Virus record (IMG/VR): IMGVR_UViG_3300033994_001756
Span: 62,001-126,000 of that record
Origin: a virus
DNA: 64,000 bases
Strand: one strand, 5' to 3'
The translations under genes and the position numbers were made by a program. Below, one piece after another: positions 1 to 64,000 of the stretch. The notes under the pieces were generated by a model that was not told where the DNA came from, did not search any database, and saw nothing but the letters and a program-made list of their open reading frames with translations. How positions within the stretch are numbered: position 1 is the first letter of the stretch; the number at the start of each line of letters is the position of its first letter.

Positions 1-1
1 A

Positions 2-1276
2 GAATCATTTCTCCGTGAAGAGCGTGGAGTTCTTTCAGAAGTTGCTGTTAACAGCACTGGTTCATTCACTGCAGGTGGTGCTGGTACAGGCGCACATGGC
101 TTCTCAGGTGGCGCAGCCGCTGGCGGTCCTGTTGCTGGTTTCGATCCAGTTCTAATCAGCCTCATTCGCCGTTCAATGCCTAAGCTAATTGCTTATGACA
201 TTTGCGGTGTTCAGCCAATGAGCGGTCCTACTGGACTAATCTTCGCAATGCGTGCTCATCGTGGTACTGACCGTAACGGTAACGGTGCTACTCCAAACGT
301 ATTCGACAACGAGACCTTCTTCAACGAAGTTCCTTCTGGTTTCTCTGCTGCTGGTGGTGCATACTCTGCTGCAACTGGCGAAACTGCAACCAACCCAGGC
401 GTACTAAACGCTGCTTCTCCTGGTGATTATGGTTACGTTGGTGGTATGAACACCAACGCTGCTGAAGCTCTAGGTGAGTCTGGTTCAGAGTTCCGTGAAA
501 TGAGCTTCTCAATCGAGAAGGTAACTGTAACAGCAAAGAGCCGTGCTCTAAAAGCTGAGTACACCCTAGAACTAGCACAAGACCTCAAGGCTATTCATGG
601 TCTTGATGCTGAGACTGAGCTTGCTAACATCCTAAGCTCAGAGATTCTAACTGAAATCAACCGTGAAGTTGTACGTACCATCTACGTAACCGCTAAGCCT
701 GGTGCTCAGAACAACGTAGCTAACGCTGGTACTTTTGACCTCGACGTTGACTCCAATGGTCGTTGGTCAGTTGAGAAGTTCAAGGGTCTACTATTCCAGA
801 TCGAGCGTGATGCAAACGCAATCGGTCATGAGACTCGTCGTGGAAAGGGCAACTTCATCGTCTGTTCAGCAGACGTTGCAAGTGCTCTAGCTGCAGCTAA
901 GGTAATGGATTACACCCCACTACTCAATCCTAACGATACCCCAGACGACACCGTATCAACTCTAGCTGGTACAATCAATGGTCGTATCAAGGTTTATGTT
1001 GATCCTTATTCAGCAAACATCTCTAACGATCACTACTATGTGATGGGTTATAAGGGAACCAATGCATACGATGCAGGTCTCTTCTACTGCCCATACGTTC
1101 CTCTCCAAATGGTTCGTTCCATCGGTCAGGACACCTTCCAGCCTAAGATTGGCTTCAAGACCCGTTACGGCATGGTTGCAAACCCATTCGCAGGTGGTCT
1201 TACCCAGCGTTCTGGCGCTCTCCAAGCAAACGATAACGTTTACTACAGAAGAACCAGAGTTATCAACCTAATGTGA
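2..1276 (+). CDS. 23: Major capsid protein gp23 (5' end outside window)
   Basis: The open frame runs in from the window edge (first full codon at base 2), so the ATG at 176 is internal and not the start. The visible 424 residues read as the T4-type major head protein: a Gly/Ala-rich stretch is followed by an R-R-S-M-P-K-L-I-A-Y-D segment and then C-G-V-Q-P-M-S-G-P-T-G, typical of cyanomyovirus gp23. gp23 forms the hexamers of the prolate head and is cleaved by the gp21 prohead protease, but the cleavage site lies upstream of the window. Codon use is GC-richer than in the neighbours, as expected for a very highly expressed gene. An intrinsic terminator follows 21 nt after the stop. Identity is considered secure from gene order and sequence. 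Confidence 0.96.
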   Translation, partial: ESFLREERGVLSEVAVNSTGSFTAGGAGTGAHGFSGGAAAGGPVAGFDPVLISLIRRSMPKLIAYDICGVQPMSGPTGLIFAMRAHRGTDRNGNGATPNVFDNETFFNEVPSGFSAAGGAYSAATGETATNPGVLNAASPGDYGYVGGMNTNAAEALGESGSEFREMSFSIEKVTVTAKSRALKAEYTLELAQDLKAIHGLDAETELANILSSEILTEINREVVRTIYVTAKPGAQNNVANAGTFDLDVDSNGRWSVEKFKGLLFQIERDANAIGHETRRGKGNFIVCSADVASALAAAKVMDYTPLLNPNDTPDDTVSTLAGTINGRIKVYVDPYSANISNDHYYVMGYKGTNAYDAGLFYCPYVPLQMVRSIGQDTFQPKIGFKTRYGMVANPFAGGLTQRSGALQANDNVYYRRTRVINLM

Positions 1277-1297
1277 GTTATAGTTCACATACTTCAG

Positions 1298-1322
1298 GAG
1301 CCCCGAAAGGGGCTCTTTTTTT
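1298..1322 (+). terminator. Intrinsic terminator after gp23
   Basis: A perfect 7-bp GC-rich stem (GAGCCCC/GGGGCTC) with a GAAA tetraloop is followed by seven T residues. It ends the capsid transcript. Confidence 0.93.
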
Positions 1323-1324
1323 AT

Positions 1325-1331
1325 CTAAATA
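1325..1331 (+). promoter_or_regulatory. Putative late promoter CTAAATA
   Basis: CTAAATA lies 13 bp upstream of the next start codon and directly after the gp23 terminator. It is a one-base variant of the T4 late promoter TATAAATA and recurs before other late genes here (21532, 56825). Confidence 0.6.
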
Positions 1332-1344
1332 AAAATAAAAAGAT

Positions 1345-1881
1345 ATGTCAGCTAATTTTATAGCCAATTCTGCATGTCCAGCTAATTTTTTAACAGGTAT
1401 TGGTTTTCAATTTCAACTAATTAAATATCCAAAAGTATCTTTCTTTTGTCAGTCTGCAACTGTTCCTGGAATATCACTTTCTGTTGCAACCCAATCAACT
1501 AGATTTAATGCTATTCCTCATCCTGGAGATGAAATATCTTTTGATGATTTAAATATTCAATTTATAGTTGATGAAAATATGACCAACTATATTACTATGC
1601 ATAATTGGGTTAGAAAATTAGGTCATCCTTATTCTGGTGGAGATATTGCAGAACTTCCAGGAGACGATTTAGAAGATAAAACTTATAGTGATGGGGTATT
1701 GTTTGTTTTAGATTCTAACTTCAGAAAGAAATTTAAAATTGTATTTAAAGATTTGTTTCCAACTAACATTGGGGGATTGACATTCCAATCTACCGCTACT
1801 GATGTCCAATATTTTACAGTTGATGTCGGGTTCAAGTATACTATATACGATATCTACAACATTAATGACAAGAAACTATGA
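1345..1881 (+). CDS. 3: gp3-like tail completion / tail-tube-fold protein
   Basis: A 178-residue protein with no membrane segment. It carries the pattern of T4-type tail-tube and baseplate-tube proteins: an N-terminal N-F-x-x-x-I-x-K-x-P-x-V-S-F-F-like segment, a V-P-G-I-S-L motif near residue 42, then P-G-D-E-I-S-F-D-D-L-N-I and a V-D-E-N-M-x-N-Y-x-x-M-x-N-W-V segment. Its length matches T4 gp3 (tail terminator, about 176 residues), and marine T4-like phages place gp3 next to gp23, which is the basis for the symbol. It could instead be another member of the gp19/gp54 tube family. It has its own late-type promoter and overlaps uvsY by 4 nt. Confidence 0.62.
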   Translation: MSANFIANSACPANFLTGIGFQFQLIKYPKVSFFCQSATVPGISLSVATQSTRFNAIPHPGDEISFDDLNIQFIVDENMTNYITMHNWVRKLGHPYSGGDIAELPGDDLEDKTYSDGVLFVLDSNFRKKFKIVFKDLFPTNIGGLTFQSTATDVQYFTVDVGFKYTIYDIYNINDKKL

Positions 1882-2309
1882 TTGATATTGACTTTATTAA
1901 AGATCACTGGGCTCAAGATTCCAAGATGGATGAAGACCTACTTGATCATGAATCTATTAAAATTCCACAACTTCATAGCAAGTATTTAAACTGGCTGTCT
2001 GACGTAAGACTATTTAAAATTAAAAAGGAACAAGAATATAAAAGACTGCTCAGAGAAAAGTTTGAGTATTATACTGGAAAGTCAGACGTTCAAGTATATA
2101 AAGAAAAGCCGTTTGATCTAAAAATTCTCAAACAAGATGTTCAGCTTTATATTGAAGCTGATGAAGAAATTCAGTCAGCTTTAAATAAACTAAATTATTA
2201 TAAGGAGATGATATTTTTATTAGAAAGCATTCTAAGTAATATTAGTACTAGAGGATTTCAAATCAAAAATAGCATTGACTGGCAGAAATTTATGCAAGGA
2301 AGTATTTAA
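1878..2309 (+). CDS. uvsY: UvsY recombination mediator
   Basis: 143 residues, close to T4 UvsY (137). Family landmarks are a K-Y-L-N-W-L segment near residue 35, an E-Y-Y-T-G (T4 D-Y-Y-S-G) motif near 65, an L-N-K-L-N-Y-Y-K-E-M segment, and the C-terminal S-T-R-G-F-Q-I-K-N-S motif (T4 S-R-G-F-A-I-K-H). UvsY loads the UvsX recombinase onto gp32-coated single-stranded DNA; uvsX and gp32 are both in this window. It is translationally coupled on both sides: ATGA overlap with the upstream gene and TAATG with uvsW. Confidence 0.85.
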   Translation: MIDIDFIKDHWAQDSKMDEDLLDHESIKIPQLHSKYLNWLSDVRLFKIKKEQEYKRLLREKFEYYTGKSDVQVYKEKPFDLKILKQDVQLYIEADEEIQSALNKLNYYKEMIFLLESILSNISTRGFQIKNSIDWQKFMQGSI

Positions 2310-3781
2310 TGGCTGATGTTATTATTCAGAAGAAAAACGAAGTATATTTGACTGTAGAGTGCGAACCACATATTAAATATGAGTTAGCTGAATACTTTAC
2401 ATTTGATGTGCCCAATGCAAAATTCATGCCACAATTTAAAAACAGAATGTGGGATGGAAAAATTAGATTATTCAGTCCCCATGAAGGAAAAATTTATGTG
2501 GGACTTTATGATTATCTAACTGAATGGTTGTGTGTTAGAAAGTACACATATCTAGATCAAGACAATAAATTTTATGGCCTACCAAAAGATTCAAATCACA
2601 ACATCACTCCAGAAGGTCTTGTAGATTACATTAAATCTTTAAACATTCCATTCACAGTTAGAGATTATCAATACAAGGCAATCTACGAAGCAATCAAAAA
2701 TAATAGGAAACTATTACTATCCCCAACTGCTTCTGGTAAATCATTGATGATCTATGCTATTGTTAGATATTATATTGACAGAAATTTGAATGTACTTATT
2801 ATTACTCCTACTACATCTCTGGTAGAACAGCTATCAAAAGATTTTCAAGATTATGGTTGGGGTGAAGAAGTTCACAAAATTTATGCTGGAAAATCTAAAC
2901 ACAGCACTAATCCAGTAACTATTACTACTTGGCAATCAATCTACAAGTTGCCCAAAACTTTCTTTGAAAAATATGATGTTGTTATTGGAGATGAGGCTCA
3001 CCAGTTCAAAGCCAAGTCTCTGATTACGATTATGGAAAAACTGCATAATTGTAAGCATAGAATTGGCTTCACAGGTACTCTGGATGGGTCCAACACAAAT
3101 CAACTCGTATTAGAGGGGTTATTCGGTCCTGTTAACAAGGTTATTAAGACCAAAAAACTGATAGACAAGGGCTACCTCTCAAACCTCAAAATCAATATCC
3201 TGTTGCTTCAGCATGGAGAATCTAGCTTTGAATCATATCAAGAAGAACTAGATTATATTTGTAGATCTGAAAAGAGAAACAACTATATCAAAAAATTAGC
3301 TATCAATCAAGAGGGTAATACTTTGATATTATTTGCTATGGTAGAAAAACATGGCAAGATACTTCACGAAATAATAAATAGTGATGTAGGCCATGAGCGA
3401 AAAGTATTTTTCGTATATGGTGGAGTTGATACTGAAGAAAGAGAATTAATCAGAAAACTAACAGAAGAAGAGTCTAATGCTATCATCATTGCTTCTTACG
3501 GCACTTTTTCTACTGGTATTAACATTAGAAATCTGCATAATGTTATCTTTGCTTCCCCTAGTAAATCAAGAATCAGAAACCTCCAATCAATCGGAAGAGT
3601 ATTGAGAAAAGGAGACAATAAATCAAAAGCAAAGCTATTTGATATTGCAGATGATTTCTCCAAAGGAGATAAAAAGAATTATACCTTAAATCACTTAGTA
3701 GAAAGAATTAAAACTTACTCAGAAGAAAACTTTGAGTACGAGATAATTCCAGTAAATTTTAAAAGGAAGGAACATGACTGA
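2309..3781 (+). CDS. uvsW: UvsW DNA/RNA-DNA helicase
   Basis: 490-residue superfamily 2 helicase. Walker A is S-P-T-A-S-G-K-S near residue 140, the Walker B box is D-E-A-H near 227, motif III is F-T-G-T-L-D-G, and motif VI is Q-S-I-G-R-V-L-R-K-G near 430. In T4, UvsW unwinds R-loops and branched DNA and switches replication from origin-dependent to recombination-dependent initiation. The gene lies directly after uvsY, so the recombination genes form one translationally coupled block. Length is close to T4 UvsW. Confidence 0.95.
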   Translation: MADVIIQKKNEVYLTVECEPHIKYELAEYFTFDVPNAKFMPQFKNRMWDGKIRLFSPHEGKIYVGLYDYLTEWLCVRKYTYLDQDNKFYGLPKDSNHNITPEGLVDYIKSLNIPFTVRDYQYKAIYEAIKNNRKLLLSPTASGKSLMIYAIVRYYIDRNLNVLIITPTTSLVEQLSKDFQDYGWGEEVHKIYAGKSKHSTNPVTITTWQSIYKLPKTFFEKYDVVIGDEAHQFKAKSLITIMEKLHNCKHRIGFTGTLDGSNTNQLVLEGLFGPVNKVIKTKKLIDKGYLSNLKINILLLQHGESSFESYQEELDYICRSEKRNNYIKKLAINQEGNTLILFAMVEKHGKILHEIINSDVGHERKVFFVYGGVDTEERELIRKLTEEESNAIIIASYGTFSTGINIRNLHNVIFASPSKSRIRNLQSIGRVLRKGDNKSKAKLFDIADDFSKGDKKNYTLNHLVERIKTYSEENFEYEIIPVNFKRKEHD

Positions 3782-4172
3782 ATTTTATGGAATAATTAAA
3801 TTAATTGACGGAGCAGAGTTAGTTGGTAATGTAGTTGTATGTGAAGAGGAAGATGGATTTGTTATAGAAAATCCATTTGAAATAACTGTAGAACAAATAT
3901 CAACTCCTGCTGGAGAGATGTACAAAGTTGATATGAGACCCTGGATTAAGTTCTCCAAAGAAGATATATTTTTTATTGAAAAGAATAAAGTATTTACTGT
4001 AGGAGAAGCAGATAATAAAATATTAATTTTGTATCGTAGTACTTTAAAGAAATATCTAAATCAAGATAACAACAATAAGGTATCACTAGATAAAGAACTA
4101 GGATTCAAGAATAAGATTGAAGAAGCAAGGAAGCTTCTAGAAAAATCATTTAAACTGAATATAGACTCTTAA
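3774..4172 (+). CDS. Small Sm-like (LSm fold) phage protein
   Basis: 132 residues overlapping the end of uvsW by 8 nt. The N-terminal 60 residues have the pattern of the short beta-barrel proteins common in marine T4-like phages: I-I-K-L-I-D-G-A-E-L-V-G-N-V, then an E-E-D-G-F-V-I-E-N-P-F segment, then a P-W-I-K-F-S strand. The same layout recurs in the product at 15390, so the two look like distant paralogs. An Sm-like RNA-binding role is an inference from this pattern only; no function is known to me. Confidence 0.55.
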   Translation: MTEFYGIIKLIDGAELVGNVVVCEEEDGFVIENPFEITVEQISTPAGEMYKVDMRPWIKFSKEDIFFIEKNKVFTVGEADNKILILYRSTLKKYLNQDNNNKVSLDKELGFKNKIEEARKLLEKSFKLNIDS

Positions 4173-4198
4173 AGAACTCTAAGTACTTAAAGTAAAGT

Positions 4199-4246
4199 TC
4201 TGAACCCTGACAGAGTTATTATACACACTTTCAGCAGTCTTGTCAA
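4199..4246 (-). repeat. Duplicated promoter plus start region, copy 1 (minus strand)
   Basis: Read on the minus strand, a 10-bp block with the -35 box (TTGACAAGAC), an unrelated 11-bp spacer part, and a 27-bp block with TATAAT and the first transcribed bases are identical to plus-strand bases 33232-33279. The conserved part extends about 19 bp beyond the -10 box, further than a promoter requires. Confidence 0.85.
4218..4246 (-). promoter_or_regulatory. Consensus sigma70 promoter directed antisense
   Basis: On the minus strand, TTGACA (4246-4241), a 17-bp spacer and TATAAT (4223-4218) form a perfect consensus promoter. It fires away from gp55 into the 3' end of the Sm-like gene and uvsW, where I see no minus-strand gene, so it should make an antisense or small RNA. 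Its -35 box is back-to-back with the gp55 promoter across a C-rich tract holding ten consecutive C (4247-4256). Confidence 0.8.
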
Positions 4247-4263
4247 CCCCCCCCCCTCTCCTC

Positions 4264-4292
4264 TTGACAAGATGCTAGGAATGTGTTACGCT
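4264..4292 (+). promoter_or_regulatory. Sigma70-type promoter for gp55
   Basis: TTGACA, 17-bp spacer, TACGCT (matches consensus at T1, A2 and T6). It lies 26 bp before the gp55 start and diverges from the minus-strand promoter at 4218-4246. Confidence 0.65.
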
Positions 4293-4318
4293 TAGTACAC
4301 TTGAAATAAAAACCTTGA

Positions 4319-4789
4319 ATGAAGAAAAAAGAACATTACGTAAATAACAAAGATTTTCTTGATGCTTTGATGGTTTACCGAAAGGAAGTTAAACTATCTA
4401 AAGAAGAAGGTAGAGACAAACCAAAGGTCCCAAACTATATTGGTGAATGCTTTTTAAAGATTGCTACTCACCTATCATATCGACCTAACTTTGTTAATTA
4501 CATGTTCAAGGATGATATGATTTGTGATGGCATTGAAAACTGCCTTCAGTATATTGATAACTTTGATCCAGAAAAGTCTACTAATCCTTTTGCATACTTC
4601 ACTCAGATTATCTACTTTGCATTCCTTCGTCGTATTCAAAAAGAAAAGAAGCAATTAGAAATTAAAACTAAACTTCTAGAACGATCTGGGTTTGATGAAG
4701 TATTTGCTGCAGATAGCAGTATCATGGGATATAATATGTCAGACATGAATAGCATTAAGGAAAACTTGGAGTATCGCAACAACCGATGA
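4319..4789 (+). CDS. 55: gp55 late-transcription sigma factor
   Basis: 156 residues, a short divergent sigma70-family protein like T4 gp55 (about 185). Recognisable are the N-terminal K-E-H-Y-V-N-N-K-D-F segment, the region-2-like stretch around residues 60-105 with M-I-C-D-G-I-E-N-C, D-N-F-D-P-E-K-S-T-N-P-F-A-Y-F-T-Q-I, and a following F-L-R-R-I-Q-K-E-K-K-Q helix. gp55 directs host RNA polymerase to TATAAATA late promoters, many of which are present in this window; its co-activator gp33 is at 51109 and the clamp gp45 at 11569. It has its own early-type promoter and overlaps gp47 by 4 nt. Confidence 0.93.
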   Translation: MKKKEHYVNNKDFLDALMVYRKEVKLSKEEGRDKPKVPNYIGECFLKIATHLSYRPNFVNYMFKDDMICDGIENCLQYIDNFDPEKSTNPFAYFTQIIYFAFLRRIQKEKKQLEIKTKLLERSGFDEVFAADSSIMGYNMSDMNSIKENLEYRNNR

Positions 4790-5835
4790 ATAGTGCCATT
4801 ATTACTGATCAACATCTTGACGGAAGAAAAGGATCTCAGGCATTCTGGGACTTCTTTCTAAAGTTCTACAATGAAGTATTTTTCCCCACGCTAGAAAAGA
4901 ATAATATCAAAATTCTTTTTGATCTTGGAGATACATTTGATAACAGAAAACAAATAGATTTTCTTGCATGGGATAGGATCAAGAAAAACTATTATGATCG
5001 ACTTCAGGAGATGGGTGTTCAAATTCATATGATTGTGGGTAACCACACTGCATACTATAAGAACACTAACAGAGTAAATACTCCAACTCTTCTTCTTGAT
5101 TGCTATGATAATATTACAATTTATGATGAAATTTGTGATATTGATGTTTTAGGAAACACCATTACAATGATTCCCTGGATTAACTCTGAGAATCAATTCA
5201 AAGTGATGAATCACCTAGAGAATACAAAATCAGAAGTATTGATGGGTCATTTGGAAATCAATGGATTTGAAGCTCACCCAGGACATATGTTTGAAGGTGG
5301 ATTAGACAGAGACATCTTTTCTAAATTTAAACGAGTTTATTCTGGGCATTTTCATCACAAATCAAGAAGTGATAACATCTATTATCTTGGCAATCCATAT
5401 GAAATGACATGGAGTGATTACAATGAAGAACGTGGGTTCCATCTTTATGATTTAGATTCCAGGAAACTTGAATTCATTCGTAATCCATTTAGAATGTTCA
5501 AGAAGTTTTATTATGATGATGCGAAGAATGATTATACCAAAGCAGATCTATCAGAATATGCCGATAGCTACGTTAAAGTTATCGTAGAAAATAAAAATGA
5601 CTTATATACCTTCGATAAAGTAATTGAGAAATTCTATACTATTGGAGTTCATGATCTAAAAATTATTGAAGATACTCAAGTATTTTCTGATCAAGATGAT
5701 CAAGAAGTTACTGAACATGAAGATACCCTAACCACTTTGCAGAGATATATAGAAGATATGAAAAATAATTATGATAAATCTCAATTGAAATCTATCATAA
5801 AATCTATTTACCTGGAAGCTTCTGAAATTCAGTAA
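4786..5835 (+). CDS. 47: gp47 recombination nuclease (SbcD/Mre11 family)
   Basis: 349 residues. Metallophosphoesterase motifs are in order: T-D-Q-H (residues 7-10), D-L-G-D-T-F-D near 45, V-G-N-H near 85, G-H-L-E near 155 and S-G-H-F-H near 186; these ligate the two metal ions. gp47 pairs with gp46 to resect double-strand ends for recombination-dependent replication. Length matches T4 gp47 (339). It begins by ATGA overlap with gp55 and is followed by one small gene before gp46. Confidence 0.95.
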   Translation: MNSAIITDQHLDGRKGSQAFWDFFLKFYNEVFFPTLEKNNIKILFDLGDTFDNRKQIDFLAWDRIKKNYYDRLQEMGVQIHMIVGNHTAYYKNTNRVNTPTLLLDCYDNITIYDEICDIDVLGNTITMIPWINSENQFKVMNHLENTKSEVLMGHLEINGFEAHPGHMFEGGLDRDIFSKFKRVYSGHFHHKSRSDNIYYLGNPYEMTWSDYNEERGFHLYDLDSRKLEFIRNPFRMFKKFYYDDAKNDYTKADLSEYADSYVKVIVENKNDLYTFDKVIEKFYTIGVHDLKIIEDTQVFSDQDDQEVTEHEDTLTTLQRYIEDMKNNYDKSQLKSIIKSIYLEASEIQ

Positions 5836-6110
5836 TGTACATACTAACTCTCAAAGACAAAAAGGAAGAAGGTGCATACGCAGTAGAAACTTCTGACGGA
5901 AGTAAAGTTTTACAAATGTTTGTTGACGAAGACGATGCACTTCGATATGTTGGTCTTTTAGAAGCAGACGGATTCCCTGAATTACAATTAGTTGAGATCG
6001 AGGAAGAAGATGCCGTGACTGCTTGTGAGAGTTTTGGATATAATTACTGTGTTATAACCCCTGATGATTTTGTAATTCCTCCTGATACCATTTCCTATGA
6101 TTTTATTTAA
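5835..6110 (+). CDS. DUF3110-type small protein
   Basis: 91 residues inserted between gp47 and gp46, with TAATG overlap to gp47 and 14-nt overlap into gp46. The sequence follows the cyanobacterial DUF3110 pattern: M-Y-I-L start, M-F-V-D-E-D-D-A-L-R-Y near residue 30, L-L-E-A-D-G-F-P-E, then an E-E-x-x-A-x-x-A-C-E-S-F-G-Y segment and a P-P-D end. Function is unknown. The tight coupling to both nuclease subunits suggests co-expression in recombination, which is an inference. Confidence 0.75.
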   Translation: MYILTLKDKKEEGAYAVETSDGSKVLQMFVDEDDALRYVGLLEADGFPELQLVEIEEEDAVTACESFGYNYCVITPDDFVIPPDTISYDFI

Positions 6111-7809
6111 GACTGTAACATACTCTAATTTTCTTGCAGTTGGTAATACTCCGATCACTGTCAATCTAAATGATTCCAATACTACACTCATAATTGGATC
6201 TAACGGTGCTGGTAAAAGTACAGTCATTGAGGCAATCATATTTGCACTGTTCAACAAGTCCTTTCGCAAGGTCAATAAAAACCAGTTAATTAACTCTATA
6301 AATGAGAAGGACTGTAAAGTAGACCTAGAGTTCAATATAGGATCAAAAGAATACCGTATTATTCGTGGACTGAAACCAAACATCTTTGAGATTTGGATTG
6401 ATGGTAAACTTCTAGATCAAGTTGCGGCTGCCTCCGATCAGCAAAAGTATCTGGAGCAAAACATCCTAAAGCTAAATTACAAATCATTTACTCAGATTGT
6501 AATTTTGGGATCCAGCACCTTTGTTCCTTTCATGCAACTTCCTGCAGCGCATCGTAGAGAAATTATTGAAGATCTTCTAGACATTCGTATCTTCTCGACA
6601 ATGAATGTCATTCTAAAAGATCGAATTAAAACCAATAATGATAACATCAAAACTTTTGAGACTGAGATTCAGTTTTTAAAAGAAAAGGTTGGAATGCAAA
6701 AGGATCACATTGATTATATTACCAGTCAGTCTCAGAAAAATATTGATGATAAAAAATCTCAAATACTAGATTACGAAGTGCAAATTAAAGATTGCAATGA
6801 GACCTACGATAAACTTTGCCAAGAGCTAGAAGTAAAACAGCAAGAACTCTCATCCCTTCCAAAAATTAATATCAAAGATCTAGAAAAATATAAGACTAAA
6901 TTCTCAACTAAACTATCTGATTATACTACCAATATCCAGTTTTATAATGAGAATGATGTATGCCCAACTTGTCAGCAAGATTTGACAGAAGAAGTTAAGA
7001 AAACTCATATCTCAAAATGCAACACTGAGATTGAAAAACTTGAATCTGCAATTCAAGAAGTCGAAACCAAGATTAAAGAATCTCAAATTATTATTGATAA
7101 ATCTCAAGAGATCTTGACAGATATAAATGATTTAAATGTAAAGATTGCTTCTCAAAATTACAACTGCAAAAGTCTTCAGAAGTTTATTGATGCATTAAAT
7201 GATGAAATTCAAAAAATCAATGAAACCGACAAAGACATTGCAACTGAAAAGCAAAAGCTAACCACACTTGCTTCTGAGGGAGTAGTATTAAAGAAGCAAG
7301 TGGACAAGATGAAGAATAATAAAACCTATTATGAAATTGTCTCAACTTTATTGAAAGATACTGGAATTAAATCCAAGATCATCAAGAAATATCTACCAGT
7401 GATGAATCAACTCATTAACAAGTATCTTCAGTTGATGGACTTCTATGTAAACTTCAATCTCGATGAGAACTTTGAAGAAACTATCAAATCTAGATTTAGG
7501 GATGAATTTAGTTACACTTCATTCTCAGAAGGCGAGAAAATGAGAATTGACTTAGCCTTGATGTTTACATGGAGGGCAGTTGCTAAACTAAAGAATTCAG
7601 CAAGCACAAATTTACTTATCCTAGACGAAGTGTTTGATAGTTCTCTAGATACATCTGGCACTGAAGATTTTCTAAAGATACTTCGTGGAATTGATAGTGA
7701 TACAAATGTATTTGTAATCTCTCATAAAGGTGACATGCTACATGATAAGTTTGAGAAAGTTCTTCAATTTGAAAAAGTCAAGAATTTCAGTAAAGTAAAA
7801 GAGCTATAA
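6097..7809 (+). CDS. 46: gp46 recombination nuclease (SbcC/Rad50 family)
   Basis: 570 residues, matching T4 gp46 (560). Walker A G-S-N-G-A-G-K-S-T is at residues 34-42. Long coiled-coil arms flank a zinc hook C-P-T-C at about 289-292. The signature segment F-S-E-G-E-K-M-R-I and the Walker B L-I-L-D-E-V-F-D (around residue 510) are near the C-terminus. It forms the ATPase of the gp46/gp47 end-resection complex. Confidence 0.96.
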   Translation: MILFKTVTYSNFLAVGNTPITVNLNDSNTTLIIGSNGAGKSTVIEAIIFALFNKSFRKVNKNQLINSINEKDCKVDLEFNIGSKEYRIIRGLKPNIFEIWIDGKLLDQVAAASDQQKYLEQNILKLNYKSFTQIVILGSSTFVPFMQLPAAHRREIIEDLLDIRIFSTMNVILKDRIKTNNDNIKTFETEIQFLKEKVGMQKDHIDYITSQSQKNIDDKKSQILDYEVQIKDCNETYDKLCQELEVKQQELSSLPKINIKDLEKYKTKFSTKLSDYTTNIQFYNENDVCPTCQQDLTEEVKKTHISKCNTEIEKLESAIQEVETKIKESQIIIDKSQEILTDINDLNVKIASQNYNCKSLQKFIDALNDEIQKINETDKDIATEKQKLTTLASEGVVLKKQVDKMKNNKTYYEIVSTLLKDTGIKSKIIKKYLPVMNQLINKYLQLMDFYVNFNLDENFEETIKSRFRDEFSYTSFSEGEKMRIDLALMFTWRAVAKLKNSASTNLLILDEVFDSSLDTSGTEDFLKILRGIDSDTNVFVISHKGDMLHDKFEKVLQFEKVKNFSKVKEL

Positions 7810-7831
7810 GCAATCCTTATGGTCCATCCCA

Positions 7832-7860
7832 TTGACATGGTGGGGTGGACCTGTTACTAT
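7832..7860 (+). promoter_or_regulatory. Sigma70-type promoter for the VWA/MoxR module
   Basis: TTGACA, 17-bp spacer, TACTAT. It lies 24 bp before the start at 7884, in the short gap after gp46. Confidence 0.75.
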
Positions 7861-7883
7861 ATGAGGACTGAATTGAGGCACCT

Positions 7884-10043
7884 ATGTCCGACATCAAACA
7901 GTCCAAGAGTATTCTTGCTAAACTTTTGGCAACAGAAAACCTTACTGTTGAACATCGTTCTGTTCCCACTGCAAGCTTCGATACTCACAATCGTGTGCTG
8001 ACTCTTCCTATTTGGGAAGGTACTTCTAACGATGTATATGACCTTCTTGTTGGTCATGAAGTTGGTCATGCCATCTATACTCCAGATCTATATGGTAGTG
8101 ATCTAAATCTTCCTCAGGGATATCTGAATGTGGTTGAGGATGCTCGCATCGAGAAGTTGATGAAGCGTAAGTATCCTGGTCTTGCTCGTTCATTTTATCG
8201 TGGATACTCAGAACTGAATGATCAGGACTTCTTTGAGATTGATTCTATTGATGTTAATGAACTGAAGTTTATTGATAAAATCAATCTCCACTTCAAACTT
8301 GGCAACGTCCATGCTGGAGTGTTTATTAACTTTACTCCAGAAGAGCAGGTATTTATTGGTAAAATTGCCAATGCAGAAACCTTTGAAGATGTAGTAAATA
8401 TTGTAAAAGAACTAGTAGAGCATACTGAAAAACAAGTTGAACTTCAACTGTCTTCTGCCACAGGAAACTCACTTGAAGGTGAAGGAGAACAGTCTGAATC
8501 TCAGGAGAATCAAAGTTCTGAAAGTAACGTAAGTGATAGTGAGAATCAGACTTCTGCTCAATCTGATTGCGATAATAAAGAAGATGCTCCTAAGGAATCT
8601 ACTCCTAAGGAATCTACTCCATCTTCTTCCAACAACTCTGGGAAGCAAGCAGATTTTACTTCTGATACAGATAAGGCATGGTCTAAAAATCAACAACAAC
8701 TTGCTAGTCTTACTGGCGACACCTACATCTATCTGACTCCACCATCTATTGATATTGATAATCATCTTCTTCCCTGGAAAGAATGTGTCAAAGATCTTCC
8801 TAAGATTTTCACAAGCATGATTGATTATGCTAATCAGTCTGGGTATAAAAGCAAAAGTTATTACAAGAGCATGTTTGATAGAGCAGAGAGTAACTATAAA
8901 AATTACAAGGATGATTGTAAGAAGTCTGTATCATATCTGATTAAAGAATTTGAAATGAAAAAGCGAGCAACTGAATACAATCGGTCTGCTACCGCTGGAA
9001 CTGGTGTTCTTGATACCAACAAAATGCATTCCTATAAGTGGAATGATGATATCTTCAAGAAGGTAACTGTAGTTCCTAAAGGTAAGTCTCATGGTCTAAT
9101 CATGTATCTTGACTGGTCTGGTTCCATGCAAGGAAACCTAGTAGGTACTATCAAGCAACTGTTCAATCTGATTCAGTTCTGCAAAAAAGTACAGATTCCC
9201 TTTGAAGTGTATTCCTTCAATGACAGGAATACCGCAAAGAATTATAATCAAATATCTCGCAGTAAGAAATTATCCGTAAAGGAAAATCAAATTTTTATCA
9301 ATAATGATTTCCTTCTTGTGAATTTGCTGAGCAGTAAAATGAATACTGCTCAACTGGATAGTCAGATGAAGAATCTCTGGAAACTTGCACATGCTCTAGA
9401 TCTGCAATCATATCTAACTACTGAGTATACTCATTATGATCTAGGTAGCACTCCTTTGAATGAATGCGTATTTGCAGCGATTGATGTGTTTGATAAATTC
9501 AAGAAAACTTATAAAGTAGATAAAGTTAACACAGTTTTCTTGACTGATGGGGAATCTAACTCAGTTGCATACAATCGTTCAACTTATGGTAATACGAACA
9601 TTGTTCATTCTGGTTGGCTAAGTGCAAATGAAATTCTATGTCTTCAGGACAAGAAAAACAAAATTACTATGATGAATATCAGTAAAAATGGAAGTATGGG
9701 AATTACCAGTGCATTTGTAGATTACTATCGTCAAATCACTGGATCAAATGCTGTAGGATTCCGACTTATTGATTTCTATGGTGCCAAGTCTTTTGTTGCT
9801 CGATATCTAAAAGATGAGTTTTCAAATTGGACTGCAGTATCTTCCGAGTGGGCAAAAACTAGGTCATTTACTGCAACTTCTTTGGGGTACAACGAACTCT
9901 ACTTTATTGAGATCGGCAATAGTACTCCCACAGACATTGCCCCTGCAATCCCAGCAAATCCGTTGACCGCATTCAAAACTCAAATGAGTAAGAAGGCTTT
10001 CAATAAGATCATCTTATCGAAATTCATCGAGCAAATCGCTTGA
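7884..10043 (+). CDS. VWA-domain protein with N-terminal zincin-like metallopeptidase domain (CobT/DUF2201-like)
   Basis: 719 residues in three parts. The N-terminal part carries H-E-V-G-H (residues 58-62) followed about 25 residues later by V-V-E-D-A-R-I-E-K-L, the arrangement of a zinc metallopeptidase with a downstream Glu ligand. Residues about 195-260 are a low-complexity Ser/Glu/Asn-rich acidic linker. The C-terminal half is a von Willebrand A domain with a MIDAS D-W-S-G-S near 410 and T-D-G-E-S near 554. CobT, the VWA subunit of aerobic cobaltochelatase, has the same acidic-linker plus VWA plan, and the next gene is usually called cobS in cyanophages. No CobN-like large subunit is seen. 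The pair may work as an AAA+ remodelling or protease machine. Exact role unknown. Confidence 0.75.
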   Translation: MSDIKQSKSILAKLLATENLTVEHRSVPTASFDTHNRVLTLPIWEGTSNDVYDLLVGHEVGHAIYTPDLYGSDLNLPQGYLNVVEDARIEKLMKRKYPGLARSFYRGYSELNDQDFFEIDSIDVNELKFIDKINLHFKLGNVHAGVFINFTPEEQVFIGKIANAETFEDVVNIVKELVEHTEKQVELQLSSATGNSLEGEGEQSESQENQSSESNVSDSENQTSAQSDCDNKEDAPKESTPKESTPSSSNNSGKQADFTSDTDKAWSKNQQQLASLTGDTYIYLTPPSIDIDNHLLPWKECVKDLPKIFTSMIDYANQSGYKSKSYYKSMFDRAESNYKNYKDDCKKSVSYLIKEFEMKKRATEYNRSATAGTGVLDTNKMHSYKWNDDIFKKVTVVPKGKSHGLIMYLDWSGSMQGNLVGTIKQLFNLIQFCKKVQIPFEVYSFNDRNTAKNYNQISRSKKLSVKENQIFINNDFLLVNLLSSKMNTAQLDSQMKNLWKLAHALDLQSYLTTEYTHYDLGSTPLNECVFAAIDVFDKFKKTYKVDKVNTVFLTDGESNSVAYNRSTYGNTNIVHSGWLSANEILCLQDKKNKITMMNISKNGSMGITSAFVDYYRQITGSNAVGFRLIDFYGAKSFVARYLKDEFSNWTAVSSEWAKTRSFTATSLGYNELYFIEIGNSTPTDIAPAIPANPLTAFKTQMSKKAFNKIILSKFIEQIA

Positions 10044-10068
10044 CACCCCACTCCTTTTGCCCTATACT
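10040..10068 (+). promoter_or_regulatory. Sigma70-type promoter for the MoxR ATPase
   Basis: TTGACA, 17-bp spacer, TATACT. The -35 box overlaps the stop codon of the VWA gene, so the ATPase can be transcribed on its own. Confidence 0.8.
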
Positions 10069-10097
10069 ACTTTCATACCAAACGAGGTAACTTCATT

Positions 10098-11204
10098 ATG
10101 ACTCAAATGATTGATCAGCTTGTTCAAAACCTGACTGCTCTTTACGGCGAAACTGTGACTCGCCAACAACTGATTGAATATGCTGCAAACTCAAACACTT
10201 CCCTTGCAACTATTTGCAAGACACTTGAACCTAACAAATCTGGTCGTGGAGTCTGGAATTTGACTGTAACTGAACAACTTGAAAAGACCTTTAATTCTAT
10301 GTCTGCAACTCCTGCTACACCTGTAGTTAGCTTCATTCCCCAGAAAGACAAAAACTATGTCTCGTTTGGCAACTTCAGTGATGTGAAGCGAATTGTCAAG
10401 TCTGGGATGTTCTATCCTGTTTTCATCACTGGTCTTTCTGGTAACGGTAAAACTGTCAGCGTGGAGCAAGCTTGTGCTCACCTGAAGCGTGAACTGATTC
10501 GTGTCAACATCACTATTGAGACCGATGAGGATGATCTGCTGGGTGGCTTCCGACTTGTTGATGGGGAAACCGTATGGCATGATGGTCCTGTAGTCAATGC
10601 CCTGAAGCGTGGTGCAGTCCTTCTGCTTGATGAGATCGACCTTGCTTCTAACAAGATCATGTGTCTACAGTCTGTGCTAGAAGGTAAGGGTGTTTTTCTA
10701 AAGAAGATCAACCAGTATGTAACTCCCACTGCTGGCTTCAACGTCATCGCCACTGCCAACACCAAAGGTAAAGGTTCTGATGATGGTCGTTTCATTGGCA
10801 CCAACGTGATGAACGAAGCATTCCTTGAGCGTTTCCCCATCACGTTTGAGCAACCTTATCCTTCTATGGCGACTGAGAAAAAGATTCTCATGAACCTGAT
10901 GAACTCTTTTGAAGTTGTTGATGAAGAGTTTGTTGACAAGCTGATTGTCTGGGCAGATACTATTCGTAAGACCTTCTATGATGGTGGCGTAGATGAAATC
11001 ATCACCACTCGTCGTCTGGTTCATATCGTTCAGTCATTTGCTATCTTTAAGAATCGCAAGAAGGCTATCAATGTTTGTATCAATCGTTTTGATGATGACA
11101 CCAAGAGTTCCTTCCTAGATCTCTACAAGAACATTGATGCTTCTGCTCTAGATACCACTGAGGAAAGTGTGGTAGATCAAGAAGCACTTGACAGCTCTAT
11201 CTGA
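10098..11204 (+). CDS. cobS: MoxR/CobS-type AAA+ ATPase
   Basis: 368 residues. Walker A G-L-S-G-N-G-K-T is at 112-119, Walker B L-L-L-D-E-I-D at about 175-181, sensor 1 N-V-I-A-T-A-N-T near 214, and an arginine-finger type segment E-A-F-L-E-R-F near 238. This is the AAA+ architecture of MoxR and CobS proteins. In cyanomyoviruses the gene is conventionally annotated cobS (cobaltochelatase small subunit). The symbol follows that convention; chelatase activity is unproven. MoxR-type ATPases pair with VWA proteins, and the gene directly upstream encodes one, so the two probably form one complex. The N-terminal 90 residues are a small helical domain. Confidence 0.85.
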   Translation: MTQMIDQLVQNLTALYGETVTRQQLIEYAANSNTSLATICKTLEPNKSGRGVWNLTVTEQLEKTFNSMSATPATPVVSFIPQKDKNYVSFGNFSDVKRIVKSGMFYPVFITGLSGNGKTVSVEQACAHLKRELIRVNITIETDEDDLLGGFRLVDGETVWHDGPVVNALKRGAVLLLDEIDLASNKIMCLQSVLEGKGVFLKKINQYVTPTAGFNVIATANTKGKGSDDGRFIGTNVMNEAFLERFPITFEQPYPSMATEKKILMNLMNSFEVVDEEFVDKLIVWADTIRKTFYDGGVDEIITTRRLVHIVQSFAIFKNRKKAINVCINRFDDDTKSSFLDLYKNIDASALDTTEESVVDQEALDSSI

Positions 11205-11216
11205 TTGATGTATACT
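11188..11216 (+). promoter_or_regulatory. Sigma70-type promoter fused to a terminator hairpin
   Basis: TTGACA, 17-bp spacer, TATACT, overlapping the end of the MoxR gene. The expected start site (about 11223) falls inside the terminator hairpin just downstream, so new transcripts lack its full 5' arm while read-through RNA is terminated. Confidence 0.8.
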
Positions 11217-11217
11217 A

Positions 11218-11240
11218 GGGGAGTTCTCTCCCCATTTTTT
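11218..11240 (+). terminator. Intrinsic terminator after the MoxR ATPase
   Basis: GGGGAG-TTCT-CTCCCC stem-loop followed by A and six T. Confidence 0.85.
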
Positions 11241-11257
11241 ATTCGGAGATTTTAATT

Positions 11258-11572
11258 ATGCAATGGAAGTACAACGAAGACAGAATCTTCAAGGATATTG
11301 AGGAGTATGTAGTAAGTACTTATGGAAGCCATTACTGTGGTCACGATGAAGATTATCGTGATGTTCAGACTATTGATCTTATGGCAGCCAAAGGATTGGC
11401 TCAAGACTTCTGTCAAGCCAATATCCTGAAGTACGGCTCACGCTATGGTGATAAAGATGGTCACAACAAACGTGATCTAATGAAAGTCATTCACTACGCT
11501 ATGCTTCTGCTTCATTTTGACAAGCATTATTCACGTACCAATAACGGTCTCCAGGAGTTCAAATCTGTATGA
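11258..11572 (+). CDS. DUF3310-like small protein
   Basis: 104 residues. The central part, with an I-D-L-M-A-A-K-G-L segment, then A-N-I-L-K-Y-G-S-R-Y-G-D-K-D-G and R-D-L-M-K-V-I-H-Y-A-M-L-L-L, resembles the DUF3310/SaV phage family, in which a G-N-x-x-K-Y-x-x-R-x-x-x-K-x-x-x-x-x-D-L-x-K-A pattern is typical. Function is unknown; a link to nucleotide metabolism has been suggested for such proteins. It overlaps the clamp gene by 4 nt and shares its promoter at 11188. Confidence 0.6.
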   Translation: MQWKYNEDRIFKDIEEYVVSTYGSHYCGHDEDYRDVQTIDLMAAKGLAQDFCQANILKYGSRYGDKDGHNKRDLMKVIHYAMLLLHFDKHYSRTNNGLQEFKSV

Positions 11573-12237
11573 AAATTTCTAACGAAACACTGAATGTTCT
11601 AAAGAATTTCTCTACCATCAACTCTTCACTTGTCGTGAAATCGGGTAGTGTTATTCGTACTGTTTCTCCAGTAAAAAATATTCTTGCAGAGTATACTTGC
11701 ACTGAAACCTTTGAGCAGAATTTTGCTCTGTATGACTTGAACGAATTCCTTGGTGGACTTACTTTGTTTAAGGATCCTGAATTTGTATTTGACAACCCTA
11801 GTTATTTGACTATTAAAAGTGGTCGTTCAAAGGTAAAGTATTTCTTTTCAGATCCGAATCTGATTGCCAGCCCATCTGACAAGCAAATTCCAATGGATGG
11901 GGAAAATGTAGAGTTTGAACTTGGAGAAGAGGTTCTTTCTTCGCTTTTAAAAGCTGCGAGCGTGTATCAGCTAAAAGATCTATCTCTAATTAGTGAAGAT
12001 GGAGAAATCAATCTTGTAGTTCGCAACAAAGACAACGACACATCAAATAGTTTCTCAGCTAAAGTTGGTGAGACTGATAATCAATTTGTCTTCAACTTTA
12101 AAATTGAAAATATCAAGATCATTCCTGATGTGTACAAAGTCTTAGTGTCTCCGCAGAATGTATCTCAGTTTATTAGTTCCAAATACAATCTTCAATATTG
12201 GATTGCCCTTGAACCAGATTCTACTTTTGGAGGTTGA
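11569..12237 (+). CDS. 45: gp45 sliding clamp
   Basis: 222 residues, close to T4 gp45 (228). It starts M-K-I-S-N-E-T-L-N-V-L-K-N-F-S-T-I-N, a well conserved clamp N-terminus, and lies immediately before the clamp-loader genes gp44 and gp62 as in T4. The trimeric clamp tethers gp43 polymerase and also activates late transcription together with gp55 and gp33. Confidence 0.93.
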   Translation: MKISNETLNVLKNFSTINSSLVVKSGSVIRTVSPVKNILAEYTCTETFEQNFALYDLNEFLGGLTLFKDPEFVFDNPSYLTIKSGRSKVKYFFSDPNLIASPSDKQIPMDGENVEFELGEEVLSSLLKAASVYQLKDLSLISEDGEINLVVRNKDNDTSNSFSAKVGETDNQFVFNFKIENIKIIPDVYKVLVSPQNVSQFISSKYNLQYWIALEPDSTFGG

Positions 12238-12241
12238 TTAA

Positions 12242-13189
12242 ATGATTCGTAATGATTTTCTGTGGGTTGAAAAGTATCGTCCACAAAAAGTAAGTGACTG
12301 TATTCTTCCAAAAAATGTAAAGGATACATTTCAAAATTTTGTAGAGAAGGGAGAAATCCCTAATCTACTTTTGTGTGGTCCTCCAGGCATTGGTAAGACC
12401 ACCATCGCCAAGGCACTATGCAATGAACTAGGAGTAGATTTTTATGTCATCAACGGATCTGATGAAGGACGATTTCTGGACACGGTACGGAACCAAGCAA
12501 AAAACTTTGCATCGACCGTCTCACTTCAAGGAAATGGTAAACCAAAAGTCATCATCATTGACGAGGCAGATAACACAACCAACGACGTTCAACTCCTCCT
12601 ACGGGCTAATATTGAGACGTTTCATAGCAACTGCAGATTCATCTTCACCTGCAACTACAAGAATAAAATCATTGAACCGCTACAATCTAGGTGTGCCGTC
12701 TTCGATTTCGGTATCACAGGGAAGGACAAGCCAAGAGTTGCAGGACAATTCTTCAACCGTATCCGGACTATTCTTGAGGAAGAGAATGTCCAATATGATG
12801 AAAAGGTTGTTGCAGAAGTAATCAATAAATTCTTTCCTGATTGGCGTAGGGTTCTCAATGAACTCCAACGATATGCATCTTCTGGAATTATTGATATTGG
12901 AGTTCTGGCTTCGGTTAGCGATATCAACCTGAAGAATCTTGTAAATTCTCTAAAGGAAAAGAACTTCAAAGAGGTTCGTAAGTGGGTTGTGGAGAATCTT
13001 GATAATGATGTGAATTCTATTATCCGAAAGATCTACAATACTATGTACGAGTGTTTGGATGCTGGGTCGATTCCTCAAGCAGTATTGATTCTTGCTAAGT
13101 ATCAGTATCAATCAGCATTTGTTGCTGATCAAGAGATCAATACTCTTGCTTGCTTCACTGAAATTATGTGTGACTGTAAATTTAAATAA
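12242..13189 (+). CDS. 44: gp44 clamp-loader ATPase subunit
   Basis: 315 residues, T4 gp44 is 319. W-V-E-K-Y-R-P near residue 8, Walker A G-P-P-G-I-G-K-T at 46-53, D-E-A-D near 106 and the sensor/SRC-type L-Q-S-R-C near 149 are the hallmarks of RFC-like clamp loaders. Four gp44 and one gp62 load gp45 onto primer junctions. The stop overlaps the gp62 start (TAATG). Confidence 0.97.
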   Translation: MIRNDFLWVEKYRPQKVSDCILPKNVKDTFQNFVEKGEIPNLLLCGPPGIGKTTIAKALCNELGVDFYVINGSDEGRFLDTVRNQAKNFASTVSLQGNGKPKVIIIDEADNTTNDVQLLLRANIETFHSNCRFIFTCNYKNKIIEPLQSRCAVFDFGITGKDKPRVAGQFFNRIRTILEEENVQYDEKVVAEVINKFFPDWRRVLNELQRYASSGIIDIGVLASVSDINLKNLVNSLKEKNFKEVRKWVVENLDNDVNSIIRKIYNTMYECLDAGSIPQAVLILAKYQYQSAFVADQEINTLACFTEIMCDCKFK

Positions 13190-13578
13190 TGTACGATCTC
13201 AAAGACTATCTAAATTCAATCAATACCACTAAACAGAACTTGATCGACTCCGACGCAGAGGCGGAGTCCAAGTATCTTCCATACATTGTTAATAGGTGCT
13301 ATTCTGGTTTTATTGATACTATTCTTCTTGCTAATGAGATGAATTTAAATTCTCATATTGACAAGAAACTTCAATATGATTTTTATATAAATATTATCAG
13401 ACCAAAGAAACGTTTCTCTCCTTGGTTAAAGAAAGAGAAATTAGATTCATTGGAATGCATTAAAGAATATTATGGCTATAGTGATGAAAAGGCTAAGGTT
13501 GCCTTGAAAATATTAACAGACGAACAAATTGAATTTATCAGAACGAGATTGAATCGTGGAGGAAAAAATGAACGTTGA
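13189..13578 (+). CDS. 62: gp62 clamp-loader small subunit
   Basis: 129 residues, shorter than T4 gp62 (187) but usual for cyanophages. It is coupled to gp44 by a TAATG overlap. Recognisable features are the M-Y-D-L-K-D-Y-L-N-S-I-N start and the internal N-R-C-Y-S-G-F-I-D-T-I segment, with a W-L-K-K-E near residue 83. Identity rests on this pattern and on the fixed order 45-44-62-regA. Confidence 0.88.
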   Translation: MYDLKDYLNSINTTKQNLIDSDAEAESKYLPYIVNRCYSGFIDTILLANEMNLNSHIDKKLQYDFYINIIRPKKRFSPWLKKEKLDSLECIKEYYGYSDEKAKVALKILTDEQIEFIRTRLNRGGKNER

Positions 13579-13990
13579 TAGTGAAGTGAGTTGGTCACCA
13601 GATCAAATGGTTGAAGTAACTCTAAATGAGCCAGATGACTTTCTAAAAGTCAGGGAAACTCTAACTCGTATTGGAGTTGCATCACGAAAAGAAAAGAAGC
13701 TATATCAATCTTGCCATATTCTTCATAAGCAAGGTAGATATTATATTGTACACTTTAAAGAGCTTTTTGCATTAGATGGCAAAAGAGCCAATCTATTCTT
13801 GAACGATGTTCAACGAAAGAATAGAATTGCTCAGCTACTTCAGGATTGGGGTCTTGTACAGATTGTAAATGCTGAACAAGTAGCAGACGCAGCACCGCTG
13901 AGTCAGATTAAAGTTCTTTCATTCAAAGACAAACCAGAGTGGACTCTGGAAAGTAAATACAACATTGGCAAAAAGAAACAGCCAGAATAG
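13568..13990 (+). CDS. regA: RegA translational repressor
   Basis: 140 residues from the ATG at 13568, chosen because a strong GGAGG Shine-Dalgarno lies at 13558; an in-frame GTG at 13556 would place it inside the gene. The motifs of RegA are visible: V-E-V-T-L-N-E-P-D-D-F-L-K-V-R-E-T-L-T-R-I-G and C-H-I-L-H-K-Q-G-R-Y-Y-I-V-H-F-K-E-L-F. RegA binds the start regions of early mRNAs and represses their translation, in T4 including clamp and clamp-loader genes, which lie directly upstream here. It overlaps gp62 by 11 nt. Confidence 0.94.
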   Translation: MNVDSEVSWSPDQMVEVTLNEPDDFLKVRETLTRIGVASRKEKKLYQSCHILHKQGRYYIVHFKELFALDGKRANLFLNDVQRKNRIAQLLQDWGLVQIVNAEQVADAAPLSQIKVLSFKDKPEWTLESKYNIGKKKQPE

Positions 13991-13996
13991 TAGAAA

Positions 13997-14020
13997 GGGG
14001 GCTTTAAGCCCCTTTTTTTT
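13997..14020. terminator. Intrinsic terminator between regA and the minus-strand gene
   Basis: GGGGGCTTTAAGCCCC stem followed by eight T on the plus strand; the last T residues overlap the stop codon of the convergent minus-strand gene. Confidence 0.88.
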
Positions 14021-14165
14021 ATTTCATTGCCATTACAAGTTGTGCTTCTTTCAGTTTATTTTCTTTTTCAATCTGACTGCGAATTACTGCTAGCCAGTTA
14101 GAAGCAATTTGATTTTGGCGTGTATCGGTGTCGTATTTGGCACCACGATAAGTTGCTTGTGACAT
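14019..14165 (-). CDS. DUF4278-like small peptide (downstream-peptide ORF)
   Basis: 48 residues on the minus strand, start at 14165 with an AAGGAG ribosome binding site 7 nt before it. The N-terminus reads M-S-Q-A-T-Y-R-G-A-K-Y-D-T-D, which matches the Y-R-G-x-x-Y signature of the small cyanobacterial DUF4278 family; the rest is a charged helix. The 5' leader holds two copies of a structured motif that I read as glutamine riboswitch aptamers, so the peptide is probably made according to cellular glutamine. Function in the phage is unknown; interference with host nitrogen regulation is plausible but inferred. Confidence 0.8.
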   Translation of the reverse strand: MSQATYRGAKYDTDTRQNQIASNWLAVIRSQIEKENKLKEAQLVMAMK

Positions 14166-14195
14166 TAGGTTTCTCCTTAATTTTTAGGCTAAAGA

Positions 14196-14239
14196 GCGTT
14201 CCTTCAGTCGGCTTTTGCGTCCTCTATGAGGATGAACGA
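14196..14239 (-). promoter_or_regulatory. Putative glutamine riboswitch aptamer, proximal copy (downstream-peptide motif)
   Basis: Read on the minus strand: CGTTCAT, a short hairpin CCTC-ATA-GAGG, then ACGCAAAAGCCGACT, GAA, and GGAACG which pairs with the first CGTTC. This layout, followed by a very short ORF, is that of the downstream-peptide/glnA class of cyanobacterial glutamine riboswitches as I remember it. Confidence 0.68.
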
Positions 14240-14240
14240 T

Positions 14241-14293
14241 CCGTTCCGAGTCGGCTTACTTCCGTTCGCTATTTGCGAATAGCGAATGAACGT
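14241..14293 (-). promoter_or_regulatory. Putative glutamine riboswitch aptamer, distal copy
   Basis: Same layout as the neighbouring copy on the minus strand: CGTTCAT, a 9-bp hairpin (TTCGCTATT/AATAGCGAA), ACGGAAGTAAGCCGACT and GGAACG closing the outer stem. The hairpin is longer but the flanking conserved strings AGCCGACT and GGAACG are shared. Confidence 0.65.
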
Positions 14294-14296
14294 ATT

Positions 14297-14302
14297 ATTA
14301 TA
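14297..14302 (-). promoter_or_regulatory. Minus-strand -10 box for the riboswitch transcript
   Basis: TATAAT on the minus strand, 4 bp before the distal aptamer, so transcription would begin at the aptamer's first stem. The -35 region is weak. Confidence 0.5.
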
Positions 14303-14335
14303 TATGCAAGTATAATTGTAACATTTGATACTGTT

Positions 14336-14656
14336 TTAATCTCGTTGTCTCCAGTCTTCTGGTTTATCTTCGGTGAAAAAATCTACAATATCATCTACGG
14401 TATCAAATCTACTGATTCCTTTTCGTTCATTTCCAAATCCACCAATATCAAGTTGATTTAAGAAATCATCTAGATCACCTTCTTGCATGTCTGGGTTTTC
14501 TGCTCTACGTCTTGCCTGGCGGAGCATAGTTCCTGCAGTTCTGTTTGCTTGTGCCAATTTCTCTGCCCAAATAATATCTTGCAATGAAACTTCGTTCCCA
14601 TCCACGATGTTATTGCAAATTGCTTCTAGTTTGAGTCGATAATTTGTAGAGAGCAT
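14336..14656 (-). CDS. Conserved cyanophage hypothetical protein
   Basis: 106 residues on the minus strand, ending about 40 bp before the riboswitch promoter. Mostly helical and charged: an N-terminal L-K-L-E-A-I-C-N-N-I-V-D-G-N-E-V-S-L-Q-D segment, a basic R-Q-A-R-R-R-A-E stretch near residue 47, then an acidic C-terminal third. No catalytic motif or membrane segment. I recall similar proteins in other cyanomyoviruses but no function. Confidence 0.6.
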   Translation of the reverse strand: MLSTNYRLKLEAICNNIVDGNEVSLQDIIWAEKLAQANRTAGTMLRQARRRAENPDMQEGDLDDFLNQLDIGGFGNERKGISRFDTVDDIVDFFTEDKPEDWRQRD

Positions 14657-14701
14657 AATATGTACACTGATTATACTGTATTTATTTTCGGAAATCCGAA
14701 C

Positions 14702-14731
14702 TGGACATTCGACGATAATTATATATATAAT
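14702..14731 (+). promoter_or_regulatory. Putative sigma70-type promoter for hsp20
   Basis: TGGACA, 18-bp spacer, TATAAT. The expected start (about 14738) coincides with the beginning of the leader hairpin. Confidence 0.5.
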
Positions 14732-14736
14732 TGTGA

Positions 14737-14757
14737 AGAGATGCCTTCGGGGTCTCT
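14737..14757 (+). other. UUCG-capped hairpin at the start of the hsp20 leader
   Basis: An 8-bp stem with one bulged G and a C(TTCG)G tetraloop lies at the expected 5' end of the hsp20 mRNA, about 36 nt before the start codon. It could stabilise the message; a thermosensor role is only a guess. Confidence 0.55.
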
Positions 14758-14793
14758 AGAAATAACTCTCGCTTACCAAGGAGATTAATAACA

Positions 14794-15258
14794 ATGAGAT
14801 TCACTACTCAATCACTAGACACATTTTGGACCGAATACGCTCCACTTGCTGTAGGTCTGGATGAAATGTTTAACCGATTAGATTCAATGCAAAATTCGGT
14901 AAACGTAAACTATCCTCCCTACAACATCGTCAAACATGACAACAGTAACTACACAGTTGAAGTCGCTCTTGCAGGATTTAAACCAGAAGAGATTGAAGTC
15001 TTTACAGAACAAAACATTCTCACAATTGCCAGCAAAGTTGAGGAACGAGATACTACAAGACAGTATGTACACCAAGGTCTATCAAAACGTTCCTTCACCC
15101 GTAAGATTCAACTCTCCGATGAACATAGAGTATCCTCTGTGAATTTTGAACATGGACTATTATCTGTAGACATTGAAAAAATTATTCCCGATCATCAAAA
15201 GAAAACAACCTGGGATATTCCAGGAGTCAAGACTGAAAAAGCTCTCTTGACAGAATAA
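14794..15258 (+). CDS. hsp20: Hsp20/alpha-crystallin small heat-shock protein
   Basis: 154 residues with a strong AAGGAG site 12 nt upstream. The alpha-crystallin domain spans about residues 45-135: P-P-Y-N-I-V-K-H, then Y-T-V-E-V-A-L-A-G-F-K-P-E-E-I-E-V, an F-T-R-K-I-Q-L segment, and the G-L-L-S-V-D-I motif. Small heat-shock proteins hold unfolding proteins; in cyanophages they are thought to protect host or phage proteins, possibly photosynthetic ones. A UUCG hairpin and its own promoter precede it, and a terminator follows. Confidence 0.95.
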   Translation: MRFTTQSLDTFWTEYAPLAVGLDEMFNRLDSMQNSVNVNYPPYNIVKHDNSNYTVEVALAGFKPEEIEVFTEQNILTIASKVEERDTTRQYVHQGLSKRSFTRKIQLSDEHRVSSVNFEHGLLSVDIEKIIPDHQKKTTWDIPGVKTEKALLTE

Positions 15259-15287
15259 ATAGAGTTGGGAAATCCCCAAATATCGTC

Positions 15288-15332
15288 GGCACAGACCCAC
15301 CCTGGCAACTTTCAGGGATCGGGTCTTTTTTC
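15288..15332 (+). terminator. Intrinsic terminator after hsp20
   Basis: Outer stem AGACCC/GGGTCT with an inner CCCTG/CAGGG stem, followed by a run of seven T. The next promoter's -35 box starts directly after it. Confidence 0.85.
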
Positions 15333-15361
15333 TTGACATGGGCTCCTGGGTATGCTATACT
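15333..15361 (+). promoter_or_regulatory. Sigma70-type promoter for the polymerase operon
   Basis: TTGACA, 17-bp spacer, TATACT, abutting the hsp20 terminator. It should drive the small Sm-like gene, gp43 and probably uvsX onward. Confidence 0.82.
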
Positions 15362-15389
15362 ACATAGAGTTGTTCCCATGGACCCTGCC

Positions 15390-15755
15390 ATGAATATTAA
15401 ACTGATTCAACTTATCAACAATGATTATATTATCTGTGAATATGAGGAGCTAGACGAAGAACCTTCTCTATACATGAAAAATCCATATCGAGTTCTAGAC
15501 CTGACTTATTGGGATTACAATGATAAGGATAAACATTTCCCTCCAGATAATGCAGTATTTTTACGGACCACGGAAGAAAAAAATATCAAAGACGAAAAGG
15601 AAATTACAACTATTCAAACTGATTATGCTCAACTGGTTAGGTATCCTCTATTTACAGAAGACGTAGATATTCTTCTCAATTCAGATAAAATCATGACCAT
15701 AGTAGAACCCTGTCCAGAAATTCTAACCCTATACACTCAACTGATTGCTAAATGA
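15390..15755 (+). CDS. Small Sm-like (LSm fold) phage protein, second copy
   Basis: 121 residues from the ATG at 15390; an in-frame ATG at 15378 would leave a leader of only about 10 nt from the promoter. It starts M-N-I-K-L-I-Q-L-I-N-N-D-Y-I-I-C-E-Y and continues with L-Y-M-K-N-P-Y-R-V-L, the same strand pattern as the gene after uvsW. It overlaps gp43 by 4 nt, so it may be made in step with the polymerase. Function unknown. Confidence 0.6.
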   Translation: MNIKLIQLINNDYIICEYEELDEEPSLYMKNPYRVLDLTYWDYNDKDKHFPPDNAVFLRTTEEKNIKDEKEITTIQTDYAQLVRYPLFTEDVDILLNSDKIMTIVEPCPEILTLYTQLIAK

Positions 15756-18244
15756 GGTTTTACACCAATGTACAACTAATTCGTGATGTAGTCCACTATC
15801 GTGGGTACAACAACGGAGTCAAGGAAATCTTCCAAGATACCTTTTCTCCCACATTGTTTGTGCCCTCGCCAAAACCTACTAAGTATAAAACCCTTACTGG
15901 TGATTATGTTAGTCCTATTGAATTTACTAGGACTAACGAAGCAAAAGACTTTCTAAAAAAGTACGATGGTGTAGACAACTTTACAGTGTATGGATATGAA
16001 AGGTTTTTGTATCAATACATAGCAGATCAATTTCCAGAGGACGAGATCAAATTTGATATCTCTTCTATGCACATTGTATCTCTAGACATTGAGGTGGCTT
16101 GTGAAAACGGGTTCCCGAATGTAGAGGCAGCTGCAGAAGAAATGCTCTGCATTACTGTAAAGGATATCAATACTAAACAAATCATTGTGTGGGGTGTCCG
16201 TGAATATGAAAACACTCGCTTAGATGTAGAATATCGAGTATTTTGGACCGAGCAAGAAATGCTTTCAAACTTTCTTGAATGGTGGGTTCAAAATACTCCT
16301 GATGTGGTTACTGGGTGGAACGTGACTTTGTATGACATCCCATACATTATGAGAAGGTTGGAGAAGGTACTGTCCACCAAACACATGAAGTCGATTTCCC
16401 CCTGGACAGTTGCCACCAACAGGGAAGTTGTGATCATGGGTAGGGCTCATATCATTTATGAGATTGCAGGACTATCTGTACTGGACTATCTGGATCTGTA
16501 CAAGAAGTTTACTTATACAAACAGAGAATCCTACCGACTAGATTACATCGCCCAAGTAGAACTAGGAGAACAAAAGCTCGATCACTCTGAGTTTGAAAAC
16601 TTCAAAGAATTTTATACCAGGGACTGGCAGAAGTTTATTGATTACAACATTCGTGACGTAGAACTTGTCGATCGTCTCGATGACAAGATGAAGCTGATTG
16701 AACTTGCTATTACGATGGCATATGACGCAAAAGAGAATTTTGAAGATGTATATTCTCAGGTAAAAACTTGGGACAATATTATCTTCAATTATTTGAAGAA
16801 GGGTCACATTGTAGTTCCCCCAAAGATTAGCCAGAAGAAAGATTATGCATATGAAGGAGCTTATGTAAAGGATCCCATAATCGGTAAGCATGATTGGGTG
16901 GTGAGTTTTGACTTGAACTCACTATATCCACACTTGATCATGCAGTACAATATTTCTCCTGAAACATTATTGACTGAACGATTCCCTGGTATAACAGTAG
17001 ATAAAATCCTACAGAAATCAGTAGATACAAGTTCACTAGAGTGTGCATCGGTCTGTGCAAATGGTGCAATGTATGATACCCATGAGATGGGGTTTCTTCC
17101 AAAGCTTATGCAGAAGATGTATGATGACCGAGTTATCTTCAAGAAAAAGATGCTTGAATCTAAAAAGCTTTATGAAGAAACTAAAGATAAGAAGCATCTG
17201 AAAGATATCGCACGATATGAAAACAATCAGATGGCACGTAAGATTGCACTAAACTCTGCTTATGGTGCGATTGGAAATGAATACTTCAGGTATTTTCTAA
17301 TTACTAATGCAGAAGCAATCACCCTATCTGGTCAAGTTTCAATCCGCTGGATTGAGAACAAAATGAATGCATATCTAAATAAACTGTTGAAAACAGATGG
17401 GGAGGATTATGTTATTGCTTCTGATACCGATTCCATTTATCTTAATCTGGGTCCTTTGGTTCAAACTATATACAAGGGAAGAGAGGAAGCTCCTGAGAAA
17501 ATTGTCGGGTTCCTTGATAAGATCTGTAAAGTGGAACTTGAACCTTATATTGAAAGTTGCTACCAAGAACTGGCAACGTATGTGAATGCGTATGACCAGA
17601 AGATGAAGATGAAACGAGAGAACATTGCAGACAAAGGAATTTGGACTGCGAAGAAACGTTACATGCTCAACGTCTGGGATTCAGAAGGTGTACGATATGA
17701 AAGTCCCAAGATGAAAATCATGGGATTGGAAACTGCCAGATCATCTACACCATCATATTTTAGGGACAAGTTGTTCAAAGCATTTCAAATTATTCTAACC
17801 AAAGATAATGATACATTGATCAATTTCATTAATCAGGTTAAAACTGATACGAGGAAACAAGATGTTGTAGACATTTCATTTCCAAGAAGCCTGAACAATC
17901 TTCATAAGTATAAGGGATCTTCTACTTTATATGCAGAGAAAACTCCAATCCAAGTACGGGGTGCTATTCTGTACAACCATCTGGTAAAAACTAAAAAACT
18001 GAATAACAAATATCCATATATCCAGGAAGGGGAAAAGGTTAAGTTTGTATACTTGAAAGTTCCTAACCCCATTCAAGAAAATGTAATTTCATATTTTCAA
18101 ACACTTCCATCAGAGTTTAACCTAGAAAAGTATATTGATTACAATATGCAATTCTCCAAGAGCTTCCTTGAACCACTAAACTCTGTGTTAAATTCGATCG
18201 GATGGGTATCCGAAAGACGTGGTACACTAGAAGCATTCCTATAA
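15752..18244 (+). CDS. 43: gp43 DNA polymerase (family B)
   Basis: 830 residues, in the range of T4-like polymerases (T4 898). The 3'-5' exonuclease begins with S-L-D-I-E near residue 112. Polymerase motif A is D-L-N-S-L-Y-P near 387, motif B includes [13 protein letters not shown] near 497, and motif C is D-T-D-S near 558. It replicates the phage genome with the gp45 clamp. No intein or split is seen, although some cyanophages and T4 relatives split this gene. Confidence 0.98.
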
Positions 18245-18260
18245 AATTAATGAGGTAATT

Positions 18261-19301
18261 ATGAGTTTCTTAAATAGTGTAATTAAAGAACTGGACAATG
18301 AGTATGCAGGAATCGTCGAAGATGGAGTCGCCGCAGGAGATTGCGGTGGCTTTGTTGACACTGGGAGCTATATCTTTAATGCTCTCCTTAGTGGTAGTAT
18401 TTTTGGGGGGCTACCTAACAACAAGATTACAGCTCTCGCTGGTGAGTCATCTACTGGAAAAACTTTCTTTGCTCTGTCAATCGTTAAATACTTCCTTCAA
18501 CAAAATCCTAATGGAGAAGTAATTTACTTTGAAACTGAGTCTGCTATCACAAAAGATATGATGACTAGTCGTGGCATTGATGCCAAGCGAGTTGGTCTAG
18601 TCCCAGTATCTACTGTGCAGGAGTTTCGTACTCAGTCAATCAAAGTAGTTGATGAGTACATGAAACTTAAGAAGGATGAGCGCCCACCCCTCATGTTTGT
18701 GCTAGACTCTCTTGGAATGCTTGCCACCACCAAGGAGATTGAGGACGCCTCTGCGGGCAAGGAGACCCGTGATATGACCCGTTCGCAGGTCATCAAGTCT
18801 GTGTTCCGTATCCTGTCTCTGAAGCTTGGCACAGCGGGCATTCCGATGATCGTGACCAACCACACCTATGATGTGATTGGATCATACATGCCAACCAAAG
18901 AAATGGGTGGTGGATCTGGTCTTAAATATGCTGCTTCAACCATCGTTTACCTTTCTAAATCAAAGGAGAAAGATGGAACTGAAGTAGTAGGAAACATCAT
19001 CAAATGTAAAGCATTCAAGTCTAGGTTCACAAAGGAAAATTCACTAATCGAAACGAGGTTGTTCTATGATGAGCGTGGACTTGACAAATACTATGGATTA
19101 CTGGAACTGGGTGAGAAGTACGGAATCTTCATTAAGTCTGGGGGTCGTTATGAAATTAATGGGGGCAAGTTTTATGCTAAGGCTATTCTTTCAGAGCCTG
19201 AGAAATTCTTCACTCCCGAAGTGATGGAAGCACTTGACGAATGTGCCAAGAAGGAGTATAGTTATGGTACAGTGGACACCCTTGATGGAGATGATGCTTG
19301 A
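18261..19301 (+). CDS. uvsX: UvsX RecA-like recombinase
   Basis: 346 residues. Walker A G-E-S-S-T-G-K-T is at 61-68, the Walker B strand M-F-V-L-D-S-L-G lies near 148, and the T-N-H-T-Y segment near 198 corresponds to the RecA L1 region. UvsX forms filaments on single-stranded DNA with help from UvsY and competes with gp32. It follows gp43 by 16 nt with an AGGT ribosome binding site and overlaps gp41 by 3 nt. Confidence 0.96.
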
Positions 19302-20680
19302 TGGATCGAATTGAATCTAAAATTCTTTCAAATTTAATTTATGATGAAACATACACACGAAAAGTAATTCCCTTCATTAAAGAAACATATTTTGAACTCC
19401 TTCCAGAAAAAGTTGTATTCCAGGAGATTCAGAAGTATGTTATGAAATATGATGATATTCCATCTCAGTCAGTATTGAAGATTGAGATTGAGAATAGAAA
19501 AGATATTTCGGATGATGCTTTTCAAACTTCAGTCAATTTAGTAAATGATTTGAAGGAAGAAAAATTCGATGATCAATGGCTATTAGATACCACTGAAAAG
19601 TGGTGTAAGGACAGAGCCATTTATTTGGCTCTACTAGACTCAGTTAAAATTGCAGACGGAAAGGACAAGACTAGAAGCAAGGATTCAATCCCTTCTATCC
19701 TTTCCGATGCACTTGCAGTTTCATTTGATGACCACATTGGTCACGACTACATTTCAGATTCACAATCCCGATATGATTTCTATCACAAAAAAGAAGACAA
19801 AATTCCATTCGACCTTGAGCTATTCAACAAAATTACAAAAGGTGGCCTCCCTAACAAGACTCTCAATGTCGCTCTTGCTGGTACGGGTGTCGGCAAAAGT
19901 TTATTCATGTGCCACATGGCTAGCTCCATCCTCTTGCAGGGGCGCAATGTTCTCTACATTACACTTGAAATGGCAGAGGAAAGGATTGCTGAACGAATTG
20001 ATGCGAATCTCTTGAATGTAAATATTCAAGACATCACCAATCTACCTAAAGCTACATATGAATCTAAACTAGCAAAGATATCAGAAAAGACTAGAGGTAA
20101 ATTAATCATCAAGGAATATCCTACTGCTTCCGCACATGTGGGACATTTCAAAGCATTGCTAACTGATCTAGCTTTAAAGAAAGGATTCAAGCCAGATATG
20201 ATTTTCATTGACTATCTAAATATCTGTGCTTCTTCACGATACAAAGGAACTATTGTAAACTCCTACACTTACGTCAAAGCTATTGCTGAGGAGTTACGTG
20301 GACTTGCGGTAGAATGCAATGTTCCGATTGTATCTGCCACTCAAACTACTCGATCAGGTTATGGTAACTCTGACGTTGAGCTTACTGATACATCTGAATC
20401 ATTTGGTCTTCCCGCTACTGCTGATTTTATGTTTGCTCTTATCAGCACCGAAGAGCTTGAGAATCTAAATCAGATCATGGTCAAGCAGTTGAAGAATCGT
20501 TACAATGACCCCACTGCCTTCAAGAGATTCGTGGTGGGTATTGACAGGGCGAAGATGAAGCTGTATAATGTGGAGGACAGTGCTCAGCGAACCCTGATCC
20601 AAAGTGGTCAGCCAACTGAAGATGAGTACGAATCTAAATTTACTAAATCACAACGATCATTTGAAGGTTTTAAAGTATGA
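19301..20680 (+). CDS. 41: gp41 replicative helicase
   Basis: 459 residues from the ATG at 19301 that overlaps the uvsX stop (TGATG); an upstream in-frame TTG is unlikely. DnaB-type helicase: N-terminal helical domain, then Walker A G-T-G-V-G-K-S at about 194-200, L-E-M-A-E-E near 223, the D-Y-L-N motif near 304, and a Q-T-T-R-S segment near 348. gp41 unwinds the fork and recruits gp61 primase; gp59, its loader, is at 51369. Confidence 0.96.
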   Translation: MDRIESKILSNLIYDETYTRKVIPFIKETYFELLPEKVVFQEIQKYVMKYDDIPSQSVLKIEIENRKDISDDAFQTSVNLVNDLKEEKFDDQWLLDTTEKWCKDRAIYLALLDSVKIADGKDKTRSKDSIPSILSDALAVSFDDHIGHDYISDSQSRYDFYHKKEDKIPFDLELFNKITKGGLPNKTLNVALAGTGVGKSLFMCHMASSILLQGRNVLYITLEMAEERIAERIDANLLNVNIQDITNLPKATYESKLAKISEKTRGKLIIKEYPTASAHVGHFKALLTDLALKKGFKPDMIFIDYLNICASSRYKGTIVNSYTYVKAIAEELRGLAVECNVPIVSATQTTRSGYGNSDVELTDTSESFGLPATADFMFALISTEELENLNQIMVKQLKNRYNDPTAFKRFVVGIDRAKMKLYNVEDSAQRTLIQSGQPTEDEYESKFTKSQRSFEGFKV

Positions 20681-21117
20681 CAAAAAAACTAATTAGTCTC
20701 GACGCATACCAAAATTTTGTTGGCGATACTACTAGTATTGCATCTAGCAATCCAGAAGAATTTGTTAATCGGGTAACTGAACTGGAACGCAAGGTGCCTG
20801 AAGACCACGTAAATGGTGTTGGCGTTGACTTGAACCGACTTCTCACTGCTGCAATTGGTCTTACTGCTGAAGGTGGTGAGTTTGCAGAAATTGCAAAGAA
20901 GATTGCATTCCAAGGTAAGCCATATAACGAACAATCTCGTACACATATGATTAAAGAGATGGGAGACGTGATGTGGTATATTGCTCAAGGTTGTATTGCT
21001 CTAGGTACTAATATTGAAGAAGTCTTAGAAACTAATGTAGAAAAACTAACTGCTCGTTATCCTGAAGGAGCATTCCGAGTATTCCATTCCGAAAACCGTA
21101 AAGAAGGAGACATCTGA
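20677..21117 (+). CDS. mazG: MazG-type nucleotide pyrophosphohydrolase
   Basis: 146 residues. Metal-binding E-G-G-E-F-A-E at 65-71 and E-M-G-D-V-M-W-Y-I-A at about 94-103 are the paired MazG motifs. The family hydrolyses nucleoside triphosphates or ppGpp; in cyanophages it was proposed to alter host stringent signalling or to supply nucleotides. It overlaps gp41 by 4 nt (ATGA), so it is co-expressed with the replisome. Confidence 0.92.
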   Translation: MTKKLISLDAYQNFVGDTTSIASSNPEEFVNRVTELERKVPEDHVNGVGVDLNRLLTAAIGLTAEGGEFAEIAKKIAFQGKPYNEQSRTHMIKEMGDVMWYIAQGCIALGTNIEEVLETNVEKLTARYPEGAFRVFHSENRKEGDI

Positions 21118-21530
21118 TGAACAATAATGATTGCCTAAAAGATGTATTTGGCAAGAACTCTACAATGATTTTGTCTGATGTAGAAAAACTACGATCTATT
21201 GGGCAGTCATTTAACTTCACAGTTTCTCAGCATAAGATGTTCATGATTGCTCTTAGAAACGCAGAGAATTCAATCAAGAAAAACTCTGCGTTTCTAAATT
21301 TTATTTTCAAGAATCAGACGTTTTATTTGTTTGTAATATTCAAATCATTTATACAAACGCCAGGAAATTTAGATACATTTGAAGAGTATTATTCCAAAGC
21401 TACTCGCAATAATAAAAATGCAAAGTATGGATTGGACTTCTTCAAATTGTATCAGCAAAACTTTGAAGAGATTTATAGACTAGCAAAGTATTTGACCACC
21501 GCTAAATCCATTGTAAGAACTAAGTTTTAA
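21117..21530 (+). CDS. Hypothetical helical protein
   Basis: 137 residues, starting on the last base of the mazG stop. It is rich in Asn, Lys and Phe and predicted mostly helical from its pattern; near residues 55-75 is a hydrophobic aromatic stretch (F-L-N-F-I-F-K-N-Q-T-F-Y-L-F-V-I-F) that is unlikely to be a true membrane segment because of the charges. It is the last gene before a late promoter. No family recognised. Confidence 0.6.
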   Translation: MNNNDCLKDVFGKNSTMILSDVEKLRSIGQSFNFTVSQHKMFMIALRNAENSIKKNSAFLNFIFKNQTFYLFVIFKSFIQTPGNLDTFEEYYSKATRNNKNAKYGLDFFKLYQQNFEEIYRLAKYLTTAKSIVRTKF

Positions 21531-21531
21531 C

Positions 21532-21538
21532 CTAAATA
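21532..21538 (+). promoter_or_regulatory. Putative late promoter CTAAATA
   Basis: CTAAATA 24 bp before the start of a putatively packaged protein; identical to the elements before gp3 and gp26. Confidence 0.6.
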
Positions 21539-21562
21539 ATAGATGTAGAACTTTTGTTTTTG

Positions 21563-22756
21563 ATGAAAACTTTTAGGCAATTTATAACAGAAGCACGAAC
21601 TCCTGCGGGAAAGGAAGCGGAGAAAAAAGGTCTTGCCCATGCAGGAAAAGGATATTACACTGACGCTAAGGGAAACGTTGTAGCCAAGAGTGAAAAGGGT
21701 GGACAGAAGCTAGTACCTATTTCAAAGGAAGATAAGAAGAAGTTAAAAGATGGTAAACCTCTTATGGGACCATCTTCTGTTGCAGACATGCAAAACATGT
21801 CTCAACCACCACAACCCCAGTCACAATCACCAGAAACCACTGCAGAACAACCTCCAGAGCAACTTGAGCCTGGTGATGGTCCTGCAGTGGTTATTACTTT
21901 TGGAAGATTTAATCCCCCTTCAATTGGGCATGAAAACCTCATCAATGCGGTTCAGGAACAGGCAGAAGAACTGGAAGCAGAGTATAGAATTTATCCAAGT
22001 AGAACATCAGATAAAAAGCAGAATCCGTTAGACTTCAAAACCAAGTATAATATTCTCCAGCATGTATTCACCGATCATGCAGAGAATATTATCAATGATC
22101 CCGAAAATGGAGATAATATTTACGACATTCTGACTTCACTGCATGATGAAGGATATCACCATGTAGTCATTATGTGCGGTGACGAAAATGTTCAAAAGTA
22201 TGAAAAGATTGCACAAAAATATAATGGTACAGTTTACGATTTCTATGGAGTAGAAGTTGTTGGTGCTGGAATGCCAGATCCAGATAATGATAAATCTGAA
22301 GGCATTACAAGTTCTATGATGCGTAAGTCAGCACTTGAAAATGATTACGAGACATTCAAGCAAGGTCTTCCCGGCAATGTAAGTAAAAAGGAATGCCGTG
22401 CAATCTATAGTCAAGTTCGTAAGTCTATGAGTTTGAAGGAAGAACTTTGGATGATCGCTCCAAATCTAGATAGTAGCAATCTTCGTGAAGAATACTATCA
22501 AGGTAATATTTACAATCTCGGTGAGCATGTAATAGATTCAGTTACTGGCATATCTGGAAAGATTGTTACCAGAGGATCTAACTATGTAATCTTTGTAGAT
22601 GAGCAAAAGAAAATTCACCGTACATGGATTAAAGATCTAAGCTATCATCCAGGTCCACTTGAAATTGGAACTGATGATTACAGAGAATATCTACAACGAA
22701 TGCATCCTACCGAGCCAGTTAAGTCATTTACTAAAGGTAAGCGAAAAGATAAATAA
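21563..22756 (+). CDS. NMN-adenylyltransferase-like protein with capsid-targeting N-terminus
   Basis: 397 residues from the ATG at 21563. The first eleven residues, M-K-T-F-R-Q-F-I-T-E-A, closely match the T4 capsid-targeting sequence M-K-T-Y-Q-E-F-I-A-E-A of internal head proteins, including the prohead-protease pattern I-x-E/A. A Lys-rich segment and a Pro/Gln linker (about 70-105) follow. A nucleotidyltransferase domain then starts with T-F-G-R-F-N-P-P-S-I-G-H (112-123) and ends with an I-T-S-S-M-M-R motif near 250, the HIGH and ISSTxxR signatures of NadM-like enzymes. A C-terminal SH3-like tail with V-T-G-I-S-G-K-I-V-T-R follows. It is probably packaged in the head; the substrate is not certain. 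Confidence 0.78.
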   Translation: MKTFRQFITEARTPAGKEAEKKGLAHAGKGYYTDAKGNVVAKSEKGGQKLVPISKEDKKKLKDGKPLMGPSSVADMQNMSQPPQPQSQSPETTAEQPPEQLEPGDGPAVVITFGRFNPPSIGHENLINAVQEQAEELEAEYRIYPSRTSDKKQNPLDFKTKYNILQHVFTDHAENIINDPENGDNIYDILTSLHDEGYHHVVIMCGDENVQKYEKIAQKYNGTVYDFYGVEVVGAGMPDPDNDKSEGITSSMMRKSALENDYETFKQGLPGNVSKKECRAIYSQVRKSMSLKEELWMIAPNLDSSNLREEYYQGNIYNLGEHVIDSVTGISGKIVTRGSNYVIFVDEQKKIHRTWIKDLSYHPGPLEIGTDDYREYLQRMHPTEPVKSFTKGKRKDK

Positions 22757-22757
22757 T

Positions 22758-22765
22758 AATAAATA
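22758..22765 (+). promoter_or_regulatory. Putative late promoter AATAAATA
   Basis: One mismatch to TATAAATA, 22 bp before the start of the next late gene. Confidence 0.55.
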
Positions 22766-22787
22766 GAACTTCAATAACGTACAGAAT

Positions 22788-25103
22788 ATGGATTTATCTA
22801 TTGTCTCACAGTTCATGTCACTAACTCCTGACATGATGTATAAGGCTACAAAGATGGTTGAAACTGTTCAATCATATTTTCCAGGTGATGTGGAATCTCA
22901 AGAGGAGTATCTAAAAGAAAATCTAATTGATCAAACTCTTGAGTATGCTTTAACTCTTCTTGAAGATAAAAAGGTTAGAGATTACATGGGTACATCAGTG
23001 TACACCAATGGAACTACTTTTAGTGCTCCAACTCTAGCACTTTATAATGTTCCTTCTCTGCCAGAAATGAAGAAGCGCATTCAGGCTAAGCTAAATGCAA
23101 GAGGTAATAATGCAAATGTACGTAGGGAAGAAGTTGAAATTATTGATGAAAAGCTAAAAGGTCTCAAGTTCAATGGTGAGAATCCTTGGTGGGATAGTGA
23201 TGGCGATGGCAAGCCATATGAGCCAGGTGATGATGTACGTAAGACTAGAAAAGCACGTAAGACTAGAAAGGAATCTGTAGATTATGTAGCGGATCTTTGG
23301 AGAAATAGACATTCTGATGATCAGTTAGATGAAGTAAAAGGATATGGTGGACATGTTGATCCAAAGACTGGAAAATCATCTGGCCTAAGATCACCTTCTC
23401 AGCAAGCACATACACAATATTGGGATAATGTAAGACGTGGAAAACAAGCACCTGATCCTAGAAGATCCAAGTTTTATTCTGGTGGATCAAAGGGATCGAC
23501 AACTGGTGCTCAACAAGGTGAACCACCAGAATATTTTGCGAAAAACCAAAATCCTGATCTTGCAACTACTCCTGCAAATAGAATGCGAGCAAGAGCAACT
23601 TCATTAGCAGCAAAAGGTAAGACCAAACAGGCAAATAAAATTCGTTCTGTTATGAATCGTCCAAACATGGGCGAAGAGTTTACCGTTGAAGCAAAAAATA
23701 AAGAAGGTAAAGAGCAAGGTCTTGATGGAAAAGCTTGCTGGAAAGGTTATAGAAGAGCTGGCACTAAAATGAAGGGTGGTAAGCGTGTAGACAATTGTGT
23801 GAAAATGGAAGATGTAGATTTCGTTGCAGACTATCTAATTGCAGAGGGACTCAATGAATATGGCATTGATATCCTAATTGAAGAGATGGGTCTTGATGAT
23901 TTCTGTGATTTTGTAGATGAAATTTCATCTGAAGAGTTTCTTGTAGAATGGAGACGTGGTGCTGGTGGAACTAAAGTTCGTGGCTCAGGAATGTCCAAGA
24001 GTGGCAAGTCAATTGGTTCACTAAAGGGTGGTGCTAAAGCATCTGCTATTCGTGCAACTCCTGAACACAAATCAAGAAAGGCAGAAAGAGAAAGAGAGCC
24101 ATCAAAATCTTCTGGAATGAAGGATGCACTTCAGAGTCAGTCAAAAATTGCAAGGGCTAAGAAATCACAGCCAGCAACTAAATCAACCCCAACACAAACT
24201 AAAGAAAAGGCAAAAGGTGGTATTCTTGGAGCACTCAAAGCAAGGGCAGAAAAGGATATTGCATCTGTTGGTCAATCAGTACAAACATTAAGAAACGTAG
24301 GAGCAAGACGTGCTGCAGAAGTTCAAGCAACTTATCATGCGGTTAGGGAGAAGGGAAGACAAGCAGAAACATCTCCACAAGCAACTAGGGCAAGAAGACA
24401 AGCTACTGTTGCAGTTGGTAGAACAGCTCAGGCTACAGGTAGAAATGCAGTCAAAGCTGCAGGCGCTGCTGGAGCGGCTGCAGGACAAGCAGTAGCTGCC
24501 AGAAGATCTGGAGCAACTGTAGCTCAGGCTTTAGGTAGGGGTGTTGGAACCTTTGTTAAAAGAATGAAGAAGGAAGAGAGAGAACTTCTAACTCATTACT
24601 TCATCGAATCTGAAATTGCATTTAATTATGATGAAGTTCAGGAAATCTTTGAGACTCTAGATCAAGAGCACTTTGATTATTTCATGGAGCAAGCAATTCT
24701 CATGGTAGAAGAATCTGGTCCTTCTGCTCGTGAAATCATCGAAGAAACTCTTTATAATACTTTTGATATTGAAAGATTTCATTTCGCTGACTGGAGGCAG
24801 TTAACCGAAAAAAAGTCTGATGATGACGCAACTGGAAAGTTCGTCAATCTAACTCAGACAAATAGAACTGACAACACTCCTGGTGTAAGGGGTAAAAGAA
24901 AGGATGGTGTAATCATCAATCCTCAGGTTGATATGAGATGTGAAGAAGTTGAGAACATTGAAGAGAAAGCACCTCCAGGCGCTAAGTATAAAAGAATGGC
25001 TAAACATATTAAAGCTGGTTATGCAGAAGATGGACTAACCAAAAAAGAAAAGTCAATTGCATATGCAACTGCATGGAAAGCCAAAAACAGGAGTCGTAAA
25101 TAA
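22788..25103 (+). CDS. Large basic histone-like protein, probably packaged in the head
   Basis: 771 residues, very basic and low in complexity. Parts: N-terminal helical domain (1-110); D-S-D-G-D-G-K-P-Y-E-P-G segment near 140; a basic region; an acidic module at about 342-390 (V-D-F-V-A-D-Y-L-I-A-E-G); a long Ala/Arg/Lys/Gly-rich histone H1-like stretch (about 395-600); a second acidic helical module (about 600-670); and a C-terminal domain ending I-A-Y-A-T-A-W-K-A-K. The I-A-E/G string (351-354) fits the prohead-protease consensus (L/I)xE/(A/G). A similar module plan recurs at 31802. I infer a DNA-binding internal head protein; no homolog with known function is recognised. Confidence 0.6.
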   Translation: MDLSIVSQFMSLTPDMMYKATKMVETVQSYFPGDVESQEEYLKENLIDQTLEYALTLLEDKKVRDYMGTSVYTNGTTFSAPTLALYNVPSLPEMKKRIQAKLNARGNNANVRREEVEIIDEKLKGLKFNGENPWWDSDGDGKPYEPGDDVRKTRKARKTRKESVDYVADLWRNRHSDDQLDEVKGYGGHVDPKTGKSSGLRSPSQQAHTQYWDNVRRGKQAPDPRRSKFYSGGSKGSTTGAQQGEPPEYFAKNQNPDLATTPANRMRARATSLAAKGKTKQANKIRSVMNRPNMGEEFTVEAKNKEGKEQGLDGKACWKGYRRAGTKMKGGKRVDNCVKMEDVDFVADYLIAEGLNEYGIDILIEEMGLDDFCDFVDEISSEEFLVEWRRGAGGTKVRGSGMSKSGKSIGSLKGGAKASAIRATPEHKSRKAEREREPSKSSGMKDALQSQSKIARAKKSQPATKSTPTQTKEKAKGGILGALKARAEKDIASVGQSVQTLRNVGARRAAEVQATYHAVREKGRQAETSPQATRARRQATVAVGRTAQATGRNAVKAAGAAGAAAGQAVAARRSGATVAQALGRGVGTFVKRMKKEERELLTHYFIESEIAFNYDEVQEIFETLDQEHFDYFMEQAILMVEESGPSAREIIEETLYNTFDIERFHFADWRQLTEKKSDDDATGKFVNLTQTNRTDNTPGVRGKRKDGVIINPQVDMRCEEVENIEEKAPPGAKYKRMAKHIKAGYAEDGLTKKEKSIAYATAWKAKNRSRK

Positions 25104-25109
25104 TAAATA
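25103..25109 (+). promoter_or_regulatory. Putative late promoter ATAAATA
   Basis: Seven of eight bases of the late consensus, 26 bp before the small ORF at 25136. Confidence 0.5.
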
Positions 25110-25135
25110 TAGATGATCCATTATAGGAGAAAATC

Positions 25136-25309
25136 ATGGGAGTATTAGTAGACGTAGTTAAGCCACTACTCTTAGCTGCAATGAATAGTTGCCACACTAA
25201 GAGACTTGTTTGTGAACTACTTGATCGTTATGTAAATACCACTGATAATGATATTGATAATGTACTTGCTGCAACTGTAAGAACTGCACTTCTTAGAGAT
25301 TGTAAGTGA
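25136..25309 (+). CDS. Small hypothetical protein
   Basis: 57 residues with a good TAGGAG site 9 nt upstream and a late-type promoter before it. The sequence starts M-G-V-L-V-D-V-V-K-P-L-L-L-A-A-M-N-S and is helical with an acidic N-D-N-D-I-D-N middle; two Cys. No family recognised. The next small ORF starts at a GTG that overlaps its stop codon. Confidence 0.6.
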   Translation: MGVLVDVVKPLLLAAMNSCHTKRLVCELLDRYVNTTDNDIDNVLAATVRTALLRDCK

Positions 25310-25458
25310 TTGAATGTTTACTTCTGAACTGGGGAGTAGAGTTAATTTTAATTCTACTCTTAGCAGGTTCAGAGTACTTAGGTAAAACAAAACGATTTAA
25401 AGAGAATACTATAATAGATTTTACTAAAAATACAATTAAACGTATGTTGGGGAGGTGA
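25306..25458 (+). CDS. Small membrane protein (GTG start)
   Basis: 50 residues starting at a GTG that overlaps the preceding stop codon (GTGA). Residues about 4-21 are a single hydrophobic helix containing an internal Glu; a basic cytoplasmic tail follows. The stop lies in the loop of the following terminator. Its position among late genes would fit a holin or spanin-like role, but the sequence does not prove this. No other start in this frame is better. Confidence 0.5.
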   Translation: MIECLLLNWGVELILILLLAGSEYLGKTKRFKENTIIDFTKNTIKRMLGR

Positions 25459-25471
25459 CTCCCCATTTTTT
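25449..25471 (+). terminator. Intrinsic terminator
   Basis: GGGGAG-GTGA-CTCCCC followed by A and a run of T; a perfect late promoter starts at its end. Confidence 0.85.
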
Positions 25472-25478
25472 ATAAATA
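25471..25478 (+). promoter_or_regulatory. Late promoter TATAAATA
   Basis: Exact T4 late consensus, overlapping the terminator T-run and 33 bp before the Ig-domain protein. Confidence 0.82.
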
Positions 25479-25511
25479 TTAATAGAATAAAAATTTCAAG
25501 AGGATTTTTAG

Positions 25512-26114
25512 ATGTCTTTATACGGAAGAACTGACTCTAACGCAAACAAGACCAAAGTTGAAAGAACTATTGCTCCTTCATCCCAGGCTAAAACTATTGT
25601 TTTTGTTGATGAAACTGAGGCTCGTTTAAACGAAAACCGTCAGCGTGGTATTGATGGTCCTGGCTGGTGGGCGTATTTTACCTATACTGATAATGCAGGG
25701 AATACTCGCCACAAGGCAGAGAAGCTAGTTGCACTTGGAAATCCAGATACTACTGAAACTCAGGCTGATGACGCTATTGTAGCTGACGTTGCATCTTCAG
25801 TAACAATTAATGTTGCATATCCACAGAATGCTACTACAACATCTGGCGGGGCAACATTTACTGTATCTGGACAAACTACTACCACTGGAACTCCAGGAAC
25901 TTTACTATACCAGTGGCAAATTCAAACCCCAACTGGTACTCGTTGGACCAACCTAACAAATACTGGAATTTACACTGGTTCTACCACTCATACCCTAACT
26001 TTAACTGGAGCAACATCTGCAGTTTCTGGAAGTAAGTATAGAGTAAAAATCACCTCTACTGGTGGTACTGAAGAAGTAATTTCTAGAACTGCCACACTAA
26101 CATTTGGAACCTGA
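25512..26114 (+). CDS. Ig-like domain virion protein
   Basis: 200 residues. N-terminal part (about 1-90) starts M-S-L-Y-G-R-T-D-S-N-A-N-K and contains G-P-G-W-W-A-Y; the C-terminal part (about 95-200) is Thr/Ser/Gly-rich with the strand pattern of a bacterial Ig-like domain, including L-L-Y-Q-W-Q-I-Q near 136 and S-G-S-K-Y-R-V-K-I-T near 178. Ig-like domains decorate phage heads and tails and may bind carbohydrate. Strong late promoter and AGAGG site precede it. I judge it a structural protein; the exact position in the virion is unknown. Confidence 0.75.
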   Translation: MSLYGRTDSNANKTKVERTIAPSSQAKTIVFVDETEARLNENRQRGIDGPGWWAYFTYTDNAGNTRHKAEKLVALGNPDTTETQADDAIVADVASSVTINVAYPQNATTTSGGATFTVSGQTTTTGTPGTLLYQWQIQTPTGTRWTNLTNTGIYTGSTTHTLTLTGATSAVSGSKYRVKITSTGGTEEVISRTATLTFGT

Positions 26115-26120
26115 TAATAA

Positions 26121-26483
26121 ATGAGATTTAATGAGTTGAATGATGATAACTTTTTGTTATTTGCAATTAAACATTATGACAACCCAAATGCGATGACAAA
26201 AGATGATTTTCTTGAAGACCTGAAACGATTTAAGTATATCAAAAGATTACTTAAAAGATATGATAAAACAGGAATTCTGAAAACTCATCTTTTGTTAAAT
26301 CATATTATAGTTGTATATAATATTTTCGGTGACGCTGCGACCCCTTTATTGTTTTTCAAAATTGAAACTCAATATTGGACATATTTGAAGTCCTTTATAT
26401 TATTTTTAGATCGACTGGAACCAGACACTATTCCCCATATAAGTCCAGATAATTATTGTTTAGAAGAACTCAACAAGATATGA
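26121..26483 (+). CDS. Conserved cyanophage hypothetical protein
   Basis: 120 residues, starting 6 nt after the Ig-domain gene. It begins M-R-F-N-E-L-N-D-D-N-F-L-L-F-A-I-K-H-Y-D-N-P and is helical, with a basic K-R-L-L-K-R-Y-D segment and an aromatic middle. I recall a protein of this type in the same position in other marine T4-like phages, without assigned function. It overlaps the next gene by ATGA. Confidence 0.65.
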   Translation: MRFNELNDDNFLLFAIKHYDNPNAMTKDDFLEDLKRFKYIKRLLKRYDKTGILKTHLLLNHIIVVYNIFGDAATPLLFFKIETQYWTYLKSFILFLDRLEPDTIPHISPDNYCLEELNKI

Positions 26484-26866
26484 ATTACAACGAAGAAGTT
26501 GCTGCTAATAGTGTTGGTGATGGATCAGCAGTATCAATCCCTCCAAGTGTTGAGCCACCTGGAATTCCTGCGTCTAAAAGAAAAAAGAGAAAAAAAGTAA
26601 ATGAACAAACATTATTTGAAAGTGGCGGTAAAGTAATTGACCAATTAAAGCAAATTGCATTAGCTGGCCAGCAAGGAGTTGTCATGTTTGATAATGGAGA
26701 GAAAGCTCAAGTTTCTCCTGATGGTGCAAATAAATTAGTTGACTTGTATCGAAACTTAAACGCTAGTAATAGAGTTAAAATGATTAAAACAATCAATTCA
26801 TCTTCTTCTGGATTTGAAAAGATTTCGACATTCGCATCCACTAGAGGTTCCCAACCAGCACAATAA
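26480..26866 (+). CDS. Conserved cyanophage hypothetical protein (N-E-E-V-A-A-N type)
   Basis: 128 residues from the ATG at 26480, which overlaps the upstream stop; an in-frame start at 26456 is less likely. The N-terminus M-N-Y-N-E-E-V-A-A-N-S-V-G-D-G-S-A-V is a recurring phage motif. A Pro-rich segment and a basic K-R-K-K-R-K-K cluster follow, then a helical domain. No catalytic motif. Probably virion- or assembly-related from its neighbours. Confidence 0.62.
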   Translation: MNYNEEVAANSVGDGSAVSIPPSVEPPGIPASKRKKRKKVNEQTLFESGGKVIDQLKQIALAGQQGVVMFDNGEKAQVSPDGANKLVDLYRNLNASNRVKMIKTINSSSSGFEKISTFASTRGSQPAQ

Positions 26867-26880
26867 CCAATAGAGGTAGC

Positions 26881-27297
26881 ATGTTTCAGTCTCAAACTAC
26901 AGAAACTAAATTAGCTTTACTGGAAGAGAAGCTAAACATATACGAGCAAATGATGAGAAAGATTGAATCTGCAATAGAAAAGATTAGCGAGACTAGTCAA
27001 ACAATCAGTAAAATGTTGGCTATTCATGAAGAGAGACTAGAGCAAACATCTAAATCTGATGAAGTTATTATTAGTATGGTGCATGATATCAAAAAAAGTA
27101 ATACTGAAGAACATAAAAACGTTATTGAAAGAGTAGAAGAAGTAGAAAAAACAGTTGGAGATTTATTAAAGTTTAGGTGGCAGGTGGCCGCCATCTCAGG
27201 GGCAGTTGTCCTAGTGGTCGGCCTGGTGGTCCCATTCATTGACAACATGCTCGCAATGCCCTATAATGGAGGGACTGAGCAAACCACCAAAAAATGA
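26881..27297 (+). CDS. Coiled-coil protein with C-terminal membrane segment (XhlA-like)
   Basis: 138 residues. Residues 5-95 form a continuous heptad-like coiled coil rich in Glu, Lys and Ile; after F-R-W-Q a single hydrophobic helix (about 100-122) and a short polar tail follow. Haemolysin/XhlA-type phage proteins, which assist holins, share this coiled coil plus W plus membrane helix plan. A lysis role is plausible but not shown. It overlaps the primase gene by 4 nt. Confidence 0.6.
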   Translation: MFQSQTTETKLALLEEKLNIYEQMMRKIESAIEKISETSQTISKMLAIHEERLEQTSKSDEVIISMVHDIKKSNTEEHKNVIERVEEVEKTVGDLLKFRWQVAAISGAVVLVVGLVVPFIDNMLAMPYNGGTEQTTKK

Positions 27298-28274
27298 GTT
27301 ACATTGACATCAAATACATTAATCTCATTTCAATTAGACTAGACAAATTTGCAAAGAAGAAAGATAATCTATATAACTTTAGGTGTCCTTATTGCGGTGA
27401 CTCTACGAAAAATAAAAACCGTGCAAGGGGATTCCTCTACCGAAAAAATGCAGACATGGTATTCAAGTGCCATAACTGTGGGGTAGGACGTTCATTAGCT
27501 AATTTTCTAAAGGATCTAGATGTCACTGTCCATGATGAATATGTCATGGAGAGATTTAAGTCTGGATTGACTGGTCGTGGTTCAAACACTGCAGAGCCTA
27601 AGTTTGAGTTTCAGAAACCAGTATTTAAAAAGACTCCATTATCAGAGCTGGAAAAGATATCAGAACTAAATAATTCACACCCAGCAAAAAAATACCTTCT
27701 CAACAGACAGATCCCAGAAAAGTTCTTTTCTAAATTCTATTACGCCGAGGATTTTCATGCTTGGGCCAAGACTGAAACAAAAATCAAAGAGTCTAGAATC
27801 ATCATCCCACTCATGTCCAAAAGTGGAAAACTTTTTGGATATCAGGGGAGGGCTCTTGACAAAACTGCAAAACTACGCTATATTACTACCATCCTGGATG
27901 ATAAGTACGCTAAACTATTTGGACTTGATTCTTTAGATTTCGACAAAACCATCTATGTCACAGAGGGTCCTTTCGACTCTCTTTTTCTGTCTAATGCAAT
28001 TGCCATGTGTGGATCTGATGTATATCTAGAAAAGTCTATCTACAAAGATAGAGTTTTCATTTTAGACAACGAACCTCGCAATCTTCAAATTGTTCAACGC
28101 TATGACAAACTTATCAGTGCAGGAGAGAAGGTGGTTATTTGGCCTTCTAATGTCAAAGAAAAGGATATAAACGATATGATTATTGCTGGACTCAACCCAC
28201 AGCAATTAGTTACAGACAATACCTATCAGGGGTTGGAAGCTAAAGTTAAATTTACTACATGGAAGAAAGTATGA
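27294..28274 (+). CDS. 61: gp61 DNA primase
   Basis: 326 residues, T4 gp61 is 342. The N-terminal zinc finger is C-P-Y-C (31-34) plus C-H-N-C (59-62). The TOPRIM-like core includes G-Y-Q-G-R-A near 183, the strand V-T-E-G-P-F-D-S near 221 and D-N-E-P-R near 260. gp61 makes primers for lagging-strand synthesis together with gp41. Confidence 0.94.
   Translation: MSYIDIKYINLISIRLDKFAKKKDNLYNFRCPYCGDSTKNKNRARGFLYRKNADMVFKCHNCGVGRSLANFLKDLDVTVHDEYVMERFKSGLTGRGSNTAEPKFEFQKPVFKKTPLSELEKISELNNSHPAKKYLLNRQIPEKFFSKFYYAEDFHAWAKTETKIKESRIIIPLMSKSGKLFGYQGRALDKTAKLRYITTILDDKYAKLFGLDSLDFDKTIYVTEGPFDSLFLSNAIAMCGSDVYLEKSIYKDRVFILDNEPRNLQIVQRYDKLISAGEKVVIWPSNVKEKDINDMIIAGLNPQQLVTDNTYQGLEAKVKFTTWKKV
27856..27884 (+). 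promoter_or_regulatory. Possible internal promoter before nrdA
   Basis: TTGACA, 17-bp spacer, TATATT, inside the primase gene about 390 bp before nrdA. Could give extra nrdAB expression; chance occurrence is possible. Confidence 0.4.
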
Positions 28275-30571
28275 GTAACGGTACTAAAGTTAAAAAACGT
28301 AATGGTACTTTTGAATCTCTAGATCTAGACAAGATTCATAACATGGTTGAATGTGCTTGTGGTGGATTAGCAGGTGTTAGTGCATCTCAAGTGGAGATTC
28401 AGTCTGGTCTTCAATTTTATGATGGGATTACAACAGATGAAATCCAAGAAATCCTGGTTAGGTCAGCTAGCGACCTTATCAGTCTCGATAATCCAAATTA
28501 TCAGTATGTTGCTGCTCGTCTCTTGCTTTTCGGTTTATATAAGCAAGTCTTTGGAGCTAATTGGAAGAACGGGTTCCCCTCAATAGGAGATCATCTATAT
28601 CATGGGGTAATGAAAGGTGTTTATGATAAAGCCCTTTCTGGAAAGTATACTGATGATGAATGGGACAAAATTAATTCTTGGATTGATCATGAAAGAGATT
28701 ATATCTTTACTTATGCTGGACTCAGGCAAGTAGTAGACAAATATCTTGTACAAGACAGGAGTTCAAAGACAATATATGAAACTCCCCAATACATGTACAT
28801 GCTAATTTCTGCAACCATGTTTGCAGAATATCCAAAGGAAACTAGACTTGATTATGTCAAACGATACTACAACGCAATCTCCAAACACCGAATTAACATT
28901 CCCACGCCAATTATGGCAGGTGTTAGAACCCCTCTTCGTCAATTTGCTTCTTGTGTGCTTATTGATTCTGACGATTCTCTTAACTCTATCTTCAGCTCTG
29001 ACATGGCTATTGGCCGTTATGTGGCTCAGCGTGCAGGAATCGGTATCAACGCAGGCCGAATCAGGGGTATCAATAGCAAAATCCGTGGAGGAGAAGTCGC
29101 ACATACAGGAGTCATTCCGTTTCTCAAGAAATTTGAAGCGACGGTCAGGTGTTGCACTCAAAACGGCATACGAGGTGGCTCAGCTACAGTTCATTTTCCT
29201 ATTTGGCATCAAGAAATTGAAGACATCATAGTTCTAAAGAATAATAAAGGAACTGAAGATAACAGAGTTCGTAAGCTAGACTATAGCATTCAAATTAGCA
29301 AGATCTTCTATGAACGATTCATTCAAAACGGAGAAGTCTCACTCTTCTCTCCACACGACGTTCCTGGTTTGTATGATGCTTTTGGCACTGATAGATTTGA
29401 CGAGCTATATGTATCTTATGAACGAGATACATCTATTCCAAGAAAAACTATCGGCGCTCAAGAACTATTTCTAAACATCCTCAAGGAACGTGCAGAAACA
29501 GGTCGTATTTACATCATGAATATCGACCATTGCAATTCACACTCTTCCTTCCTTGATAAAGTGAACATGTCTAATCTCTGCCAAGAGATTACACTTCCAA
29601 CAGTTCCCATCAATCATATTGATGATTCAAGTGGCGAAATTGCACTTTGTATTCTATCTGCAGTTAATGTAGGTAAGATTAGCAACTTTGATGAGATGGA
29701 AGAACTATGCGATCTGTCTATTCGTGCCCTAGATGAACTGATTGATTATCAAGATTATCCAATCGAAGCTGCACGTATTTCAACCAAGGCACGTCGTTCT
29801 CTTGGTGTTGGCTACATTGGTCTTGCTCACTTCCTTGCTCGTAATGGAGTAAAGTATGAAGACCCCCAAGCATGGAAACTAGTTCACGATCTGACAGAAG
29901 CATTCCAGTATTATCTTCTCAAGGCATCCAATCAACTTGCTATTGAAAAGGGTAAGTGTGATTATTTTGGTCGTACTAAGTATTCTCATGGTGTTCTCCC
30001 AATCGATACATACAAAAAAGATGTAGACGAAATCACACCAAACGATCTTCAGTATGATTGGGAAACTCTTAGAACATCCATCCTGGCTCACGGTCTCAGG
30101 CACTCAACATTGTCCGCACAAATGCCTTCTGAGAGCAGTTCCGTTGTGTCAAATGAAACAAATGGAATCGAGCCACCTAGAGATTACTTGTCCGTTAAAA
30201 AATCAAAGAAGGGACCACTTAAGCAAATTGTTCCCAGCTATCAATCTCTCAAGAAGAACTATACGCTTCTCTGGGATATGCCTAGCAACACTGGTTATAT
30301 TAATATTGTTGCTGTGATGCAAAAGTTCTTTGACCAGGCAATCTCTGGTAACTGGAGTTACAATCCAGAGAACTATCCAGATAATGAAGTTCCAGTATCT
30401 GTTATGGCTCAAGATCTTCTATCAACATACAAGTATGGCTGGAAGACAAGCTACTATCAGAACACCTATGATAGTAAGTCTGACGGAGATGTAGAAGAAA
30501 AAGGTGAAGCATTAACTCAATTACTTGCTCAACTAGAATCAGACGACGACTGCGAAAGCTGCAAAATCTAA
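28271..30571 (+). CDS. nrdA: Ribonucleotide reductase alpha subunit (class I)
   Basis: 766 residues from the ATG at 28271 that overlaps the primase stop. An ATP-cone domain occupies the first 90 residues (K-R-N-G-T-F-E-S-L-D). Active-site Cys residues are in F-A-S-C-V-L near 228 and N-L-C-Q-E-I near 436, with the C-terminal redox pair C-E-S-C. The enzyme makes deoxynucleotides for phage replication; its electrons may come from the phage glutaredoxin at 45314. It sits directly before nrdB. Confidence 0.97.
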   Translation: MSNGTKVKKRNGTFESLDLDKIHNMVECACGGLAGVSASQVEIQSGLQFYDGITTDEIQEILVRSASDLISLDNPNYQYVAARLLLFGLYKQVFGANWKNGFPSIGDHLYHGVMKGVYDKALSGKYTDDEWDKINSWIDHERDYIFTYAGLRQVVDKYLVQDRSSKTIYETPQYMYMLISATMFAEYPKETRLDYVKRYYNAISKHRINIPTPIMAGVRTPLRQFASCVLIDSDDSLNSIFSSDMAIGRYVAQRAGIGINAGRIRGINSKIRGGEVAHTGVIPFLKKFEATVRCCTQNGIRGGSATVHFPIWHQEIEDIIVLKNNKGTEDNRVRKLDYSIQISKIFYERFIQNGEVSLFSPHDVPGLYDAFGTDRFDELYVSYERDTSIPRKTIGAQELFLNILKERAETGRIYIMNIDHCNSHSSFLDKVNMSNLCQEITLPTVPINHIDDSSGEIALCILSAVNVGKISNFDEMEELCDLSIRALDELIDYQDYPIEAARISTKARRSLGVGYIGLAHFLARNGVKYEDPQAWKLVHDLTEAFQYYLLKASNQLAIEKGKCDYFGRTKYSHGVLPIDTYKKDVDEITPNDLQYDWETLRTSILAHGLRHSTLSAQMPSESSSVVSNETNGIEPPRDYLSVKKSKKGPLKQIVPSYQSLKKNYTLLWDMPSNTGYINIVAVMQKFFDQAISGNWSYNPENYPDNEVPVSVMAQDLLSTYKYGWKTSYYQNTYDSKSDGDVEEKGEALTQLLAQLESDDDCESCKI

Positions 30572-30582
30572 GGAGAACTTAC

Positions 30583-31746
30583 ATGCAATTCATCAAAAAT
30601 ACCAACAGTGAAATCAAGGGTATGACCGTATTCAACAGCAATCATGTAGACACCAAAAAGCAACCAATGTTTTTTGGTGCTCCTCTTGGAGTTCAAAGGT
30701 ATGATTCATACAAGTATCCTATCTTTGAAAAGCTCACCCAGCAACAGCTTGGATATTTCTGGAGACCTGAGGAGGTCTCCCTCCAAAAAGATCGTGCAGA
30801 TTATCAAACACTTCGCCCTGAACAAAAGCACATCTTTACTTCAAATTTGAAGTATCAGATCATGCTTGATTCCGTTCAGGGTCGTGGTCCTGGCATGGCA
30901 TTTCTACCATACTGCTCACTTCCAGAACTGGAAGCTTGTATGACCATCTGGGAAACTATGGAGATGATTCATAGTCGCTCATATACCTATATCATCAAGA
31001 ATGTATACTCAGATGTATCTGAAGTATTTGATACTATTCTTGATGATGAAAAGATTCTAGAACGTGCAACCAGTGTAACTCAAGCCTACGATGAACTAAT
31101 TGAGTCTGCCCAGCAATGGGGTGGCGGTAAGCTATGGGAACTTGGCGATCATACTACTGCAAACATTGAACTCAAAGAACTAAAGAGAAAACTATATCGT
31201 GCTGTCATGAATGTGAATATTCTTGAGGGCATTCGTTTCTATGTTTCCTTTGCATGTTCGTTTGCATTTGGTGAACTTAAACTCATGGAAGGATCTGCTA
31301 AGATCATTGGCTTGATTGCTCGTGATGAATCTCAGCATCTAGGTATTACTCAGAACATTATCAAGAATTGGAAGAATGGTGATGATCCACAGATGCTAGA
31401 AATCATTGAAGAAGAGCAAGATAATGTACGTCAAATGTATGCCCGTGCAGTAAATGAAGAGAAAGCTTGGGCAGAGTATCTGTTCAAAGATGGTTCAATG
31501 ATTGGCTTGAATGCAAAACTACTATCCTCCTATGTTGAGTACATTGCAAACCGTAGGATGAAGTCTATTGGACTGAAGCCAATGTTTGATATTTCAATGT
31601 CAAACAATCCACTTCCTTGGACTGAGCATTGGCTAAATTCTAAGATGATGCAGAATGCTCCCCAAGAAACAGAGATTGAATCTTATGTGATTGGTGGCAT
31701 CAAACAAGACATGAAGAACGATACTTTCTCTGGGTTTAAACTGTAG
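30583..31746 (+). CDS. nrdB: Ribonucleotide reductase beta subunit
   Basis: 387 residues with an AGGAG site. The di-iron ligands are visible as E-A-C-M-T-I-W-E near 112, E-x-x-H in E-M-I-H-S near 127, and A-R-D-E-S-Q-H near 246; the C-terminus ends D-T-F-S-G-F-K-L, the tail type that docks on NrdA. It follows nrdA by 11 nt. Confidence 0.97.
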   Translation: MQFIKNTNSEIKGMTVFNSNHVDTKKQPMFFGAPLGVQRYDSYKYPIFEKLTQQQLGYFWRPEEVSLQKDRADYQTLRPEQKHIFTSNLKYQIMLDSVQGRGPGMAFLPYCSLPELEACMTIWETMEMIHSRSYTYIIKNVYSDVSEVFDTILDDEKILERATSVTQAYDELIESAQQWGGGKLWELGDHTTANIELKELKRKLYRAVMNVNILEGIRFYVSFACSFAFGELKLMEGSAKIIGLIARDESQHLGITQNIIKNWKNGDDPQMLEIIEEEQDNVRQMYARAVNEEKAWAEYLFKDGSMIGLNAKLLSSYVEYIANRRMKSIGLKPMFDISMSNNPLPWTEHWLNSKMMQNAPQETEIESYVIGGIKQDMKNDTFSGFKL

Positions 31747-31762
31747 TCAATGCGGGAGTTTT

Positions 31763-31770
31763 TATAAATA
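31763..31770 (+). promoter_or_regulatory. Late promoter TATAAATA
   Basis: Exact late consensus 31 bp before the basic repeat protein, switching the strand from early nrd genes to a late gene. Confidence 0.82.
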
Positions 31771-31801
31771 ATACTATAAAGTAACATTTATAGAAACTCC
31801 A

Positions 31802-33109
31802 ATGACAAGTACCCAAAAACTTTATGAGTCTTACTTCGCCGTATATGACGACGAACTAAGAGAAGATATTTTCGCAGTTGAAGAAGATTTATCATTTGTT
31901 GATGATCTTTCCGATAATGAGCTTACCATAATTATGGAAGCCATTTTTTCTGAAGGTGAGTTCAAACTTAACGAGTGTGTGCAATTACTTGACTCTCAGA
32001 TTCTTTCCGAAGAAAGTGAAATGGAAAGAATGAATAGACTGCAAAACAAAGCAACTCGTGAGAGAAAATCCGCAGCGGCAACCGCAAAGAGAGAAAAGTC
32101 TGCTGAGCGTGAAAGAGTTGGCAGAAAACATGCAATAAAAAGAATGCAAGTTGCTGCAGTTCGTGCTGGTCGTAATATTGCAGATAGAGCAAAGACTTTA
32201 GGTGCTGGTGCTGCTTCTGCTGCTATGGGAGGCGCTGCTGAAGTTGGACGCAAACTATCATCTGCCAAGGAGAAAGTTAAAGGATTTTTGAGTAATGTTA
32301 AAAAATCCGCAAAAGCTGGGTATAGTGCTGCCAAGAAAGAATTTAGTGGACAAGCAGCAAAGGAAGCAAAGGCAAGAGAAACTGGTCGTCAAATGAGAAG
32401 AGCAGCAAGAGCCCAAGCTTCTGCTGCAAGACGTGCGGATACTTCTGAGTTTGAATCAAAACCATCATCATCAGCATCATCATCAAAACCAACATGGAGA
32501 CCTGGTGGGCAGAATGTAAACAGAACATTCAAACCTCAGCAGGGTCCAAAACCAGCATCATCATCATCATCATCAAAACCAACTTGGAGACCTGGTGGAC
32601 AGAATGTAAACAGAACATTCAAACCCCAACAAGGTCCATCTCCAGCACCAAAAGGTCCAAGATCTCCTGCTCCTTATAGGAATGTAGGCGGTGCAATTAA
32701 AAATTCTGTTGAACCTTCTTCAACCGGAAGAGCACTTCCTCCTGTGGGTGCAGGAACACGAACTCCTGGTGGAAATCTAAGACGCCCATCTCAAAGAGCT
32801 TTAGCTATGAGTAGAGCTATAAAACAAGGAAGAAAGAGACTCGGTGAGGATTTTGATTTTATTCTTGAATATCTAATTAACGAAGGTTATGCTGAAACCT
32901 TTGACCAGGCAGTTGAAGTTCTTGATTCATTTAGCGATCATGAAGTAAATCAGATTGTTGAAAACTATTATTCAGAAGAAAGAGAAGATCTTTATGATGT
33001 AGTTCTTGCTCATCTCCTAGATGAAGGCTATGCCGATACTCCAGAAGATGCTCAATCTATCATGGCTAACATGTCAGATGCATGGATCTCTGAGATTCTA
33101 GAAGGCTGA
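31802..33109 (+). CDS. Basic repeat protein, second putative packaged head protein
   Basis: 435 residues. An acidic N-terminal module (1-75), then an Ala/Lys/Arg-rich histone-like region (about 80-220), a Ser/Pro region with two copies of a 30-residue repeat (S-K-P-T-W-R-P-G-G-Q-N-V-N), a basic Pro-rich stretch, and two related acidic helical modules at the end containing Y-L-I-N-E-G-Y-A-E-T (about 357-366) and H-L-L-D-E-G-Y-A-D-T (about 404-413). Both carry (L/I)xE/G strings fitting the prohead-protease consensus. The plan matches the larger protein at 22788. Late promoter and terminator delimit it as a single-gene unit. Function inferred, not known. Confidence 0.6.
   Translation: MTSTQKLYESYFAVYDDELREDIFAVEEDLSFVDDLSDNELTIIMEAIFSEGEFKLNECVQLLDSQILSEESEMERMNRLQNKATRERKSAAATAKREKSAERERVGRKHAIKRMQVAAVRAGRNIADRAKTLGAGAASAAMGGAAEVGRKLSSAKEKVKGFLSNVKKSAKAGYSAAKKEFSGQAAKEAKARETGRQMRRAARAQASAARRADTSEFESKPSSSASSSKPTWRPGGQNVNRTFKPQQGPKPASSSSSSKPTWRPGGQNVNRTFKPQQGPSPAPKGPRSPAPYRNVGGAIKNSVEPSSTGRALPPVGAGTRTPGGNLRRPSQRALAMSRAIKQGRKRLGEDFDFILEYLINEGYAETFDQAVEVLDSFSDHEVNQIVENYYSEEREDLYDVVLAHLLDEGYADTPEDAQSIMANMSDAWISEILEG
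32475..32648 (+). repeat. Tandem 90-bp repeat inside the basic protein gene
   Basis: Two near-identical copies at a 90-bp period (one starting near 32485, the next near 32575), each encoding a Ser run plus S-K-P-T-W-R-P-G-G-Q-N-V-N-R-T-F-K-P. ATC/TCA trinucleotide runs join them. Confidence 0.9.
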
Positions 33110-33131
33110 TTTTAAGCTCAAACCTTTTCCT

Positions 33132-33156
33132 GAGACCCTATGGGGTCTCTTTTTTT
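33132..33156 (+). terminator. Intrinsic terminator
   Basis: GAGACCC-TATG-GGGTCTC followed by seven T. Confidence 0.9.
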
Positions 33157-33231
33157 ATGGCTGAGAACCCTAGTAAAACCGTAGAAAAAAAGCATGTTTT
33201 CTGGCTTATTAAGGATTTTCGATATGGGGGC

Positions 33232-33260
33232 TTGACAAGACCCGTAAAACCCTGTATAAT
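33232..33260 (+). promoter_or_regulatory. Consensus sigma70 promoter for the nuclease/peptidase pair
   Basis: TTGACA, 17-bp spacer, TATAAT: a perfect consensus promoter about 50 bp before the start at 33312. Confidence 0.88.
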
Positions 33261-33279
33261 AACTCTGTCAGGGTTCAGA
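33232..33279 (+). repeat. Duplicated promoter plus start region, copy 2
   Basis: Carries the same TTGACAAGAC block and the same 27-bp -10/start block (33253-33279) as the minus-strand copy at 4199-4246. Confidence 0.85.
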
Positions 33280-33311
33280 TAAATATCTTAGATATTACTT
33301 AGAGATATATT

Positions 33312-33656
33312 ATGAAACCTCAGAGTGCTAAAGCTAAAGGTAGGAATCTACAGAAGTGGGTTAGAGATCAACTCATAGAACAACTAGATGTACATCCTGA
33401 AGATATTGAATCAAGATCTATGGGTGCTGGTGGTGAAGATTTAATCATGGCCAGAGCTGCTAGAAGTAAGTTTCCTTTTTCTATTGAATGTAAGAATGTT
33501 GAGAAGTTGAATGTATGGGAAGCTTATGAACAAGCTAAAGCTAACTGTGGAAATTATGAACCTATTGTAGTCATGAAAAAAAATCACAAGAAACCTTTAG
33601 TCGTTGTTGATGCAGAGTACTTTATCAAACTATTCGGAGAGACCAATGCAAATTGA
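33312..33656 (+). CDS. Putative PD-(D/E)XK nuclease
   Basis: 114 residues. A basic helical N-terminus (A-K-A-K-G-R-N-L-Q-K-W-V-R) is followed by S-R-S-M-G-A-G-G-E-D (D43) and a strand ending S-I-E-C-K (E59, K61), the spacing of the PD-(D/E)XK nuclease core as in Holliday-junction resolvases and VRR-type nucleases. The target is unknown. It overlaps the next gene by 11 nt, and both share a consensus early promoter. Confidence 0.62.
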   Translation: MKPQSAKAKGRNLQKWVRDQLIEQLDVHPEDIESRSMGAGGEDLIMARAARSKFPFSIECKNVEKLNVWEAYEQAKANCGNYEPIVVMKKNHKKPLVVVDAEYFIKLFGETNAN

Positions 33657-34338
33657 CTTACACAACTTTTTTAAACACTACGACGAAACTAATCCAAAGC
33701 ATGTAGCTGCGGTAGAGCAATTTGAAAAGGATCTAGTTATCAAAGCTCAGGAGCTAATGCAGGATGAAGCTAACTGGGTTAGAATTTTTAGGACTAAGCC
33801 AGATAAACCAAAATCAAATATCCTAGAAGTTCCATTCTTCCCACAGACAGATAATTACAGAGATGCTAACCGTACTTGTAACAGTTCTGCTTGTGCTATG
33901 TGTCTTGAGTATTTTAAACCTGGCACTTTAAAAGGACCTAAGGGTGATGATGCATATGTTCAAAAGGTATTCTCAATCGGTGATACAACTGATCATGTGG
34001 TTCAAACCAAAGTTCTTGCAAGCTATGGTATTAAGTCACACTTTAGTTACAATCTCACTTTTAATGCTCTTGATAGTGAGCTATCCAAAGGCAGACCTGT
34101 GGTTATTGGTATCTTGCACAGGGGTTCTTTATCTGCACCTACTGGCGGGCACATGGTTGTAGTAATTGGTAAGACTCCAGCAGGAGATTATGTAGTCAAT
34201 GATCCATACGGTTCACTTAATGATGGCTATACTGGAGCAGTAACTAATGGTAAAGGAGCTGTATATAAGAGATCAGAACTATCCCGTAGATGGTGCCCTG
34301 CAGGAAACGATGGATGGGGTAGGGTTTTCCAACCCTGA
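33646..34338 (+). CDS. C39-like cysteine peptidase
   Basis: 230 residues from the ATG at 33646 with a GGAGAG site; an upstream in-frame start would overlap the nuclease more. The C-terminal two-thirds fit the papain-like peptidase C39-type fold: V-P-F-F-P-Q-T-D-N near 62-70, catalytic Cys near 78 in R-T-C-N-S-S-A-C-A-M, His at about 169 in G-G-H-M-V-V-V-I, and Asp near 186 in V-N-D-P-Y-G. Such enzymes cleave peptides or peptidoglycan cross-links. No signal peptide. Host target unknown. Confidence 0.72.
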   Translation: MQIDLHNFFKHYDETNPKHVAAVEQFEKDLVIKAQELMQDEANWVRIFRTKPDKPKSNILEVPFFPQTDNYRDANRTCNSSACAMCLEYFKPGTLKGPKGDDAYVQKVFSIGDTTDHVVQTKVLASYGIKSHFSYNLTFNALDSELSKGRPVVIGILHRGSLSAPTGGHMVVVIGKTPAGDYVVNDPYGSLNDGYTGAVTNGKGAVYKRSELSRRWCPAGNDGWGRVFQP

Positions 34339-34345
34339 GAAACGG

Positions 34346-34353
34346 TATAAATA
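34346..34353 (+). promoter_or_regulatory. Late promoter TATAAATA
   Basis: Exact late consensus between the peptidase gene and the tRNA-Tyr, just before a sigma70 promoter; either could drive the tRNA and the RlpA-like gene. Confidence 0.7.
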
Positions 34354-34364
34354 TCCCAAGCACC

Positions 34365-34393
34365 TTGACAACTGAATGCGAGTGTGGTAACAT
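34365..34393 (+). promoter_or_regulatory. Sigma70-type promoter for tRNA-Tyr
   Basis: TTGACA, 17-bp spacer, TAACAT, ending 10 bp before the tRNA. Confidence 0.72.
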
Positions 34394-34402
34394 TTTGTTA
34401 TC

Positions 34403-34484
34403 GGGTAGGTGTCCGAGTGGTTAATGGAGGCGGACTGTAAATCCGCTGGCTCTGCCTACGGGGGTTCAAATCCCTCCCTGCCCA
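34403..34484 (+). tRNA. tRNA-Tyr (GTA)
   Basis: Class II tRNA with a complete cloverleaf: acceptor GGGTAGG/CCTGCCC, anticodon stem GCGGA/TCCGC with loop CTGTAAA, a long variable arm, T-loop TTCAAAT, discriminator A. CCA is not encoded. Confidence 0.93.
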
Positions 34485-34604
34485 TTGGTAACACCAACTT
34501 TTATCATAAGCGATTGAGTGTTATCATTTAGAGCCTAGGAGATTCCCCCTTGAGAGAGGGGATGTGTGGTTTCTCTATTAGGATGTAGAGTTCAATTTAA
34601 ATTA

Positions 34605-34967
34605 ATGCGTTTTATTTCAACCCTTTTAATTGCTTCAACACTTCTTGGATTTACGCCCCAAAAAGCTGAGGCAGCCAGCGGATGTTCCCTGGCATCACAT
34701 TATGGTGTAGGTGATGGATATCACGGCCAAACCACCGCAAACGGTGAAACATATAATGCATATGGTCGATCTGTGGCACATAGGTGGCTTCCATTCGGCA
34801 CTAGATTACGTGTTACAAATCAACGAAATGGAAGATCAGTTATTGTGCGAGTGAATGATAGAGGTCCATATGTCGGAGGACGAGACCTCGACCTGTCCTA
34901 CGGGGCATTCTCTACTATTGCGTCTCCAGGACAGGGAGTGGCAAGAGTCTGTTACTATAGAGTTTAA
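34605..34967 (+). CDS. RlpA-like double-psi beta-barrel protein (secreted)
   Basis: 120 residues from the ATG at 34605. The start carries a signal peptide (M-R-F-I-S-T-L-L-I-A-S-T-L-L-G-F) with a probable A-E-A cleavage near residue 24. The mature part is an RlpA-type domain: A-S-H-Y-G-V-G-D-G, G-Q-T-T-A-N-G-E-T-Y, H-R-W-L-P-F-G-T-R-L-R-V-T-N, and V-R-V-N-D-R-G-P-Y with the conserved Asp. RlpA proteins cut peptidoglycan glycan strands. A phage copy may act in lysis or cell-wall modification. About 120 bp of leader with two small GC hairpins separates it from tRNA-Tyr. Confidence 0.85.
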   Translation: MRFISTLLIASTLLGFTPQKAEAASGCSLASHYGVGDGYHGQTTANGETYNAYGRSVAHRWLPFGTRLRVTNQRNGRSVIVRVNDRGPYVGGRDLDLSYGAFSTIASPGQGVARVCYYRV

Positions 34968-34969
34968 CA

Positions 34970-34977
34970 GATAAATA
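34970..34977 (+). promoter_or_regulatory. Putative late promoter GATAAATA
   Basis: One mismatch to TATAAATA, 49 bp before the capsid-targeted small protein, with a GGGGAG-TAAG-CTCCCC hairpin between. Confidence 0.6.
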
Positions 34978-35026
34978 ATGGGGAGATAAGTTCTCCCCTT
35001 CCTCATAAAGAACTATAAAGAGCATC

Positions 35027-35320
35027 ATGAAAACCTTTCAAGAGTTTTGTTTAGAAGCATATATAGTAAATCTTAATGAATCTATTTTAGATGGGTTTGA
35101 TGATGCTCATAAAAAACTTATGCAACAAGATCTAGAACGACATCAAAGACAACTAGATAGAATTAAAAAAATGAGACAAATGGCTGCATCGGTTGTTGGT
35201 GATGAACCATCAAAACCCAGTAAGCCGTCTTCTAAAAAAACAACAAAAAGTCCACAAGAAAGAATCAAAAAAATCAAAGGTATAATAGACCGTGAGCTAT
35301 CACATGATGACCCAAAATGA
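35027..35320 (+). CDS. Small capsid-targeted internal protein candidate
   Basis: 97 residues. The N-terminus M-K-T-F-Q-E-F-C-L-E-A matches the T4 capsid-targeting sequence (M-K-T-Y-Q-E-F-I-A-E-A) at eight of eleven positions; the -3 residue is Cys where the protease usually prefers Leu or Ile. The rest is highly charged and helical with a Ser/Pro/Lys-rich middle, much like T4 internal proteins that are injected with the DNA. A late-type promoter precedes it. Role after injection is unknown. Confidence 0.68.
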   Translation: MKTFQEFCLEAYIVNLNESILDGFDDAHKKLMQQDLERHQRQLDRIKKMRQMAASVVGDEPSKPSKPSSKKTTKSPQERIKKIKGIIDRELSHDDPK

Positions 35321-35327
35321 TTAACCT

Positions 35328-35732
35328 ATGAAATTTAATTTTTCTTTTGGTAAAAAGAAAACATCTATTAGAACTATTCTAGTTTTATCTTTAATAGTAG
35401 CATCACTCTCTTCTTGCTTAAAGATAGAAGAAAAACATATCTGGGATATTGTTTATGAATATTTTCAAACATATCAACCAGATTCTCCACTAATCCCAGA
35501 ACTTCAAAAAAATCCTGGTGTAGTGGAACGAGATGTCGAGCGAACCGTGGACAAAGCAATCCGTGATTATGAACGCTTGACAAAAGACGATAAATATGCT
35601 AAGGTATTAACTCCACGGTACTCAGAGAAACCAGTTGACACTGATGTGTGTTATACTGATGAGTGTCGAGCACTTGGCGGGGAAATGAGGTTGTGTGCCC
35701 CATGGGTTGACAACTGCCCCAAGACATGGTAA
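35328..35732 (+). CDS. Predicted phage lipoprotein
   Basis: 134 residues, 8 nt after the previous gene. A basic start is followed by a hydrophobic helix (T-I-L-V-L-S-L-I-V-A-S) and L-S-S-C near residues 27-30, a lipobox. The mature part is charged with four more Cys near the C-terminus (D-V-C-Y-T-D-E-C, R-L-C-A-P-W, N-C-P-K). Phage lipoproteins often act as superinfection exclusion factors or outer spanins; neither is shown here. A promoter for the next tRNA overlaps its 3' end. Confidence 0.65.
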   Translation: MKFNFSFGKKKTSIRTILVLSLIVASLSSCLKIEEKHIWDIVYEYFQTYQPDSPLIPELQKNPGVVERDVERTVDKAIRDYERLTKDDKYAKVLTPRYSEKPVDTDVCYTDECRALGGEMRLCAPWVDNCPKTW

Positions 35733-35735
35733 ACT
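35707..35735 (+). promoter_or_regulatory. Sigma70-type promoter for tRNA-Arg
   Basis: TTGACA, 17-bp spacer, TAAACT; the -10 box begins in the lipoprotein stop codon. Confidence 0.7.
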
Positions 35736-35812
35736 AAATCAGTTGGTTCGGAAGTCCTCTAATACTTCTGGTAATATACATAAGGTAAATATCTTATGAG
35801 TTTCCAACAATT

Positions 35813-35886
35813 GACTCAGTAGCTCAGTTGGATAGAGCATCTGCCTTCTAAGCAGTTGGTCGGGGGTTCAAGTCCCTCCTGAGTCG
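35813..35886 (+). tRNA. tRNA-Arg (TCT)
   Basis: 74 nt cloverleaf: acceptor GACTCAG/CTGAGTC, D-arm GCTC/GAGC, anticodon loop CTTCTAA, T-arm GGGGG-TTCAAGT-CCCTC, discriminator G. Reads AGA, a codon frequent in the AT-rich phage genes. Confidence 0.95.
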
Positions 35887-35915
35887 TGACAACTGAATAT
35901 TTAAGGTATGAAACA

Positions 35916-36170
35916 ATGTACACAATCAGATGTAAATGTTGCAATGCAACACTTCAGGTAGCAACACCAAACAGAGGTCAGTCATGTAAGTGTCCTAACG
36001 AGACCTACATAAGACTTGACAACAATGGGTTACCTGTTATAATAGGACAAGACATCAGCCAAGTTGAAATGGTAAGTGGATTTATGAAACCAAAACCAAA
36101 ACCCAAAGTTATTGATCAAGTTGATGTGCCGAAAAGGCGAATACGTAGACTAGATTACGAAGTTCGATAA
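35916..36170 (+). CDS. Small zinc-ribbon-like protein
   Basis: 84 residues from the ATG at 35916; a GTG at 35886 would overlap the tRNA. It has C-K-C-C near residues 6-9 and C-x-x-x-C-x-C-P later in the first 30 residues, suggesting a metal site, followed by a Lys/Pro-rich K-P-K-P-K-P-K segment and a basic tail R-R-I-R-R. It contains an internal promoter aimed at the downstream tRNAs. No family recognised. Confidence 0.58.
   Translation: MYTIRCKCCNATLQVATPNRGQSCKCPNETYIRLDNNGLPVIIGQDISQVEMVSGFMKPKPKPKVIDQVDVPKRRIRRLDYEVR
36016..36043 (+). promoter_or_regulatory. Sigma70-type promoter for the tRNA-Ile/Pro/Ala group
   Basis: TTGACA, 16-bp spacer, TATAAT, inside the preceding ORF and about 137 bp before the first tRNA. 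Confidence 0.65.
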
Positions 36171-36179
36171 TTTAGTCTA

Positions 36180-36250
36180 GGGAGCATAGCTTAATGGTAG
36201 AGCGGCCTGCTTATAACGGGTTGGTCTGGGTTCAATTCCCAGTGTTCCTA
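36180..36250 (+). tRNA. tRNA-Ile (TAT), reads AUA
   Basis: 71 nt: acceptor GGGAGCA/TGTTCCT with a terminal G-T pair, D-arm GCTT/GAGC, anticodon arm GCCTG-CTTATAA-CGGGT, 4-nt variable loop, T-arm CTGGG-TTCAATT-CCCAG, discriminator A. The anticodon reads directly as TAT. Confidence 0.85.
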
Positions 36251-36253
36251 TTT

Positions 36254-36328
36254 CGGGATGTAGCTCAGTTTGGCTAGAGCGCCGCTTTTGGGAAGCGGAA
36301 GTCGTAGGTTCGAGTCCTATCATCCCGA
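36254..36328 (+). tRNA. tRNA-Pro (TGG)
   Basis: 75 nt: acceptor CGGGATG/CATCCCG, anticodon arm CCGCT-TTTGGGA-AGCGG, T-loop TTCGAGT, discriminator A. It begins 3 nt after tRNA-Ile. Confidence 0.95.
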
Positions 36329-36442
36329 TTACCGTTAACAGAACTTCCATTCTGACGGTAAATTGTCGGTGAACTGCAAAGTCAGTATACGGATAGAGAT
36401 TAAGTCCCTGTTATATCCTTATGAGATATATCACACTTAATC
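36329..36442 (+). other. Structured spacer with two nested stem-loops
   Basis: Between tRNA-Pro and tRNA-Ala. First element: TTACCGT (36329-36335) pairs with ACGGTAA (36355-36361), enclosing CAGAA/TTCTG. Second: GATTAAGT (36398-36405) pairs with ACTTAATC (36435-36442), enclosing TATATC/GATATA. No ORF and no recognised RNA family; processing signal or small RNA possible. Confidence 0.55.
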
Positions 36443-36447
36443 CATCT

Positions 36448-36520
36448 GGGGAATTAACTCAGTTGGTAGAGTGCCTGCTTTGCAAGCAGGATGTCAGGAG
36501 TTCAAGTCTCCTATTCTCCA
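36448..36520 (+). tRNA. tRNA-Ala (TGC)
   Basis: 73 nt: acceptor GGGGAAT/ATTCTCC, anticodon arm CCTGC-TTTGCAA-GCAGG, T-arm AGGAG-TTCAAGT-CTCCT, discriminator A. Confidence 0.94.
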
Positions 36521-36539
36521 TCCCCACTATATAATTAAC

Positions 36540-36779
36540 ATGGGCGATTCAGTTAAGTATCAAATTGAAAAGGCTGAACATGCACTTCGTTCTGCACTTG
36601 AACTAGGTGCAATGCATGAAGATCCTTATACTCTTCATTCTATTGCTGAAGCACTACAAAAATTAGGTTACATTATTGTAATGAATAAAGCTCAAGAGTC
36701 TGGTGCAAAATACCAAATTAAACTAGGAGATACCGTAATTCCATCATCAACACCTGATGTAATTACATTTAATAAATAA
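36540..36779 (+). CDS. Small hypothetical helical protein
   Basis: 79 residues from the ATG at 36540, since earlier in-frame codons run through tRNA-Ala. The sequence begins M-G-D-S-V-K-Y-Q-I-E-K-A-E-H-A-L-R-S-A-L-E-L-G-like and contains L-H-S-I-A-E-A-L-Q-K-L-G; it is amphipathic helical in the first half. No family recognised. It sits in the tRNA cluster, where small ORFs of this size alternate with tRNAs. Confidence 0.6.
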   Translation: MGDSVKYQIEKAEHALRSALELGAMHEDPYTLHSIAEALQKLGYIIVMNKAQESGAKYQIKLGDTVIPSSTPDVITFNK

Positions 36780-36786
36780 AATCAAC

Positions 36787-36824
36787 ACCCCTCAAGCCTA
36801 TCGACGATGCTCAAACAGAGGGGT
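36787..36824 (+). other. Stem-loop before tRNA-Gly
   Basis: ACCCCTC (36787-36793) pairs with GAGGGGT (36818-36824) around a 24-nt loop. It has no T-run, so it looks more like a processing or spacing element than a terminator. Confidence 0.45.
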
Positions 36825-36828
36825 CACT

Positions 36829-36899
36829 GCGGGAATAGTGTAGCGGTAACACGCAATCCTTCCAAGTTTGAATCACGGGTTCGATCCCCGTTTCCCGCT
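36829..36899 (+). tRNA. tRNA-Gly (TCC)
   Basis: 71 nt: acceptor GCGGGAA/TTCCCGC, anticodon loop CTTCCAA with one T-T mismatch in the stem, T-loop TTCGATC, discriminator T. Confidence 0.9.
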
Positions 36900-36918
36900 T
36901 CCTCATCTTGAGGTTATT

Positions 36919-37077
36919 ATGTCACTTATTTCACAAACTGATCGTCAGATGGTCATTGAAGCTCTTGAGTTTTACATTCATCGACTTAAAGAAGATAATT
37001 GTACTCAAGCATCCATCAATGCATTTCAGACACTTCTTAATTGGATTGAACTAGAGTATTATAAACATGAAGATTAA
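36919..37077 (+). CDS. Small hypothetical protein
   Basis: 52 residues from the ATG at 36919, with a TTGAGG site 8 nt upstream; the earlier in-frame codons are tRNA-Gly. The sequence M-S-L-I-S-Q-T-D-R-Q-M-V-I-E-A-L-E-F-Y continues as a helical hairpin ending L-L-N-W-I-E-L-E-Y-Y. No family recognised. It overlaps the next small ORF by 11 nt. Confidence 0.6.
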   Translation: MSLISQTDRQMVIEALEFYIHRLKEDNCTQASINAFQTLLNWIELEYYKHED

Positions 37078-37231
37078 TCTTTGGTATTGTAAAGATATGG
37101 ATCAGTGGAGGTGGACTCTAACTGATGATCATAGACCGGTTATTAAACAAGAGTCTGGTCAACGTCCCAATCTTCGTGATGCTATGAATGATGTAGCAAA
37201 TACAGTTGAATATCTTCTAGGTGAAAATTAG
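37067..37231 (+). CDS. Small hypothetical protein
   Basis: 54 residues: M-K-I-N-L-W-Y-C-K-D-M-D-Q-W-R-W-T-L-T-D then a conserved-looking G-Q-R-P-N-L-R-D-A-M-N-D-V-A-N-T-V segment. Aromatic-rich start resembles small beta-strand pair proteins found in cyanophages. Overlaps the upstream ORF by 11 nt and ends 5 nt before a tRNA-like sequence. Function unknown. Confidence 0.58.
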   Translation: MKINLWYCKDMDQWRWTLTDDHRPVIKQESGQRPNLRDAMNDVANTVEYLLGEN

Positions 37232-37236
37232 TTAAT

Positions 37237-37308
37237 CCTCTGTTAGTCTATTGGTAAGGACAGGCAGACAATGCACTTGGAAACTGGGTTCGATTCCCAG
37301 CCAGAGGT
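37237..37308 (+). tRNA. Degenerate tRNA-like sequence
   Basis: D-arm (GTCT-ATTGGTAA-GGAC), a perfect T-arm (CTGGG-TTCGATT-CCCAG) and six acceptor pairs (CCTCTG/CAGAGG) are present, but the 22 nt between D- and T-stems cannot form a proper anticodon stem with T33. It looks like a decayed or rearranged tRNA gene; the anticodon is undetermined. Confidence 0.45.
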
Positions 37309-37309
37309 A

Positions 37310-37535
37310 CTAAGAGCCCTAGACTGATAAACTAGAATGCTGTAGTAAAGGGTGCAACAAGGAACGTTGTATTAAACAAAGGATCCCCTCGGCCACATCG
37401 TAGATTTTATCGTAGGTGGACATTCTTGCCCTTAAAAATCGTAGGTGCCAAAACCTCTCGCTGGTCTAGTATTCTGTGGCTGGATGAAGTAAAGAGGGAT
37501 AACATAGGCAAAGTTATTCCCACCTACCACAATTT
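37310..37535. other. Non-coding stretch between tRNA-like sequence and HNH gene
   Basis: 226 bp with no credible ORF. It contains several pairing segments: CAAC/GTTG around an AAGGAAC loop, GGGATAAC/GTTATTCCC near 37497-37522, and complementary strings CTAGAC (37319-37324) and GTCTAG that could form a long-range contact; the string TCGTAGGTG occurs twice. It may be an RNA or remnant of an insertion; I could not assign a family, and typical group I intron core strings were not found. Confidence 0.4.
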
Positions 37536-37865
37536 TTATCTATGATACATAGATAAGTCAGAGTGAATTTCACGATGACAATTAGCACAGACAAGAATGC
37601 ATTTTTTTGCTTCCTCTCTTTGCTTTGCTAAAGATGCGGTGGAACCAATAATTCCACCTTCTTTAGCATCTGGGTCTACATGATGAAACTCTAGTGCTGC
37701 CGTGCATTTGTTGTATCCACACATACAGCATTTTCCTCCAGCTTCTTCTTTAATTAAAGATACATTTTTTCTTCTAGTTGCAGATACTCTTTCTGTCATT
37801 TTTTTAGCCCAGTTAGGATTTTTTGCTTTTCTATCAGCATAAGTTCTAGTTTCTTTTTTATTCAT
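37536..37865 (-). CDS. HNH homing-type endonuclease
   Basis: 109 residues on the minus strand. The basic N-terminus (Y-A-D-R-K-A-K-N-P-N-W) is followed by an HNH domain: K-C-C-M-C-G (about 45-50), A-L-E-F-H-H-V-D-P near 59-67, then C-I-L-V-C-A-N-C-H-R-E-I-H near 90-102. The two CxxC pairs bind zinc and the H-H...N...H residues bind the catalytic metal. It lies between a degenerate tRNA and an interrupted tRNA-Asn, 47 bp from the latter, which suggests a free-standing homing endonuclease active at tRNA loci. Confidence 0.88.
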   Translation of the reverse strand: MNKKETRTYADRKAKNPNWAKKMTERVSATRRKNVSLIKEEAGGKCCMCGYNKCTAALEFHHVDPDAKEGGIIGSTASLAKQREEAKKCILVCANCHREIHSDLSMYHR

Positions 37866-37912
37866 GTTGGTATAACTTTTTAAATTAATACCAACTATTT
37901 ATTCCCCTGTAG

Positions 37913-38020
37913 CTCAATGGCAGAGCAATCGGCTGTGGAAAAGAAGGTTCCTTTAGTTCTGGTTCGATTCCAGTTTTTTCCTTAACCGATGGGTTATAGG
38001 TTCAAGTCCTATCGGGGGAG
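37913..38020 (+). tRNA. tRNA-Asn (GTT) interrupted by a 46-nt insert in the anticodon loop
   Basis: Without bases 37937-37982 the sequence is a perfect tRNA-Asn: acceptor TCCCCTG/CGGGGGA, D-arm GCTC/GAGC, anticodon arm ATCGG-CTGTTAA-CCGAT, T-arm ATAGG-TTCAAGT-CCTAT, discriminator G as in bacterial tRNA-Asn. The insert splits the loop (CTGT / TAA) and contains its own T-arm (CTGG-TTCGATT-CCAG) and an end-to-end stem GGAAAA/TTTTCC. Whether the gene is functional is unknown. Confidence 0.72.
37937..37982 (+). other. tRNA-like insert inside tRNA-Asn
   Basis: 46 nt. GGAAAA (37937-37942) can pair with TTTTCC (37976-37981); AAGG/CCTT forms a small internal hairpin; CTGG-TTCGATT-CCAG is a standard T-arm. 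It looks like a D-arm-less and anticodon-arm-less tRNA remnant. The exact boundary can shift by one T. Confidence 0.6.
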
Positions 38021-38025
38021 TTACC

Positions 38026-38033
38026 GATAAATA
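38026..38033 (+). promoter_or_regulatory. Putative late promoter GATAAATA
   Basis: One mismatch to the late consensus, 6 bp after tRNA-Asn and 22 bp before the next start codon. Confidence 0.5.
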
Positions 38034-38054
38034 TCAGTATCGGTGGATACAGTT

Positions 38055-38315
38055 ATGAAATACAAAATTTCCTCAAACTATTGTTACTACAACAATGAAA
38101 TTGTGGAAATGTATTTCATCAACAATGTACCTTTTACTTTTGAAGAGATTCCTCAAATCATGCAGGATGACCCTTACATTCAAATAGATGCATCAAATAA
38201 TCAGGAATATGCTCCAGAAGATTTATATCGTACTTCATTTTATTTGATTGATGAAGAATGTCATCCTTGTTTATTTCCAGTTGATCTAGAAAATCCTGAA
38301 GATATGCCTGAGTAG
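38055..38315 (+). CDS. Small acidic hypothetical protein
   Basis: 86 residues from the ATG at 38055; a GTG at 38043 is possible but lacks support. Acidic, with M-K-Y-K-I-S-S-N-Y-C-Y-Y-N-N-E-I-V-E-like beta strands and an F-E-E-I-P-Q-I-M-Q-D-D-P-Y segment. Its 3' end overlaps the first 10 nt of tRNA-Thr, so the tRNA acceptor strand doubles as coding sequence. No family recognised. Confidence 0.6.
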   Translation: MKYKISSNYCYYNNEIVEMYFINNVPFTFEEIPQIMQDDPYIQIDASNNQEYAPEDLYRTSFYLIDEECHPCLFPVDLENPEDMPE

Positions 38316-38379
38316 CTCAGTTGGATAGAGCAACGCTTTTGTAAAGCGTAGGCCATCGGTTCGAGTCCGATCTTGGGCT
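38306..38379 (+). tRNA. tRNA-Thr (TGT)
   Basis: 74 nt: acceptor GCCTGAG/CTTGGGC, D-arm GCTC/GAGC, anticodon arm ACGCT-TTTGTAA-AGCGT, T-arm ATCGG-TTCGAGT-CCGAT, discriminator T. Confidence 0.93.
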
Positions 38380-38398
38380 TTACAATTAAATAACTGCC

Positions 38399-38602
38399 AT
38401 GTACGAAGATTTAACAACTTTTGAAAAGCAACTTGCTCAGTTTGGAGATCGAGTTCAAGTTATTGTTGGACTTGAAGTTGGTGGAAAACTCCATGCAGAT
38501 GATGCATACAAACAAATCAAAGATCTAGTAAAGGAGCTTAAGAAGCTTCGTAAACAAGAGTTAAAGCACGGCAAAGATTTAGACAACTTTGGATTTCATT
38601 AA
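38399..38602 (+). CDS. Small cyanophage hypothetical protein
   Basis: 67 residues: M-Y-E-D-L-T-T-F-E-K-Q-L-A-Q-F-G-D-R-V-Q-V-I-V-G-L-E then a K-G... helical half rich in Lys (K-D-L-V-K-E-L-K-K-L-R-K-Q-E-L-K). I recall proteins of this type near photosynthesis genes in other cyanomyoviruses; no function known. Starts 19 nt after tRNA-Thr and ends 2 nt before the next gene. Confidence 0.62.
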   Translation: MYEDLTTFEKQLAQFGDRVQVIVGLEVGGKLHADDAYKQIKDLVKELKKLRKQELKHGKDLDNFGFH

Positions 38603-38604
38603 TT

Positions 38605-39195
38605 ATGACGTTATCGCAAGGACTAGTTGATCAAGAAAACGAAGAGGCTGGATTTGAAATAATCCACCTCTCTTTTCGTAAGAGGCTATCTGAAAGCATG
38701 TATGGGGGTCCAGTAAACTACTACATTGGTAATATTGTATTTCGATTGACAGACCCAGATGCAATCAATCGCATGAAGTATTACATGGAGGAGAATGAAG
38801 AACTTCGTGTAGCACCAGACCTAGAGTTGATGGAAAAGTATTATGAAGGTCTTCACTTTGTATTTGAAAAACCAGAACATGCAATTCTTACTGATGATAT
38901 TCCAGAAGAAGAAAGGTATGTGCCATTAGATATTCGCAATAAGCATGGCATCAAAGATGAAGATGTATTCATTCATGCTCATCGTCGCAACACAGCACCA
39001 TTACATGACTTCATCCAATACAATGAAAAGTTCAATTGTTACAGAATGCACGAATACTTCCAGGACACCCCCGTGGTTCGTGGCATAATTCAGTATCTAC
39101 AGGACATGAAAGATGGTAAACCGAATCCTAGCCGCACTGTCTACCATGAACAGTTCATCAACACCCTTGAAAACCTCTGTTGGTGGTGGGACTAG
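38605..39195 (+). CDS. Conserved hypothetical protein
   Basis: 196 residues. Mixed acidic protein with N-Y-Y-I-G-N-I-V-F-R-L-T near residue 38, an E-E-E-R-Y-V-P-L-D-I-R segment near 100, an H-A-H-R-R-N stretch near 123 and a C-terminal W-W-W-D. No signal peptide or membrane helix. No family recognised; the multiple aromatic residues and compact size suggest a soluble enzyme-size domain. Confidence 0.58.
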   Translation: MTLSQGLVDQENEEAGFEIIHLSFRKRLSESMYGGPVNYYIGNIVFRLTDPDAINRMKYYMEENEELRVAPDLELMEKYYEGLHFVFEKPEHAILTDDIPEEERYVPLDIRNKHGIKDEDVFIHAHRRNTAPLHDFIQYNEKFNCYRMHEYFQDTPVVRGIIQYLQDMKDGKPNPSRTVYHEQFINTLENLCWWWD

Positions 39196-39319
39196 ACAGT
39201 GTGCTAAGTGCCACACCGAACAACCCCTTGACAAAGACCACTTCCAGGTGGTAAAATCATTTCGTACAGGCTTCTCGTATTACTGCAACGAGTGTAACAA
39301 ACCAAAACCAAAGGACTAA
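39113..39319 (+). CDS. Small zinc-ribbon protein
   Basis: 68 residues, start at 39113 supported by an AGGA site 8 nt upstream, although the first 83 nt overlap the preceding gene; an ATG at 39146 is an alternative. The conserved part is a four-Cys ribbon: C-A-K-C near residue 29 and C-N-E-C near 59, around D-K-D-H-F and G-F-S-Y-Y. Such mini zinc fingers occur in cyanophages, probably binding nucleic acid or protein. It contains an internal promoter. Confidence 0.6.
   Translation: MVNRILAALSTMNSSSTPLKTSVGGGTRQCAKCHTEQPLDKDHFQVVKSFRTGFSYYCNECNKPKPKD
39228..39257 (+). promoter_or_regulatory. Possible internal sigma70 promoter
   Basis: TTGACA, 18-bp spacer, TAAAAT, inside the zinc-ribbon gene and upstream of the ORF at 39394. 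Confidence 0.5.
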
Positions 39320-39325
39320 TACAAC

Positions 39326-39333
39326 AATAAATA
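39326..39333 (+). promoter_or_regulatory. Putative late promoter AATAAATA
   Basis: One mismatch to TATAAATA, 60 bp before the ORF at 39394. Confidence 0.45.
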
Positions 39334-39393
39334 ACCTGAGAGACATGGAGAGTCTTTAAAAACCCTGGTCGGGAGCAACCCCTTAGAAATCAA

Positions 39394-39591
39394 ATGGAAC
39401 AAACAAACTACCGTTCTTTCAAGTTATCAAATGTTTGTGCTGAAATTGAAAGTGTGATTACTACACTTAAGCAAATCCAATCCCAAATGGATTTAAAAAA
39501 TTATACTAAACTTCACGAAACAATTCAGAAACTTCAAGAACACAAGCAGTATATCTGGCAAATATACAAAGATCTAGAAGTCTTGGAATGA
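39394..39591 (+). CDS. Small helical hypothetical protein
   Basis: 65 residues of near-continuous amphipathic helix (C-A-E-I-E-S-V-I-T-T-L-K-Q-I-Q-S-Q-M, then L-H-E-T-I-Q-K-L-Q-E-H), so probably a two-helix hairpin. No family recognised. The only gene between the zinc-ribbon ORF and the porin leader. Confidence 0.58.
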   Translation: MEQTNYRSFKLSNVCAEIESVITTLKQIQSQMDLKNYTKLHETIQKLQEHKQYIWQIYKDLEVLE

Positions 39592-39631
39592 CTTAAAAAT
39601 TACCCTGGTGGAGTCAACATGACCCAAATAG

Positions 39632-39689
39632 TCCTCGTCGGATTGGACAGTAAATATGCCGACTGGTGCGGATGAGGAGTGCTTACTCC
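39632..39689 (+). other. Alternative hairpins upstream of the porin promoter
   Basis: Within the 254-bp gap before the porin, TCCTC (39632-39636) plus TCGG can pair with CCGA (39659-39662) plus GAGGA (39674-39678); alternatively GGAGT (39676-39680) pairs with ACTCC (39685-39689). The two pairings exclude each other, as in an attenuator. No RNA family recognised, no credible ORF longer than 18 codons. Confidence 0.4.
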
Positions 39690-39742
39690 CGCCTGGTTTC
39701 TTGCCTCCAGTCAAAGGGCAAGTGGCGAGCCTGCAAAGGGGG

Positions 39743-39771
39743 TTGACAGCCCCCACCTTTTACCCTATAAT
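39743..39771 (+). promoter_or_regulatory. Consensus sigma70 promoter for the porin
   Basis: TTGACA, 17-bp spacer, TATAAT. The -35 box is the loop of a GGGGG/CCCCC hairpin (39738-39754). Confidence 0.87.
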
Positions 39772-39810
39772 ATTGGGGAAGGGACCGAACCACGTTATGG
39801 TTCCTAACAA

Positions 39811-39818
39811 TATAAATA
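39811..39818 (+). promoter_or_regulatory. Late promoter TATAAATA for the porin
   Basis: Exact late consensus 27 bp before the start codon; the porin therefore has both promoter types. A GAACC/GGTTC hairpin lies between them. Confidence 0.8.
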
Positions 39819-39845
39819 AAATCTGTACTTAATCATTTTCAAATT

Positions 39846-40724
39846 ATGATTCGTTCACTTATCACTGCTGGTGTTGTTGCTACTACTGCGATTACTCCTG
39901 CCATGGCACAAGTCACTAGCGTTTCTCAGCTACGTGACGTTCAGCCTACTGAATGGTCCTATCAGGCTATCTCTAACCTAGTTTCACGTTACGGTTGTGT
40001 TGCTGGTTTCCCTGATGGCACTTTCCGTCCTGGTCAACCTGCAACTCGTGCTCAACTAGCTGCACTAACAAATGCATGTCTAGATCGTATCACTGAGTTT
40101 GAAACTGCTGCTGATGCACAACTAGCAGCCGCACTTCGTGCTGAGTTTGCTAAAGAACTAGGTGCTACTAATGCTCGTGTATCTGCACTAGAACTTGCAG
40201 TTGCACAAAAGGCTCAAGGTGTTGGTAACTATCTAGGTGCTGGTGTTCTACTGAACAAGCAAGGTGTTGCTGGTAATGGTTACACCGAAAACCGTACTGT
40301 ATCTGGTGCTACCATCCAAGGTCGTTATGCAGTAAAGACTTTCAGCAATCAGAATGCTGTTGCTGTTCGTCCTTATGCTAACCTAGTTGGTACTCCTGCT
40401 GGTCAGATTGGTGCAGGTGGCGGTGCTCTAGTGTCCTATGACTGGAGTATTTCTCGTGCTCCTTCTGGTGTAAGTCGTGCTAACATCTACACTGGTGTAG
40501 GTTATCAGATTCCTTTCGTAAACAATACTGATGCTAACTATCAGTCTGCTGTTGGCGAGAAGGGTCAGGTAGTTCTAGCTCTAGGTGTAGAGGGTCGTCT
40601 CACCAACTCTCTAGTTGGTTTTGCTGATCTCAAGTTCCCTACCACCAATGCTTCTAATAGCTATGGTGTTACTAACGGTACTTACTCACCTGTATTCACT
40701 ACGGGTCTGGGGTTCAAGTTCTGA
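39846..40724 (+). CDS. SLH-domain porin-like outer membrane protein
   Basis: 292 residues. A signal peptide ends at A-M-A near residue 21. An S-L-H domain follows (about 28-85): L-R-D-V-Q-P-T-E-W-S-Y-Q-A-I-S-N-L, then G-C-V-A-G-F-P-D-G-T-F-R-P, T-R-A-Q-L-A-A-L. A short coiled coil (about 88-120) precedes a beta-rich C-terminal half ending G-L-G-F-K-F, as in cyanobacterial SomA-type porins. It is shorter than host porins (usually above 450 residues), so the barrel is reduced. Host-acquired; possibly alters permeability or adsorption. GC-rich codon use suggests high expression, in line with dual promoters. Confidence 0.82.
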   Translation: MIRSLITAGVVATTAITPAMAQVTSVSQLRDVQPTEWSYQAISNLVSRYGCVAGFPDGTFRPGQPATRAQLAALTNACLDRITEFETAADAQLAAALRAEFAKELGATNARVSALELAVAQKAQGVGNYLGAGVLLNKQGVAGNGYTENRTVSGATIQGRYAVKTFSNQNAVAVRPYANLVGTPAGQIGAGGGALVSYDWSISRAPSGVSRANIYTGVGYQIPFVNNTDANYQSAVGEKGQVVLALGVEGRLTNSLVGFADLKFPTTNASNSYGVTNGTYSPVFTTGLGFKF

Positions 40725-40742
40725 TTTTCTGACAATTGGGGG

Positions 40743-40771
40743 TTGACAAAACCCCCTGTTTCATATATACT
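40743..40771 (+). promoter_or_regulatory. Sigma70-type promoter for the hli-petF operon
   Basis: TTGACA, 17-bp spacer, TATACT. The -35 box lies in a GGGGGTT/AACCCCC hairpin that may terminate the porin transcript. Confidence 0.84.
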
Positions 40772-40796
40772 AGTGCAACAATTCTTAATAATTTAA

Positions 40797-40991
40797 ATGA
40801 CTGTAACAAGTAATGACCGTGGGCAAATGAATATGTGGGCAAAAGAACCCACTATGTATTATGAAAACTACGGTATGGATACCCCCAATCAAGTAAAGGA
40901 AAAGTACAATGGGCGCTGGGCAATGGTCGGTTTTGTTTCTGGTCTTGTTTCTTATCTGGTCACAGGTAATTTCTTCTTCGGGGTCTTCTAA
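40797..40991 (+). CDS. hli: High-light-inducible protein
   Basis: 64 residues. The C-terminal half is the chlorophyll a/b-binding-like helix K-Y-N-G-R-W-A-M-V-G-F-V-S-G-L-V-S-Y-L, followed by G-N-F-F-F-G-V-F. Hli proteins bind pigments at photosystem assembly intermediates and dissipate excess light; phages carry them to keep photosynthesis running during infection. First gene of a four-gene operon (hli, small membrane protein, petF, hli). Confidence 0.95.
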   Translation: MTVTSNDRGQMNMWAKEPTMYYENYGMDTPNQVKEKYNGRWAMVGFVSGLVSYLVTGNFFFGVF

Positions 40992-41078
40992 ATGACTGAA
41001 CTAATTTTCACTGTAACAAGCATTGTATTCTTTGTACTTCTTGCCCATTCTGTAAATCAACTTTCTAAAACATACTGA
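40992..41078 (+). CDS. 28-residue single-helix membrane protein
   Basis: Starts at the base after the hli stop and overlaps petF by one base (TGATG). The sequence is one hydrophobic helix ([15 protein letters not shown]) with a short polar tail N-Q-L-S-K-T-Y. Its size and place among photosynthesis genes recall small photosystem or cytochrome b6f subunits, but it matches none that I know. Confidence 0.6.
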
Positions 41079-41371
41079 TGGCTACTTACAACATTACACT
41101 TCAATCCCCCGATGGCACCGAAACTACCATTCAGTGTGCCGATGATCAATATATCCTTGAAGCGGCTGAAGAAGCTGGCGCTGATCTACCTTCCTCTTGT
41201 CGTGCTGGTGCTTGCTCTGCTTGTGCTGGTAAACTGATTAGTGGTACAGTAGACAACGAAGAACAATCATTCCTTGATGATGAACAAATTGAAGCAGGTT
41301 GGGTTCTAACTTGTGTAGCATATCCCACCAGTGATTGTGTTATTTTAACTGAACAAGAAGAAAACCTTTAA
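41078..41371 (+). CDS. petF: Plant-type [2Fe-2S] ferredoxin
   Basis: 97 residues. Cluster ligands C41, C46, C49 (C-R-A-G-A-C-S-A-C) and C79 have the standard spacing, and S-F-L-D-D-E-Q and G-W-V-L-T-C-V-A-Y segments are typical. Ferredoxin carries electrons from photosystem I; phage copies may redirect them to phycobilin synthesis or to ribonucleotide reduction. Second-last gene of the operon. Confidence 0.97.
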
Positions 41372-41386
41372 TTTAGGAGAACAACT

Positions 41387-41506
41387 ATGAAATTCGGTTT
41401 TACCCCTGAGGCAGAAATCCTCAATGCACGTCTAGCAATGCTTGGTTTTGTAATTGCAGTTGGCACTTACTTGACGACTGGGCAAATTATTCCTGGAATT
41501 CTTTGA
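41387..41506 (+). CDS. hli: Short high-light-inducible protein
   Basis: 39 residues, with an AGGAG site 8 nt upstream. The sequence M-K-F-G-F-T-P-E-A-E-I-L-N-A-R-L-A-M-L-G-F continues as one pigment-binding helix and ends T-G-Q-I-I-P-G-I-L, the typical short Hli form. Two distinct Hli genes thus flank petF. Confidence 0.93.
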   Translation: MKFGFTPEAEILNARLAMLGFVIAVGTYLTTGQIIPGIL

Positions 41507-41519
41507 ATTAAATAAATAC

Positions 41520-41544
41520 AGGAGGTTCAATACCTCCTTTTTTT
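41520..41544 (+). terminator. Intrinsic terminator after the hli-petF operon
   Basis: AGGAGGT-TCAAT-ACCTCCT stem followed by seven T, abutting the lysozyme start codon directly. Confidence 0.85.
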
Positions 41545-42177
41545 ATGTCTATAAAATTAACTGATGCAGCGAAGAACACCAAAGATTACATGCATCAAAT
41601 GGATGCATGGGAATACCTTCAGCAGAATACACCACCAAATGTTCTAGAAGAGTTTGCTAAAAGGTTTAGGAATCAATACGCACAGCCTAATACATCTGTA
41701 GTTCCTCTGTGTGGTGTAGATTTAATTAAGCAATTTGAAGGGTGTGTATTAAAGGCTTATTATGATCCACATACTGGAGGACTTCCTATCACTATTGGTT
41801 GGGGAAGTACCAAAGATATGAATGGAAATCCATTTAAGATTACTGATAAGATTACATTGCAACAAGCAGATCAACTTTTAGAATATCAAATTCGCAATCA
41901 ATTTCTACCACCACTCACTAAGATTCCATACTGGAATGAAATGAATGATGAGATGCGAGGAGCACTACTTTCATTTGCATATAATCTTGGTGCTAATTTC
42001 TATGGGTCAGATGGATTTGCTACCATCACCAAAACACTGAAAGAAAAGTCTTGGCACATGGTTCCAGAGGCACTATATCGCTACCGTAATCCAGGATCTA
42101 GCGTAGAGAAGGGTCTTGCACGTAGACGTAGAGCTGAGGGTGCATTATGGGATTCTGGATTATCTAAGATCAAATGA
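41545..42177 (+). CDS. T4-type lysozyme (GH24 endolysin)
   Basis: 210 residues. An N-terminal helical extension (1-55) is followed by the GH24 core: L-I-K-Q-F-E-G (E65), A-Y-Y-D-P (D74), I-T-I-G-W-G-S-T (Thr near 83), and Q-x-x-A-L-x-S-F-x-x-N-like G-A-L-L-S-F-A-Y-N-L-G near 142. The enzyme cleaves glycan strands and probably lyses the host or acts in infection. The start codon directly follows the terminator T-run, so it has no normal leader from upstream; ATTAAATAAATA at 41507-41518 could be a late promoter. Confidence 0.88.
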   Translation: MSIKLTDAAKNTKDYMHQMDAWEYLQQNTPPNVLEEFAKRFRNQYAQPNTSVVPLCGVDLIKQFEGCVLKAYYDPHTGGLPITIGWGSTKDMNGNPFKITDKITLQQADQLLEYQIRNQFLPPLTKIPYWNEMNDEMRGALLSFAYNLGANFYGSDGFATITKTLKEKSWHMVPEALYRYRNPGSSVEKGLARRRRAEGALWDSGLSKIK

Positions 42178-42178
42178 T

Positions 42179-42289
42179 TTATTGTTTACTCTCTAAGTAG
42201 TCTAACATCATAATATAAACTATACAACATAGGGTTCCTAATAGAACTATTCCAAGTCCTATTGCAACTCCCCAGGGAAAATCATTCAT
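42179..42289 (-). CDS. 36-residue membrane protein
   Basis: Minus strand, start at 42289, overlapping the preceding minus-strand gene by 8 nt with a GAGGAA site. One hydrophobic helix (W-G-V-A-I-G-L-G-I-V-L-L-G-T-L-C-C-I-V-Y-I) and a short charged tail. No family recognised. The stop codon is 2 bp from the end of the convergent lysozyme gene; a lysis-related role would fit but is a guess. Confidence 0.6.
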   Translation of the reverse strand: MNDFPWGVAIGLGIVLLGTLCCIVYIMMLDYLESKQ

Positions 42290-42482
42290 GGTGTTCCTCT
42301 TTGTGAATCCAAGTTTTTAACTCATGCAGATATGTTCTTAACGTATCTGCTTTTTCTTTATGCCAAGGATCTCCAGTCTTTAGATATTCTCTTGTATGAT
42401 TATCTATAGCTTTTAGCATTTGATGGATTGGAGCATTCCAAGGCTCTCTAATTGGAGTGTTAAATGTCCTTCTCTCGTTCAT
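42282..42482 (-). CDS. Small hypothetical protein
   Basis: 66 residues on the minus strand, between psbA and lysozyme. Helical and rich in His, Lys and Glu: N-A-P-I-H-Q-M-L-K-A-I-D-N-H-T-R-E-Y-L, then W-H-K-E-K-A-D-T-L-R-T-Y, ending H-K-E-E-H-H-E. No family recognised. Forms a two-gene minus-strand unit with the membrane protein. Confidence 0.6.
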   Translation of the reverse strand: MNERRTFNTPIREPWNAPIHQMLKAIDNHTREYLKTGDPWHKEKADTLRTYLHELKTWIHKEEHHE

Positions 42483-42515
42483 GAGAACAGTTTATATGTA
42501 TTTAGGCTAGCCCCC

Positions 42516-42544
42516 TTGACAAGTCACCAAACCTGTGGTACTAT
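42516..42544 (+). promoter_or_regulatory. Sigma70-type promoter of psbA
   Basis: TTGACA, 17-bp spacer, TACTAT. Its -10 box overlaps the late promoter of psbA by three bases. Confidence 0.88.
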
Positions 42545-42549
42545 AAATA
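42542..42549 (+). promoter_or_regulatory. Late promoter TATAAATA of psbA
   Basis: Exact late consensus overlapping the sigma70 -10 box, 63 bp before the start codon. psbA can thus be transcribed early and late from nearly the same start site. Confidence 0.82.
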
Positions 42550-42612
42550 GGTCGAAGGGACGTTACGTTTCTTCACATACTTTTTAATAAACCTTTACGT
42601 TCTTTTAAAACT

Positions 42613-43692
42613 ATGACTGCATCCATCGCTCAACAGCGTGGAAGTAACACTTGGGACCAATTCTGTGAGTGGGTAACTTCTACCGAAAACCGTCTTTATG
42701 TCGGTTGGTTTGGAACTCTAATGATTCCAACCCTTCTCGCTGCTACTATTTGTTTCATTGTTGCTTTCGTTGCTGCTCCTCCTGTCGATATCGACGGTAT
42801 TCGTGAACCTGTAGCTGGTTCACTCATGTATGGAAACAACATCATCTCTGGTGCTGTTGTTCCTTCAAGCAATGCTATCGGTCTACACTTCTATCCCATC
42901 TGGGAAGCAAACTCACTCGATGAGTGGCTATATAATGGTGGACCATTCCAACTGGTCGTCTTCCATTTTCTAATCGGTATCTATGCTTACATGGGTCGTG
43001 AGTGGGAACTTTCCTACCGTCTGGGTATGCGTCCTTGGATCTGCGTTGCTTATAGTGCTCCTGTTGCCGCCGCTTCTGCAGTTTTCCTTGTCTATCCTTT
43101 CGGTCAAGGTTCCTTCAGTGATGCAATGCCTCTCGGAATCTCAGGCACCTTCAACTACATGCTCGTCTTCCAAGCAGAACACAACATTCTCATGCATCCT
43201 TTCCATATGCTCGGTGTGGCTGGGGTATTTGGTGGCAGTCTCTTTAGTGCTATGCACGGAAGTCTGGTTACGTCTTCACTCGTTCGTGAAACAACTGAAA
43301 ACGAATCACAAAACTATGGATACAAGTTCGGACAAGAAGAAGAAACCTACAACATCGTTGCAGCCCACGGTTACTTCGGACGACTCATCTTCCAATACGC
43401 CTCATTCAACAACTCTCGCAGTCTTCATTTCTTCCTGGCTGCTTGGCCTGTTGTTGGTATTTGGTTCGCTGCTCTGGGAGTTAGCACGATGGCCTTCAAC
43501 CTAAACGGTTTCAACTTCAACCAGTCTATCCAGGATAGTCAGGGACATGTGATTAACACTTGGGCAGACATCCTGAACCGTGGTGGTCTTGGAATGGAAG
43601 TGATGCACGAGCGTAACGCTCACAACTTCCCTCTAGACCTTGCATCCGTTCAGACCACTCCTGTGGCCCTGACCGCCCCTGCAATCGGTTGA
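42613..43692 (+). CDS. psbA: Photosystem II D1 protein
   Basis: 359 residues, uninterrupted. Conserved D1 blocks are in order: [49 protein letters not shown], and the C-terminal L-D-L-A-S-V ... A-P-A-I-G. Residue 130 is Glu (G-R-E-W-E-L-S-Y), the form linked with high-light D1. The protein replaces photodamaged host D1 during infection. No group I intron is present. Overlapping early and late promoters precede it. Confidence 0.99.
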
Positions 43693-43717
43693 CAAGCACT
43701 CTCTAACGTGCTATGAT
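43689..43717 (+). promoter_or_regulatory. Sigma70-type promoter at the end of psbA
   Basis: TTGACA, 17-bp spacer, TATGAT; the -35 box overlaps the psbA stop codon and the start site would fall in the following terminator hairpin. Confidence 0.7.
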
Positions 43718-43720
43718 ATG

Positions 43721-43743
43721 GGAGCCTCTAGAGGCTCCTTTTT
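43721..43743 (+). terminator. psbA terminator
   Basis: Perfect palindrome GGAGCCTCTAGAGGCTCC followed by five T. Confidence 0.88.
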
Positions 43744-43755
43744 CATGAGTAAACT

Positions 43756-43986
43756 ATGGAAGACCAAATTATTGATGTAGAATCTGTTGAAGTTTCAGAA
43801 GAAGAAACCGTATTAACTCCAGAACTTAGTCTGAATGAAGACAAAATCAAAAGTCCTGCAGAAATTCAAAGGGATCTACAGCAACTAAAACAACTTAATA
43901 AGCAACTTAAAAAAATTAAACGCTACATGAAGAGTCCAATCTATACTGTACGTCAGATGGACGCAAGAACTCAATCTAATCTTTGA
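43756..43986 (+). CDS. Small acidic/basic hypothetical protein
   Basis: 76 residues: acidic first half (I-I-D-V-E-S-V-E-V-S-E-E-E), then a basic coiled-coil-like helix (L-Q-Q-L-K-Q-L-N-K-Q-L-K-K-I-K-R-Y). No family recognised. Probably transcribed from the promoter at the end of psbA. Confidence 0.6.
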   Translation: MEDQIIDVESVEVSEEETVLTPELSLNEDKIKSPAEIQRDLQQLKQLNKQLKKIKRYMKSPIYTVRQMDARTQSNL

Positions 43987-44011
43987 TATATAATATGTAA
44001 CCTTTTAAAAG

Positions 44012-44019
44012 TATAAATA
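44012..44019 (+). promoter_or_regulatory. Late promoter TATAAATA
   Basis: Exact late consensus 21 bp before the endonuclease-like gene. Confidence 0.72.
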
Positions 44020-44040
44020 ATACCAGTATACTATACAGGT

Positions 44041-44427
44041 ATGTTTGATAATCTTCCTCCAGTAGCTCAAGGAACTATAGGATTATCCTATGCTATTGCA
44101 TATTTGACAAAAAAAGGTTACAATGTTTCAGTTCCTCTAGTAGATAATCAAAGTTATGATTTAGTGTGTGAGATTGATGGCAACTTAAAAAAAGTTCAAG
44201 TTAAATCTACACGAACTAAAGAAAATTCAAATTATTGTATTCAGTTAAGATCTATTAGATCTAATAGAACAGAAAATACAATTCATAAATTTGACAATAA
44301 TTCTTGCGATTATCTACTAGCAGTTACTGAAGTTGGAGATATATACTTTATACCAACTTCAGAAATTAAATCAAAATCTACTTTATCTTTAGGTGAAAAA
44401 TATCAATCATTTAAAGATAAACTTTAA
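44041..44427 (+). CDS. I-Ssp6803I-like PD-(D/E)XK homing-type endonuclease
   Basis: 128 residues. After a helical start (G-L-S-Y-A-I-A-Y-L-T-K-K-G-Y) comes Y-D (D40) and V-Q-V-K (Q53, K55), the D-x13-Q-x-K pattern of the PD-(D/E)XK fold as used by the cyanobacterial tRNA-intron homing enzyme I-Ssp6803I, where Gln replaces the usual Glu. It lies one base before tRNA-Ser and 350 bp after psbA, two favoured homing targets. It is free-standing: no intron is visible in either neighbour. Confidence 0.68.
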   Translation: MFDNLPPVAQGTIGLSYAIAYLTKKGYNVSVPLVDNQSYDLVCEIDGNLKKVQVKSTRTKENSNYCIQLRSIRSNRTENTIHKFDNNSCDYLLAVTEVGDIYFIPTSEIKSKSTLSLGEKYQSFKDKL

Positions 44428-44510
44428 GGAGAATAGCACCGATGGTCGGTAAATCGTCTTGAAAACGATGCCAGGTTAATAGCCTGATAGTTCGATTCTA
44501 TTATTCTCCG
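44428..44510 (+). tRNA. tRNA-Ser (TGA)
   Basis: 83 nt class II tRNA: acceptor GGAGAAT/ATTCTCC, anticodon arm ATCGT-CTTGAAA-ACGAT, long variable arm, T-loop TTCGATT, discriminator G. It starts directly after the endonuclease stop codon. Confidence 0.93.
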
Positions 44511-44527
44511 CTGTCCGTTATTATTTT

Positions 44528-44683
44528 ATGAACGAACAATTCTACAAAGAATTTTATGAACGGATCCAACACAGCATACAGATTTCAATTAAACATGGGC
44601 ATAATGAATATGCTCTTGGATTAAAAAAATCTGTTATGATTGTCAACGAATTAAAACACAAATATCACCCTGAGACTAAATAG
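44528..44683 (+). CDS. Small hypothetical helical protein
   Basis: 51 residues starting M-N-E-Q-F-Y-K-E-F-Y-E-R-I, with a central K-H-G-H-N-E-Y-A-L-G turn and a second helix; probable helical hairpin. No family recognised. It begins 17 nt after tRNA-Ser. Confidence 0.55.
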   Translation: MNEQFYKEFYERIQHSIQISIKHGHNEYALGLKKSVMIVNELKHKYHPETK

Positions 44684-44706
44684 TATCACTATTGATCGGG
44701 GTGGCT

Positions 44707-44913
44707 ATGAAACAGTGTCCTGCATGTGGGGTAGTTATTGAAGACGGTGTTGCTAAGTTTTCCTTTGGGAAGCCTGGAGATCTAGAATACTTGGCAAAAC
44801 GAGTGTGTCAATATCGTAAAGTAGATTCTCCATGTGCCAACCCATGCTATGATGAAGAAGCAAACTACCCGCCAGGATATGATGAAAACCCTTATTTTAA
44901 TTTACCATCATGA
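44707..44913 (+). CDS. Small Cys-rich hypothetical protein
   Basis: 68 residues from the ATG at 44707. It starts M-K-Q-C-P-A-C-G-V-V-I-E-D-G and has further Cys at R-V-C-Q-Y, S-P-C-A-N-P-C-Y, so at least five Cys for a metal site or disulfides. C-terminal half is acidic and Pro/Tyr-rich. No family recognised. Overlaps the next gene by 4 nt. Confidence 0.6.
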   Translation: MKQCPACGVVIEDGVAKFSFGKPGDLEYLAKRVCQYRKVDSPCANPCYDEEANYPPGYDENPYFNLPS

Positions 44914-45095
44914 CTACTGAAAATGAACAGATTGAAATTGAACTAGATGATAAGACTGCCGCTATTGCTCACATCTTGGCAGAAGAAAAAGGTATCTCAG
45001 TAGACCAATTTATTACCGAGCTTCTAACAGAAGCCATGGAAAATGGTTACTTTGATCGACCAGAAAATGTCACTACCGATGATCCACTAGTATAA
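44910..45095 (+). CDS. Small acidic protein with ribbon-helix-helix-like pattern
   Basis: 61 residues. The strand I-E-I-E-L-D-D-K-T followed by two helices (A-A-I-A-H-I-L-A-E-E-K-G-I-S-V-D-Q-F-I and E-L-L-T-E-A-M) is the pattern of small ribbon-helix-helix or antitoxin-like proteins, but basic DNA contacts are missing. Overlaps neighbours on both sides by a few bases. Confidence 0.55.
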   Translation: MTTENEQIEIELDDKTAAIAHILAEEKGISVDQFITELLTEAMENGYFDRPENVTTDDPLV

Positions 45096-45250
45096 TGCAA
45101 CTATACTTTCTTTTATTTGTAATGGTAGTTACTTATGTTTGTGTTAGCGATCCAAATGTATTGGATTGGATTTCCATAAAGATAAATCATTTTCTAGTAT
45201 ATTTGCAATTACGATATATCAAATTCAAGTGGATGTTCAAGAAATTTTAA
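45095..45250 (+). CDS. Small membrane protein
   Basis: 51 residues, start overlapping the previous stop by one base. An N-terminal hydrophobic helix (L-Y-F-L-L-F-V-M-V-V-T-Y-V-C-V) followed by D-W-I-S-I-K and a basic aromatic tail (R-Y-I-K-F-K-W-M-F-K-K-F). Resembles a small inner-membrane anchor. No family recognised. Confidence 0.55.
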   Translation: MQLYFLLFVMVVTYVCVSDPNVLDWISIKINHFLVYLQLRYIKFKWMFKKF

Positions 45251-45256
45251 TTCTTC

Positions 45257-45282
45257 GGAGGGCTTGACAGCCCTCCTTTTTT
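45257..45282 (+). terminator. Terminator whose loop is the next -35 box
   Basis: GGAGGGC (45257-45263), loop TTGACA, GCCCTCC (45270-45276), then six T. It ends the upstream operon. Confidence 0.9.
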
Positions 45283-45292
45283 CTGGTATACT
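45264..45292 (+). promoter_or_regulatory. Sigma70-type promoter for glutaredoxin, embedded in a terminator
   Basis: TTGACA (exactly the terminator loop), 17-bp spacer including the 3' arm and T-run, TATACT. Confidence 0.88.
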
Positions 45293-45313
45293 ACGGAGGC
45301 AAGTCAAGGTCCT

Positions 45314-45550
45314 ATGCAAGTCACTATTTACAGCAAAGAAAATTGTCCGTATTGCGAAAAAATCAAACAAGTTTTTGGATTACTTGAAGTTCAATTTGTT
45401 GAATACAAACTAGATACTGATTTTACCAGAGAGAACTTTATTCAGGAGTTTGGAGAAGGTTCTACATTTCCACGAGTTGTTATTGGCGATAAGCTAATTG
45501 GTGGAGCTTCTGATACTATTGAATACCTAAAGGAAAACAACCTACTATGA
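45314..45550 (+). CDS. nrdC: Glutaredoxin
   Basis: 78 residues with the C-P-Y-C active site at 13-16 and the T-F-P-R-V-V-I-G and G-G-A-S-D glutathione-binding motifs. It reduces ribonucleotide reductase and other disulfides, so it may work with nrdA/nrdB at 28271-31746. Overlaps the next gene by 4 nt. Confidence 0.94.
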   Translation: MQVTIYSKENCPYCEKIKQVFGLLEVQFVEYKLDTDFTRENFIQEFGEGSTFPRVVIGDKLIGGASDTIEYLKENNLL

Positions 45551-46248
45551 GTGAGATCGCAGCTTTTATTGACACAGTTATTGATAGCTTTGTCGTAACC
45601 CGTAAAAAACCAAAAGCCAGCTTTACTCAATTTCTAAAGTCTCAAGACATTGATCGTAGGACTATCAATGATTTTGTAGATAACAAACTCAATTTTATTA
45701 CAGATCAAATTGAGGAACTATCTATTGCATTAGATGGTGATGATGAAGTAGTCAAAGAAGGTTATGGTAACTTCCGTCGTCCAGAGCTTCGTGATTTCAA
45801 AGAACTTCTTAATCAGATTGTAGATGATCTGTATGCATATAAAAGTGCCAAAAAGATTACTCGTAAGAAGCGTCGAGTTACGCCAGAAAAACTGGTTAAA
45901 CTCGTCACATTATACGACAAAGAACTTGTCTTTGGAACTGATGTCTATAAGCCACAATCTCCTACAGAAATCATCGGCTCAAAACATGTTTTCCTCTATA
46001 ATGTAGAGAAGCGAGAATTATGTTATTATACTGGACGATCTTTATCAGTTCGACGTACTATGGTAGATGGGTTTGATCCCGACAAATCTTGGGTACGAAC
46101 TCTCAGGAAACCAGAAGAGTTTCTATCTGAAGTACTATCAGCTAGCAAATTTAATGTAGAGAATATTGGTAGTCATCTAACTACCAAACCAAAAACTCCA
46201 ACTGGACGAATGACATCCAAGCACATTCTAATCAAGGTCATTACATGA
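45547..46248 (+). CDS. Conserved cyanophage hypothetical protein
   Basis: 233 residues. N-terminal helices with a basic K-K-I-T-R-K-K-R-R-V-T segment near 105, then a compact part with V-F-L-Y-N-V-E-K-R-E-L-C-Y-Y and R-R-T-M-V-D-G-F-D-P. The central strand pattern suggests an alpha/beta domain. I recall relatives in other cyanomyoviruses next to nrdC; function unknown. Confidence 0.62.
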   Translation: MSEIAAFIDTVIDSFVVTRKKPKASFTQFLKSQDIDRRTINDFVDNKLNFITDQIEELSIALDGDDEVVKEGYGNFRRPELRDFKELLNQIVDDLYAYKSAKKITRKKRRVTPEKLVKLVTLYDKELVFGTDVYKPQSPTEIIGSKHVFLYNVEKRELCYYTGRSLSVRRTMVDGFDPDKSWVRTLRKPEEFLSEVLSASKFNVENIGSHLTTKPKTPTGRMTSKHILIKVIT

Positions 46249-46403
46249 GCGAAAAGTTACTAAATAAAAATGTAAGAGCAATGATAAGTGGGAGGAAAAA
46301 AGACTTGCAAAAGCCTGACTTCCACTTCGATAAATTAGTTTCCATATTCAAGAGAAACTATAGAGTGGAAGTTAAGATCTTCGTAGAAGAAACACAAGAC
46401 TAA
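46245..46403 (+). CDS. Small basic hypothetical protein
   Basis: 52 residues, ATGA overlap with the gene before. Basic: K-N-V-R-A-M-I-S-G-R-K-K-D, then a helical F-D-K-L-V-S-I-F-K-R-N-Y-R and an acidic end. No family recognised. Confidence 0.55.
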   Translation: MSEKLLNKNVRAMISGRKKDLQKPDFHFDKLVSIFKRNYRVEVKIFVEETQD

Positions 46404-46423
46404 AACTCTAAAGGAAAAGAACC

Positions 46424-46657
46424 ATGGGCAATCTATTACTTTTGCTTACTGTATTTGCAGTAGGATTCGTTTTAATAGGATTATCATTCTTAATTGGTAT
46501 GGTTTTTGGATGGTTCGCAAACGAATATTTCAATCCAGTCTCAGCTCATGCAACTGGGCATCCAGAAATGTATGATGAGAATGGAAACTATATTACCGAG
46601 GAATTAATTGCTGTACGTTTTGAGGAAGAAGACGACGAGGACGACGAAGAGGATTAA
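46424..46657 (+). CDS. Small membrane protein with acidic tail
   Basis: 77 residues with an AAGGAA site. A strongly hydrophobic N-terminal helix (about residues 3-32, with G-F-V-L-I-G-L-S-F-L-I-G) precedes a soluble part ending in an Asp/Glu run. Could be an inner-membrane protein; the extreme acidic tail is notable. No family recognised. Confidence 0.62.
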   Translation: MGNLLLLLTVFAVGFVLIGLSFLIGMVFGWFANEYFNPVSAHATGHPEMYDENGNYITEELIAVRFEEEDDEDDEED

Positions 46658-46660
46658 TTT

Positions 46661-47542
46661 ATGATACTGGTTGATATGAATCAGTGCATGATTAGTAATT
46701 TGATGATGCAAACTAGACTGAGTGACGGACTAGATGAAAATATGGTCCGTCACATGGTACTTACATCTCTCAAATCATACAAAAAAAAATTTCATGCCGA
46801 GTATGGCAACTTAGTTCTTTGTTACGATAGCAAGCACTATTGGAGGAAAGAAATTTTTCCATACTATAAACAAAACCGAAAAAAAGATAGAGAGAAATCT
46901 TTATTTGATTGGTCTCAGATCTTTGAAATCTTGAATAAAATTCGAGATGAAATTCGAGATAACTTTCCATATATTGTAATGGAAATTTATGGAGCTGAGG
47001 CAGATGATATTATTGCCACTCTATCAAAACATGTTACAGTCCACAACATCAAAAAGCAAAAAGAAAATTTAAAGACTGAAAAGGTCTTAATTTTATCAGG
47101 CGATAAAGACTTCATTCAATTATCGAAGTATCCCTGTGTAACTCAATATAATCCTGTTCAAAAGAAGTATGTAAATGATGGGATAGATCCCAAATTATAC
47201 ATCAAAGAACATGTGATCAAAGGTGATAGGTCAGATGGTATTCCAAATTTTCTATCTGAATCAGATACCTTTGTTTCTGGTAAAAGGCAGAAACCCATTA
47301 GCAAGAAGAATATTGCAAAATGGATTACTGCAGAACCAGAAAGTTATTGCAATGAACAACAGTTAATTAACTATCATCGCAATCAAAAACTTATAGACCT
47401 AGCCTGTATCCCATCTGAAATAGAGGATAAAATTATCACTGAGTACAACTTGTTAAATAGTAGTACACCAAATAAAATTTCAATGAACTACTTCATTGAA
47501 AACAGGTTAATAACATTATTAAATGAATTGGAGGATTTTTAA
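46661..47542 (+). CDS. rnh: RNase H / 5'-3' exonuclease (T4 rnh type)
   Basis: 293 residues (T4 RNase H 305). FEN-like acidic residues are visible: V-D-M-N (D5), C-Y-D near 56, K-Q-N-R-K basic segment, G-A-E-A-D-D near 112, S-G-D-K-D near 147, and K-G-D-R-S-D-G near 187. It removes RNA primers from Okazaki fragments together with gp32 and gp45. Confidence 0.94.
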   Translation: MILVDMNQCMISNLMMQTRLSDGLDENMVRHMVLTSLKSYKKKFHAEYGNLVLCYDSKHYWRKEIFPYYKQNRKKDREKSLFDWSQIFEILNKIRDEIRDNFPYIVMEIYGAEADDIIATLSKHVTVHNIKKQKENLKTEKVLILSGDKDFIQLSKYPCVTQYNPVQKKYVNDGIDPKLYIKEHVIKGDRSDGIPNFLSESDTFVSGKRQKPISKKNIAKWITAEPESYCNEQQLINYHRNQKLIDLACIPSEIEDKIITEYNLLNSSTPNKISMNYFIENRLITLLNELEDF

Positions 47543-47545
47543 CTC

Positions 47546-47998
47546 ATGGCTGAACTACCAGTAGAAAGACTTCTGATTTCGGAAGTTCTACAAAAAGTAT
47601 CTAATGCAAAAACAAAAAAAGAAAAGATTGAACTACTACGTAAGTATAAAAGCGCAGCACTTCAATCAATTTTAATTTGGAACTTTGATGACAGTGTAAT
47701 TACTCTTTTACCAGAAGGTGAAGTTCCGTACACTCCAAACGAAGCTCCAGTAGATACAGAGCACACTCGACTACTACATGAATATCGAATTCTGTATAAC
47801 TTTGTAAAGGGCGGAAACGATGGTCTTGCAAACAACAAACGAGAGACCATGTTTATTCAATTACTAGAAAGTCTTCATCAAGATGAAGCTAAAGTTCTTT
47901 GTATGGTAAAGGACAAAACCCTAGGTAAAAAATATAAGATTACTAAAGCTTGTATTGAAGAAGCCTATCCTGAAATTAAGTGGGGCAATAGGTCGTGA
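47546..47998 (+). CDS. Conserved T4-like hypothetical protein
   Basis: 150 residues, 3 nt after rnh. Helical start (K-V-S-N-A-K-T-K-K-E-K-I-E-L-L-R-K-Y-K) and an H-E-Y-R-I-L-Y-N-F-V-K-G-G segment near 80; C-terminal A-C-I-E-E-A-Y-P-E-I-K-W. A protein of this type follows rnh in other cyanophages. Function unknown. Confidence 0.65.
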   Translation: MAELPVERLLISEVLQKVSNAKTKKEKIELLRKYKSAALQSILIWNFDDSVITLLPEGEVPYTPNEAPVDTEHTRLLHEYRILYNFVKGGNDGLANNKRETMFIQLLESLHQDEAKVLCMVKDKTLGKKYKITKACIEEAYPEIKWGNRS

Positions 47999-47999
47999 C

Positions 48000-48257
48000 A
48001 TGTGTAAAATCGTACATCAAGATTGCAGCAGAGATTTAGCAAAGGATAAAACACTACCATTAAATTCATACCTAGTCACCTATGAGGTTGACAACCAGAC
48101 AAGGTATGATATAATAGTGTGTAACAAGCGGGCTCAGATCTTTGATATGTACTGGGACAAGTACCGTGAAGGTCTGAAAGACATCCGCTGGACCGATGGC
48201 AAGGTCAACCCCAAACTATGGGGAGTTCAACCAAAGGAACCCAAAAAGAAAAAGTAA
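48000..48257 (+). CDS. Small hypothetical protein
   Basis: 85 residues from the ATG at 48000; upstream in-frame codons overlap the previous gene. Beta-rich start (S-Y-L-V-T-Y-E-V-D-N-Q-T-R-Y-D-I-I-V-C-N), then F-D-M-Y-W-D-K-Y-R-E-G and a Lys-rich end. It carries an internal promoter for thyX. No family recognised. Confidence 0.58.
   Translation: MCKIVHQDCSRDLAKDKTLPLNSYLVTYEVDNQTRYDIIVCNKRAQIFDMYWDKYREGLKDIRWTDGKVNPKLWGVQPKEPKKKK
48088..48115 (+). promoter_or_regulatory. Sigma70-type promoter for thyX
   Basis: TTGACA, 16-bp spacer, TATAAT, inside the preceding small ORF and about 145 bp before thyX. Confidence 0.68.
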
Positions 48258-48259
48258 CT

Positions 48260-48922
48260 ATGAGCAATGTTTTTTTGATTTCGTTAAGTCAAGGTGCTGG
48301 AAAACTAGAAGGTAAGACAGCCCAAGAAGTGATTACTTATACTGCTCGTGTAAGTAATCCAGCAAACCAAGAAAAGTTTGATACTGCTGCTGGACTTCTT
48401 CGATACTGCATTCGTGAAAATCATTGGAGTATCTTTGAACAAGCTGATATGACTCTGGAGATTAATACTACCAGAGGAATCGCGGCTCAAGTGCTTCGTC
48501 ACCGTTCATTTACATATCAAGAATTTTCACAGCGATATGCTGATACGAAACTTCTCACTGATAGACCATCAGTTCCAGATCTTCGCCGTCAGGATACCAA
48601 GAATCGCCAGAACTCAATTGATGACTTTGGTGATTATGTGAAGCTAAAAATGCAAGGTGAAATTCAAGAACATTTTGAGAAGAGTCAACAACTATATGAT
48701 TCTCTTCTCAAACAGGGTGTGGCAAAGGAATGTGCAAGGTTTGTGCTTCCTCTAGCCACCCCAACAAGGATTTACATGAAGGGCTCAGCCAGGTCATGGA
48801 TTCATTATATCAATCTACGATCTTCAAATGGAACCCAAAAGGAACATATGGATATCGCAAATGAATGTAAAGATATCTTTAAGACCTGCTTCCCTGATAT
48901 TGCAGAAGCACTAGACTGGTAA
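48260..48922 (+). CDS. thyX: Flavin-dependent thymidylate synthase
   Basis: 220 residues from the ATG at 48260 (TAAC-TATG context after the previous stop). The ThyX signature R-H-R-S-F-T-Y-Q-E-F-S-Q-R-Y is at 80-93, with E-N-H-W-S near 53 and R-S-W-I-H-Y near 178. It makes dTMP without dihydrofolate reductase and complements the ribonucleotide reductase genes. Confidence 0.96.
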   Translation: MSNVFLISLSQGAGKLEGKTAQEVITYTARVSNPANQEKFDTAAGLLRYCIRENHWSIFEQADMTLEINTTRGIAAQVLRHRSFTYQEFSQRYADTKLLTDRPSVPDLRRQDTKNRQNSIDDFGDYVKLKMQGEIQEHFEKSQQLYDSLLKQGVAKECARFVLPLATPTRIYMKGSARSWIHYINLRSSNGTQKEHMDIANECKDIFKTCFPDIAEALDW

Positions 48923-48939
48923 TGTGAAATTTCTTTGTT

Positions 48940-49488
48940 ATGAACATCTTTTATTTGAATTACAATCCAGCTATATGTGCTCAAGAACATTGTGACAAGC
49001 ATGTAGTCAAAATGATTGTCGAGTATGCACAACTTCTATCAACCGCTCATCGAGTTCTTGACGGTATTGGTTATTACGAACTTTCTAATAAGAATCGACA
49101 AGTCAAGAGATTCAAACTCGATGAGCCAAGAGAATCAAATCTCTATAAAGCTTGTCATATTAACCACCCTTCTGCTATCTGGGCTAGGAGTTCTAGATCA
49201 CATTACAACTGGCTCTATGAACTCTTTGAACAATGTTGTATTGAATACACCAGAAGATACGGCAAGTTTCATGCTACTGAATCTTTGAGAGCATATTTAA
49301 AACATCCTCCTAATAATCTTCCTGATTTGGGGTGGTCTGATCCACCTCCAGCTATGCCCGATAAATATAAGGAAACTGACACAATTCAGTCTTATCGTAA
49401 TTATTACATTGGAGATAAAATTGCTTTTGCAAAATGGAAATCTCCTTCTACTATCCCTGAATGGTTTAAGACAAATGCCAACCTATAG
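48940..49488 (+). CDS. Conserved hypothetical protein
   Basis: 182 residues beginning M-N-I-F-Y-L-N-Y-N-P and followed by C-A-Q-E-H-C-D-K-H-V-V-K-M-I-V-E-Y, with N-H-P-S-A-I-W-A-R near 74 and a D-L-G-W-S-D-P-P-P-A-M-P-D-K-Y segment near 130. The clustered Cys, His and Trp suggest an enzyme or metal-binding protein. Similar proteins follow thyX in cyanophages; function unknown to me. Confidence 0.65.
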   Translation: MNIFYLNYNPAICAQEHCDKHVVKMIVEYAQLLSTAHRVLDGIGYYELSNKNRQVKRFKLDEPRESNLYKACHINHPSAIWARSSRSHYNWLYELFEQCCIEYTRRYGKFHATESLRAYLKHPPNNLPDLGWSDPPPAMPDKYKETDTIQSYRNYYIGDKIAFAKWKSPSTIPEWFKTNANL

Positions 49489-49708
49489 ATTCAAAGATAA
49501 TAACACTGGTGAAGAGTTTGAGAAGTGGATGTATATGGCTGACCGAGAGCCATATCTAAAAGAAAACCCACACATCACCCAAGTTCCAACAGGAATGTAT
49601 TCTATCAGCGAAGTTGGGGACTGGAAAAACACGAAAGTCCCTGGCTCATTTAAAGATGTGTTAGGTCGCATCAAAAAATCATATCCCAACTCAACTTTTG
49701 ACGTATGA
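49475..49708 (+). CDS. Small FmdB-like protein without the zinc ribbon
   Basis: 77 residues from the ATG at 49475, overlapping the previous gene by 14 nt. The start M-P-T-Y-R-F-K-D-N-N-T-G-E-E-F-E recalls the N-terminus of FmdB-type zinc-ribbon regulators, but the Cys residues are absent. C-terminus is basic (L-G-R-I-K-K-S-Y). Overlaps phoH by 4 nt. Function unknown. Confidence 0.55.
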   Translation: MPTYRFKDNNTGEEFEKWMYMADREPYLKENPHITQVPTGMYSISEVGDWKNTKVPGSFKDVLGRIKKSYPNSTFDV

Positions 49709-50460
49709 CAAGTTCCCGTAGAAGAAAGAATGAAAGTTCATTTGCAGATTTATCATCTAAAAAAATGAGGAGAAAAAAGCCAATTGATGCTGAGCATATG
49801 GTTGATATTCAACCTCTGACTCCAGCTCAAGAAAAAGTATTTGAAGAATACGCAAACGACAAAAATCTATTTCTATATGGAGCTGCAGGTACAGGTAAAA
49901 CATTTGTTAGTCTCTACCTAGCACTAAAGGATGTATTAAACGATAAAACTCCATATGAAAAAGTATATATGGTTCGTTCTCTAGTTTCTACTAGGGAGAT
50001 TGGTTTCCTTCCAGGAGATCATGAGGATAAGTCAAGCCTTTACCAGATTCCATATAAGAACATGGTAAAGTACATGTTTGAGATGCCAGATGATGCTTCA
50101 TTTGAAGCTTTGTATGGTAATCTAAAAGGACAAGGAACTGTAAGTTTCTGGAGTACATCATTCATCCGTGGTACTACTCTTGATAACTGTATCATCATTG
50201 TTGATGAAAGTCAGAATCTTAATTTCCATGAACTAGATTCTATCATCACTCGTGTTGGGCAAGATGCTAAAATTATTTTCTGTGGTGATGTTCAACAAAC
50301 TGACCTTGTAAAGACCAACGAAAGAAATGGTGTTCTGAATTTCATGAGCATTCTTCAAACTATGGATGAATTTTCCATGGTAGAATTTGGAATCGCCGAC
50401 ATCGTTCGTTCAGGTCTAATCAGAAGTTATCTAATCAGCAAACTTAATTTGGGATTCTGA
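49705..50460 (+). CDS. phoH: PhoH-like ATPase
   Basis: 251 residues. Basic N-terminus, then Walker A G-A-A-G-T-G-K-T at 59-66, F-L-P-G near 96, an R-G-T-T-L-D-N near 154, Walker B I-I-V-D-E-S-Q-N near 164 and sensor-type F-C-G-D near 193. PhoH ATPases are common in marine phages, associated with phosphate stress and RNA metabolism. Overlaps its neighbour upstream. Confidence 0.95.
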   Translation: MTSSRRRKNESSFADLSSKKMRRKKPIDAEHMVDIQPLTPAQEKVFEEYANDKNLFLYGAAGTGKTFVSLYLALKDVLNDKTPYEKVYMVRSLVSTREIGFLPGDHEDKSSLYQIPYKNMVKYMFEMPDDASFEALYGNLKGQGTVSFWSTSFIRGTTLDNCIIIVDESQNLNFHELDSIITRVGQDAKIIFCGDVQQTDLVKTNERNGVLNFMSILQTMDEFSMVEFGIADIVRSGLIRSYLISKLNLGF

Positions 50461-50462
50461 TA

Positions 50463-51128
50463 GTGTTTGTACATTTAAATAATGAACCTCTGATTGATTT
50501 ACAAGCTATAACTACAGATAGCGGGAGGCTATACTTAACTCCAGATGGAAATAAGTATCCTTCCGTTACTACTGTTATTGGTACCACTTCAAAGAAGTCA
50601 ATTCTACAATGGAGGAAAAGGGTAGGGGAAGCAGAGGCTAATCGTATTTCTTCCAGAGCAGCATCTAGAGGTACAAATCTTCACCTAATGAATGAAGACT
50701 ACCTAAATAATATGTTCAATGAAGAGAAGTACAAAGATAAAGTACTGCCTCTATTCATGTTTAAACATTTAAAACCTTTCCTAGATAGAATTAACAACAT
50801 TCATGTCTTGGAAGGAGCACTATACAGTGATAAACTAAAACTTGCTGGACGAGTTGACTGCATTGCAGAATATGAAAACGAGCTAGCAATTATAGATTTC
50901 AAGTCTTCTACTGAACCAAAAAAGAGAGAGTGGATTGAAAACTATATTGCACAAGAGTGTGCATATGCAATGATGTATTATGAACGTACTGGTATCAAAG
51001 TAAAAAAACTTGTAACTTTAATCGCCTGTGAGGATGGAGAAATCCAAGTCTTCCAGGAGTACGATATCATGAAATACATGAAAGTACTAATGGAATACAT
51101 CAGAGCCTATGAAGAACAACGAACTTAA
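50463..51128 (+). CDS. RecB/Cas4-like PD-(D/E)XK exonuclease (GTG start)
   Basis: 221 residues starting at GTG 50463. Features: Y-P-S-V-T-T-V-I-G near 32, an R-G-T-N-L-H motif near 71 (conserved His), L-A-G-R-V-D-C-I near 124, I-I-D-F-K-S-S near 141 (the D and K of the core) and a Q-E-C-A-Y-A-M-M-Y motif near 160. These match the RecB-family (MGM101/Cas4-like) exonucleases found in cyanophages. Likely role in DNA recombination or degradation. Confidence 0.8.
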   Translation: MFVHLNNEPLIDLQAITTDSGRLYLTPDGNKYPSVTTVIGTTSKKSILQWRKRVGEAEANRISSRAASRGTNLHLMNEDYLNNMFNEEKYKDKVLPLFMFKHLKPFLDRINNIHVLEGALYSDKLKLAGRVDCIAEYENELAIIDFKSSTEPKKREWIENYIAQECAYAMMYYERTGIKVKKLVTLIACEDGEIQVFQEYDIMKYMKVLMEYIRAYEEQRT

Positions 51129-51372
51129 TGAATTATTTGAAGACAAATTTATGACAGCATCTAAATTTTCCATGGAAGTGGAAGAGATCGTCCGGTCAAA
51201 TCAGGGCGGTCTCAATTATATTGATGCAGTATTAGTTTACTGCGAAGAGAATGACATTGAACTAGGAAATGTTTCAAAATTAATTTCTAAACCACTTAAA
51301 GAAAAAATTAAAGTTGATGCTCAACGTATGAACTTTATGAAACGAACTTCTCGTGCCAGACTTCCTTTATGA
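51109..51372 (+). CDS. 33: gp33 late-transcription co-activator
   Basis: 87 residues; T4 gp33 is 112. It lies between the exonuclease and gp59 as in T4 (32-59-33 block) and has the expected helices: T-A-S-K-F-S-M-E-V-E-E-I-V, N-Y-I-D-A-V-L-V-Y-C-E-E-N-D-I-E, and V-S-K-L-I-S-K-P-L-K-E-K-I, ending in the hydrophobic L-P-L clamp-binding type tail. gp33 bridges RNA polymerase and gp45 at late promoters. The start could also be the ATG at 51151. Confidence 0.82.
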   Translation: MKNNELNELFEDKFMTASKFSMEVEEIVRSNQGGLNYIDAVLVYCEENDIELGNVSKLISKPLKEKIKVDAQRMNFMKRTSRARLPL

Positions 51373-51959
51373 ATGGGTTTGATGTTTATCGAACATATCT
51401 AGCAATAAAACTACACTTTAGTAAAGATAATTTTGATTTTTTTAAATGTGGTACAGGTAAAGCCAAAGCTTCACTAGAGGCATTTGAAAAACGAAAAGAC
51501 AAATACTTTTTTAAGAAGTTGGCTACAAAATTTAGTCAAGATGAATTGATTCAATATTTTGTAGCTCACTTTGTACAAAACAGAGACACTTGGATTGGAG
51601 ATATTTCTAGGATAGAAAACACTTCAGTCTATTTAAATTGGCTAAAGAAAATTCAGAGCATGAGCTTTGTCTTTTCAAATGATTTAGATATCTTATTGAA
51701 GGAACATTCATTTGAAGATATCTTTAAGGTAACTAATACACATCCTCCAGTTATAAAACAATACCTTTCAAGTTCTATAAACTTGGAAACATTAGTTATT
51801 CTTAACCAATTATTAAACTTCATTAAAGACTTTGATACTTCAATTAATGATCCTGTAGTTTGGCCAGATATCAAGAAGAAGGTACTGAAATACGAACCTT
51901 TCCTTTCACTAGATAAACCTAAATATAAGCAGATAGTTTTGTCGAAGGTTTCTAGCTGA
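51369..51959 (+). CDS. 59: gp59 helicase loader
   Basis: 196 residues (T4 gp59 217). Starts M-N-G-F-D-V-Y-R-T-Y-L-A-I-K-L-H-F and contains Y-D-F-F-K-like F-D-F-F-K-C, K-R-K-D-K-Y-F-F-K-K-L near 40, and the F-V-A-H-F-V segment near 68, all typical. gp59 loads gp41 helicase onto gp32-coated DNA. Order gp33-gp59-gp32 supports it. Confidence 0.88.
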   Translation: MNGFDVYRTYLAIKLHFSKDNFDFFKCGTGKAKASLEAFEKRKDKYFFKKLATKFSQDELIQYFVAHFVQNRDTWIGDISRIENTSVYLNWLKKIQSMSFVFSNDLDILLKEHSFEDIFKVTNTHPPVIKQYLSSSINLETLVILNQLLNFIKDFDTSINDPVVWPDIKKKVLKYEPFLSLDKPKYKQIVLSKVSS

Positions 51960-52294
51960 TGTCTTTTTTTGAAAACGAATTAATTCGTGATGAATTAGAA
52001 GAAATGACTTTATTATATAAAGAAATTTCTTTTATAATGTATAGTCCTCATGAAAAATCTCAAGAGACTCGTAGAGAATGTCTGGATAAATTAAACAGAC
52101 TTGTAGAACTTCAAGAGCTTCTTTATTTCAGAGCAAAGTATTCTAGCGATGAAGAAGCTGAAGAGTTCGTTGACATGTTAAGGACATCTGCTACATTCCT
52201 TGGGGTGCCCCCAGATGTGGATGTGTCACAAATCTTCACCCACATGAAGCAAGACATCATCCGAGCCAAGGAGGCACTTGACAAATCTCTCTGA
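51959..52294 (+). CDS. DUF1825-type protein
   Basis: 111 residues, start overlapping the gp59 stop. M-S-F-F-E-N-E-L-I-R-D-E-L and the following helices, including L-D-K-L-N-R-L-V-E-L-Q-E-L and a C-terminal D-V-S-Q-I-F-T-H-M-K-Q-D segment, match the cyanobacterial DUF1825 family (start M-A-F-F-D-S-E-I-V). Function unknown; an insertion between gp59 and gp32 as seen here suggests host acquisition. The gp32 promoter begins in its last codons. Confidence 0.68.
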   Translation: MSFFENELIRDELEEMTLLYKEISFIMYSPHEKSQETRRECLDKLNRLVELQELLYFRAKYSSDEEAEEFVDMLRTSATFLGVPPDVDVSQIFTHMKQDIIRAKEALDKSL

Positions 52295-52306
52295 CTCTGC
52301 TACCAT
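52278..52306 (+). promoter_or_regulatory. Sigma70-type promoter for gp32
   Basis: TTGACA, 17-bp spacer, TACCAT, overlapping the end of the DUF1825 gene and 62 bp before gp32. Confidence 0.7.
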
Positions 52307-52368
52307 ACTCTCATGGGTTGGGGCACACGAGCCAAATCCATTTAATCCAACTAATACGGAGAATCCAC

Positions 52369-53274
52369 ATGTCTTTTGCAACACTCAAGCGTAACTCATC
52401 CAACTCATTTGATAAGCTAACCCAAGAAATCGAAAAAATGTCTAGCACAGAAGGTGGTGCAGACGAAAGGTTCTGGAAGCCTGAGATGGACAAGTCAGGC
52501 AATGGCTACGCTGTCATTCGTTTCCTCCCAGCTCCAGAAGGTGAAGACGTACCCTGGGCGAAGGTATGGAGCCATGCTTTCCAAGGTCCTGGTGGCTGGT
52601 ACATTGAAAACTCTCTAACTACTCTCAACAAAAAAGATCCTGTAGGTGATCTCAATCGTCAGCTCTGGAACACTGGTAGTGATAAAGATAAAGAAGTTGC
52701 TCGCAAACAAAAGCGTAAGCTAACCTATTACACTAATATCTATGTCGTAAAGGATCCTGCTCACCCAGAAAACGAAGGTAAAGTATTCCTTTACAAGTTT
52801 GGCAAGAAGATCTTTGATAAGATCACCGAAGCTATGCAACCTGCATTTGCAGATGAGCAAGCTATCAATCCATTTGACTTCTGGACTGGTGCAGACTTCA
52901 AAATCAAGCTTCGCAAAGTAGAAGGTTACTGGAACTATGACAAGTCTGAGTTTTCTACTCCTGGTACTCTAGGTGATTTTGATGATGCTAAGCTAGAGCA
53001 AATTTATTCAAAGGCTCATAGTCTAACTCAATTCTCTGCAGATGATAACTTCAAAACTTATGAAGAACTAGCTAAGCGTTTAAACGATGTTCTAAACTCA
53101 AAGCCAGTTCAACGAATTGATCGTGAAACTTACGAAGACGAAGAGCAGAACGTAATTGAAACCGTTGCTTCTTTTGCTTCTACTTCTACTCCATCCTTTG
53201 CTTCACGTTCTACTAGCAATGATGATGAAGATGATACCCTCAGTTACTTCGCTCGACTAGCTGAAGAAGATTGA
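52369..53274 (+). CDS. 32: gp32 single-stranded DNA-binding protein
   Basis: 301 residues from the ATG at 52369 with a CGGAGA site. Basic N-terminal self-association segment (F-A-T-L-K-R-N-S-S), then the OB-fold core with Y-A-V-I-R-F-L-P-A-P, Y-Y-T-N-I-Y-V-V-K-D-P, K-V-F-L-Y-K-F-G-K-K-I-F-D-K-I, and an acidic C-terminal tail D-D-E-D-D-T ... E-E-D that binds partner proteins. Unlike T4 gp32 there is no Cys at all, so the structural zinc site is missing. A terminator follows. Confidence 0.96.
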   Translation: MSFATLKRNSSNSFDKLTQEIEKMSSTEGGADERFWKPEMDKSGNGYAVIRFLPAPEGEDVPWAKVWSHAFQGPGGWYIENSLTTLNKKDPVGDLNRQLWNTGSDKDKEVARKQKRKLTYYTNIYVVKDPAHPENEGKVFLYKFGKKIFDKITEAMQPAFADEQAINPFDFWTGADFKIKLRKVEGYWNYDKSEFSTPGTLGDFDDAKLEQIYSKAHSLTQFSADDNFKTYEELAKRLNDVLNSKPVQRIDRETYEDEEQNVIETVASFASTSTPSFASRSTSNDDEDDTLSYFARLAEED

Positions 53275-53283
53275 TAATATTAA

Positions 53284-53310
53284 AGGAGGCTTAAAGCCTC
53301 CTTTTTTTAT
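53284..53310. terminator. Intrinsic terminator between gp32 and gp53
   Basis: AGGAGGCTT-AAAGCCTCCT stem plus seven T, serving gp32; the stop codon of the convergent gp53 gene begins at its end. Confidence 0.9.
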
Positions 53311-53960
53311 ATAGAAGTTTCGGGAAATCTAATACCAGCAGAATCAATCTTGTATTCAGTATCATATGCAAACAGAGATGCAATCTCTTCTTCCATCGTG
53401 GTTAAGAATTGTGGTCTAATTAAAAATATTTCCTTTTTATTTTCATTCTCTCTATATTCAAACTCTCTATTGGTAATTGGAGTCATTACTTGAGATCCGG
53501 ATTTCAATGAGCCAGTTGAAGTAGTGAATGTATATGATGGATAATAGCCAACTACTTCTTGTGTGGATCTTCCTTCATTATATTCAATAATGATTCCACC
53601 TTGTAAAACAAGATTATTTCCTTCATATAATTCTTTAGTTTCCCAAAATTTAATTTTGTCTTGATTATTACCGTACTTCTTTTCTATAGCTAAATCTAAT
53701 TCGTAATCTGACACTGGCCAATCATTATTCACATCAATAATGTTATTAAGGATTAGAATGGTCCAGTACCAATCAGGAGATCCATATTGTTTATTTGATA
53801 CTTGCTCTGGAGTCTCACCTTGTTGGATTGTGTATCGAGTAGATGCCACATATAAAGCGTTTAGGTTATCTCTAAATCTAACTCTACGAAACAGATTTTT
53901 AGATAACTTTAACCCACCTTTGTATGGATAATAAAAATTTGGTTGTGAGTTAAAAAACAT
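53307..53960 (-). CDS. 53: gp53 baseplate wedge protein
   Basis: 217 residues on the minus strand. Starts M-F-F-N-S-Q-P-N-F-Y-Y-P and contains the LysM-like piece T-P-E-Q-V-S-N-K-Q-Y-G-S-P-D-W-Y-W-T-I-L-I-L-N-N-I near 55-78, diagnostic for T4 gp53, which joins adjacent wedges. Second gene of a minus-strand pair with gp48. Confidence 0.9.
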   Translation of the reverse strand: MFFNSQPNFYYPYKGGLKLSKNLFRRVRFRDNLNALYVASTRYTIQQGETPEQVSNKQYGSPDWYWTILILNNIIDVNNDWPVSDYELDLAIEKKYGNNQDKIKFWETKELYEGNNLVLQGGIIIEYNEGRSTQEVVGYYPSYTFTTSTGSLKSGSQVMTPITNREFEYRENENKKEIFLIRPQFLTTMEEEIASLFAYDTEYKIDSAGIRFPETSI

Positions 53961-53972
53961 TGGTACTCTCCA

Positions 53973-54959
53973 TTAATTTCCTTGAAGAACATTATCTGCT
54001 GTAACGATTTCTGTTTCTGCAAATGACATTGTAACTTCATACGCAACTGGAGCTGGTCCACTCAATGCGTTGCCGGCAGTATTGATATGAGTAGCCCATA
54101 CATTGTCTGGAGTATAATTAACCTGAATGTTCTTTAGAACACATGGTTTAATTTTTGGGAGTGATTGAATTGCTGTTTCAGTTCCAGCTTGCTTCCAGGT
54201 TAAATCAAATATGTTTGGGACAGTTAGCCATCTATCTTCTAATTTACTTATTACTTGAATTGGAGAATTTAGTGCATCTTGAACTGGTCCAGTTCCACTA
54301 TAATTTGGCAATGAATAATATCTGAGAGTTTTAATAATGTTATGAATTCTATTTTGTTCAGATGCATTTCTAGGAACTAACTTCCAGGAAAAGCTGAATT
54401 CTCTCATTGCAATTCCTTTGAATATTTGCTCAACATAAGGATTTAATACCTTTCCTCCAATACCACTTGTTAATGCTTCTGCAGGTGGGGCTCCTGGAAT
54501 ATTTGAAATTGCTTTCAAAATAAATTCTGGAGTTCCTGCACCCGCCATTTTACTAATCAATGTTCCAATGTTTCCTGGGTCATTTATTGCGGCGCCAGCT
54601 AATATAGGTAGCATTTTACCTAGCATTCCAATATTTTCTGCCGACCAAGATAACTGATCATTGTAATTAATATCATTGGGAACTGGTAGTAAAATTTTTG
54701 CTAATTTTTTATTTCTTGGTCTAGATCCTAGTGTACTATTTACTGCTTGCCACCTACCAGTTTGTACTGTATCGCCACTTTGAATATCAGTAATAAATTG
54801 TAATGTAGCACTTCCACTAGCATCTTTTGCACTTGCAATAGGTACGTATTCCATTACATTAATTTGAAGCATATCAAACATTTCATTTTTATCAGGCCAA
54901 TATAAATCATCTCTATTGAGTATGTTTTGGGTATATCCTTTATTTACTGTAACGGCCAT
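53973..54959 (-). CDS. 48: gp48 baseplate tail-tube cap
   Basis: 328 residues on the minus strand (T4 gp48 364). Contains L-L-P-V-P-N-D-I-N-Y-N-D near 91, a Gly/Ala/Pro central part, and the tube-fold C-terminal half with I-A-M-R-E-F-S-F-S-W-K-L-V-P-R-N-A-S-E near 183 and L-K-N-I-Q-V-N-Y-T-P-D near 281. gp48 with gp54 forms the start of the tail tube on the baseplate. Its start codon overlaps the late promoter of the divergent gp4 gene. Confidence 0.9.
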   Translation of the reverse strand: MAVTVNKGYTQNILNRDDLYWPDKNEMFDMLQINVMEYVPIASAKDASGSATLQFITDIQSGDTVQTGRWQAVNSTLGSRPRNKKLAKILLPVPNDINYNDQLSWSAENIGMLGKMLPILAGAAINDPGNIGTLISKMAGAGTPEFILKAISNIPGAPPAEALTSGIGGKVLNPYVEQIFKGIAMREFSFSWKLVPRNASEQNRIHNIIKTLRYYSLPNYSGTGPVQDALNSPIQVISKLEDRWLTVPNIFDLTWKQAGTETAIQSLPKIKPCVLKNIQVNYTPDNVWATHINTAGNALSGPAPVAYEVTMSFAETEIVTADNVLQGN

Positions 54960-54964
54960 AAATA
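54957..54964 (+). promoter_or_regulatory. Late promoter CATAAATA for gp4
   Basis: One mismatch to TATAAATA; its first three bases are the complement of the gp48 start codon. 31 bp before the gp4 start. Confidence 0.65.
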
Positions 54965-54990
54965 TTTTATGATAAGCCTTTTATAATAAG

Positions 54991-54998
54991 TATTTATG
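54991..54998 (-). promoter_or_regulatory. Late promoter CATAAATA for gp48/gp53
   Basis: Minus-strand CATAAATA whose first three bases are the complement of the gp4 start codon; 31 bp before the gp48 start. Mirror image of the promoter at 54957. Confidence 0.65.
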
Positions 54999-55433
54999 AA
55001 TACTCTAAAGGGAAAATTTACCCCAACGAATATTCGCAAATATAAAGGAGACTATAGGAATATAATTTATAGGTCTTCCTGGGAATTAAAGTTTATGAAG
55101 TACTGTGATACTAGATCTAATGTATTAGAATGGGCATCAGAAGAATGTGTTATTCCATATAGATCTCCATTAGATAATAAAATTCATAGATACTTTGTTG
55201 ATTTTTATGCTAAAATTCAAGAAGCTGATGGCACTATCACTAAGTATTTGATTGAAATAAAACCCAGTAAACAAACAGTTCCACCAAAGAAACCTCAAAG
55301 ACAAACTAAAAGTTATATCTATGAAGTGACTGAATACGTTAAGAATCAAGCTAAGTGGAAAGCTGCCAAAGAATTCTGTGATGATAGAATGTGGAAATTT
55401 AAAATTCTCACGGAATCGGAGCTAAAGGTATGA
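54996..55433 (+). CDS. 4: gp4 head completion protein
   Basis: 145 residues (T4 gp4 150). K-Y-K-G-D-Y-R-N-I-I-Y-R-S-S-W-E-L-K-F-M-K-Y-C-D segment near 17-38, V-D-F-Y-A-K-I near 67 and Y-L-I-E-I-K-P near 83: the E...D...E-x-K pattern of a PD-(D/E)XK nuclease, as known for gp4/gp50. It closes the filled head before tail joining. Confidence 0.92.
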   Translation: MNTLKGKFTPTNIRKYKGDYRNIIYRSSWELKFMKYCDTRSNVLEWASEECVIPYRSPLDNKIHRYFVDFYAKIQEADGTITKYLIEIKPSKQTVPPKKPQRQTKSYIYEVTEYVKNQAKWKAAKEFCDDRMWKFKILTESELKV

Positions 55434-55993
55434 GAAGAGAAGTATCAGCTAGAACAAAAAATACGTCACCACTTAATATATTTGAACAGGTAGATGAAAT
55501 AGCAAATAAAAAACGAAAAGGATTTCATGTCCTATCATATAGTTGGTATAAAGATACTGTTGCTGAAGTTGCTAGAAAGAATGATATTTACAAAACATTA
55601 GTTACGCTTGATGAAACTCTCATTCCTTCTGGGGGAAATCTGTATTTGTTTGAGTATAAAGCAACTTGGGCTAGAAAACTTCCATATTATGATGAGTTTC
55701 CTTTAGTGTACATGTTACAGGGTGGGAGGAAATTTTTTGGAGCTAATCTTCACTATTTAAATTATCCAACACGTTATAAAGTTCTACAGAGTATTATAGA
55801 TGGACGACCAACAATTCCTAAGCAGTGCTTTCATAATTATGTTTATGAAGGTCTTGATACACCACTATTTAAAATAAATAGTGACGACTGGATGAAATCT
55901 ATTTTTCTACCACTTGAAAGTTTTGTAAGTAGACAAGCAGGTTCATATAAGCAAGTTAGTAAATCCTTTGTCTGGGGAGACAGCCGTAAATGA
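55430..55993 (+). CDS. Conserved cyanophage structural/assembly protein
   Basis: 187 residues, ATGA overlap with gp4. Contains L-Y-L-F-E-Y-K-A-T-W-A-R-K-L-P-Y-Y-D-E-F-P-L-V near 70, then F-F-G-A-N-L-H-Y-L near 104. Its place beside gp4 recalls T4 gp2 (DNA end protector), but it is shorter than gp2 (274) and I cannot confirm this. Probably head completion or baseplate assembly. Confidence 0.6.
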   Translation: MRREVSARTKNTSPLNIFEQVDEIANKKRKGFHVLSYSWYKDTVAEVARKNDIYKTLVTLDETLIPSGGNLYLFEYKATWARKLPYYDEFPLVYMLQGGRKFFGANLHYLNYPTRYKVLQSIIDGRPTIPKQCFHNYVYEGLDTPLFKINSDDWMKSIFLPLESFVSRQAGSYKQVSKSFVWGDSRK

Positions 55994-56823
55994 GCATCAA
56001 TACTACTCCTACAAATTTTAAAGAGTTCAAAGGTTTTGTACAAAAGCATGGCTTTTCATTAAGTAACTTTTATGATGTGCAATTTTATCTTAGTAATGAT
56101 TCTAGTAACTCTCAACTATTAAAAAATATATTTAATCTTGGGATGTCTGGTAATCCAAATAATACCAGTGCGTCTTTTATGGAAGGACTTTTAAGATTGT
56201 ATGCGGATGAATGTTCTATTCCTGGATACTCAATTTCAACTGGAGATTATAGAATAACCAATACTCCATCAATGAAATATGCATACGGTATAGTAAACAA
56301 TGAAATCACAATATCATTTATTTTAGATGCAGATGCTGAGATCAGAAGAATATTTGATGCCTGGGGTAATTATATTTACGGTAGTGTTTCATTGGCAGGA
56401 GGAGTTGTATCAAATACTAATTTGAATTTTACTACTAAAATAGATCTTGGAAGAACTAGATATCGTGATGATTATGTAACAGATATTGTTGTGGCTAAAT
56501 TGGAAAGACATAGAAGCAGTAAGAAAAATACTAGACCACGAGTTACTAATATTGATTCACAACGTAACTTCTATGATAACAAACAAATTATACCAGATTA
56601 TAATGGACCACTTCTTCCTGGATTTGGAAAACCATTTTACACATATTCAGTTAGGCTGAGGAATTGTTTTCCTACCACTATCTCTTCAATTCCATTGTCC
56701 AGTGGATCTTCTCAGTTAGTTAGAGTGCAGGTAACATTTGAATATGAACTTGCAGTGCCATCATCTCAAACTGCAGGTGGAAGTGTTCTGGAAGCATCAA
56801 ACTGGTTACAGATAACTAACTAA
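55990..56823 (+). CDS. Tail-tube-fold baseplate protein (gp54-like)
   Basis: 277 residues, ATGA overlap with the gene before. Features of the gp19/gp48/gp54 family: D-E-C-S-I-P-G-Y-S-I-S-T-G-D-Y near 75, M-K-Y-A-Y-G-I-V-N-N-E-I-T-I-S-F-I near 95, F-D-A-W-G-N-Y-I near 122, and a C-terminal V-R-L-R-N-C-F-P-T-T-I-S-S-I near 225. T4 gp54 (320) is the tube initiator and is expected near here; the assignment is likely but not certain. Confidence 0.62.
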   Translation: MSINTTPTNFKEFKGFVQKHGFSLSNFYDVQFYLSNDSSNSQLLKNIFNLGMSGNPNNTSASFMEGLLRLYADECSIPGYSISTGDYRITNTPSMKYAYGIVNNEITISFILDADAEIRRIFDAWGNYIYGSVSLAGGVVSNTNLNFTTKIDLGRTRYRDDYVTDIVVAKLERHRSSKKNTRPRVTNIDSQRNFYDNKQIIPDYNGPLLPGFGKPFYTYSVRLRNCFPTTISSIPLSSGSSQLVRVQVTFEYELAVPSSQTAGGSVLEASNWLQITN

Positions 56824-56824
56824 C

Positions 56825-56831
56825 CTAAATA
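56825..56831 (+). promoter_or_regulatory. Putative late promoter CTAAATA
   Basis: 28 bp before gp26; same heptamer as before gp3 and the capsid-targeted protein. Confidence 0.62.
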
Positions 56832-56858
56832 AATTGAGATTATGTTATAGTATACACT

Positions 56859-57569
56859 ATGCCTTTACCTAAAATTGTAACTCCGACGTATGAATTGCGT
56901 TTACCATCAACTGATCAATTAATTAAATATAGACCATTTCTAGTAAAAGAAGAAAAAGTTCTTCTGATGGCGATGGAATCTGAAGATGAATCTCAGATGA
57001 TTAATGCAGTGAAAACCATCCTAAGAAATTGCATTAACTCTAAAATTAAAGTTGATGACCTAGCAGTATTTGATATCGAATATTTGTTCCTCAATATTCG
57101 TGCTAAGTCTGTGGGAGAACAAATCGAACTCAACATCACTTGCCCAGATGATGGGGAAACTACAGTTCCACTAGAGATTAATGTTGAGGATATTCAGATT
57201 CAAAAGTCTGAAGATCATTCTAGAATTATTTCATTGAATGATACTATTTCTGTTGTAATGAAATACCCTAGTATGGAAATGTTTGTTAAGTCAAACTTTA
57301 CAGCTAGTGTAAAAACTGAAGACGTATTTGAGATTGCTGCATCTTGCATTGAACAAGTTGTAGAAGGGGAAGATGTTTATGAAACCAAGAGTTTCTCTAA
57401 AAAAGAAATTAACGATTTCCTTGATAGCTTAGATACTGCACAGTTTTTACTGATTCAAAAATTCTTTGAGACTATGCCAAAGCTATCTCATACAGTTAAG
57501 GTTACTAACCCAGTAACAAATGTAGAAAGTGATGTGGTACTAGAAGGTCTTGCAGCTTTTTTCGCATAG
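56859..57569 (+). CDS. 26: gp26 baseplate hub/assembly chaperone
   Basis: 236 residues (T4 gp26 208). Starts P-L-P-K-I-V-T-P-T-Y-E-L-R-L-P-S-T, with Y-R-P-F-L-V-K-E-E-K-V-L-L-M-A near 25 and I-T-C-P-D-D-G-E near 110, all typical. It is needed for hub assembly. The last codons hold a T TTT TTC heptamer, and an open -1 frame continues for 62 codons past the stop, suggesting a frameshifted longer product. Confidence 0.9.
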   Translation: MPLPKIVTPTYELRLPSTDQLIKYRPFLVKEEKVLLMAMESEDESQMINAVKTILRNCINSKIKVDDLAVFDIEYLFLNIRAKSVGEQIELNITCPDDGETTVPLEINVEDIQIQKSEDHSRIISLNDTISVVMKYPSMEMFVKSNFTASVKTEDVFEIAASCIEQVVEGEDVYETKSFSKKEINDFLDSLDTAQFLLIQKFFETMPKLSHTVKVTNPVTNVESDVVLEGLAAFFA

Positions 57570-57751
57570 CCCTAGCGCACGAATCGCTAGAAAATTACTT
57601 TAGAATTAATTTTATATTACTTCAACATCATAAGTGGTCTCTTTCCGAAATTGAATGTATGTTACCATGGGAAAGAGAAATTTATGTTCAGATGTTAGTT
57701 GACTATATTGAAGAGGAAAATAATAGAAACAGAACAACAACATCGTTGTAG
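57557..57751 (+). CDS. 51: gp51-like C-terminal extension by -1 frameshift of gp26
   Basis: The slippery heptamer T TTT TTC (57557-57563) lies three codons before the gp26 stop. A -1 shift gives R-I-A-L-A-H-E-S-L-E-N-Y-F and ends after a W-S-L-S-E-I-E-C-M-L-P-W-E-R-E segment with stop at 57749-57751. In this frame there is no ATG, GTG or TTG between the upstream stop (57530) and an ATG deep inside, so it cannot be a normal gene of full length. Tail assembly chaperones of many phages are made this way just before the tape-measure gene, which is the arrangement here. Confidence 0.75.
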   Translation, partial: FFRIALAHESLENYFRINFILLQHHKWSLSEIECMLPWEREIYVQMLVDYIEEENNRNRTTTSL

Positions 57752-57755
57752 TTAA

Positions 57756-60416
57756 ATGCCAGCCAGACAAACTCAGACATCATTTAGATCATTTTCTGAG
57801 TCACTCAGATCTAGAAGACTATCTCCAGTAAATCCATCTGCGATTACTGGAGGGAGAGTGTCTGGCGCAAATATTACAAAGAAAGAAGTAGAAGAATTCG
57901 GCCAGGTCAGAAAAATCCTTGGTGGATTATTAGCATTAGAGAAAAGATATTATCAATTTTTAGGGGATAGGATTCTACATTTTGCTAAAGAAGACGAAAG
58001 AAATAAATTAAAGCAAGAAGAGTCTGAGCAAGAAAAGAAAAAGAAACTAGGAAAGGATAAAGAAAAGAACCCTGTTTTAGAAAAAGCAAAGTCTGATCTA
58101 TCAATGATCGGAGGATTCTTCAAAAATCTTCTGAAGTTTTTCGTTGGGTATAAAGTTCTTGAGTGGGCATCCAAAAAAGAAAACATAAGCAAAATTCAAG
58201 ACTTTGCCAATCTATTCATAACGTTATTTAAATTCATTAGTGCAGTCACCAACTTTGGTGTTGATGTATTAATGAAAACTCTTACGGTTACTTCTAAAGT
58301 AATCAATGGAGTCTTTGATTTCATAGGAAAGGTAGCAGAATTTTTCAGCTTTAGTTGGCTGGGCGGTGGAGTAGAATGGCTATTATCCACCATTGAAAAT
58401 GCTACTTCTGTTATTGCAAGTATTCCAAATGCAATTACATTAGCAGTAAAATTCATGACTGATTTGATTCCAAATTTCCTGGAATCAGTTTTAACCCAAG
58501 GACTATTTGGTAGCCAGAAAGAACTAGAAGGTCAGGCTGATCAAGCAGTAGAAGCAAAGAAACCAGCAGAACCACAGACTCCATCAACAGAATCTGATAC
58601 TGGTAAAAAAGATCTAGGAGAAAAGGCAAAAGAATCACTTTCTAATATTGGAAAGAACATCCTGAAGACTCTGTTCCCAGGGATGGATGTTGCTGCGAAT
58701 ATTGGAGCCAAGATTGGTGGTTCTATTAAATCATTATTCAGTGGACCTAAAACTCAAGAGTCTCTTCCTAAGTTAGCTAAGGGTGGTATCGTAACTAAAC
58801 CAACTGAAGCGATTGTTGGTGAGGCAGGACCAGAAGCAATTCTTCCACTGGATAAATTGGGATCATTTGGTATTGATGGCTTCAAGGCATCTACCAATAA
58901 GATGATTCCTAAATTCATGAAGCTATTGACTTTACCATTTAATATTGTTGGTGCAGGAATCGTAGCATTAATTTCATCTGCAGTATCTAAAATTCCTGGT
59001 GTAGGACAATTTATACTTCCACTGATTTCTAATATTGCATCTAGCTTTGGTTTGCCTGCAGGATTGGTTGCGGGAATGAGTAATTTTGTAGGTGGTGTTA
59101 CATCTGCAATTTCTGGAGGACTTGGCAATGTAGCTGAATTATTTGGGAAGAATGAAGTCAATATACGTCAGCAGAAAGGAGAAGAGTTTTCTCCAACCAA
59201 TGATACTTCAGTTAAAGGATTACTTGGAAACATTCTTGGTGCTCTGATCAGCAAGCAAAAGAAAGCTGCCACCACACCTGGAACCACGCCTCCTCCACCC
59301 CCTTCCACCCCACCAGCCCCATCTGGAACCCCTTCTAGTGGCACTTCAGGGAGCACTCCTCCAGCTACTAAGCCGAGTTCCATATTCACGTATCCAACTC
59401 AAGGAGAGGGTGGTGTTCCTGGGCAAGGCGGTGGAGATAAAATTCCTGCATTGTTAGAACCTCAAGAGTATGTCCTGAATCGAAATGCTGTCAAGGGAAT
59501 GGGTGGTCCAAAAGTATTAGATGCTATTAACTATGGAATGTATCCAAGATTTGGTAGTGGTGGTCCAAATGTTTCAACTAAAAAGTTTTTAAAGCTTGGT
59601 GGTGGATGGGCTCCTGTACCAGAAGATTCTTCTGGTGTATCGTTAGGCAGAGGAATGAGTTCACGACATGGCGGAACAGATATTCCAATGCCAGTAGGAA
59701 CTCCGCTACTTGCACCTTTCGATGGAATGGTGAAAGAAACCGGAAAGAATCCTGATGGGTGGGGAAATTTCATGGTATTAAAAAGTTCCAATGGAGTTTA
59801 TTCTCTGTTTGGACATGTAAGTGATTATTCTAAAAAGCAAGGTGAACAAATTAAAGCGGGTGAACAAGTTGCATTAAGTGGGCATCGACATGGAGGAGGA
59901 AGAAGTAGTGGACCACATTTACATTGGGAAATTGGTAGTTCTTGGAATGGAACTATTGGTGGAAAGATAGATCCAATTAGTTGGTCCTCTGGCAAAGCTA
60001 TTCCATCTGTAAGTGGAAAAACATCATCCAGAACTAATACAGACTCTCCTGATGATTCCACAGAATCTACACCAACATTTACTGCTGAGATGGGAGCCAA
60101 AGCTGCTGAGCAGTTGGGCAAACTATTCCAGATGTTAAATGGTCCTGCACCCACTACAGTCCCAGAAGTTACCACTCCGCAGACTCCTAAAATAACAACT
60201 GCAGTTTCTGGAAACTCCCAAAATCTACAGAGAGTTCAGAGAGAAAATCTAAAAGTTCAGGCTCAAGCTAAACAGCAAACTAAAGCTGGTGGTAATGTAA
60301 TAACTCTAGGCGAGCCAAATAAAACTATTACAGAATCAAGATCTCAACCAATGACATCTACATTAGGAGGCACAACTCCACCGAATTCATTAATCAATTA
60401 TCCATTAGCACCATAA
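57756..60416 (+). CDS. Tape-measure-like tail protein with M23 peptidase domain
   Basis: 886 residues. Helical charged N-terminus (about 40-120), hydrophobic segments near 125-150 (F-F-V-G-Y-K-V-L-E-W-A) and 165-250, the tape-measure signature G-G-I-V-T-K-P-T-E-A-I-V-G-E-A-G-P-E-A near 345, a second hydrophobic part, a Pro/Thr linker, and near 630-750 a LytM/M23 metallopeptidase: R-H-G-G-T-D-I near 643 and G-P-H-L-H-W-E near 718. It fills the role of gp29 or a hub lysozyme, cutting peptidoglycan during DNA entry. Starts 4 nt after the gp51 frame. Confidence 0.72.
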   Translation: MPARQTQTSFRSFSESLRSRRLSPVNPSAITGGRVSGANITKKEVEEFGQVRKILGGLLALEKRYYQFLGDRILHFAKEDERNKLKQEESEQEKKKKLGKDKEKNPVLEKAKSDLSMIGGFFKNLLKFFVGYKVLEWASKKENISKIQDFANLFITLFKFISAVTNFGVDVLMKTLTVTSKVINGVFDFIGKVAEFFSFSWLGGGVEWLLSTIENATSVIASIPNAITLAVKFMTDLIPNFLESVLTQGLFGSQKELEGQADQAVEAKKPAEPQTPSTESDTGKKDLGEKAKESLSNIGKNILKTLFPGMDVAANIGAKIGGSIKSLFSGPKTQESLPKLAKGGIVTKPTEAIVGEAGPEAILPLDKLGSFGIDGFKASTNKMIPKFMKLLTLPFNIVGAGIVALISSAVSKIPGVGQFILPLISNIASSFGLPAGLVAGMSNFVGGVTSAISGGLGNVAELFGKNEVNIRQQKGEEFSPTNDTSVKGLLGNILGALISKQKKAATTPGTTPPPPPSTPPAPSGTPSSGTSGSTPPATKPSSIFTYPTQGEGGVPGQGGGDKIPALLEPQEYVLNRNAVKGMGGPKVLDAINYGMYPRFGSGGPNVSTKKFLKLGGGWAPVPEDSSGVSLGRGMSSRHGGTDIPMPVGTPLLAPFDGMVKETGKNPDGWGNFMVLKSSNGVYSLFGHVSDYSKKQGEQIKAGEQVALSGHRHGGGRSSGPHLHWEIGSSWNGTIGGKIDPISWSSGKAIPSVSGKTSSRTNTDSPDDSTESTPTFTAEMGAKAAEQLGKLFQMLNGPAPTTVPEVTTPQTPKITTAVSGNSQNLQRVQRENLKVQAQAKQQTKAGGNVITLGEPNKTITESRSQPMTSTLGGTTPPNSLINYPLAP

Positions 60417-60417
60417 A

Positions 60418-63396
60418 ATGGAAAACTTAACACCAGTTAGACCAGCTTCCATTATAGGTAATAGTCGTCTAAGAGAAATCAAGACGATAAAGGGTATTGC
60501 ACAAGATTTAGTAAAGCAGAAAAAACAGAATTTTGAATTGGAAAAAAAATTCTTCAAAATTCAAAAGGATACTATTGATAGAAATAAATTAAGAGACAAA
60601 GAAAGACTTCAGGAAGCAAAGAAACCAAAAAGAAAAGCTGGATTTGTTCGTGAAGAACTTAAAGATAAGTCTATAAAACTATTTGATTTGTTCAAGTTCT
60701 TTGTAGGATATAAAGTATTACAGTGGATGTCTCGCAAAGAGAATATTGAATCTATTGGCGAAATCGCCAAAGCCATGAAAAATATTTTTAAGATTATAGA
60801 TCATCTTGCTGGTATTGGAGTTGAAGGAGTTCTTGGTGGACTTCATAGTGTTCTATTTGGAAGCAACTTTTTAGAAAGATTTTTCGGAATATTTAAACTC
60901 ATAGGTGGCTTTTTCATTATCAGGAGACTATTGTTTCCAGGTAAAATACTTAAAGACATTACTTGGATATTAAAGAATAGAAAGTCTATTGGTAAAGTAT
61001 TCCAAGCATTAGGATCTGGAAAACTTAAAGAAGCTCTTGGAAGACTATTTAAACTATTAACTCCAAATTTATATGTTGTATATACCAGAGGATTGACTGC
61101 AGGAGTTAAGCGAGTAATTCTTAAAGTATTTGGAAAGAATACTTTAAAACTCCTGACTAAGGTAGCTTCTAAAATTGGATTCAGAAGTGCAAAAGAGTTT
61201 GTAAAAAATACTGCAAAAAATATTGCCAAGCCTTTAACTAGAATACCTTTCATTGGACCTATACTTGGCTTTGGATTAAATCTAATTTTTGGTGATCCAC
61301 TAGACAAGGCTGCAGTCAAAGCAATTGGTGCTGGGATTGGAGCATGGCTAGGTGGTATTGTAATGGGCGCATTGGGAAGCATCGTTCCTGTTGCAGGAAC
61401 TGCAGCTGGTGCTGGACTTGGTGCATTTGTTGGTGGATTTATTGGAGACTGGGTTGGTGATAAATTATACGGATTCTTTAAAGGATTCACCGCACCTAAA
61501 GAACCTGCACTTGCTGTTGGTGGTATTGTAACCAAGCCAACCAGGGCTTTGATTGGTGAGGCTGGGCCAGAAGCAGTTATTCCGCTACCAAAAATTTATG
61601 ATAGAACTATATTAAATGCTCCTATGGGTATAGTTGCATCTTCTATGATTGGGGGGATAGATGCAGTTATATCTTCATTGGGTCCTGTTGGCTTAACGAT
61701 TAGACCATATGCATCTAGTTTACTAGCTCCATACAGAAGAGAGTTTGGATCTACCAACTATGTGTTCACTTCTAATATTGGAGGTAAGACTACACCTTTA
61801 ACTACTAAACTTCCAGAGCAAAATGACAACGAGGAAGTTGCTAAAATACTTGGTCTGAATAAAACCATTAATTTAATCAAGAAAAAGGAAACTGCAGAAG
61901 AGGCTAAAAAAGCCAGATACAATTCTGGGAATAGTGTTCGTGAAATTCTTGGAGATATTCTAAACAATATTATCAATCTAGACTTTACTAAAAAGTCTAA
62001 AAAGAAAACACGCCCAGGTGATACAACTAGAAATGGGGATATTGGTGAAGTTGGTGGGGAAGTAGATTTATCTGACGCTGACGATAGAACTTTATTAAAG
62101 CAACTAGCACTTGCAGAAGCTGCAGGTGAAGGTGTTGTTGGAATGGCATTGGTTGTCAATTCTGTGTTGAATAGAAAGCGAATTTTAGATGGTGGTGCTT
62201 CTCCTGGATTATTCCATGCAACTGATAAAACTATTCGTGGAATAATATACGCCAAAGACAGTGTTCAATATACTCCAGTTCAAAGTGGCACTATTAACAA
62301 GCAGTGGGGTGAAGGATCACTGAACCTTGCAGAGAAAGCTTTGCAAATGGGAATGGATAAGTCTAAGTTGAGACAAGCATTGGAAGCTGAAGGAGTTAGT
62401 GAAAATAGTATAAAATTTCTAATCAATTCAACTGGATTTAGAAACTATGATGCAGGTGCAAGCAATGATAGATCTCAGAAGGTTAATGAGACTGTATATA
62501 AACGGCACACCTTTAATACTGCGGGTGTCCCTAAGATGCAACAAGGTGGTTTAGTTTCAAGAGGAGATATTACGAGTAAGTTTGGAAATAAAGAATCATT
62601 TAGAAAAAATTCTCATGAAGGAATTGATATTGCATTTCCATCTGGAACTCCTTTATCATTTACTTTAGGTGGAAAATTTCTTAAAGTTGCTAGAAGTTCC
62701 AGTAAAGAAAGAGAAGCAAATGGTGGCTATGGTCAATACATGGATCTTAAGTTATCCGATGGAAAGATTGCCAGACTTGCACACCTAAGCTCTATCCCCA
62801 ATTGGGTAAAGCAGGGTGGCGATTTCACACCAAATGCAATTGTTGCATTAAGTGGTGGCGCACCAGGAGCACCTGGCTCTGGTAGATCTGGTGGGCCACA
62901 TTTACATTTAGAGCAACACACAACTCAAAAAGATTTAGCAGAGACTTTAAATGGTAAGGTTGATCCATTATCACAAGGTCTATTTGGATTATTGAGGAAA
63001 GGTGGTGCCCCTGGAAGTGCAACTAGTGGACCTGCTCAACCTTCACAATCTCCAGCTGCATCCCCGAATACAGTAAAAGAGTCGGAAGAATCTCAGCAAG
63101 AATCGCAACCGCCACCAATTAATTATGATGACATTGCTAAAAATCTAGGAGAATTGTTCCAGATGTTAACTGGAACTCCAAAGACAAATGGTGCTCAGTT
63201 ACAAAAAAATAGTATGGATTATGTCCAAGCATTCAAAGACTTCAAGCCAAATCCAGATACATATATTATGATGGGTGGAACTAATATAATTTCAAGTACT
63301 ACATTGTTGACTCCAATTGAGCAACTAGATTATTCTTCTGGATCATTCTCAAGTATAGATAGCGCAACTGCGTTTAAACTCAACACAAGACTCTAA
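60418..63396 (+). CDS. Second tape-measure-like protein with SleB-type hydrolase and M23 domains
   Basis: 992 residues, paralogous to the previous gene: same F-K-F-F-V-G-Y-K-V-L-Q-W-M segment near 94-106 and G-G-I-V-T-K-P-T-R-A-L-I-G-E-A-G-P-E-A near 364. A Gly-rich membrane-like helix (about 290-345) precedes it. The C-terminal part has a cell-wall hydrolase domain (L-A-L-A-E-A-A-G-E-G near 562) and an M23 peptidase (S-H-E-G-I-D-I near 735, G-P-H-L-H-L-E near 825). Some M23 strands look less complete, so one activity may be structural only. Start overlaps nothing, 2 nt after the previous stop. Confidence 0.7.
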   Translation: MENLTPVRPASIIGNSRLREIKTIKGIAQDLVKQKKQNFELEKKFFKIQKDTIDRNKLRDKERLQEAKKPKRKAGFVREELKDKSIKLFDLFKFFVGYKVLQWMSRKENIESIGEIAKAMKNIFKIIDHLAGIGVEGVLGGLHSVLFGSNFLERFFGIFKLIGGFFIIRRLLFPGKILKDITWILKNRKSIGKVFQALGSGKLKEALGRLFKLLTPNLYVVYTRGLTAGVKRVILKVFGKNTLKLLTKVASKIGFRSAKEFVKNTAKNIAKPLTRIPFIGPILGFGLNLIFGDPLDKAAVKAIGAGIGAWLGGIVMGALGSIVPVAGTAAGAGLGAFVGGFIGDWVGDKLYGFFKGFTAPKEPALAVGGIVTKPTRALIGEAGPEAVIPLPKIYDRTILNAPMGIVASSMIGGIDAVISSLGPVGLTIRPYASSLLAPYRREFGSTNYVFTSNIGGKTTPLTTKLPEQNDNEEVAKILGLNKTINLIKKKETAEEAKKARYNSGNSVREILGDILNNIINLDFTKKSKKKTRPGDTTRNGDIGEVGGEVDLSDADDRTLLKQLALAEAAGEGVVGMALVVNSVLNRKRILDGGASPGLFHATDKTIRGIIYAKDSVQYTPVQSGTINKQWGEGSLNLAEKALQMGMDKSKLRQALEAEGVSENSIKFLINSTGFRNYDAGASNDRSQKVNETVYKRHTFNTAGVPKMQQGGLVSRGDITSKFGNKESFRKNSHEGIDIAFPSGTPLSFTLGGKFLKVARSSSKEREANGGYGQYMDLKLSDGKIARLAHLSSIPNWVKQGGDFTPNAIVALSGGAPGAPGSGRSGGPHLHLEQHTTQKDLAETLNGKVDPLSQGLFGLLRKGGAPGSATSGPAQPSQSPAASPNTVKESEESQQESQPPPINYDDIAKNLGELFQMLTGTPKTNGAQLQKNSMDYVQAFKDFKPNPDTYIMMGGTNIISSTTLLTPIEQLDYSSGSFSSIDSATAFKLNTRL

Positions 63397-64000
63397 TGAA
63401 TCAACAATTTGCTGGAGATTTTTCTCTAAAAACAATAAAGTTATATCCACTTACTGCAGTTAATGGAGATAAACGTCCGTTTATTGACATCAAAGAACTT
63501 GTTAAAGAAGTTACTTTTTACCAGAGTATTATATCCACTAGTTTATATTGTGAACTTGTAGTTAATGATATTGGAGAAAACTTAATCGAAACTCTTCCCC
63601 TGATTGGACGAGAAAGAATTGAATTAAATATCTCAACTCCATATGCAAATTATGATTTGAATTTTTACATTCATAAGATTGATGGTCGAGTAATGCAAGA
63701 GAAGAACCAAGTATATGTGGTTCATGCAATAAGTAAAGAAGCTTTAGACAACGAGTACACTAGAATTCGTGAACGAGTAAATGGAAAAAAAGCAGAAGTA
63801 TTTCTAGAAGAAAAATTAAAAACCATAAGCCAAAAAGAGTTTAAAAAGAATGTAGATGATACATTATATCCTTTTGACATGTATGTTCCCAACTGGAGAT
63901 TGTTTGATACTGCAATCTGGATGTCTCGCAGAAGTGTTCCAGTAAAAAATAAATCTTCCGTGGGATATGTATTTTATGAAACCTTTGAGGGATATAATTT
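63396..64000 (+). CDS. 27: gp27-like baseplate hub protein (3' end outside window)
   Basis: 201 codons visible, start overlapping the previous stop (TAATG). The N-terminus M-N-Q-Q-F-A-G-D-F-S-L-K-T-I-K-L-Y-P-L is followed by strands V-T-F-Y-Q-S-I-I and L-Y-C-E-L-V-V-N-D-I-G-E, a pattern of T4-type hub gp27, and later V-V-H-A-I-S-K-E-A. gp27 forms the torus joining gp5 spike and tail tube. Runs off the window end. Confidence 0.78.
   Translation, partial: MNQQFAGDFSLKTIKLYPLTAVNGDKRPFIDIKELVKEVTFYQSIISTSLYCELVVNDIGENLIETLPLIGRERIELNISTPYANYDLNFYIHKIDGRVMQEKNQVYVVHAISKEALDNEYTRIRERVNGKKAEVFLEEKLKTISQKEFKKNVDDTLYPFDMYVPNWRLFDTAIWMSRRSVPVKNKSSVGYVFYETFEGYN

Follow-up and report, generated by a model that had tools for sequence, protein, structure and literature searches.

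The internal proteins of bacteriophage T4 carry a capsid-targeting sequence, are processed by gp21 and are injected into the host. An open reading frame in a T4-like cyanophage raises the question of whether the same route may serve enzymes, as its 397-residue product begins MKTFRQFITEARTPAGKEAEKKGLAHAGKGYY and joins a T4-like N-terminus to an adenylyltransferase-like domain. The frame lies in the window, the whole stretch of 64,000 nucleotides analysed here, which corresponds to positions 62001-126000 of a 172,253-base IMG/VR record. This record encodes gp43, UvsX, gp41, MazG and psbA (named by sequence resemblance), and the virus infects marine cyanobacteria. With good confidence, we interpret the protein as an internal head protein of the T4 type that carries an enzyme of adenylyltransferase fold as its payload, and that would be packaged in the core, cut by a gp21-like protease and injected.

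The N-terminal signal and its T4 counterpart

The N-terminus of T4 IPII/IPIII is MKTYQEFIAEA (from NC_000866). The earlier note counted eight of eleven residues as matching T4; seven are identical (positions 1, 2, 3, 7, 8, 10 and 11), while the eighth holds only as a conservative F/Y exchange at position 4. According to a 2022 review, mutagenesis of the T4 signal showed that residues 4 and 7 control targeting and residues 8 and 10 processing, and the gp21 cleavage motif is L/I-X-E (PMC9026906). The cyanophage protein has an aromatic F at both positions 4 and 7, and the protease pattern is kept as claimed, I8-T9-E10/A11 fitting the gp21 motif. It thus resembles T4 IPI, IPII and IPIII in its 10-11-residue N-terminal signal and in the determinants F4/F7, I8 and E10/A11. 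As in the T4 system, the phage also possesses a gp21-like protease and a gp22-like scaffold. Unlike the small, basic T4 proteins, it carries a larger, conserved enzyme payload with extra modules, is found family-wide in cyanophages, and has a cleavage and injection that are predicted.

Because the conserved residues F4, F7, [IL]8 and E10 coincide with those governing targeting and processing in T4, the signal is not a product of chance. Its strict form occurs at three gene starts in the phage's own genome, where shuffled N-termini would give 0.003, and at none of 632 internal ATGs. When IMG/VR was scanned by exact codons for M-K-x-F-x-x-F-h-x-E-A, 78 of 82 sampled sequences among the matches listed lay at gene starts. 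Two control patterns, one with E10 changed to D and one with an extra spacing residue, each gave 49 matches in the whole collection, with 18 and 15 of these, respectively, at gene starts. A chance origin of the N-terminus was ruled out by the shuffled expectation, the internal-ATG count and the codon-pattern controls together. A misannotated start was likewise dismissed, given the conserved N-terminal peptide and the ATG with its TAAATA-containing upstream block, conserved in 22 loci (L001-L022).

The layout of the protein is summarized in Table 1. A structure model built from 40 sequences (the window and locus sequences) places a helix at residues 4-11 and, at about 25-52, a small module of beta structure; the nucleotidyltransferase domain spans 107-293, and an SH3-like module, also present in other cyanophage proteins, lies at 320-361. 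Within the disordered linker, residues 71-100 have pLDDT below 50. The pN/pS ratio is 0.13 for the signal, 0.54 for the linker and 0.10 for the nucleotidyltransferase domain. The second N-terminal module, residues 12-62, has the consensus ..A..A..LGL..GHG.W.D..G..VAKT..G.L.., with the form A..A..LGL..DGHGGW.D..G.FVAKT..G.LK in relatives. Behind the signal, it is found again in the kinase of S-CREM2 and in Cas9-like proteins (S-CREM2 gp12/gp14, S-CRM01, MA01, ACG-2014f), and it may contribute to packaging or bind DNA or the core.

Table 1. Features of the locus and of related genes. Coordinates without a prefix are those of the window; G000:C1 is the source phage record, and L numbers denote other loci.
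Feature	Coordinates	Strand	Basis or remark
TAAATA core of T4-type late promoter (CCTAAATAATAGATGTAGAAC)	21533..21538	+	30 nt before ATG; conserved in the window's clade
Adenylyltransferase-like ORF	21563-22756	+	397 aa, ATG start
Predicted capsid-targeting sequence MKTFRQFITEA, codons 1-11	21563..21595	+	T4 comparison, homologue conservation
Second N-terminal module, codons 12-62	21596..21748	+	alignment, model strands 25-52
Linker, low-confidence and fast-evolving, codons 63-106	21749..21880	+	pLDDT, pN/pS
Nucleotidyl(adenylyl)transferase domain, codons 107-290	21881..22432	+	PF01467, PHROG_395, fold matches
C-terminal region, codons 300-397, with SH3-like beta module (320-361)	22460..22753	+	PHROG_4808, PHROG_22379, model
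Relative of S-SZBM1_136	25512-26114		clear relative
gp21-like protease gene	G000:C1:59989-60642		
Candidate head cargo	G000:C1:13844-14191	+	MITFKQFLEEA; outside window
Candidate head cargo	G000:C1:21953-22558	-	MKTFAQFLEEA; outside window
Candidate head cargo	G000:C1:22561-23196	-	MKTYSEFLLES; outside window
G+C-rich segment	G000:C1:17000-22000		about 5 kb; outside window
Cas9/Csn1-annotated large protein	L037 (S-CREM2) 7704-10313; L247 5305-8247		signal and second module
Signal-bearing protein	L099 1211-1858	-	
Signal-bearing protein	L066 3736-4149	+	
DUF6267-type protein loci	L031 19040-20014; L033 1797-3576; L035 1326-2582; L051; L085; L122		

Conservation of the signal in relatives

Relatives were gathered through the core peptide FGRFNPP[TS], and the best 80 of 595 candidates were kept by full-length similarity to the query. 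On the earlier note's reading, relatives would keep the signal, and it is present in 79 of the 79 homologues with a complete 5' end among these best 80 of 595, most of them 34-43% identical, although a full-length query ranking favours N-terminal similarity and the 80 are therefore not a random sample. In the 59 distinct N-termini of this set, K2 is found in 58, F4 in 54 (L/Y in the others), F7 in 59, L/I8 in 55, E10 in 59 and A/S11 in 58, with positions 3, 5, 6 and 9 free to vary. The exceptions are Syn1, whose copy lacks the signal, and S-PM2, where the end of the neighbouring gene is fused to this one and the signal is absent. In short members of this family (Melnitz MKKFSEIIEARGDTAVFTFGRFNPP, L053, L068 and L075) the enzyme begins directly after the signal, and the last three also carry a Zeta-toxin/polynucleotide-kinase-like P-loop domain fused to the adenylyltransferase. 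The jumbo phage Muenster has the enzyme domain alone, without the signal.

The enzyme family in virions

The earlier note's reading also implies that the protein would be found in purified virions. For relatives this is published in four isolates, the family having been detected in particles of S-SM1, S-SZBM1, S-SCSM1 and S-CREM2 (PMC3037559, PMC9146016, PMC9602691, PMC10665884). All four virion-positive copies bear the signal: MKKFSAFLNEA in S-SM1, MRFRQFIIEA in S-SZBM1, MKSFLQFLKEA in S-SCSM1 and MKNFSSFLTEA in S-CREM2. The signal-less family protein of S-PM2 was not detected in the published S-PM2 virion proteome, a weak negative given the lower sensitivity of that older proteome. In S-SZBM1, two of three signal-bearing proteins, both small, were not detected in a shallow proteome of 30. 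An NMNAT lacking the signal occurs in the virion of S-CBWM1, a phage that is not T4-like, so other routes into the virion exist. In the window, a gene near that of the enzyme encodes a clear relative of S-SZBM1_136, a virion-detected protein, indicating that the neighbourhood encodes virion components.

Detection in two of these proteomes, those of S-SZBM1 and S-CREM2, rests on only 2-3 peptides, which leaves room for an alternative in which the protein is an ordinary cytoplasmic late enzyme of auxiliary metabolism that sticks to virions, its N-terminus being a mere family feature. The authors of the S-CREM2 study did not exclude contamination by such enzymes and left the choice between cargo and contamination open (PMC10665884), and those of the S-SCSM1 study likewise name carry-over as a possibility. 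Yet this explanation, which we regard as improbable, accounts neither for a conservation pattern that tracks the T4 determinants nor for the sharing of the T4-type 10-residue motif by non-structural virion proteins as unrelated as a SAM hydrolase, a kinase and a Cas9-like protein.

Other proteins bearing the signal

The 219 N-termini of S-CREM2 were scored with an independent profile built from IMG/VR homologues. The six highest-ranked were gp154, gp14, gp136, gp199, gp13 and gp6. Five of these have been reported from the virion, and none of the five has a structural role (hypergeometric p 0.003, or 0.011 when the homologue is left out). A Mann-Whitney test on the ranks of all non-structural virion proteins of S-CREM2 gave no significant result (p 0.22), as would be expected if few virion proteins use the signal route; the information lies at the top of the ranking alone. 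The highest-ranked proteins include the SAM hydrolase, which begins MKDFDSFLEE, and the kinase, which begins MKRFDAFLTEE; the 'Cas9-like' protein has an internal signal, RFASFMAEA, at residues 18-26. A similar arrangement is seen in its relatives from MA01 and ACG-2014f and in a short N-terminal relative from S-CRM01. 'Cas9-like' is the depositors' name only, as a Pfam search of the protein found no domain. The S-CRM01 kinase begins MISFDQFLSEK and has been reported in virions (PMC10665884). Judged by sequence, the signal argues for cargo, rather than contamination, in the case of the S-CREM2 virion enzymes.

The large Cas9/Csn1-annotated protein of S-CREM2 has both the signal and the second module, and its ACG-2014f relatives sit near the cytidyltransferase (L037 and L247 in Table 1). 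Three further proteins of the source phage start with the signal and are candidate head cargo (Table 1). The same record contains a segment of 50-61% G+C, against 37% for the genome, with unlikely-looking overlapping ORFs, which is either a foreign insert or a chimeric assembly. Signal-bearing proteins at L099 and L066 contain HYTSASN and YHGTPESS, which by eye recall ADP-ribosyltransferases; Pfam gave no match for either protein. Finally, a DUF6267-type protein with a ligase-like KWDG motif adjoins or joins the cytidyltransferase and sometimes has its own signal, which suggests a joint reaction; a search run without a positive control found no DUF6267 partner in the source record.

Enzyme family, fold and substrate

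The protein belongs to the known family T4-GC190 / PHROG_395, the NMNAT-like virion protein of cyanophages, of which T4-GC190 was named by Sullivan et al. (PMC3037559). The PHROG_395 'cytidyltransferase' profile matches it with an E value of 1.8e-74 and PF01467 matches the nucleotidyltransferase domain at 5.2e-5; in 373 phage records the match spans 80% or more of the query. Relatives 36-40% identical occur in most T4-like cyanophages, where the gene is core. None of the defence-system models searched matched the 397-residue protein.

Both enzyme motifs described previously were recovered, T-F-G-R-F-N-P-P-S-I-G-H at residues 112-123 and I-T-S-S-M-M-R at 248-254. The (H/T)xGH motif has T/H in other clades and S in that of the window (SxGH). 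This substitution would suit an alternative in which the core-targeted protein assists head assembly and its nucleotidyltransferase domain is structural and non-catalytic, much as IPIII has been suggested, in the 2022 review, to help T4 head assembly (PMC9026906); however, G122, H123, R254 and nearby motif residues are invariant or almost so in 40 sequences, the pattern that a functioning active site would show, and the domain pN/pS is 0.10, leaving this reading very unlikely.

The claim of an 'NAD-type or nucleotidyl-transferring' enzyme stands as regards the nucleotidyltransferase fold, with NAD-type activity one possibility among several. In the fold search, NMN, NaMN and phosphopantetheine adenylyltransferases were practically tied at Z of about 13 (PPAT and NMNAT 13.3 each). 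The protein shares the fold and the GRFNPPxxGH / SSxxR motifs with NadM, NadD and CoaD, but at about 15% identity and with no substrate-specific signature resolved. A sequence profile matches the M. jannaschii NMNAT weakly, and scores against the NCBIfam NMNAT models fall far under the cut-off. NMN, NaMN, phosphopantetheine or another compound are candidate substrates, with NMN adenylyltransfer as the true reaction somewhat short of an even chance. A complete NAD salvage pathway in the phage was set aside, since no NAPRTase/NAMPT-type gene was found in its record in a search that was positive in control genomes.

A proposed route from the infected cell to the next host

If the protein is an internal head protein, the enzyme would be made late in infection. 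The upstream sequence is consistent with such timing: TAAATA lies within 90 bp upstream in 53 of 79 homologues (from the best 80 of 595), versus 6.7% of random 90-bp stretches from the same loci. The 10-residue signal would then bring the enzyme into the prohead core, with F4 and F7 targeting it as in T4 IPIII, and a gp21-like protease would cut after I-T-E, between E10 and A11. The mature enzyme would remain in the head beside the DNA, enter the cyanobacterium at infection and act in its first minutes, for example in the supply of a nucleotide cofactor, possibly NAD. Core binding, cleavage at E10/A11, injection and the early function are steps that we infer.

Packaging by the T4-type signal, which the comparative evidence and the published proteomics of relatives support well, is very likely. 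Cleavage after E10 is also predicted and quite likely. In favour of the proposal, LTE/A is found near residue 50 of the major capsid protein in both S-SZBM1 and S-CREM2; counting against it, the major capsid protein of the source phage has VLSE/V where relatives show LTE/A. Injection may reasonably be expected. T4 Alt, an injected ADP-ribosyltransferase, is likewise a head-packaged enzyme delivered with the DNA, as is proposed here, although the cyanophage protein is of another enzyme class.

Implications for T4-like cyanophages

Earlier work already covers capsid targeting in T4 as well as the enzyme family and its presence in virions, and the 2022 review proposes that T4-like phages use the signal to package a variety of proteins (PMC9026906). 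In the open literature searched, this review alone was found to mention both capsid targeting and cyanophages, and its signal section covers T4. The signal and second N-terminal module of the T4-GC190/PHROG_395 family were not found described there, nor was the T4 signal sequence itself printed in any open full text searched. Connecting the signal with this family, and with other virion enzymes as well, therefore appears new within the open literature, subscription literature lying outside the search.

Cyanophage virion proteomes repeatedly contain non-structural enzymes, and their authors have been unable to tell whether these are cargo or contaminants. Here the signal, short, testable and with determinants known from T4, provides a mechanism and allows the proteins inside virions to be predicted. 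The published proteomics and the many relatives support the idea that such phages pack ready-made enzymes alongside their DNA for delivery to the host; if NAD-making, the present enzyme would be a ready-made cofactor supply, though no NAMPT/NAPRTase partner was found in the phage record. More broadly, the T4 head signal is probably a general address label across marine T4-like phages, loading varied enzymes that would be injected before phage gene expression. On that same reading, the cargo would include the adenylyltransferase (with some Zeta/polynucleotide-kinase-like fusions), S-adenosylmethionine hydrolase, a protein kinase, a large Cas9-like protein, and DUF6267, GNAT and deoxyribonucleotidase-like proteins.

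Follow-up and report, generated by a model that had tools for sequence, protein, structure and literature searches.

Introns have been described in tRNA genes of the Lak megaphages. In the accessible part of the original report, they are termed "enigmatic", one of them possibly encodes a tRNA, and no mechanism is proposed for them (Devoto et al. 2019; PMC6784885). A later Lak paper mentions tRNA introns in its methods only, and we found no mechanism for such introns in a literature search that took in few subscription papers. In Lak-A1 and Lak-C1, we read tRNA-like inserts in tRNA-Asn, at positions 35/36, and in two other tRNAs. The locus analysed here resembles them in that a phage tRNA gene is split in its anticodon loop, at 35/36, by an insert that has a tRNA-like part and whose removal restores the tRNA.

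A split tRNA-Asn gene and its insert

The DNA that we analysed (the window, 64,000 nt) corresponds to positions 62001-126000 of a 172-kb virus record, and ARAGORN places its tRNA cluster at about 34.4-44.5 kb. In the tRNA-Asn(GTT) gene at 37903-38020, a 46-nt insert (37937-37982) separates anticodon positions 35 and 36. The features of the locus, and two further RNA elements of the window, are the following.

37536-37865, - strand: ORF for a predicted HNH endonuclease (109 aa), PHROG 2255; divergent from the split tRNA, with the start codon 37 bp upstream
37903-37936, + strand: 5' exon of tRNA-Asn(GTT), with loop CTGT up to position 35; same as in the intron-less alleles L360-L363
37903-37909, + strand: 5' exon, acceptor 5' strand
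37912-37926, + strand: 5' exon, D-arm
37928-37932, + strand: 5' exon, anticodon stem strand
37937-37982, + strand: tRNA-like insert, 46 nt, between positions 35/36; missing from L360-L363 and syntenic relatives
37937-37943, + strand: insert, acceptor-like 5' strand GGAAAAG, 7/7 pairs with 37975-37981
37944-37957, + strand: insert, linker replacing the D and anticodon arms, with a D-loop-like GG at 37946-37947
37958-37974, + strand: insert, T-arm TCTGG-TTCGATT-CCAGT, 4/5 pairs
37975-37982, + strand: insert, acceptor-like 3' strand TTTTTCC, then a lone unpaired T at the place of N73
37983-38020, + strand: 3' exon of tRNA-Asn(GTT), opening with loop TAA; same as in the intron-less alleles
37986-37990, + strand: 3' exon, anticodon stem strand
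37991-37995, + strand: 3' exon, variable region
37996-38012, + strand: 3' exon, T-arm
38013-38019, + strand: 3' exon, acceptor 3' strand, followed by discriminator G at 38020
39629-39736, + strand: wcaG RNA (RF01761)
14193-14240, - strand: glutamine riboswitch (RF01739)

Without the insert, every stem of the tRNA-Asn is paired (acceptor 7/7, TCCCCTG/CGGGGGA; D 4/4, GCTC/GAGC; anticodon 5/5, ATCGG/CCGAT; T 5/5, ATAGG/CCTAT), the loop joins CTGT to TAA, and the discriminator is G. This bears out the initial annotation, made from the letters of the DNA, which had stated that excising 37937-37982 gives a complete tRNA-Asn(GTT) with this discriminator; its start of the gene at 37913 has to be moved 10 nt further out, to 37903. 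Default ARAGORN calls no tRNA at the split locus. With introns allowed, it makes a single call in the window, which is this locus, read as His(gtg) containing an intron of 46 nt; this misreading of the unspliced loop had been foreseen. With the Rfam tRNA model, whose threshold is 29 bits, the unspliced locus reaches 19.8. tRNA scanners thus miss or misname such split genes, the present one being either missed or called His.

The insert reads GGAAAAG-AAGGTTCCTTTAGT-TCTGG-TTCGATT-CCAGT-TTTTTCC-T. Its ends had been described as pairing through GGAAAA/TTTTCC; the pairing is real, but the stem is 7 bp long (GGAAAAG/TTTTTCC) and not only 6. This acceptor-like stem is flush with the first base of the insert and leaves one unpaired 3' base behind it. 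The T-arm that had been attributed to the insert is likewise present, with one mismatch in its stem. Both ends of the insert fall where the 5' and 3' ends of a tRNA are processed, on an acceptor/T stack of 12 bp (7 + 5 positions). The GG of the linker is nearly invariant in 14 other mini-tRNA inserts, in an alignment that excluded the insert of the window.

In the RNAfold structure of the unspliced RNA, all outer stems are kept, and the insert forms 8 bp + 4 bp (12 bp) with a 7-nt T-loop. The folding energies are ordinary (z of -1.17 and -0.25), so energy alone proves nothing. A random 46-mer of the same composition has a chance of about 2e-7 of forming a flush mini-tRNA, and no nested match appeared in ten simulated windows of 64 kb. 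Judged by its sequence, the insert is a minimal tRNA.

Alleles of the gene and the adjoining HNH endonuclease

We found the same split gene in three other contigs (L002/L025, L003/L013 and L004/L015). The split tRNA is identical there over 118/118 positions or carries one mismatch, which lies in the 3' exon of L003, and the insert is 46/46 identical in all three. In L025/L002, the neighbouring genes are about 84-87% identical alongside the 118/118 identity of the split tRNA; recent homing, instead of selection, could be the cause of this identity. Uninterrupted alleles, which the initial annotation had proposed to look for in related cyanophages, also exist, in divergent phages. L360-L363 carry the same tRNA-Asn with exons that are 72/72 identical, while their longest shared neighbouring stretch is ~75% identical to that of the window. 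Because these intron-less alleles exist, the boundary of the insert is fixed except for one repeated T.

The syntenic relatives L014, L022-L024, L026, L029 and L032 have an intact tRNA-Asn(GTT) in the same place and lack the HNH gene, which is present in L002, L003 and L004. Thus, the HNH gene and the split tRNA appear to act as one cassette that replaces the resident tRNA-Asn. In a related cyanophage, L031, tRNA-Arg(TCT) is interrupted at 35/36 by a mini-tRNA of 44 nt. Without this insert, its tRNA-Arg is identical over 74 nt to the intact tRNA-Arg of the window (35813-35886), and matches in the flanks are 73 to 90% identical.

The HNH ORF contains the motif CANCHREIH and matches the PHROG 2255 HNH endonuclease at 4.1e-23; no Pfam match was found at 1e-3. 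The initial annotation had set the gene 47 bp away, but since its start codon is at 37865 and the tRNA gene starts at 37903, the gap is 37 bp. The hint that this gene is relevant fared better. One HNH family, whose members share the signature of the HNH protein of the window (CxxCGYNKC...ALEFHH.DP..KE...KCILVCANCHREIH or close variants), occurs within 1 kb of 7/28 independent intron loci as compared to 39/1,693 intact tRNAs on the same contigs, among the matches listed (Fisher p 5e-6; 6e-5 with one dropped). This over-representation suggests that homing by the predicted endonuclease is the probable means by which the interrupted allele spreads.

The surroundings of the locus hold further RNA elements. 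The tRNA-His(atg) that ARAGORN calls at 37237-37308 has a mismatched anticodon stem and no U33, and it scores only 29.3 bits with the Rfam tRNA model. The relative L002 has the same anticodon arm though the neighbouring genes diverge, and the element may be an RNA that resembles a tRNA without being one. Directly after it lies a strongly conserved non-coding stretch (37309-37535), of whose first 127 nt 110 match L025 at 97% identity. It is found in part in other cyanophages such as S-PM2, its second half is missing from L003, and an Rfam scan at E<=1 gave nothing for it; S-CREM1 has a manA RNA annotated at a comparable site between tRNAs. An abiF sRNA match (36788-36824; RF03085, 48.6 bits) lies between an ORF and tRNA-Gly, in the same order as in S-CREM1.

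Recurrence of tRNA-like inserts in other phages

We scanned IMG/VR and one genome per bacterial and archaeal species for two T-arms lying closer together than tandem tRNAs allow and then applied a strict scorer of the outer tRNA. The scans selected for nested T-arms, and the counts of tRNA-like inserts are thus lower bounds. In these collections, tRNA-like inserts of 43-696 nt interrupt at least about 25 further tRNAs of phages; contigs assigned to bacterial MAGs hold at least three more (L344, L348 and L351). Among the matches listed, the insertion site is nearly always 35/36, with a few at 34/35. Mini-tRNA inserts of 43-54 nt interrupt Arg, Thr, Lys, Glu, Ile, CAT, and Asn tRNAs, and a 64-nt form is found in L258. 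Inserts that combine a hairpin with a tRNA-like part measure about 65-148 nt, and the longer inserts of L216 (696 nt) and L271 (509 nt) are less certain. In L216 (3767-4526), the tRNA halves stand 696 nt apart and the insert ends in another tRNA, possibly a far larger nested insert.

Complete tRNAs also serve as inserts: L158/L320 carry a tRNA-Phe inside tRNA-Arg, and L118 holds another case. The anticodon loop of tRNA-Arg(UCU) contains the complete tRNA-Phe at 4972-5121 of L158 and 2025-2174 of L320; the inner 3' end keeps CCA in L320 and reads CCC in L158. The inserts of L118, L162, L186, and L320 encode CCA exactly after N73.

The 5' half of the outer tRNA was found for 19/110 pattern loci as compared to 1/547 mismatched controls, among the matches listed. 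A reversed-sequence control gave no match but says little, since the T-loop motif is lost on reversal. Acceptor strands of the mini-tRNAs came out of register in a MAFFT alignment, and we therefore used a permutation test and not a covariance model. On loci that had not been selected for inner pairing, 85/98 inner acceptor positions paired, against 52.5 +/- 3.8 after permutation (0/20,000 as high). Because tRNA-shaped inserts recur in many unrelated viruses, they are probably a little-studied class of intron.

Several matches were set aside. When the split-Asn pattern was loosened, six chance matches (L007-L012) came up besides the true ones, and many nested T-arm matches are a tRNA followed by an orphan 3' half, which we excluded from the counts. 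Such halves stand directly after phage tRNAs (e.g., L233, L241 and L260) with no 5' half found nearby, and could be fragments or trans-split tRNAs. Three Bacteroidota chromosomes (L343, L350 and L353) were also excluded; repeated tRNA-like stretches lie there beside an integrase-like reading frame and look like duplications of attachment sites. Four intron-bearing tRNAs searched in isolate phages had no match.

Proposed excision, alternatives, and known systems

We propose that the insert is a minimal-tRNA intron that tRNA enzymes excise, a ligase joins, and HNH homing spreads. In this model, the insert would form a tRNA elbow and acceptor stem of its own, so that RNase P would cut its 5' end and a 3'-tRNA enzyme its 3' end (RNase Z, or a trimming activity for inserts that encode CCA). 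Bacterial RNase P recognizes the tRNA elbow along with the 12-bp stack of acceptor and T stems, and its upstream product ends in a 3'-OH; RNase Z cuts after position 73, and its downstream product begins with a 5'-phosphate. After both cuts, the 5' exon would thus end in a 3'-OH and the 3' exon would begin with a 5'-phosphate, and the two exons would stay together as a tRNA nicked in its anticodon loop. T4 Rnl1 joins such ends in anticodon loops, and a phage RNA ligase, here most likely of the Rnl1 type, would seal the nick to give tRNA-Asn(GTT). The adjoining HNH endonuclease would spread the interrupted allele, with the intron shielding the invaded copy from cutting.

The initial annotation had held that phages lack splicing enzymes for short introns. 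This is incomplete: the genome encodes two RNA ligases, one of the Rnl1 type (PF09511, 5e-28, with T4_Rnl1_C) and one matching PF09414+PF21189, and to our knowledge tRNA-end-processing enzymes are present in every host. Rnl1 appears to be uncommon in cyanophages; among the best 30 isolate matches to this Rnl1, Synechococcus phage B23 is the sole cyanophage and the nearest (55% identity). We predicted that B23 carries a nested tRNA, and it has none; its genome contains an undetermined 110-nt tRNA (L359, 20408-20517) whose insert, roughly 38 nt long, does not resemble a tRNA. Ligases were not enriched in carriers, with about 7/18 large records as compared to 11/27 tRNA-rich controls, although many of the records compared are fragmentary and the controls may contain introns that escaped notice. 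In several large carriers, a search for three ligase families found none.

From sequence, a real tRNA-like intron with functional exons is highly likely, and splicing of the split tRNA in RNA quite likely. For excision by RNase P, RNase Z, and ligase, we see about an even chance, since ligases are not commoner in carriers and hairpin-type inserts need an extra cut. The proposal as a whole we regard as moderately likely. Its generalization, in which phages splice tRNAs by an undescribed way, widespread and HNH-spread, where the intron is a tRNA, end-processing enzymes cut it out, and a ligase rejoins the exons, is put forward tentatively, a little short of evens.

Cutting by RNase P alone does not account for the preference for 35/36. 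The site is nearly always the same whatever the insert, which would fit a dedicated phage or host endonuclease, e.g., an anticodon-loop nuclease, that cuts at 35/36 while the fold serves stability, recognition, or mobility. Many inserts, moreover, open with an extra hairpin (L215, L222, L243, L266, and Lak), and because this hairpin precedes the tRNA-like part, RNase P acting at the tRNA-like 5' end is insufficient for them. However, both ends of the mini-tRNA inserts lie at tRNA processing points, some with CCA, and we identified no candidate for such an endonuclease. We consider this route unlikely.

Of the two options in the initial annotation, a nested gene with unusual processing is favored, and a dead gene is disfavored. 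A tRNA broken by recombination or homing might persist as a pseudogene, or as a shield from the HNH nuclease, with no product; the adjoining HNH gene fits this, and recent spread could account for the sequence identity. Yet the exons are perfectly paired and the same as in intron-less alleles, both here and in the tRNA-Arg of L031. The split form is kept in other contigs, the same architecture with conserved inner pairing recurs at the same position in many unrelated phages, and the genome has no tRNA-Asn other than the split gene. Thus, the split gene is not an artifact, and death of the gene is improbable. The complete tRNAs found as inserts (L158/L320 and L118) make it plausible that an inner tRNA is released, and the mini-tRNA could then be the product of interest, a decoy or small tRNA-like RNA, with the outer tRNA as a mere carrier that is not rejoined. 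But inner sequences vary widely and have lost the anticodon arm while the outer tRNAs remain complete, which argues that the outer tRNA is the selected product and makes release of the inner one as the purpose very improbable. Group I introns are the known anticodon-loop introns of bacterial tRNAs, but descent from these or another self-splicing intron is hardly credible. As the initial annotation had recognized, 46 nt is far too short for a group I intron and for its catalytic core; the Rfam scan of the window gave no group I match, and a scan of the locus at E<=1 matched the tRNA model alone.

A minimal-tRNA intron removed by tRNA enzymes and a ligase, our preferred reading, would share with archaeal and eukaryotic tRNA introns a short intron in the anticodon loop and removal without self-splicing. 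Those introns lie at 37/38, whereas the present insert lies at 35/36 and ends at tRNA processing points; the RNAfold structure of the precursor has no obvious bulge-helix-bulge. Group I introns of bacterial tRNAs likewise interrupt the anticodon loop and are linked to homing endonucleases, but the insert is far too short and has no ribozyme core. In the T4 Pnkp/Rnl1 repair system, Rnl1 likewise rejoins a tRNA broken in its anticodon loop, and this genome encodes an Rnl1-type protein; in T4, a host anticodon nuclease makes the break, while here the proposed maker is tRNA processing of the nested tRNA. If splicing is confirmed, phages would have tRNA introns that proteins help to remove and that belong neither to group I nor to the archaeal/eukaryotic types, phage RNA ligases would gain a role beyond repair, and homing endonucleases would gain a new cargo.

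The Lak inserts consist of a leading hairpin and a longer tRNA-like part, whereas the insert of the window is a bare 46-nt acceptor and T-arm with exact tRNA ends, in a cyanophage gene that adjoins an HNH gene. No leading hairpin precedes its tRNA-like part. Because the acceptor strand begins the insert directly, it is not the Lak form but a new minimal variant of Lak-kind tRNA-like introns. The oddity of this locus and the published Lak puzzle thereby fall into one class, whose members share the 35/36 site, exons that are intact, and a tRNA-like insert that ends as a tRNA does.

Follow-up and report, generated by a model that had tools for sequence, protein, structure and literature searches.

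Probable programmed -1 frameshifting unites gp26 and gp51 as one tail assembly chaperone gene in a T4-like phage

The gp26 homologue of the phage examined here and the adjoining frame that corresponds to gp51 very probably form a single gene, with programmed -1 frameshifting producing the long form of a tail assembly chaperone, a reading to which we assign a probability of roughly 0.93. The gene lies in a stretch of viral DNA of 64,000 nucleotides, which is hereafter called the window. The reading rests on the gene anatomy, conservation, selection and paralogy presented below, while the slippage itself, its frequency and the binding roles of the two forms are what we infer. In the proposed mechanism, most ribosomes would terminate at 57567 to release a 236-aa short form, and a minority would slip by -1 on T_TTT_TTC, with the P- and A-site tRNA-Phe re-pairing on TTT TTT. 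The slipped ribosomes would thereby bypass the stop and complete a predicted fusion of 235 + 62 = 297 aa, in which LEGLAAFF is directly followed by RIALAHESLENYF; its predicted junction peptide is VTNPVTNVESDVVLEGLAAFFR, and a peptide such as IALAHESLENYFR would derive from the extension. By analogy with lambda gpG/gpGT, the N-terminal part shared by both forms might coat the tape measure protein and the extension might recruit tail tube subunits.

In terms of gene anatomy (Table 1), the gp26 homologue, with a PF12322 score of 248 bits against a gathering score of 24.5, is situated between a tail-tube-like gene on its 5' side and a tape-measure-like gene with an M23 domain on its 3' side. The 3' end of its ORF reads GCA GCT TTT TTC GCA TAG, such that the heptamer ends one codon before the stop. 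An open -1 frame extends from 57533 as far as the TAG at 57749-57751, and the reading after the slip begins with RIALAHESLENYFRINFILLQHHKWSL / RIALAHESLENYFRINF. A preliminary description of this DNA had proposed an in-frame heptamer near the end of gp26, a -1 frame open for 62 more codons and a tape-measure-like gene next in line, all of which are borne out. It had also described the first two-thirds of the extension as free of start codons, a statement that has to be narrowed: the first ATG/GTG/TTG in the -1 frame is the ATG at 57659, codon 33 of 62, and the start-free stretch is therefore the first half. Further, the extension matches phrog_634 (“baseplate hub assembly catalyst”) as well as phrog_150, in the C-terminal part of the latter, which implies that the phrog_150 family itself contains joined forms. 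The two tape-measure-like genes in tandem downstream both carry a GGIVTKPT.A.VGEAGPEA motif along with the M23 peptidase domain, and either could be the true tape measure.

Table 1. Coordinates of the chaperone gene, its proposed frameshift signals and the flanking genes in the window
Feature	Position	Strand	Basis
Tail-tube-like gene, directly 5' of gp26	55990..56823	+	phrog_45 “tail tube”, E 1.5e-31
gp26 homologue, proposed short tail assembly chaperone form (TAC-N), 236 aa	56859..57569	+	PF12322 T4_baseplate, E 1e-73; phrog_150, E 7e-82
Slippery heptamer T_TTT_TTC	57557..57563	+	zero frame; T6 heptamer in 178/180 related loci
Zero-frame stop TAG, end of short form	57567..57569	+	ORF reading
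-1 frame extension (gp51-like, proposed TAC-C domain), 62 codons + TAG	57563..57751	+	phrog_634, E 9e-26; C-terminal part of phrog_150; dN well below dS; homology to T4 gp51 C-terminus
Weak Shine-Dalgarno-like copy AGAAGG	57542..57547	+	GAGG/GGAGG in many relatives, 9 nt before heptamer; position-specific GAG enrichment
Candidate stimulatory hairpin CTAGCG-CACGAAT-CGCTAG, 8 nt 3' of heptamer	57572..57590	+	fold -7.3 kcal/mol, z -2.6 vs synonymous shuffles
Tape-measure-like gene with M23 peptidase domain, presumed client	57756..60416	+	profile matches
Second tape-measure-like gene with M23 domain	60418..63396	+	profile matches

Conservation of the heptamer across relatives, which the preliminary description had put forward as a check, was assessed in 180 related loci comprising 80 close loci, loci around distant queries and annotated phages. 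A script recovered an in-frame T6 heptamer with an open -1 extension in 177 of these (150 TTTTTTC, 26 TTTTTTT and 1 TTTTTTG), at a distance of 0 to 8 codons from the stop. One apparent exception, L100, proved to have an intact T-run and an unrelated internal stop in gp26, which raises the total to 178/180, with the -1 frame always open. Only two loci are genuine exceptions: that of the T-even-type phage AS6, whose genes are separate, and that of Vibrio phage D509. The heptamer is found in phages of Synechococcus, Prochlorococcus, Pelagibacter, Vibrio, Aeromonas, Rhizobium, Sinorhizobium, Caulobacter, Stenotrophomonas and Pseudomonas. Given that the + strand of the window contains just 6 copies of TTTTTTC, its recurrence at the end of gp26 is more than would be expected by chance. 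Synonymous sites point the same way in 52 representatives of <75% protein identity drawn from the 177 heptamer-carrying loci: the codon before TTT variously encodes Ser, Asp, Asn, Ala, His or Thr, yet ends in T in 52/52 (log10 P -14.2 given background codon usage), and TTT is used for the first Phe in 52/52 (log10 P -12.6), where both P values assume independent representatives, which is only approximately true. The second Phe is TTC in 42 of the 52.

A run of T could in principle also cause the RNA polymerase to slip, giving a mixed mRNA population in which the frames are joined, and the run is indeed six to eight T long in all relatives but two. Polymerase slippage, however, usually requires longer runs. 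Here most loci (150 of 177) have six T and no more, followed by C, nothing favors lengthening of the run, and X_XXY_YYZ is the register throughout, even if a run made up wholly of T does not allow a complete distinction between the two mechanisms. On balance, slippage by the polymerase is very improbable as compared with slippage by the ribosome.

Purifying selection acts on the extension from the first post-slip codon onward. In the window clade, the 31 codons that separate the slip from the first possible start show a dN of 0.01-0.18 as against a dS of 0.4-2.2; over these codons, synonymous and non-synonymous changes stand at 585:366 in the -1 frame, as opposed to 170:865 and 23:988 in the other frames. 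The amino acids are likewise conserved from the first codon after the slip. These observations bear on the notion that there is no joint product at all, with the extension being a relic, in the course of decay, of a T-even-like gp51 whose first 200 residues have been lost. Such a “reduced gp51” has a precedent in the literature: cyanophage gp51 has been described as reaching just ~20% of the usual length while remaining similar at the C-terminus, and both it and the marine vibriophage version as lacking the first ~200 residues (Sullivan et al. 2010, PMC3037559). Decay is nevertheless hard to reconcile with a dN well below dS, with conservation that starts at the slip and with conserved synonymous sites at the heptamer. 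Moreover, the adjacent gp26, a paralogue of the T4 gp51 N-terminus, provides the part that is missing. This explanation is consequently scarcely credible.

The distribution of start codons bears on another alternative, namely that ribosomes reinitiate once they have terminated at the end of gp26 (translational coupling) and thereby make a separate small gp51, beginning either close to the stop or at a non-standard codon, for instance the ATA at 57566. In P-SSM2, S-PM2 and KVP40 an ATG directly follows the stop or overlaps it, and their annotation reflects this, and Vibrio phage D509 combines such an ATG with the absence of the heptamer. The preliminary description had expected relatives to lack a gp51 start, and this holds in part: 69 loci have no ATG, GTG or TTG between the upstream -1 stop and codon 17 after the slip, but the majority do have one within those 17 codons, some right at the stop, so that reinitiation could add some separate gp51 there. 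In the window and its clade, the extension is selected without an independent start, while some other lineages do have an ATG. Against reinitiation as the general explanation, the window itself offers no ATG/GTG/TTG before codon 33, the residues preceding every possible start are conserved, and the retention of the heptamer in 178/180 loci with synonymous constraint would be left unexplained. Taken with the distribution of the upstream GAGG considered below, this makes reinitiation an improbable source of gp51, and ribosomal frameshifting remains the preferred reading.

Loss of the heptamer with the frame kept, which the preliminary description had named as evidence against frameshifting, occurs in a single relative, D509 (L093 4693-4893), a member of a divergent clade in which the corresponding region reads TCA CTT TTC AAG TAA and an ATG overlaps the stop; this lineage may have moved to reinitiation. 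In one marine clade (L034, L035, L039 and similar loci), the gp26 stop overlaps a -1-frame ATG (TGATG) and the heptamer is kept, which suggests that frameshifting and reinitiation could both operate. Public records annotate gp51 from differing internal starts, e.g., in P-SSM2 (L082 3723-3896) and HTVC008M (L094 4753-4890), and leave it unannotated in that of ACG-2014d. The annotated gp51 starts are probably artefacts of the frameshift.

Sequence context around the slip site provides candidates for stimulators of slippage. A Shine-Dalgarno-like GAGG(G) lies 9 nt upstream in about half of the lineages: at the position four codons ahead of the slip codon, Glu is encoded by GAG in 24/32 cases, compared with 6/40 for Glu-before-Gly elsewhere in gp26 (Fisher p 2.6e-7), and anti-Shine-Dalgarno pairing peaks at this position, exceeding that of synonymous shuffles (Wilcoxon p 3e-5). 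In the window phage the corresponding AGAAGG is weak (z +1.06 for L001, which is identical in gp26). The element occurs at similar rates in loci without a start (10/20) and in loci with an ATG nearby (10/17), the latter being some 21 nt away from it; hence, the element is not simply a ribosome-binding site for gp51, and this too speaks against reinitiation. The downstream hairpin of the window phage persists in near relatives and is lost in some. From one lineage to another the downstream hairpins vary and are frequently lacking (overall p 0.008), with z below -4 in L037, L082, L084 and others; one hairpin common to all lineages was accordingly rejected, as it is strong in some and absent in others. 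A hairpin in which GAGGG would pair with CCCTC around the slip site was also set aside, since its score is modest (Wilcoxon p 0.001), the ribosome would melt it and it may be a by-product of the GAGG. In the -1 signal of E. coli dnaX, a heptamer is accompanied by an upstream Shine-Dalgarno-like stimulator and a downstream hairpin (PMC3711429). The balance tips slightly toward a comparable set in these phages, with the GAGG(G) kept by synonymous choice in about half of the lineages and the downstream hairpins being lineage-specific.

The T-even phages offer an independent view of the same domains. Both gp26 and gp51 of T4 match PF12322 and phrog_150; of the 282 positions of the latter, T4 gp51 covers 13-280 and T4 gp26 stops at 235. 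An HMM of the frameshift extensions matches the C-termini of T-even gp51 (E 4e-7 to 6e-4, Z=1000), and a predicted structural model of one T-even gp51 shows extra helices there. Judged by sequence, T4 gp26 and gp51 are paralogues, with gp51 consisting of a gp26-like domain and the extension in one frame. Six T-even gp26 genes, on the other hand, encode the Phe-Phe pair as GAR TTC TTT, which is not slippery and lacks the heptamer, and the T-even gp26 genes carry no -1 extension. From this combination it would follow that a gpG/gpGT-like chaperone has cyanophage gp51 as its C-terminal domain, and that in the T-evens two paralogous genes, 26 for the short and 51 for the long form, yield this same pair of proteins. 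Frameshifting is reportedly kept in several T4-like groups, T4 itself being said to use genes 26 and 51. The whole 172,253-base virus record contains a single PF12322 gene, and a second one with the C-terminal domain in one frame was not found in it; thus, the two-gene solution of T4 is not used in the examined record. The lambda-like scheme that the preliminary description had suggested for gp26/gp51 therefore gains support from conservation, selection and the T-even comparison, all at the level of sequence. T4 gp26 also weakly matches the gp28 family (phrog_1140, E 9e-4); gp28, encoded directly 5' of tape measure gene 29 (T4 gene 28, L081 6349-6882), may be a third relative.

The predicted model of gp26 is confident (pLDDT 87) and, among viral proteins, is matched best by other baseplate hub/gp26 proteins. 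Among its PDB matches in Foldseek, the HK97 chaperone 2ob9 appears at ranks 8 and 14 with values that are not significant (E 1.0-1.7, probability 0.13-0.28). The T-even gp51 model had no useful match in the PDB by Foldseek, and sequence searches of solved structures with gp26 and T4 gp51 returned nothing relevant.

G-T frameshifting has been stated to be conserved in long-tailed phages “except T4” (Atkins et al. 2016, PMC5009743), and literature text searches yielded no open paper directly stating frameshifting of cyanophage gp26/gp51. However, the core idea of frameshifted T4-like chaperones is already published: to judge from its title and from the papers citing it (PMC10885494, PMC12846349), the study of Vladimirov, Gautam & Davidson (Virology 2022) identified T4-like chaperones, reported that some phages have both a short copy and a long fused one, and described poly-T signals for slippage within T4-like TAC-N genes. 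The main claim is hence a well-supported instance of a published prediction, to which are added this genome, the 180-locus survey, the synonymous-site tests and the analysis of the Shine-Dalgarno-like element and hairpins. The upstream element and, in some lineages including the window phage, the downstream hairpin are possibly new. The frameshift reading would explain the apparent loss of the first 200 residues in the “gp51” of cyanophages and marine vibriophages noted by Sullivan et al. (2010). It would also endow abundant marine T4-like phages with the same two-form tail chaperone as lambda, and it implies that many public genome records list a gp51 start that ribosomes probably do not use. 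More generally, one requirement appears to have found two solutions, frameshifting or gene duplication.

When compared with known systems, the arrangement resembles lambda gpG/gpGT, in which a short chaperone and a -1 extension without its own start likewise lie between the tail tube and tape measure genes. It differs in its use of T_TTT_TTC, in the contractile tail and in having no detectable sequence relation to the lambda proteins; the lambda slip site is G_GGA_AAG. E. coli dnaX is comparable in combining a slip heptamer with a Shine-Dalgarno-like stimulator on the upstream side and a hairpin on the downstream side, but the gene is unrelated, and in the phages the upstream element is confined to about half of the lineages and the hairpin to a subset. 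Nothing essential distinguishes the window phage from the T4-like chaperones of Vladimirov et al. (2022). Finally, T4 gp26/gp51 have the PF12322 family in common with it, and T4 gp51 carries the same C-terminal domain, whereas T4 deploys them as two divergently oriented genes, with neither a heptamer nor a -1 extension on gp26.
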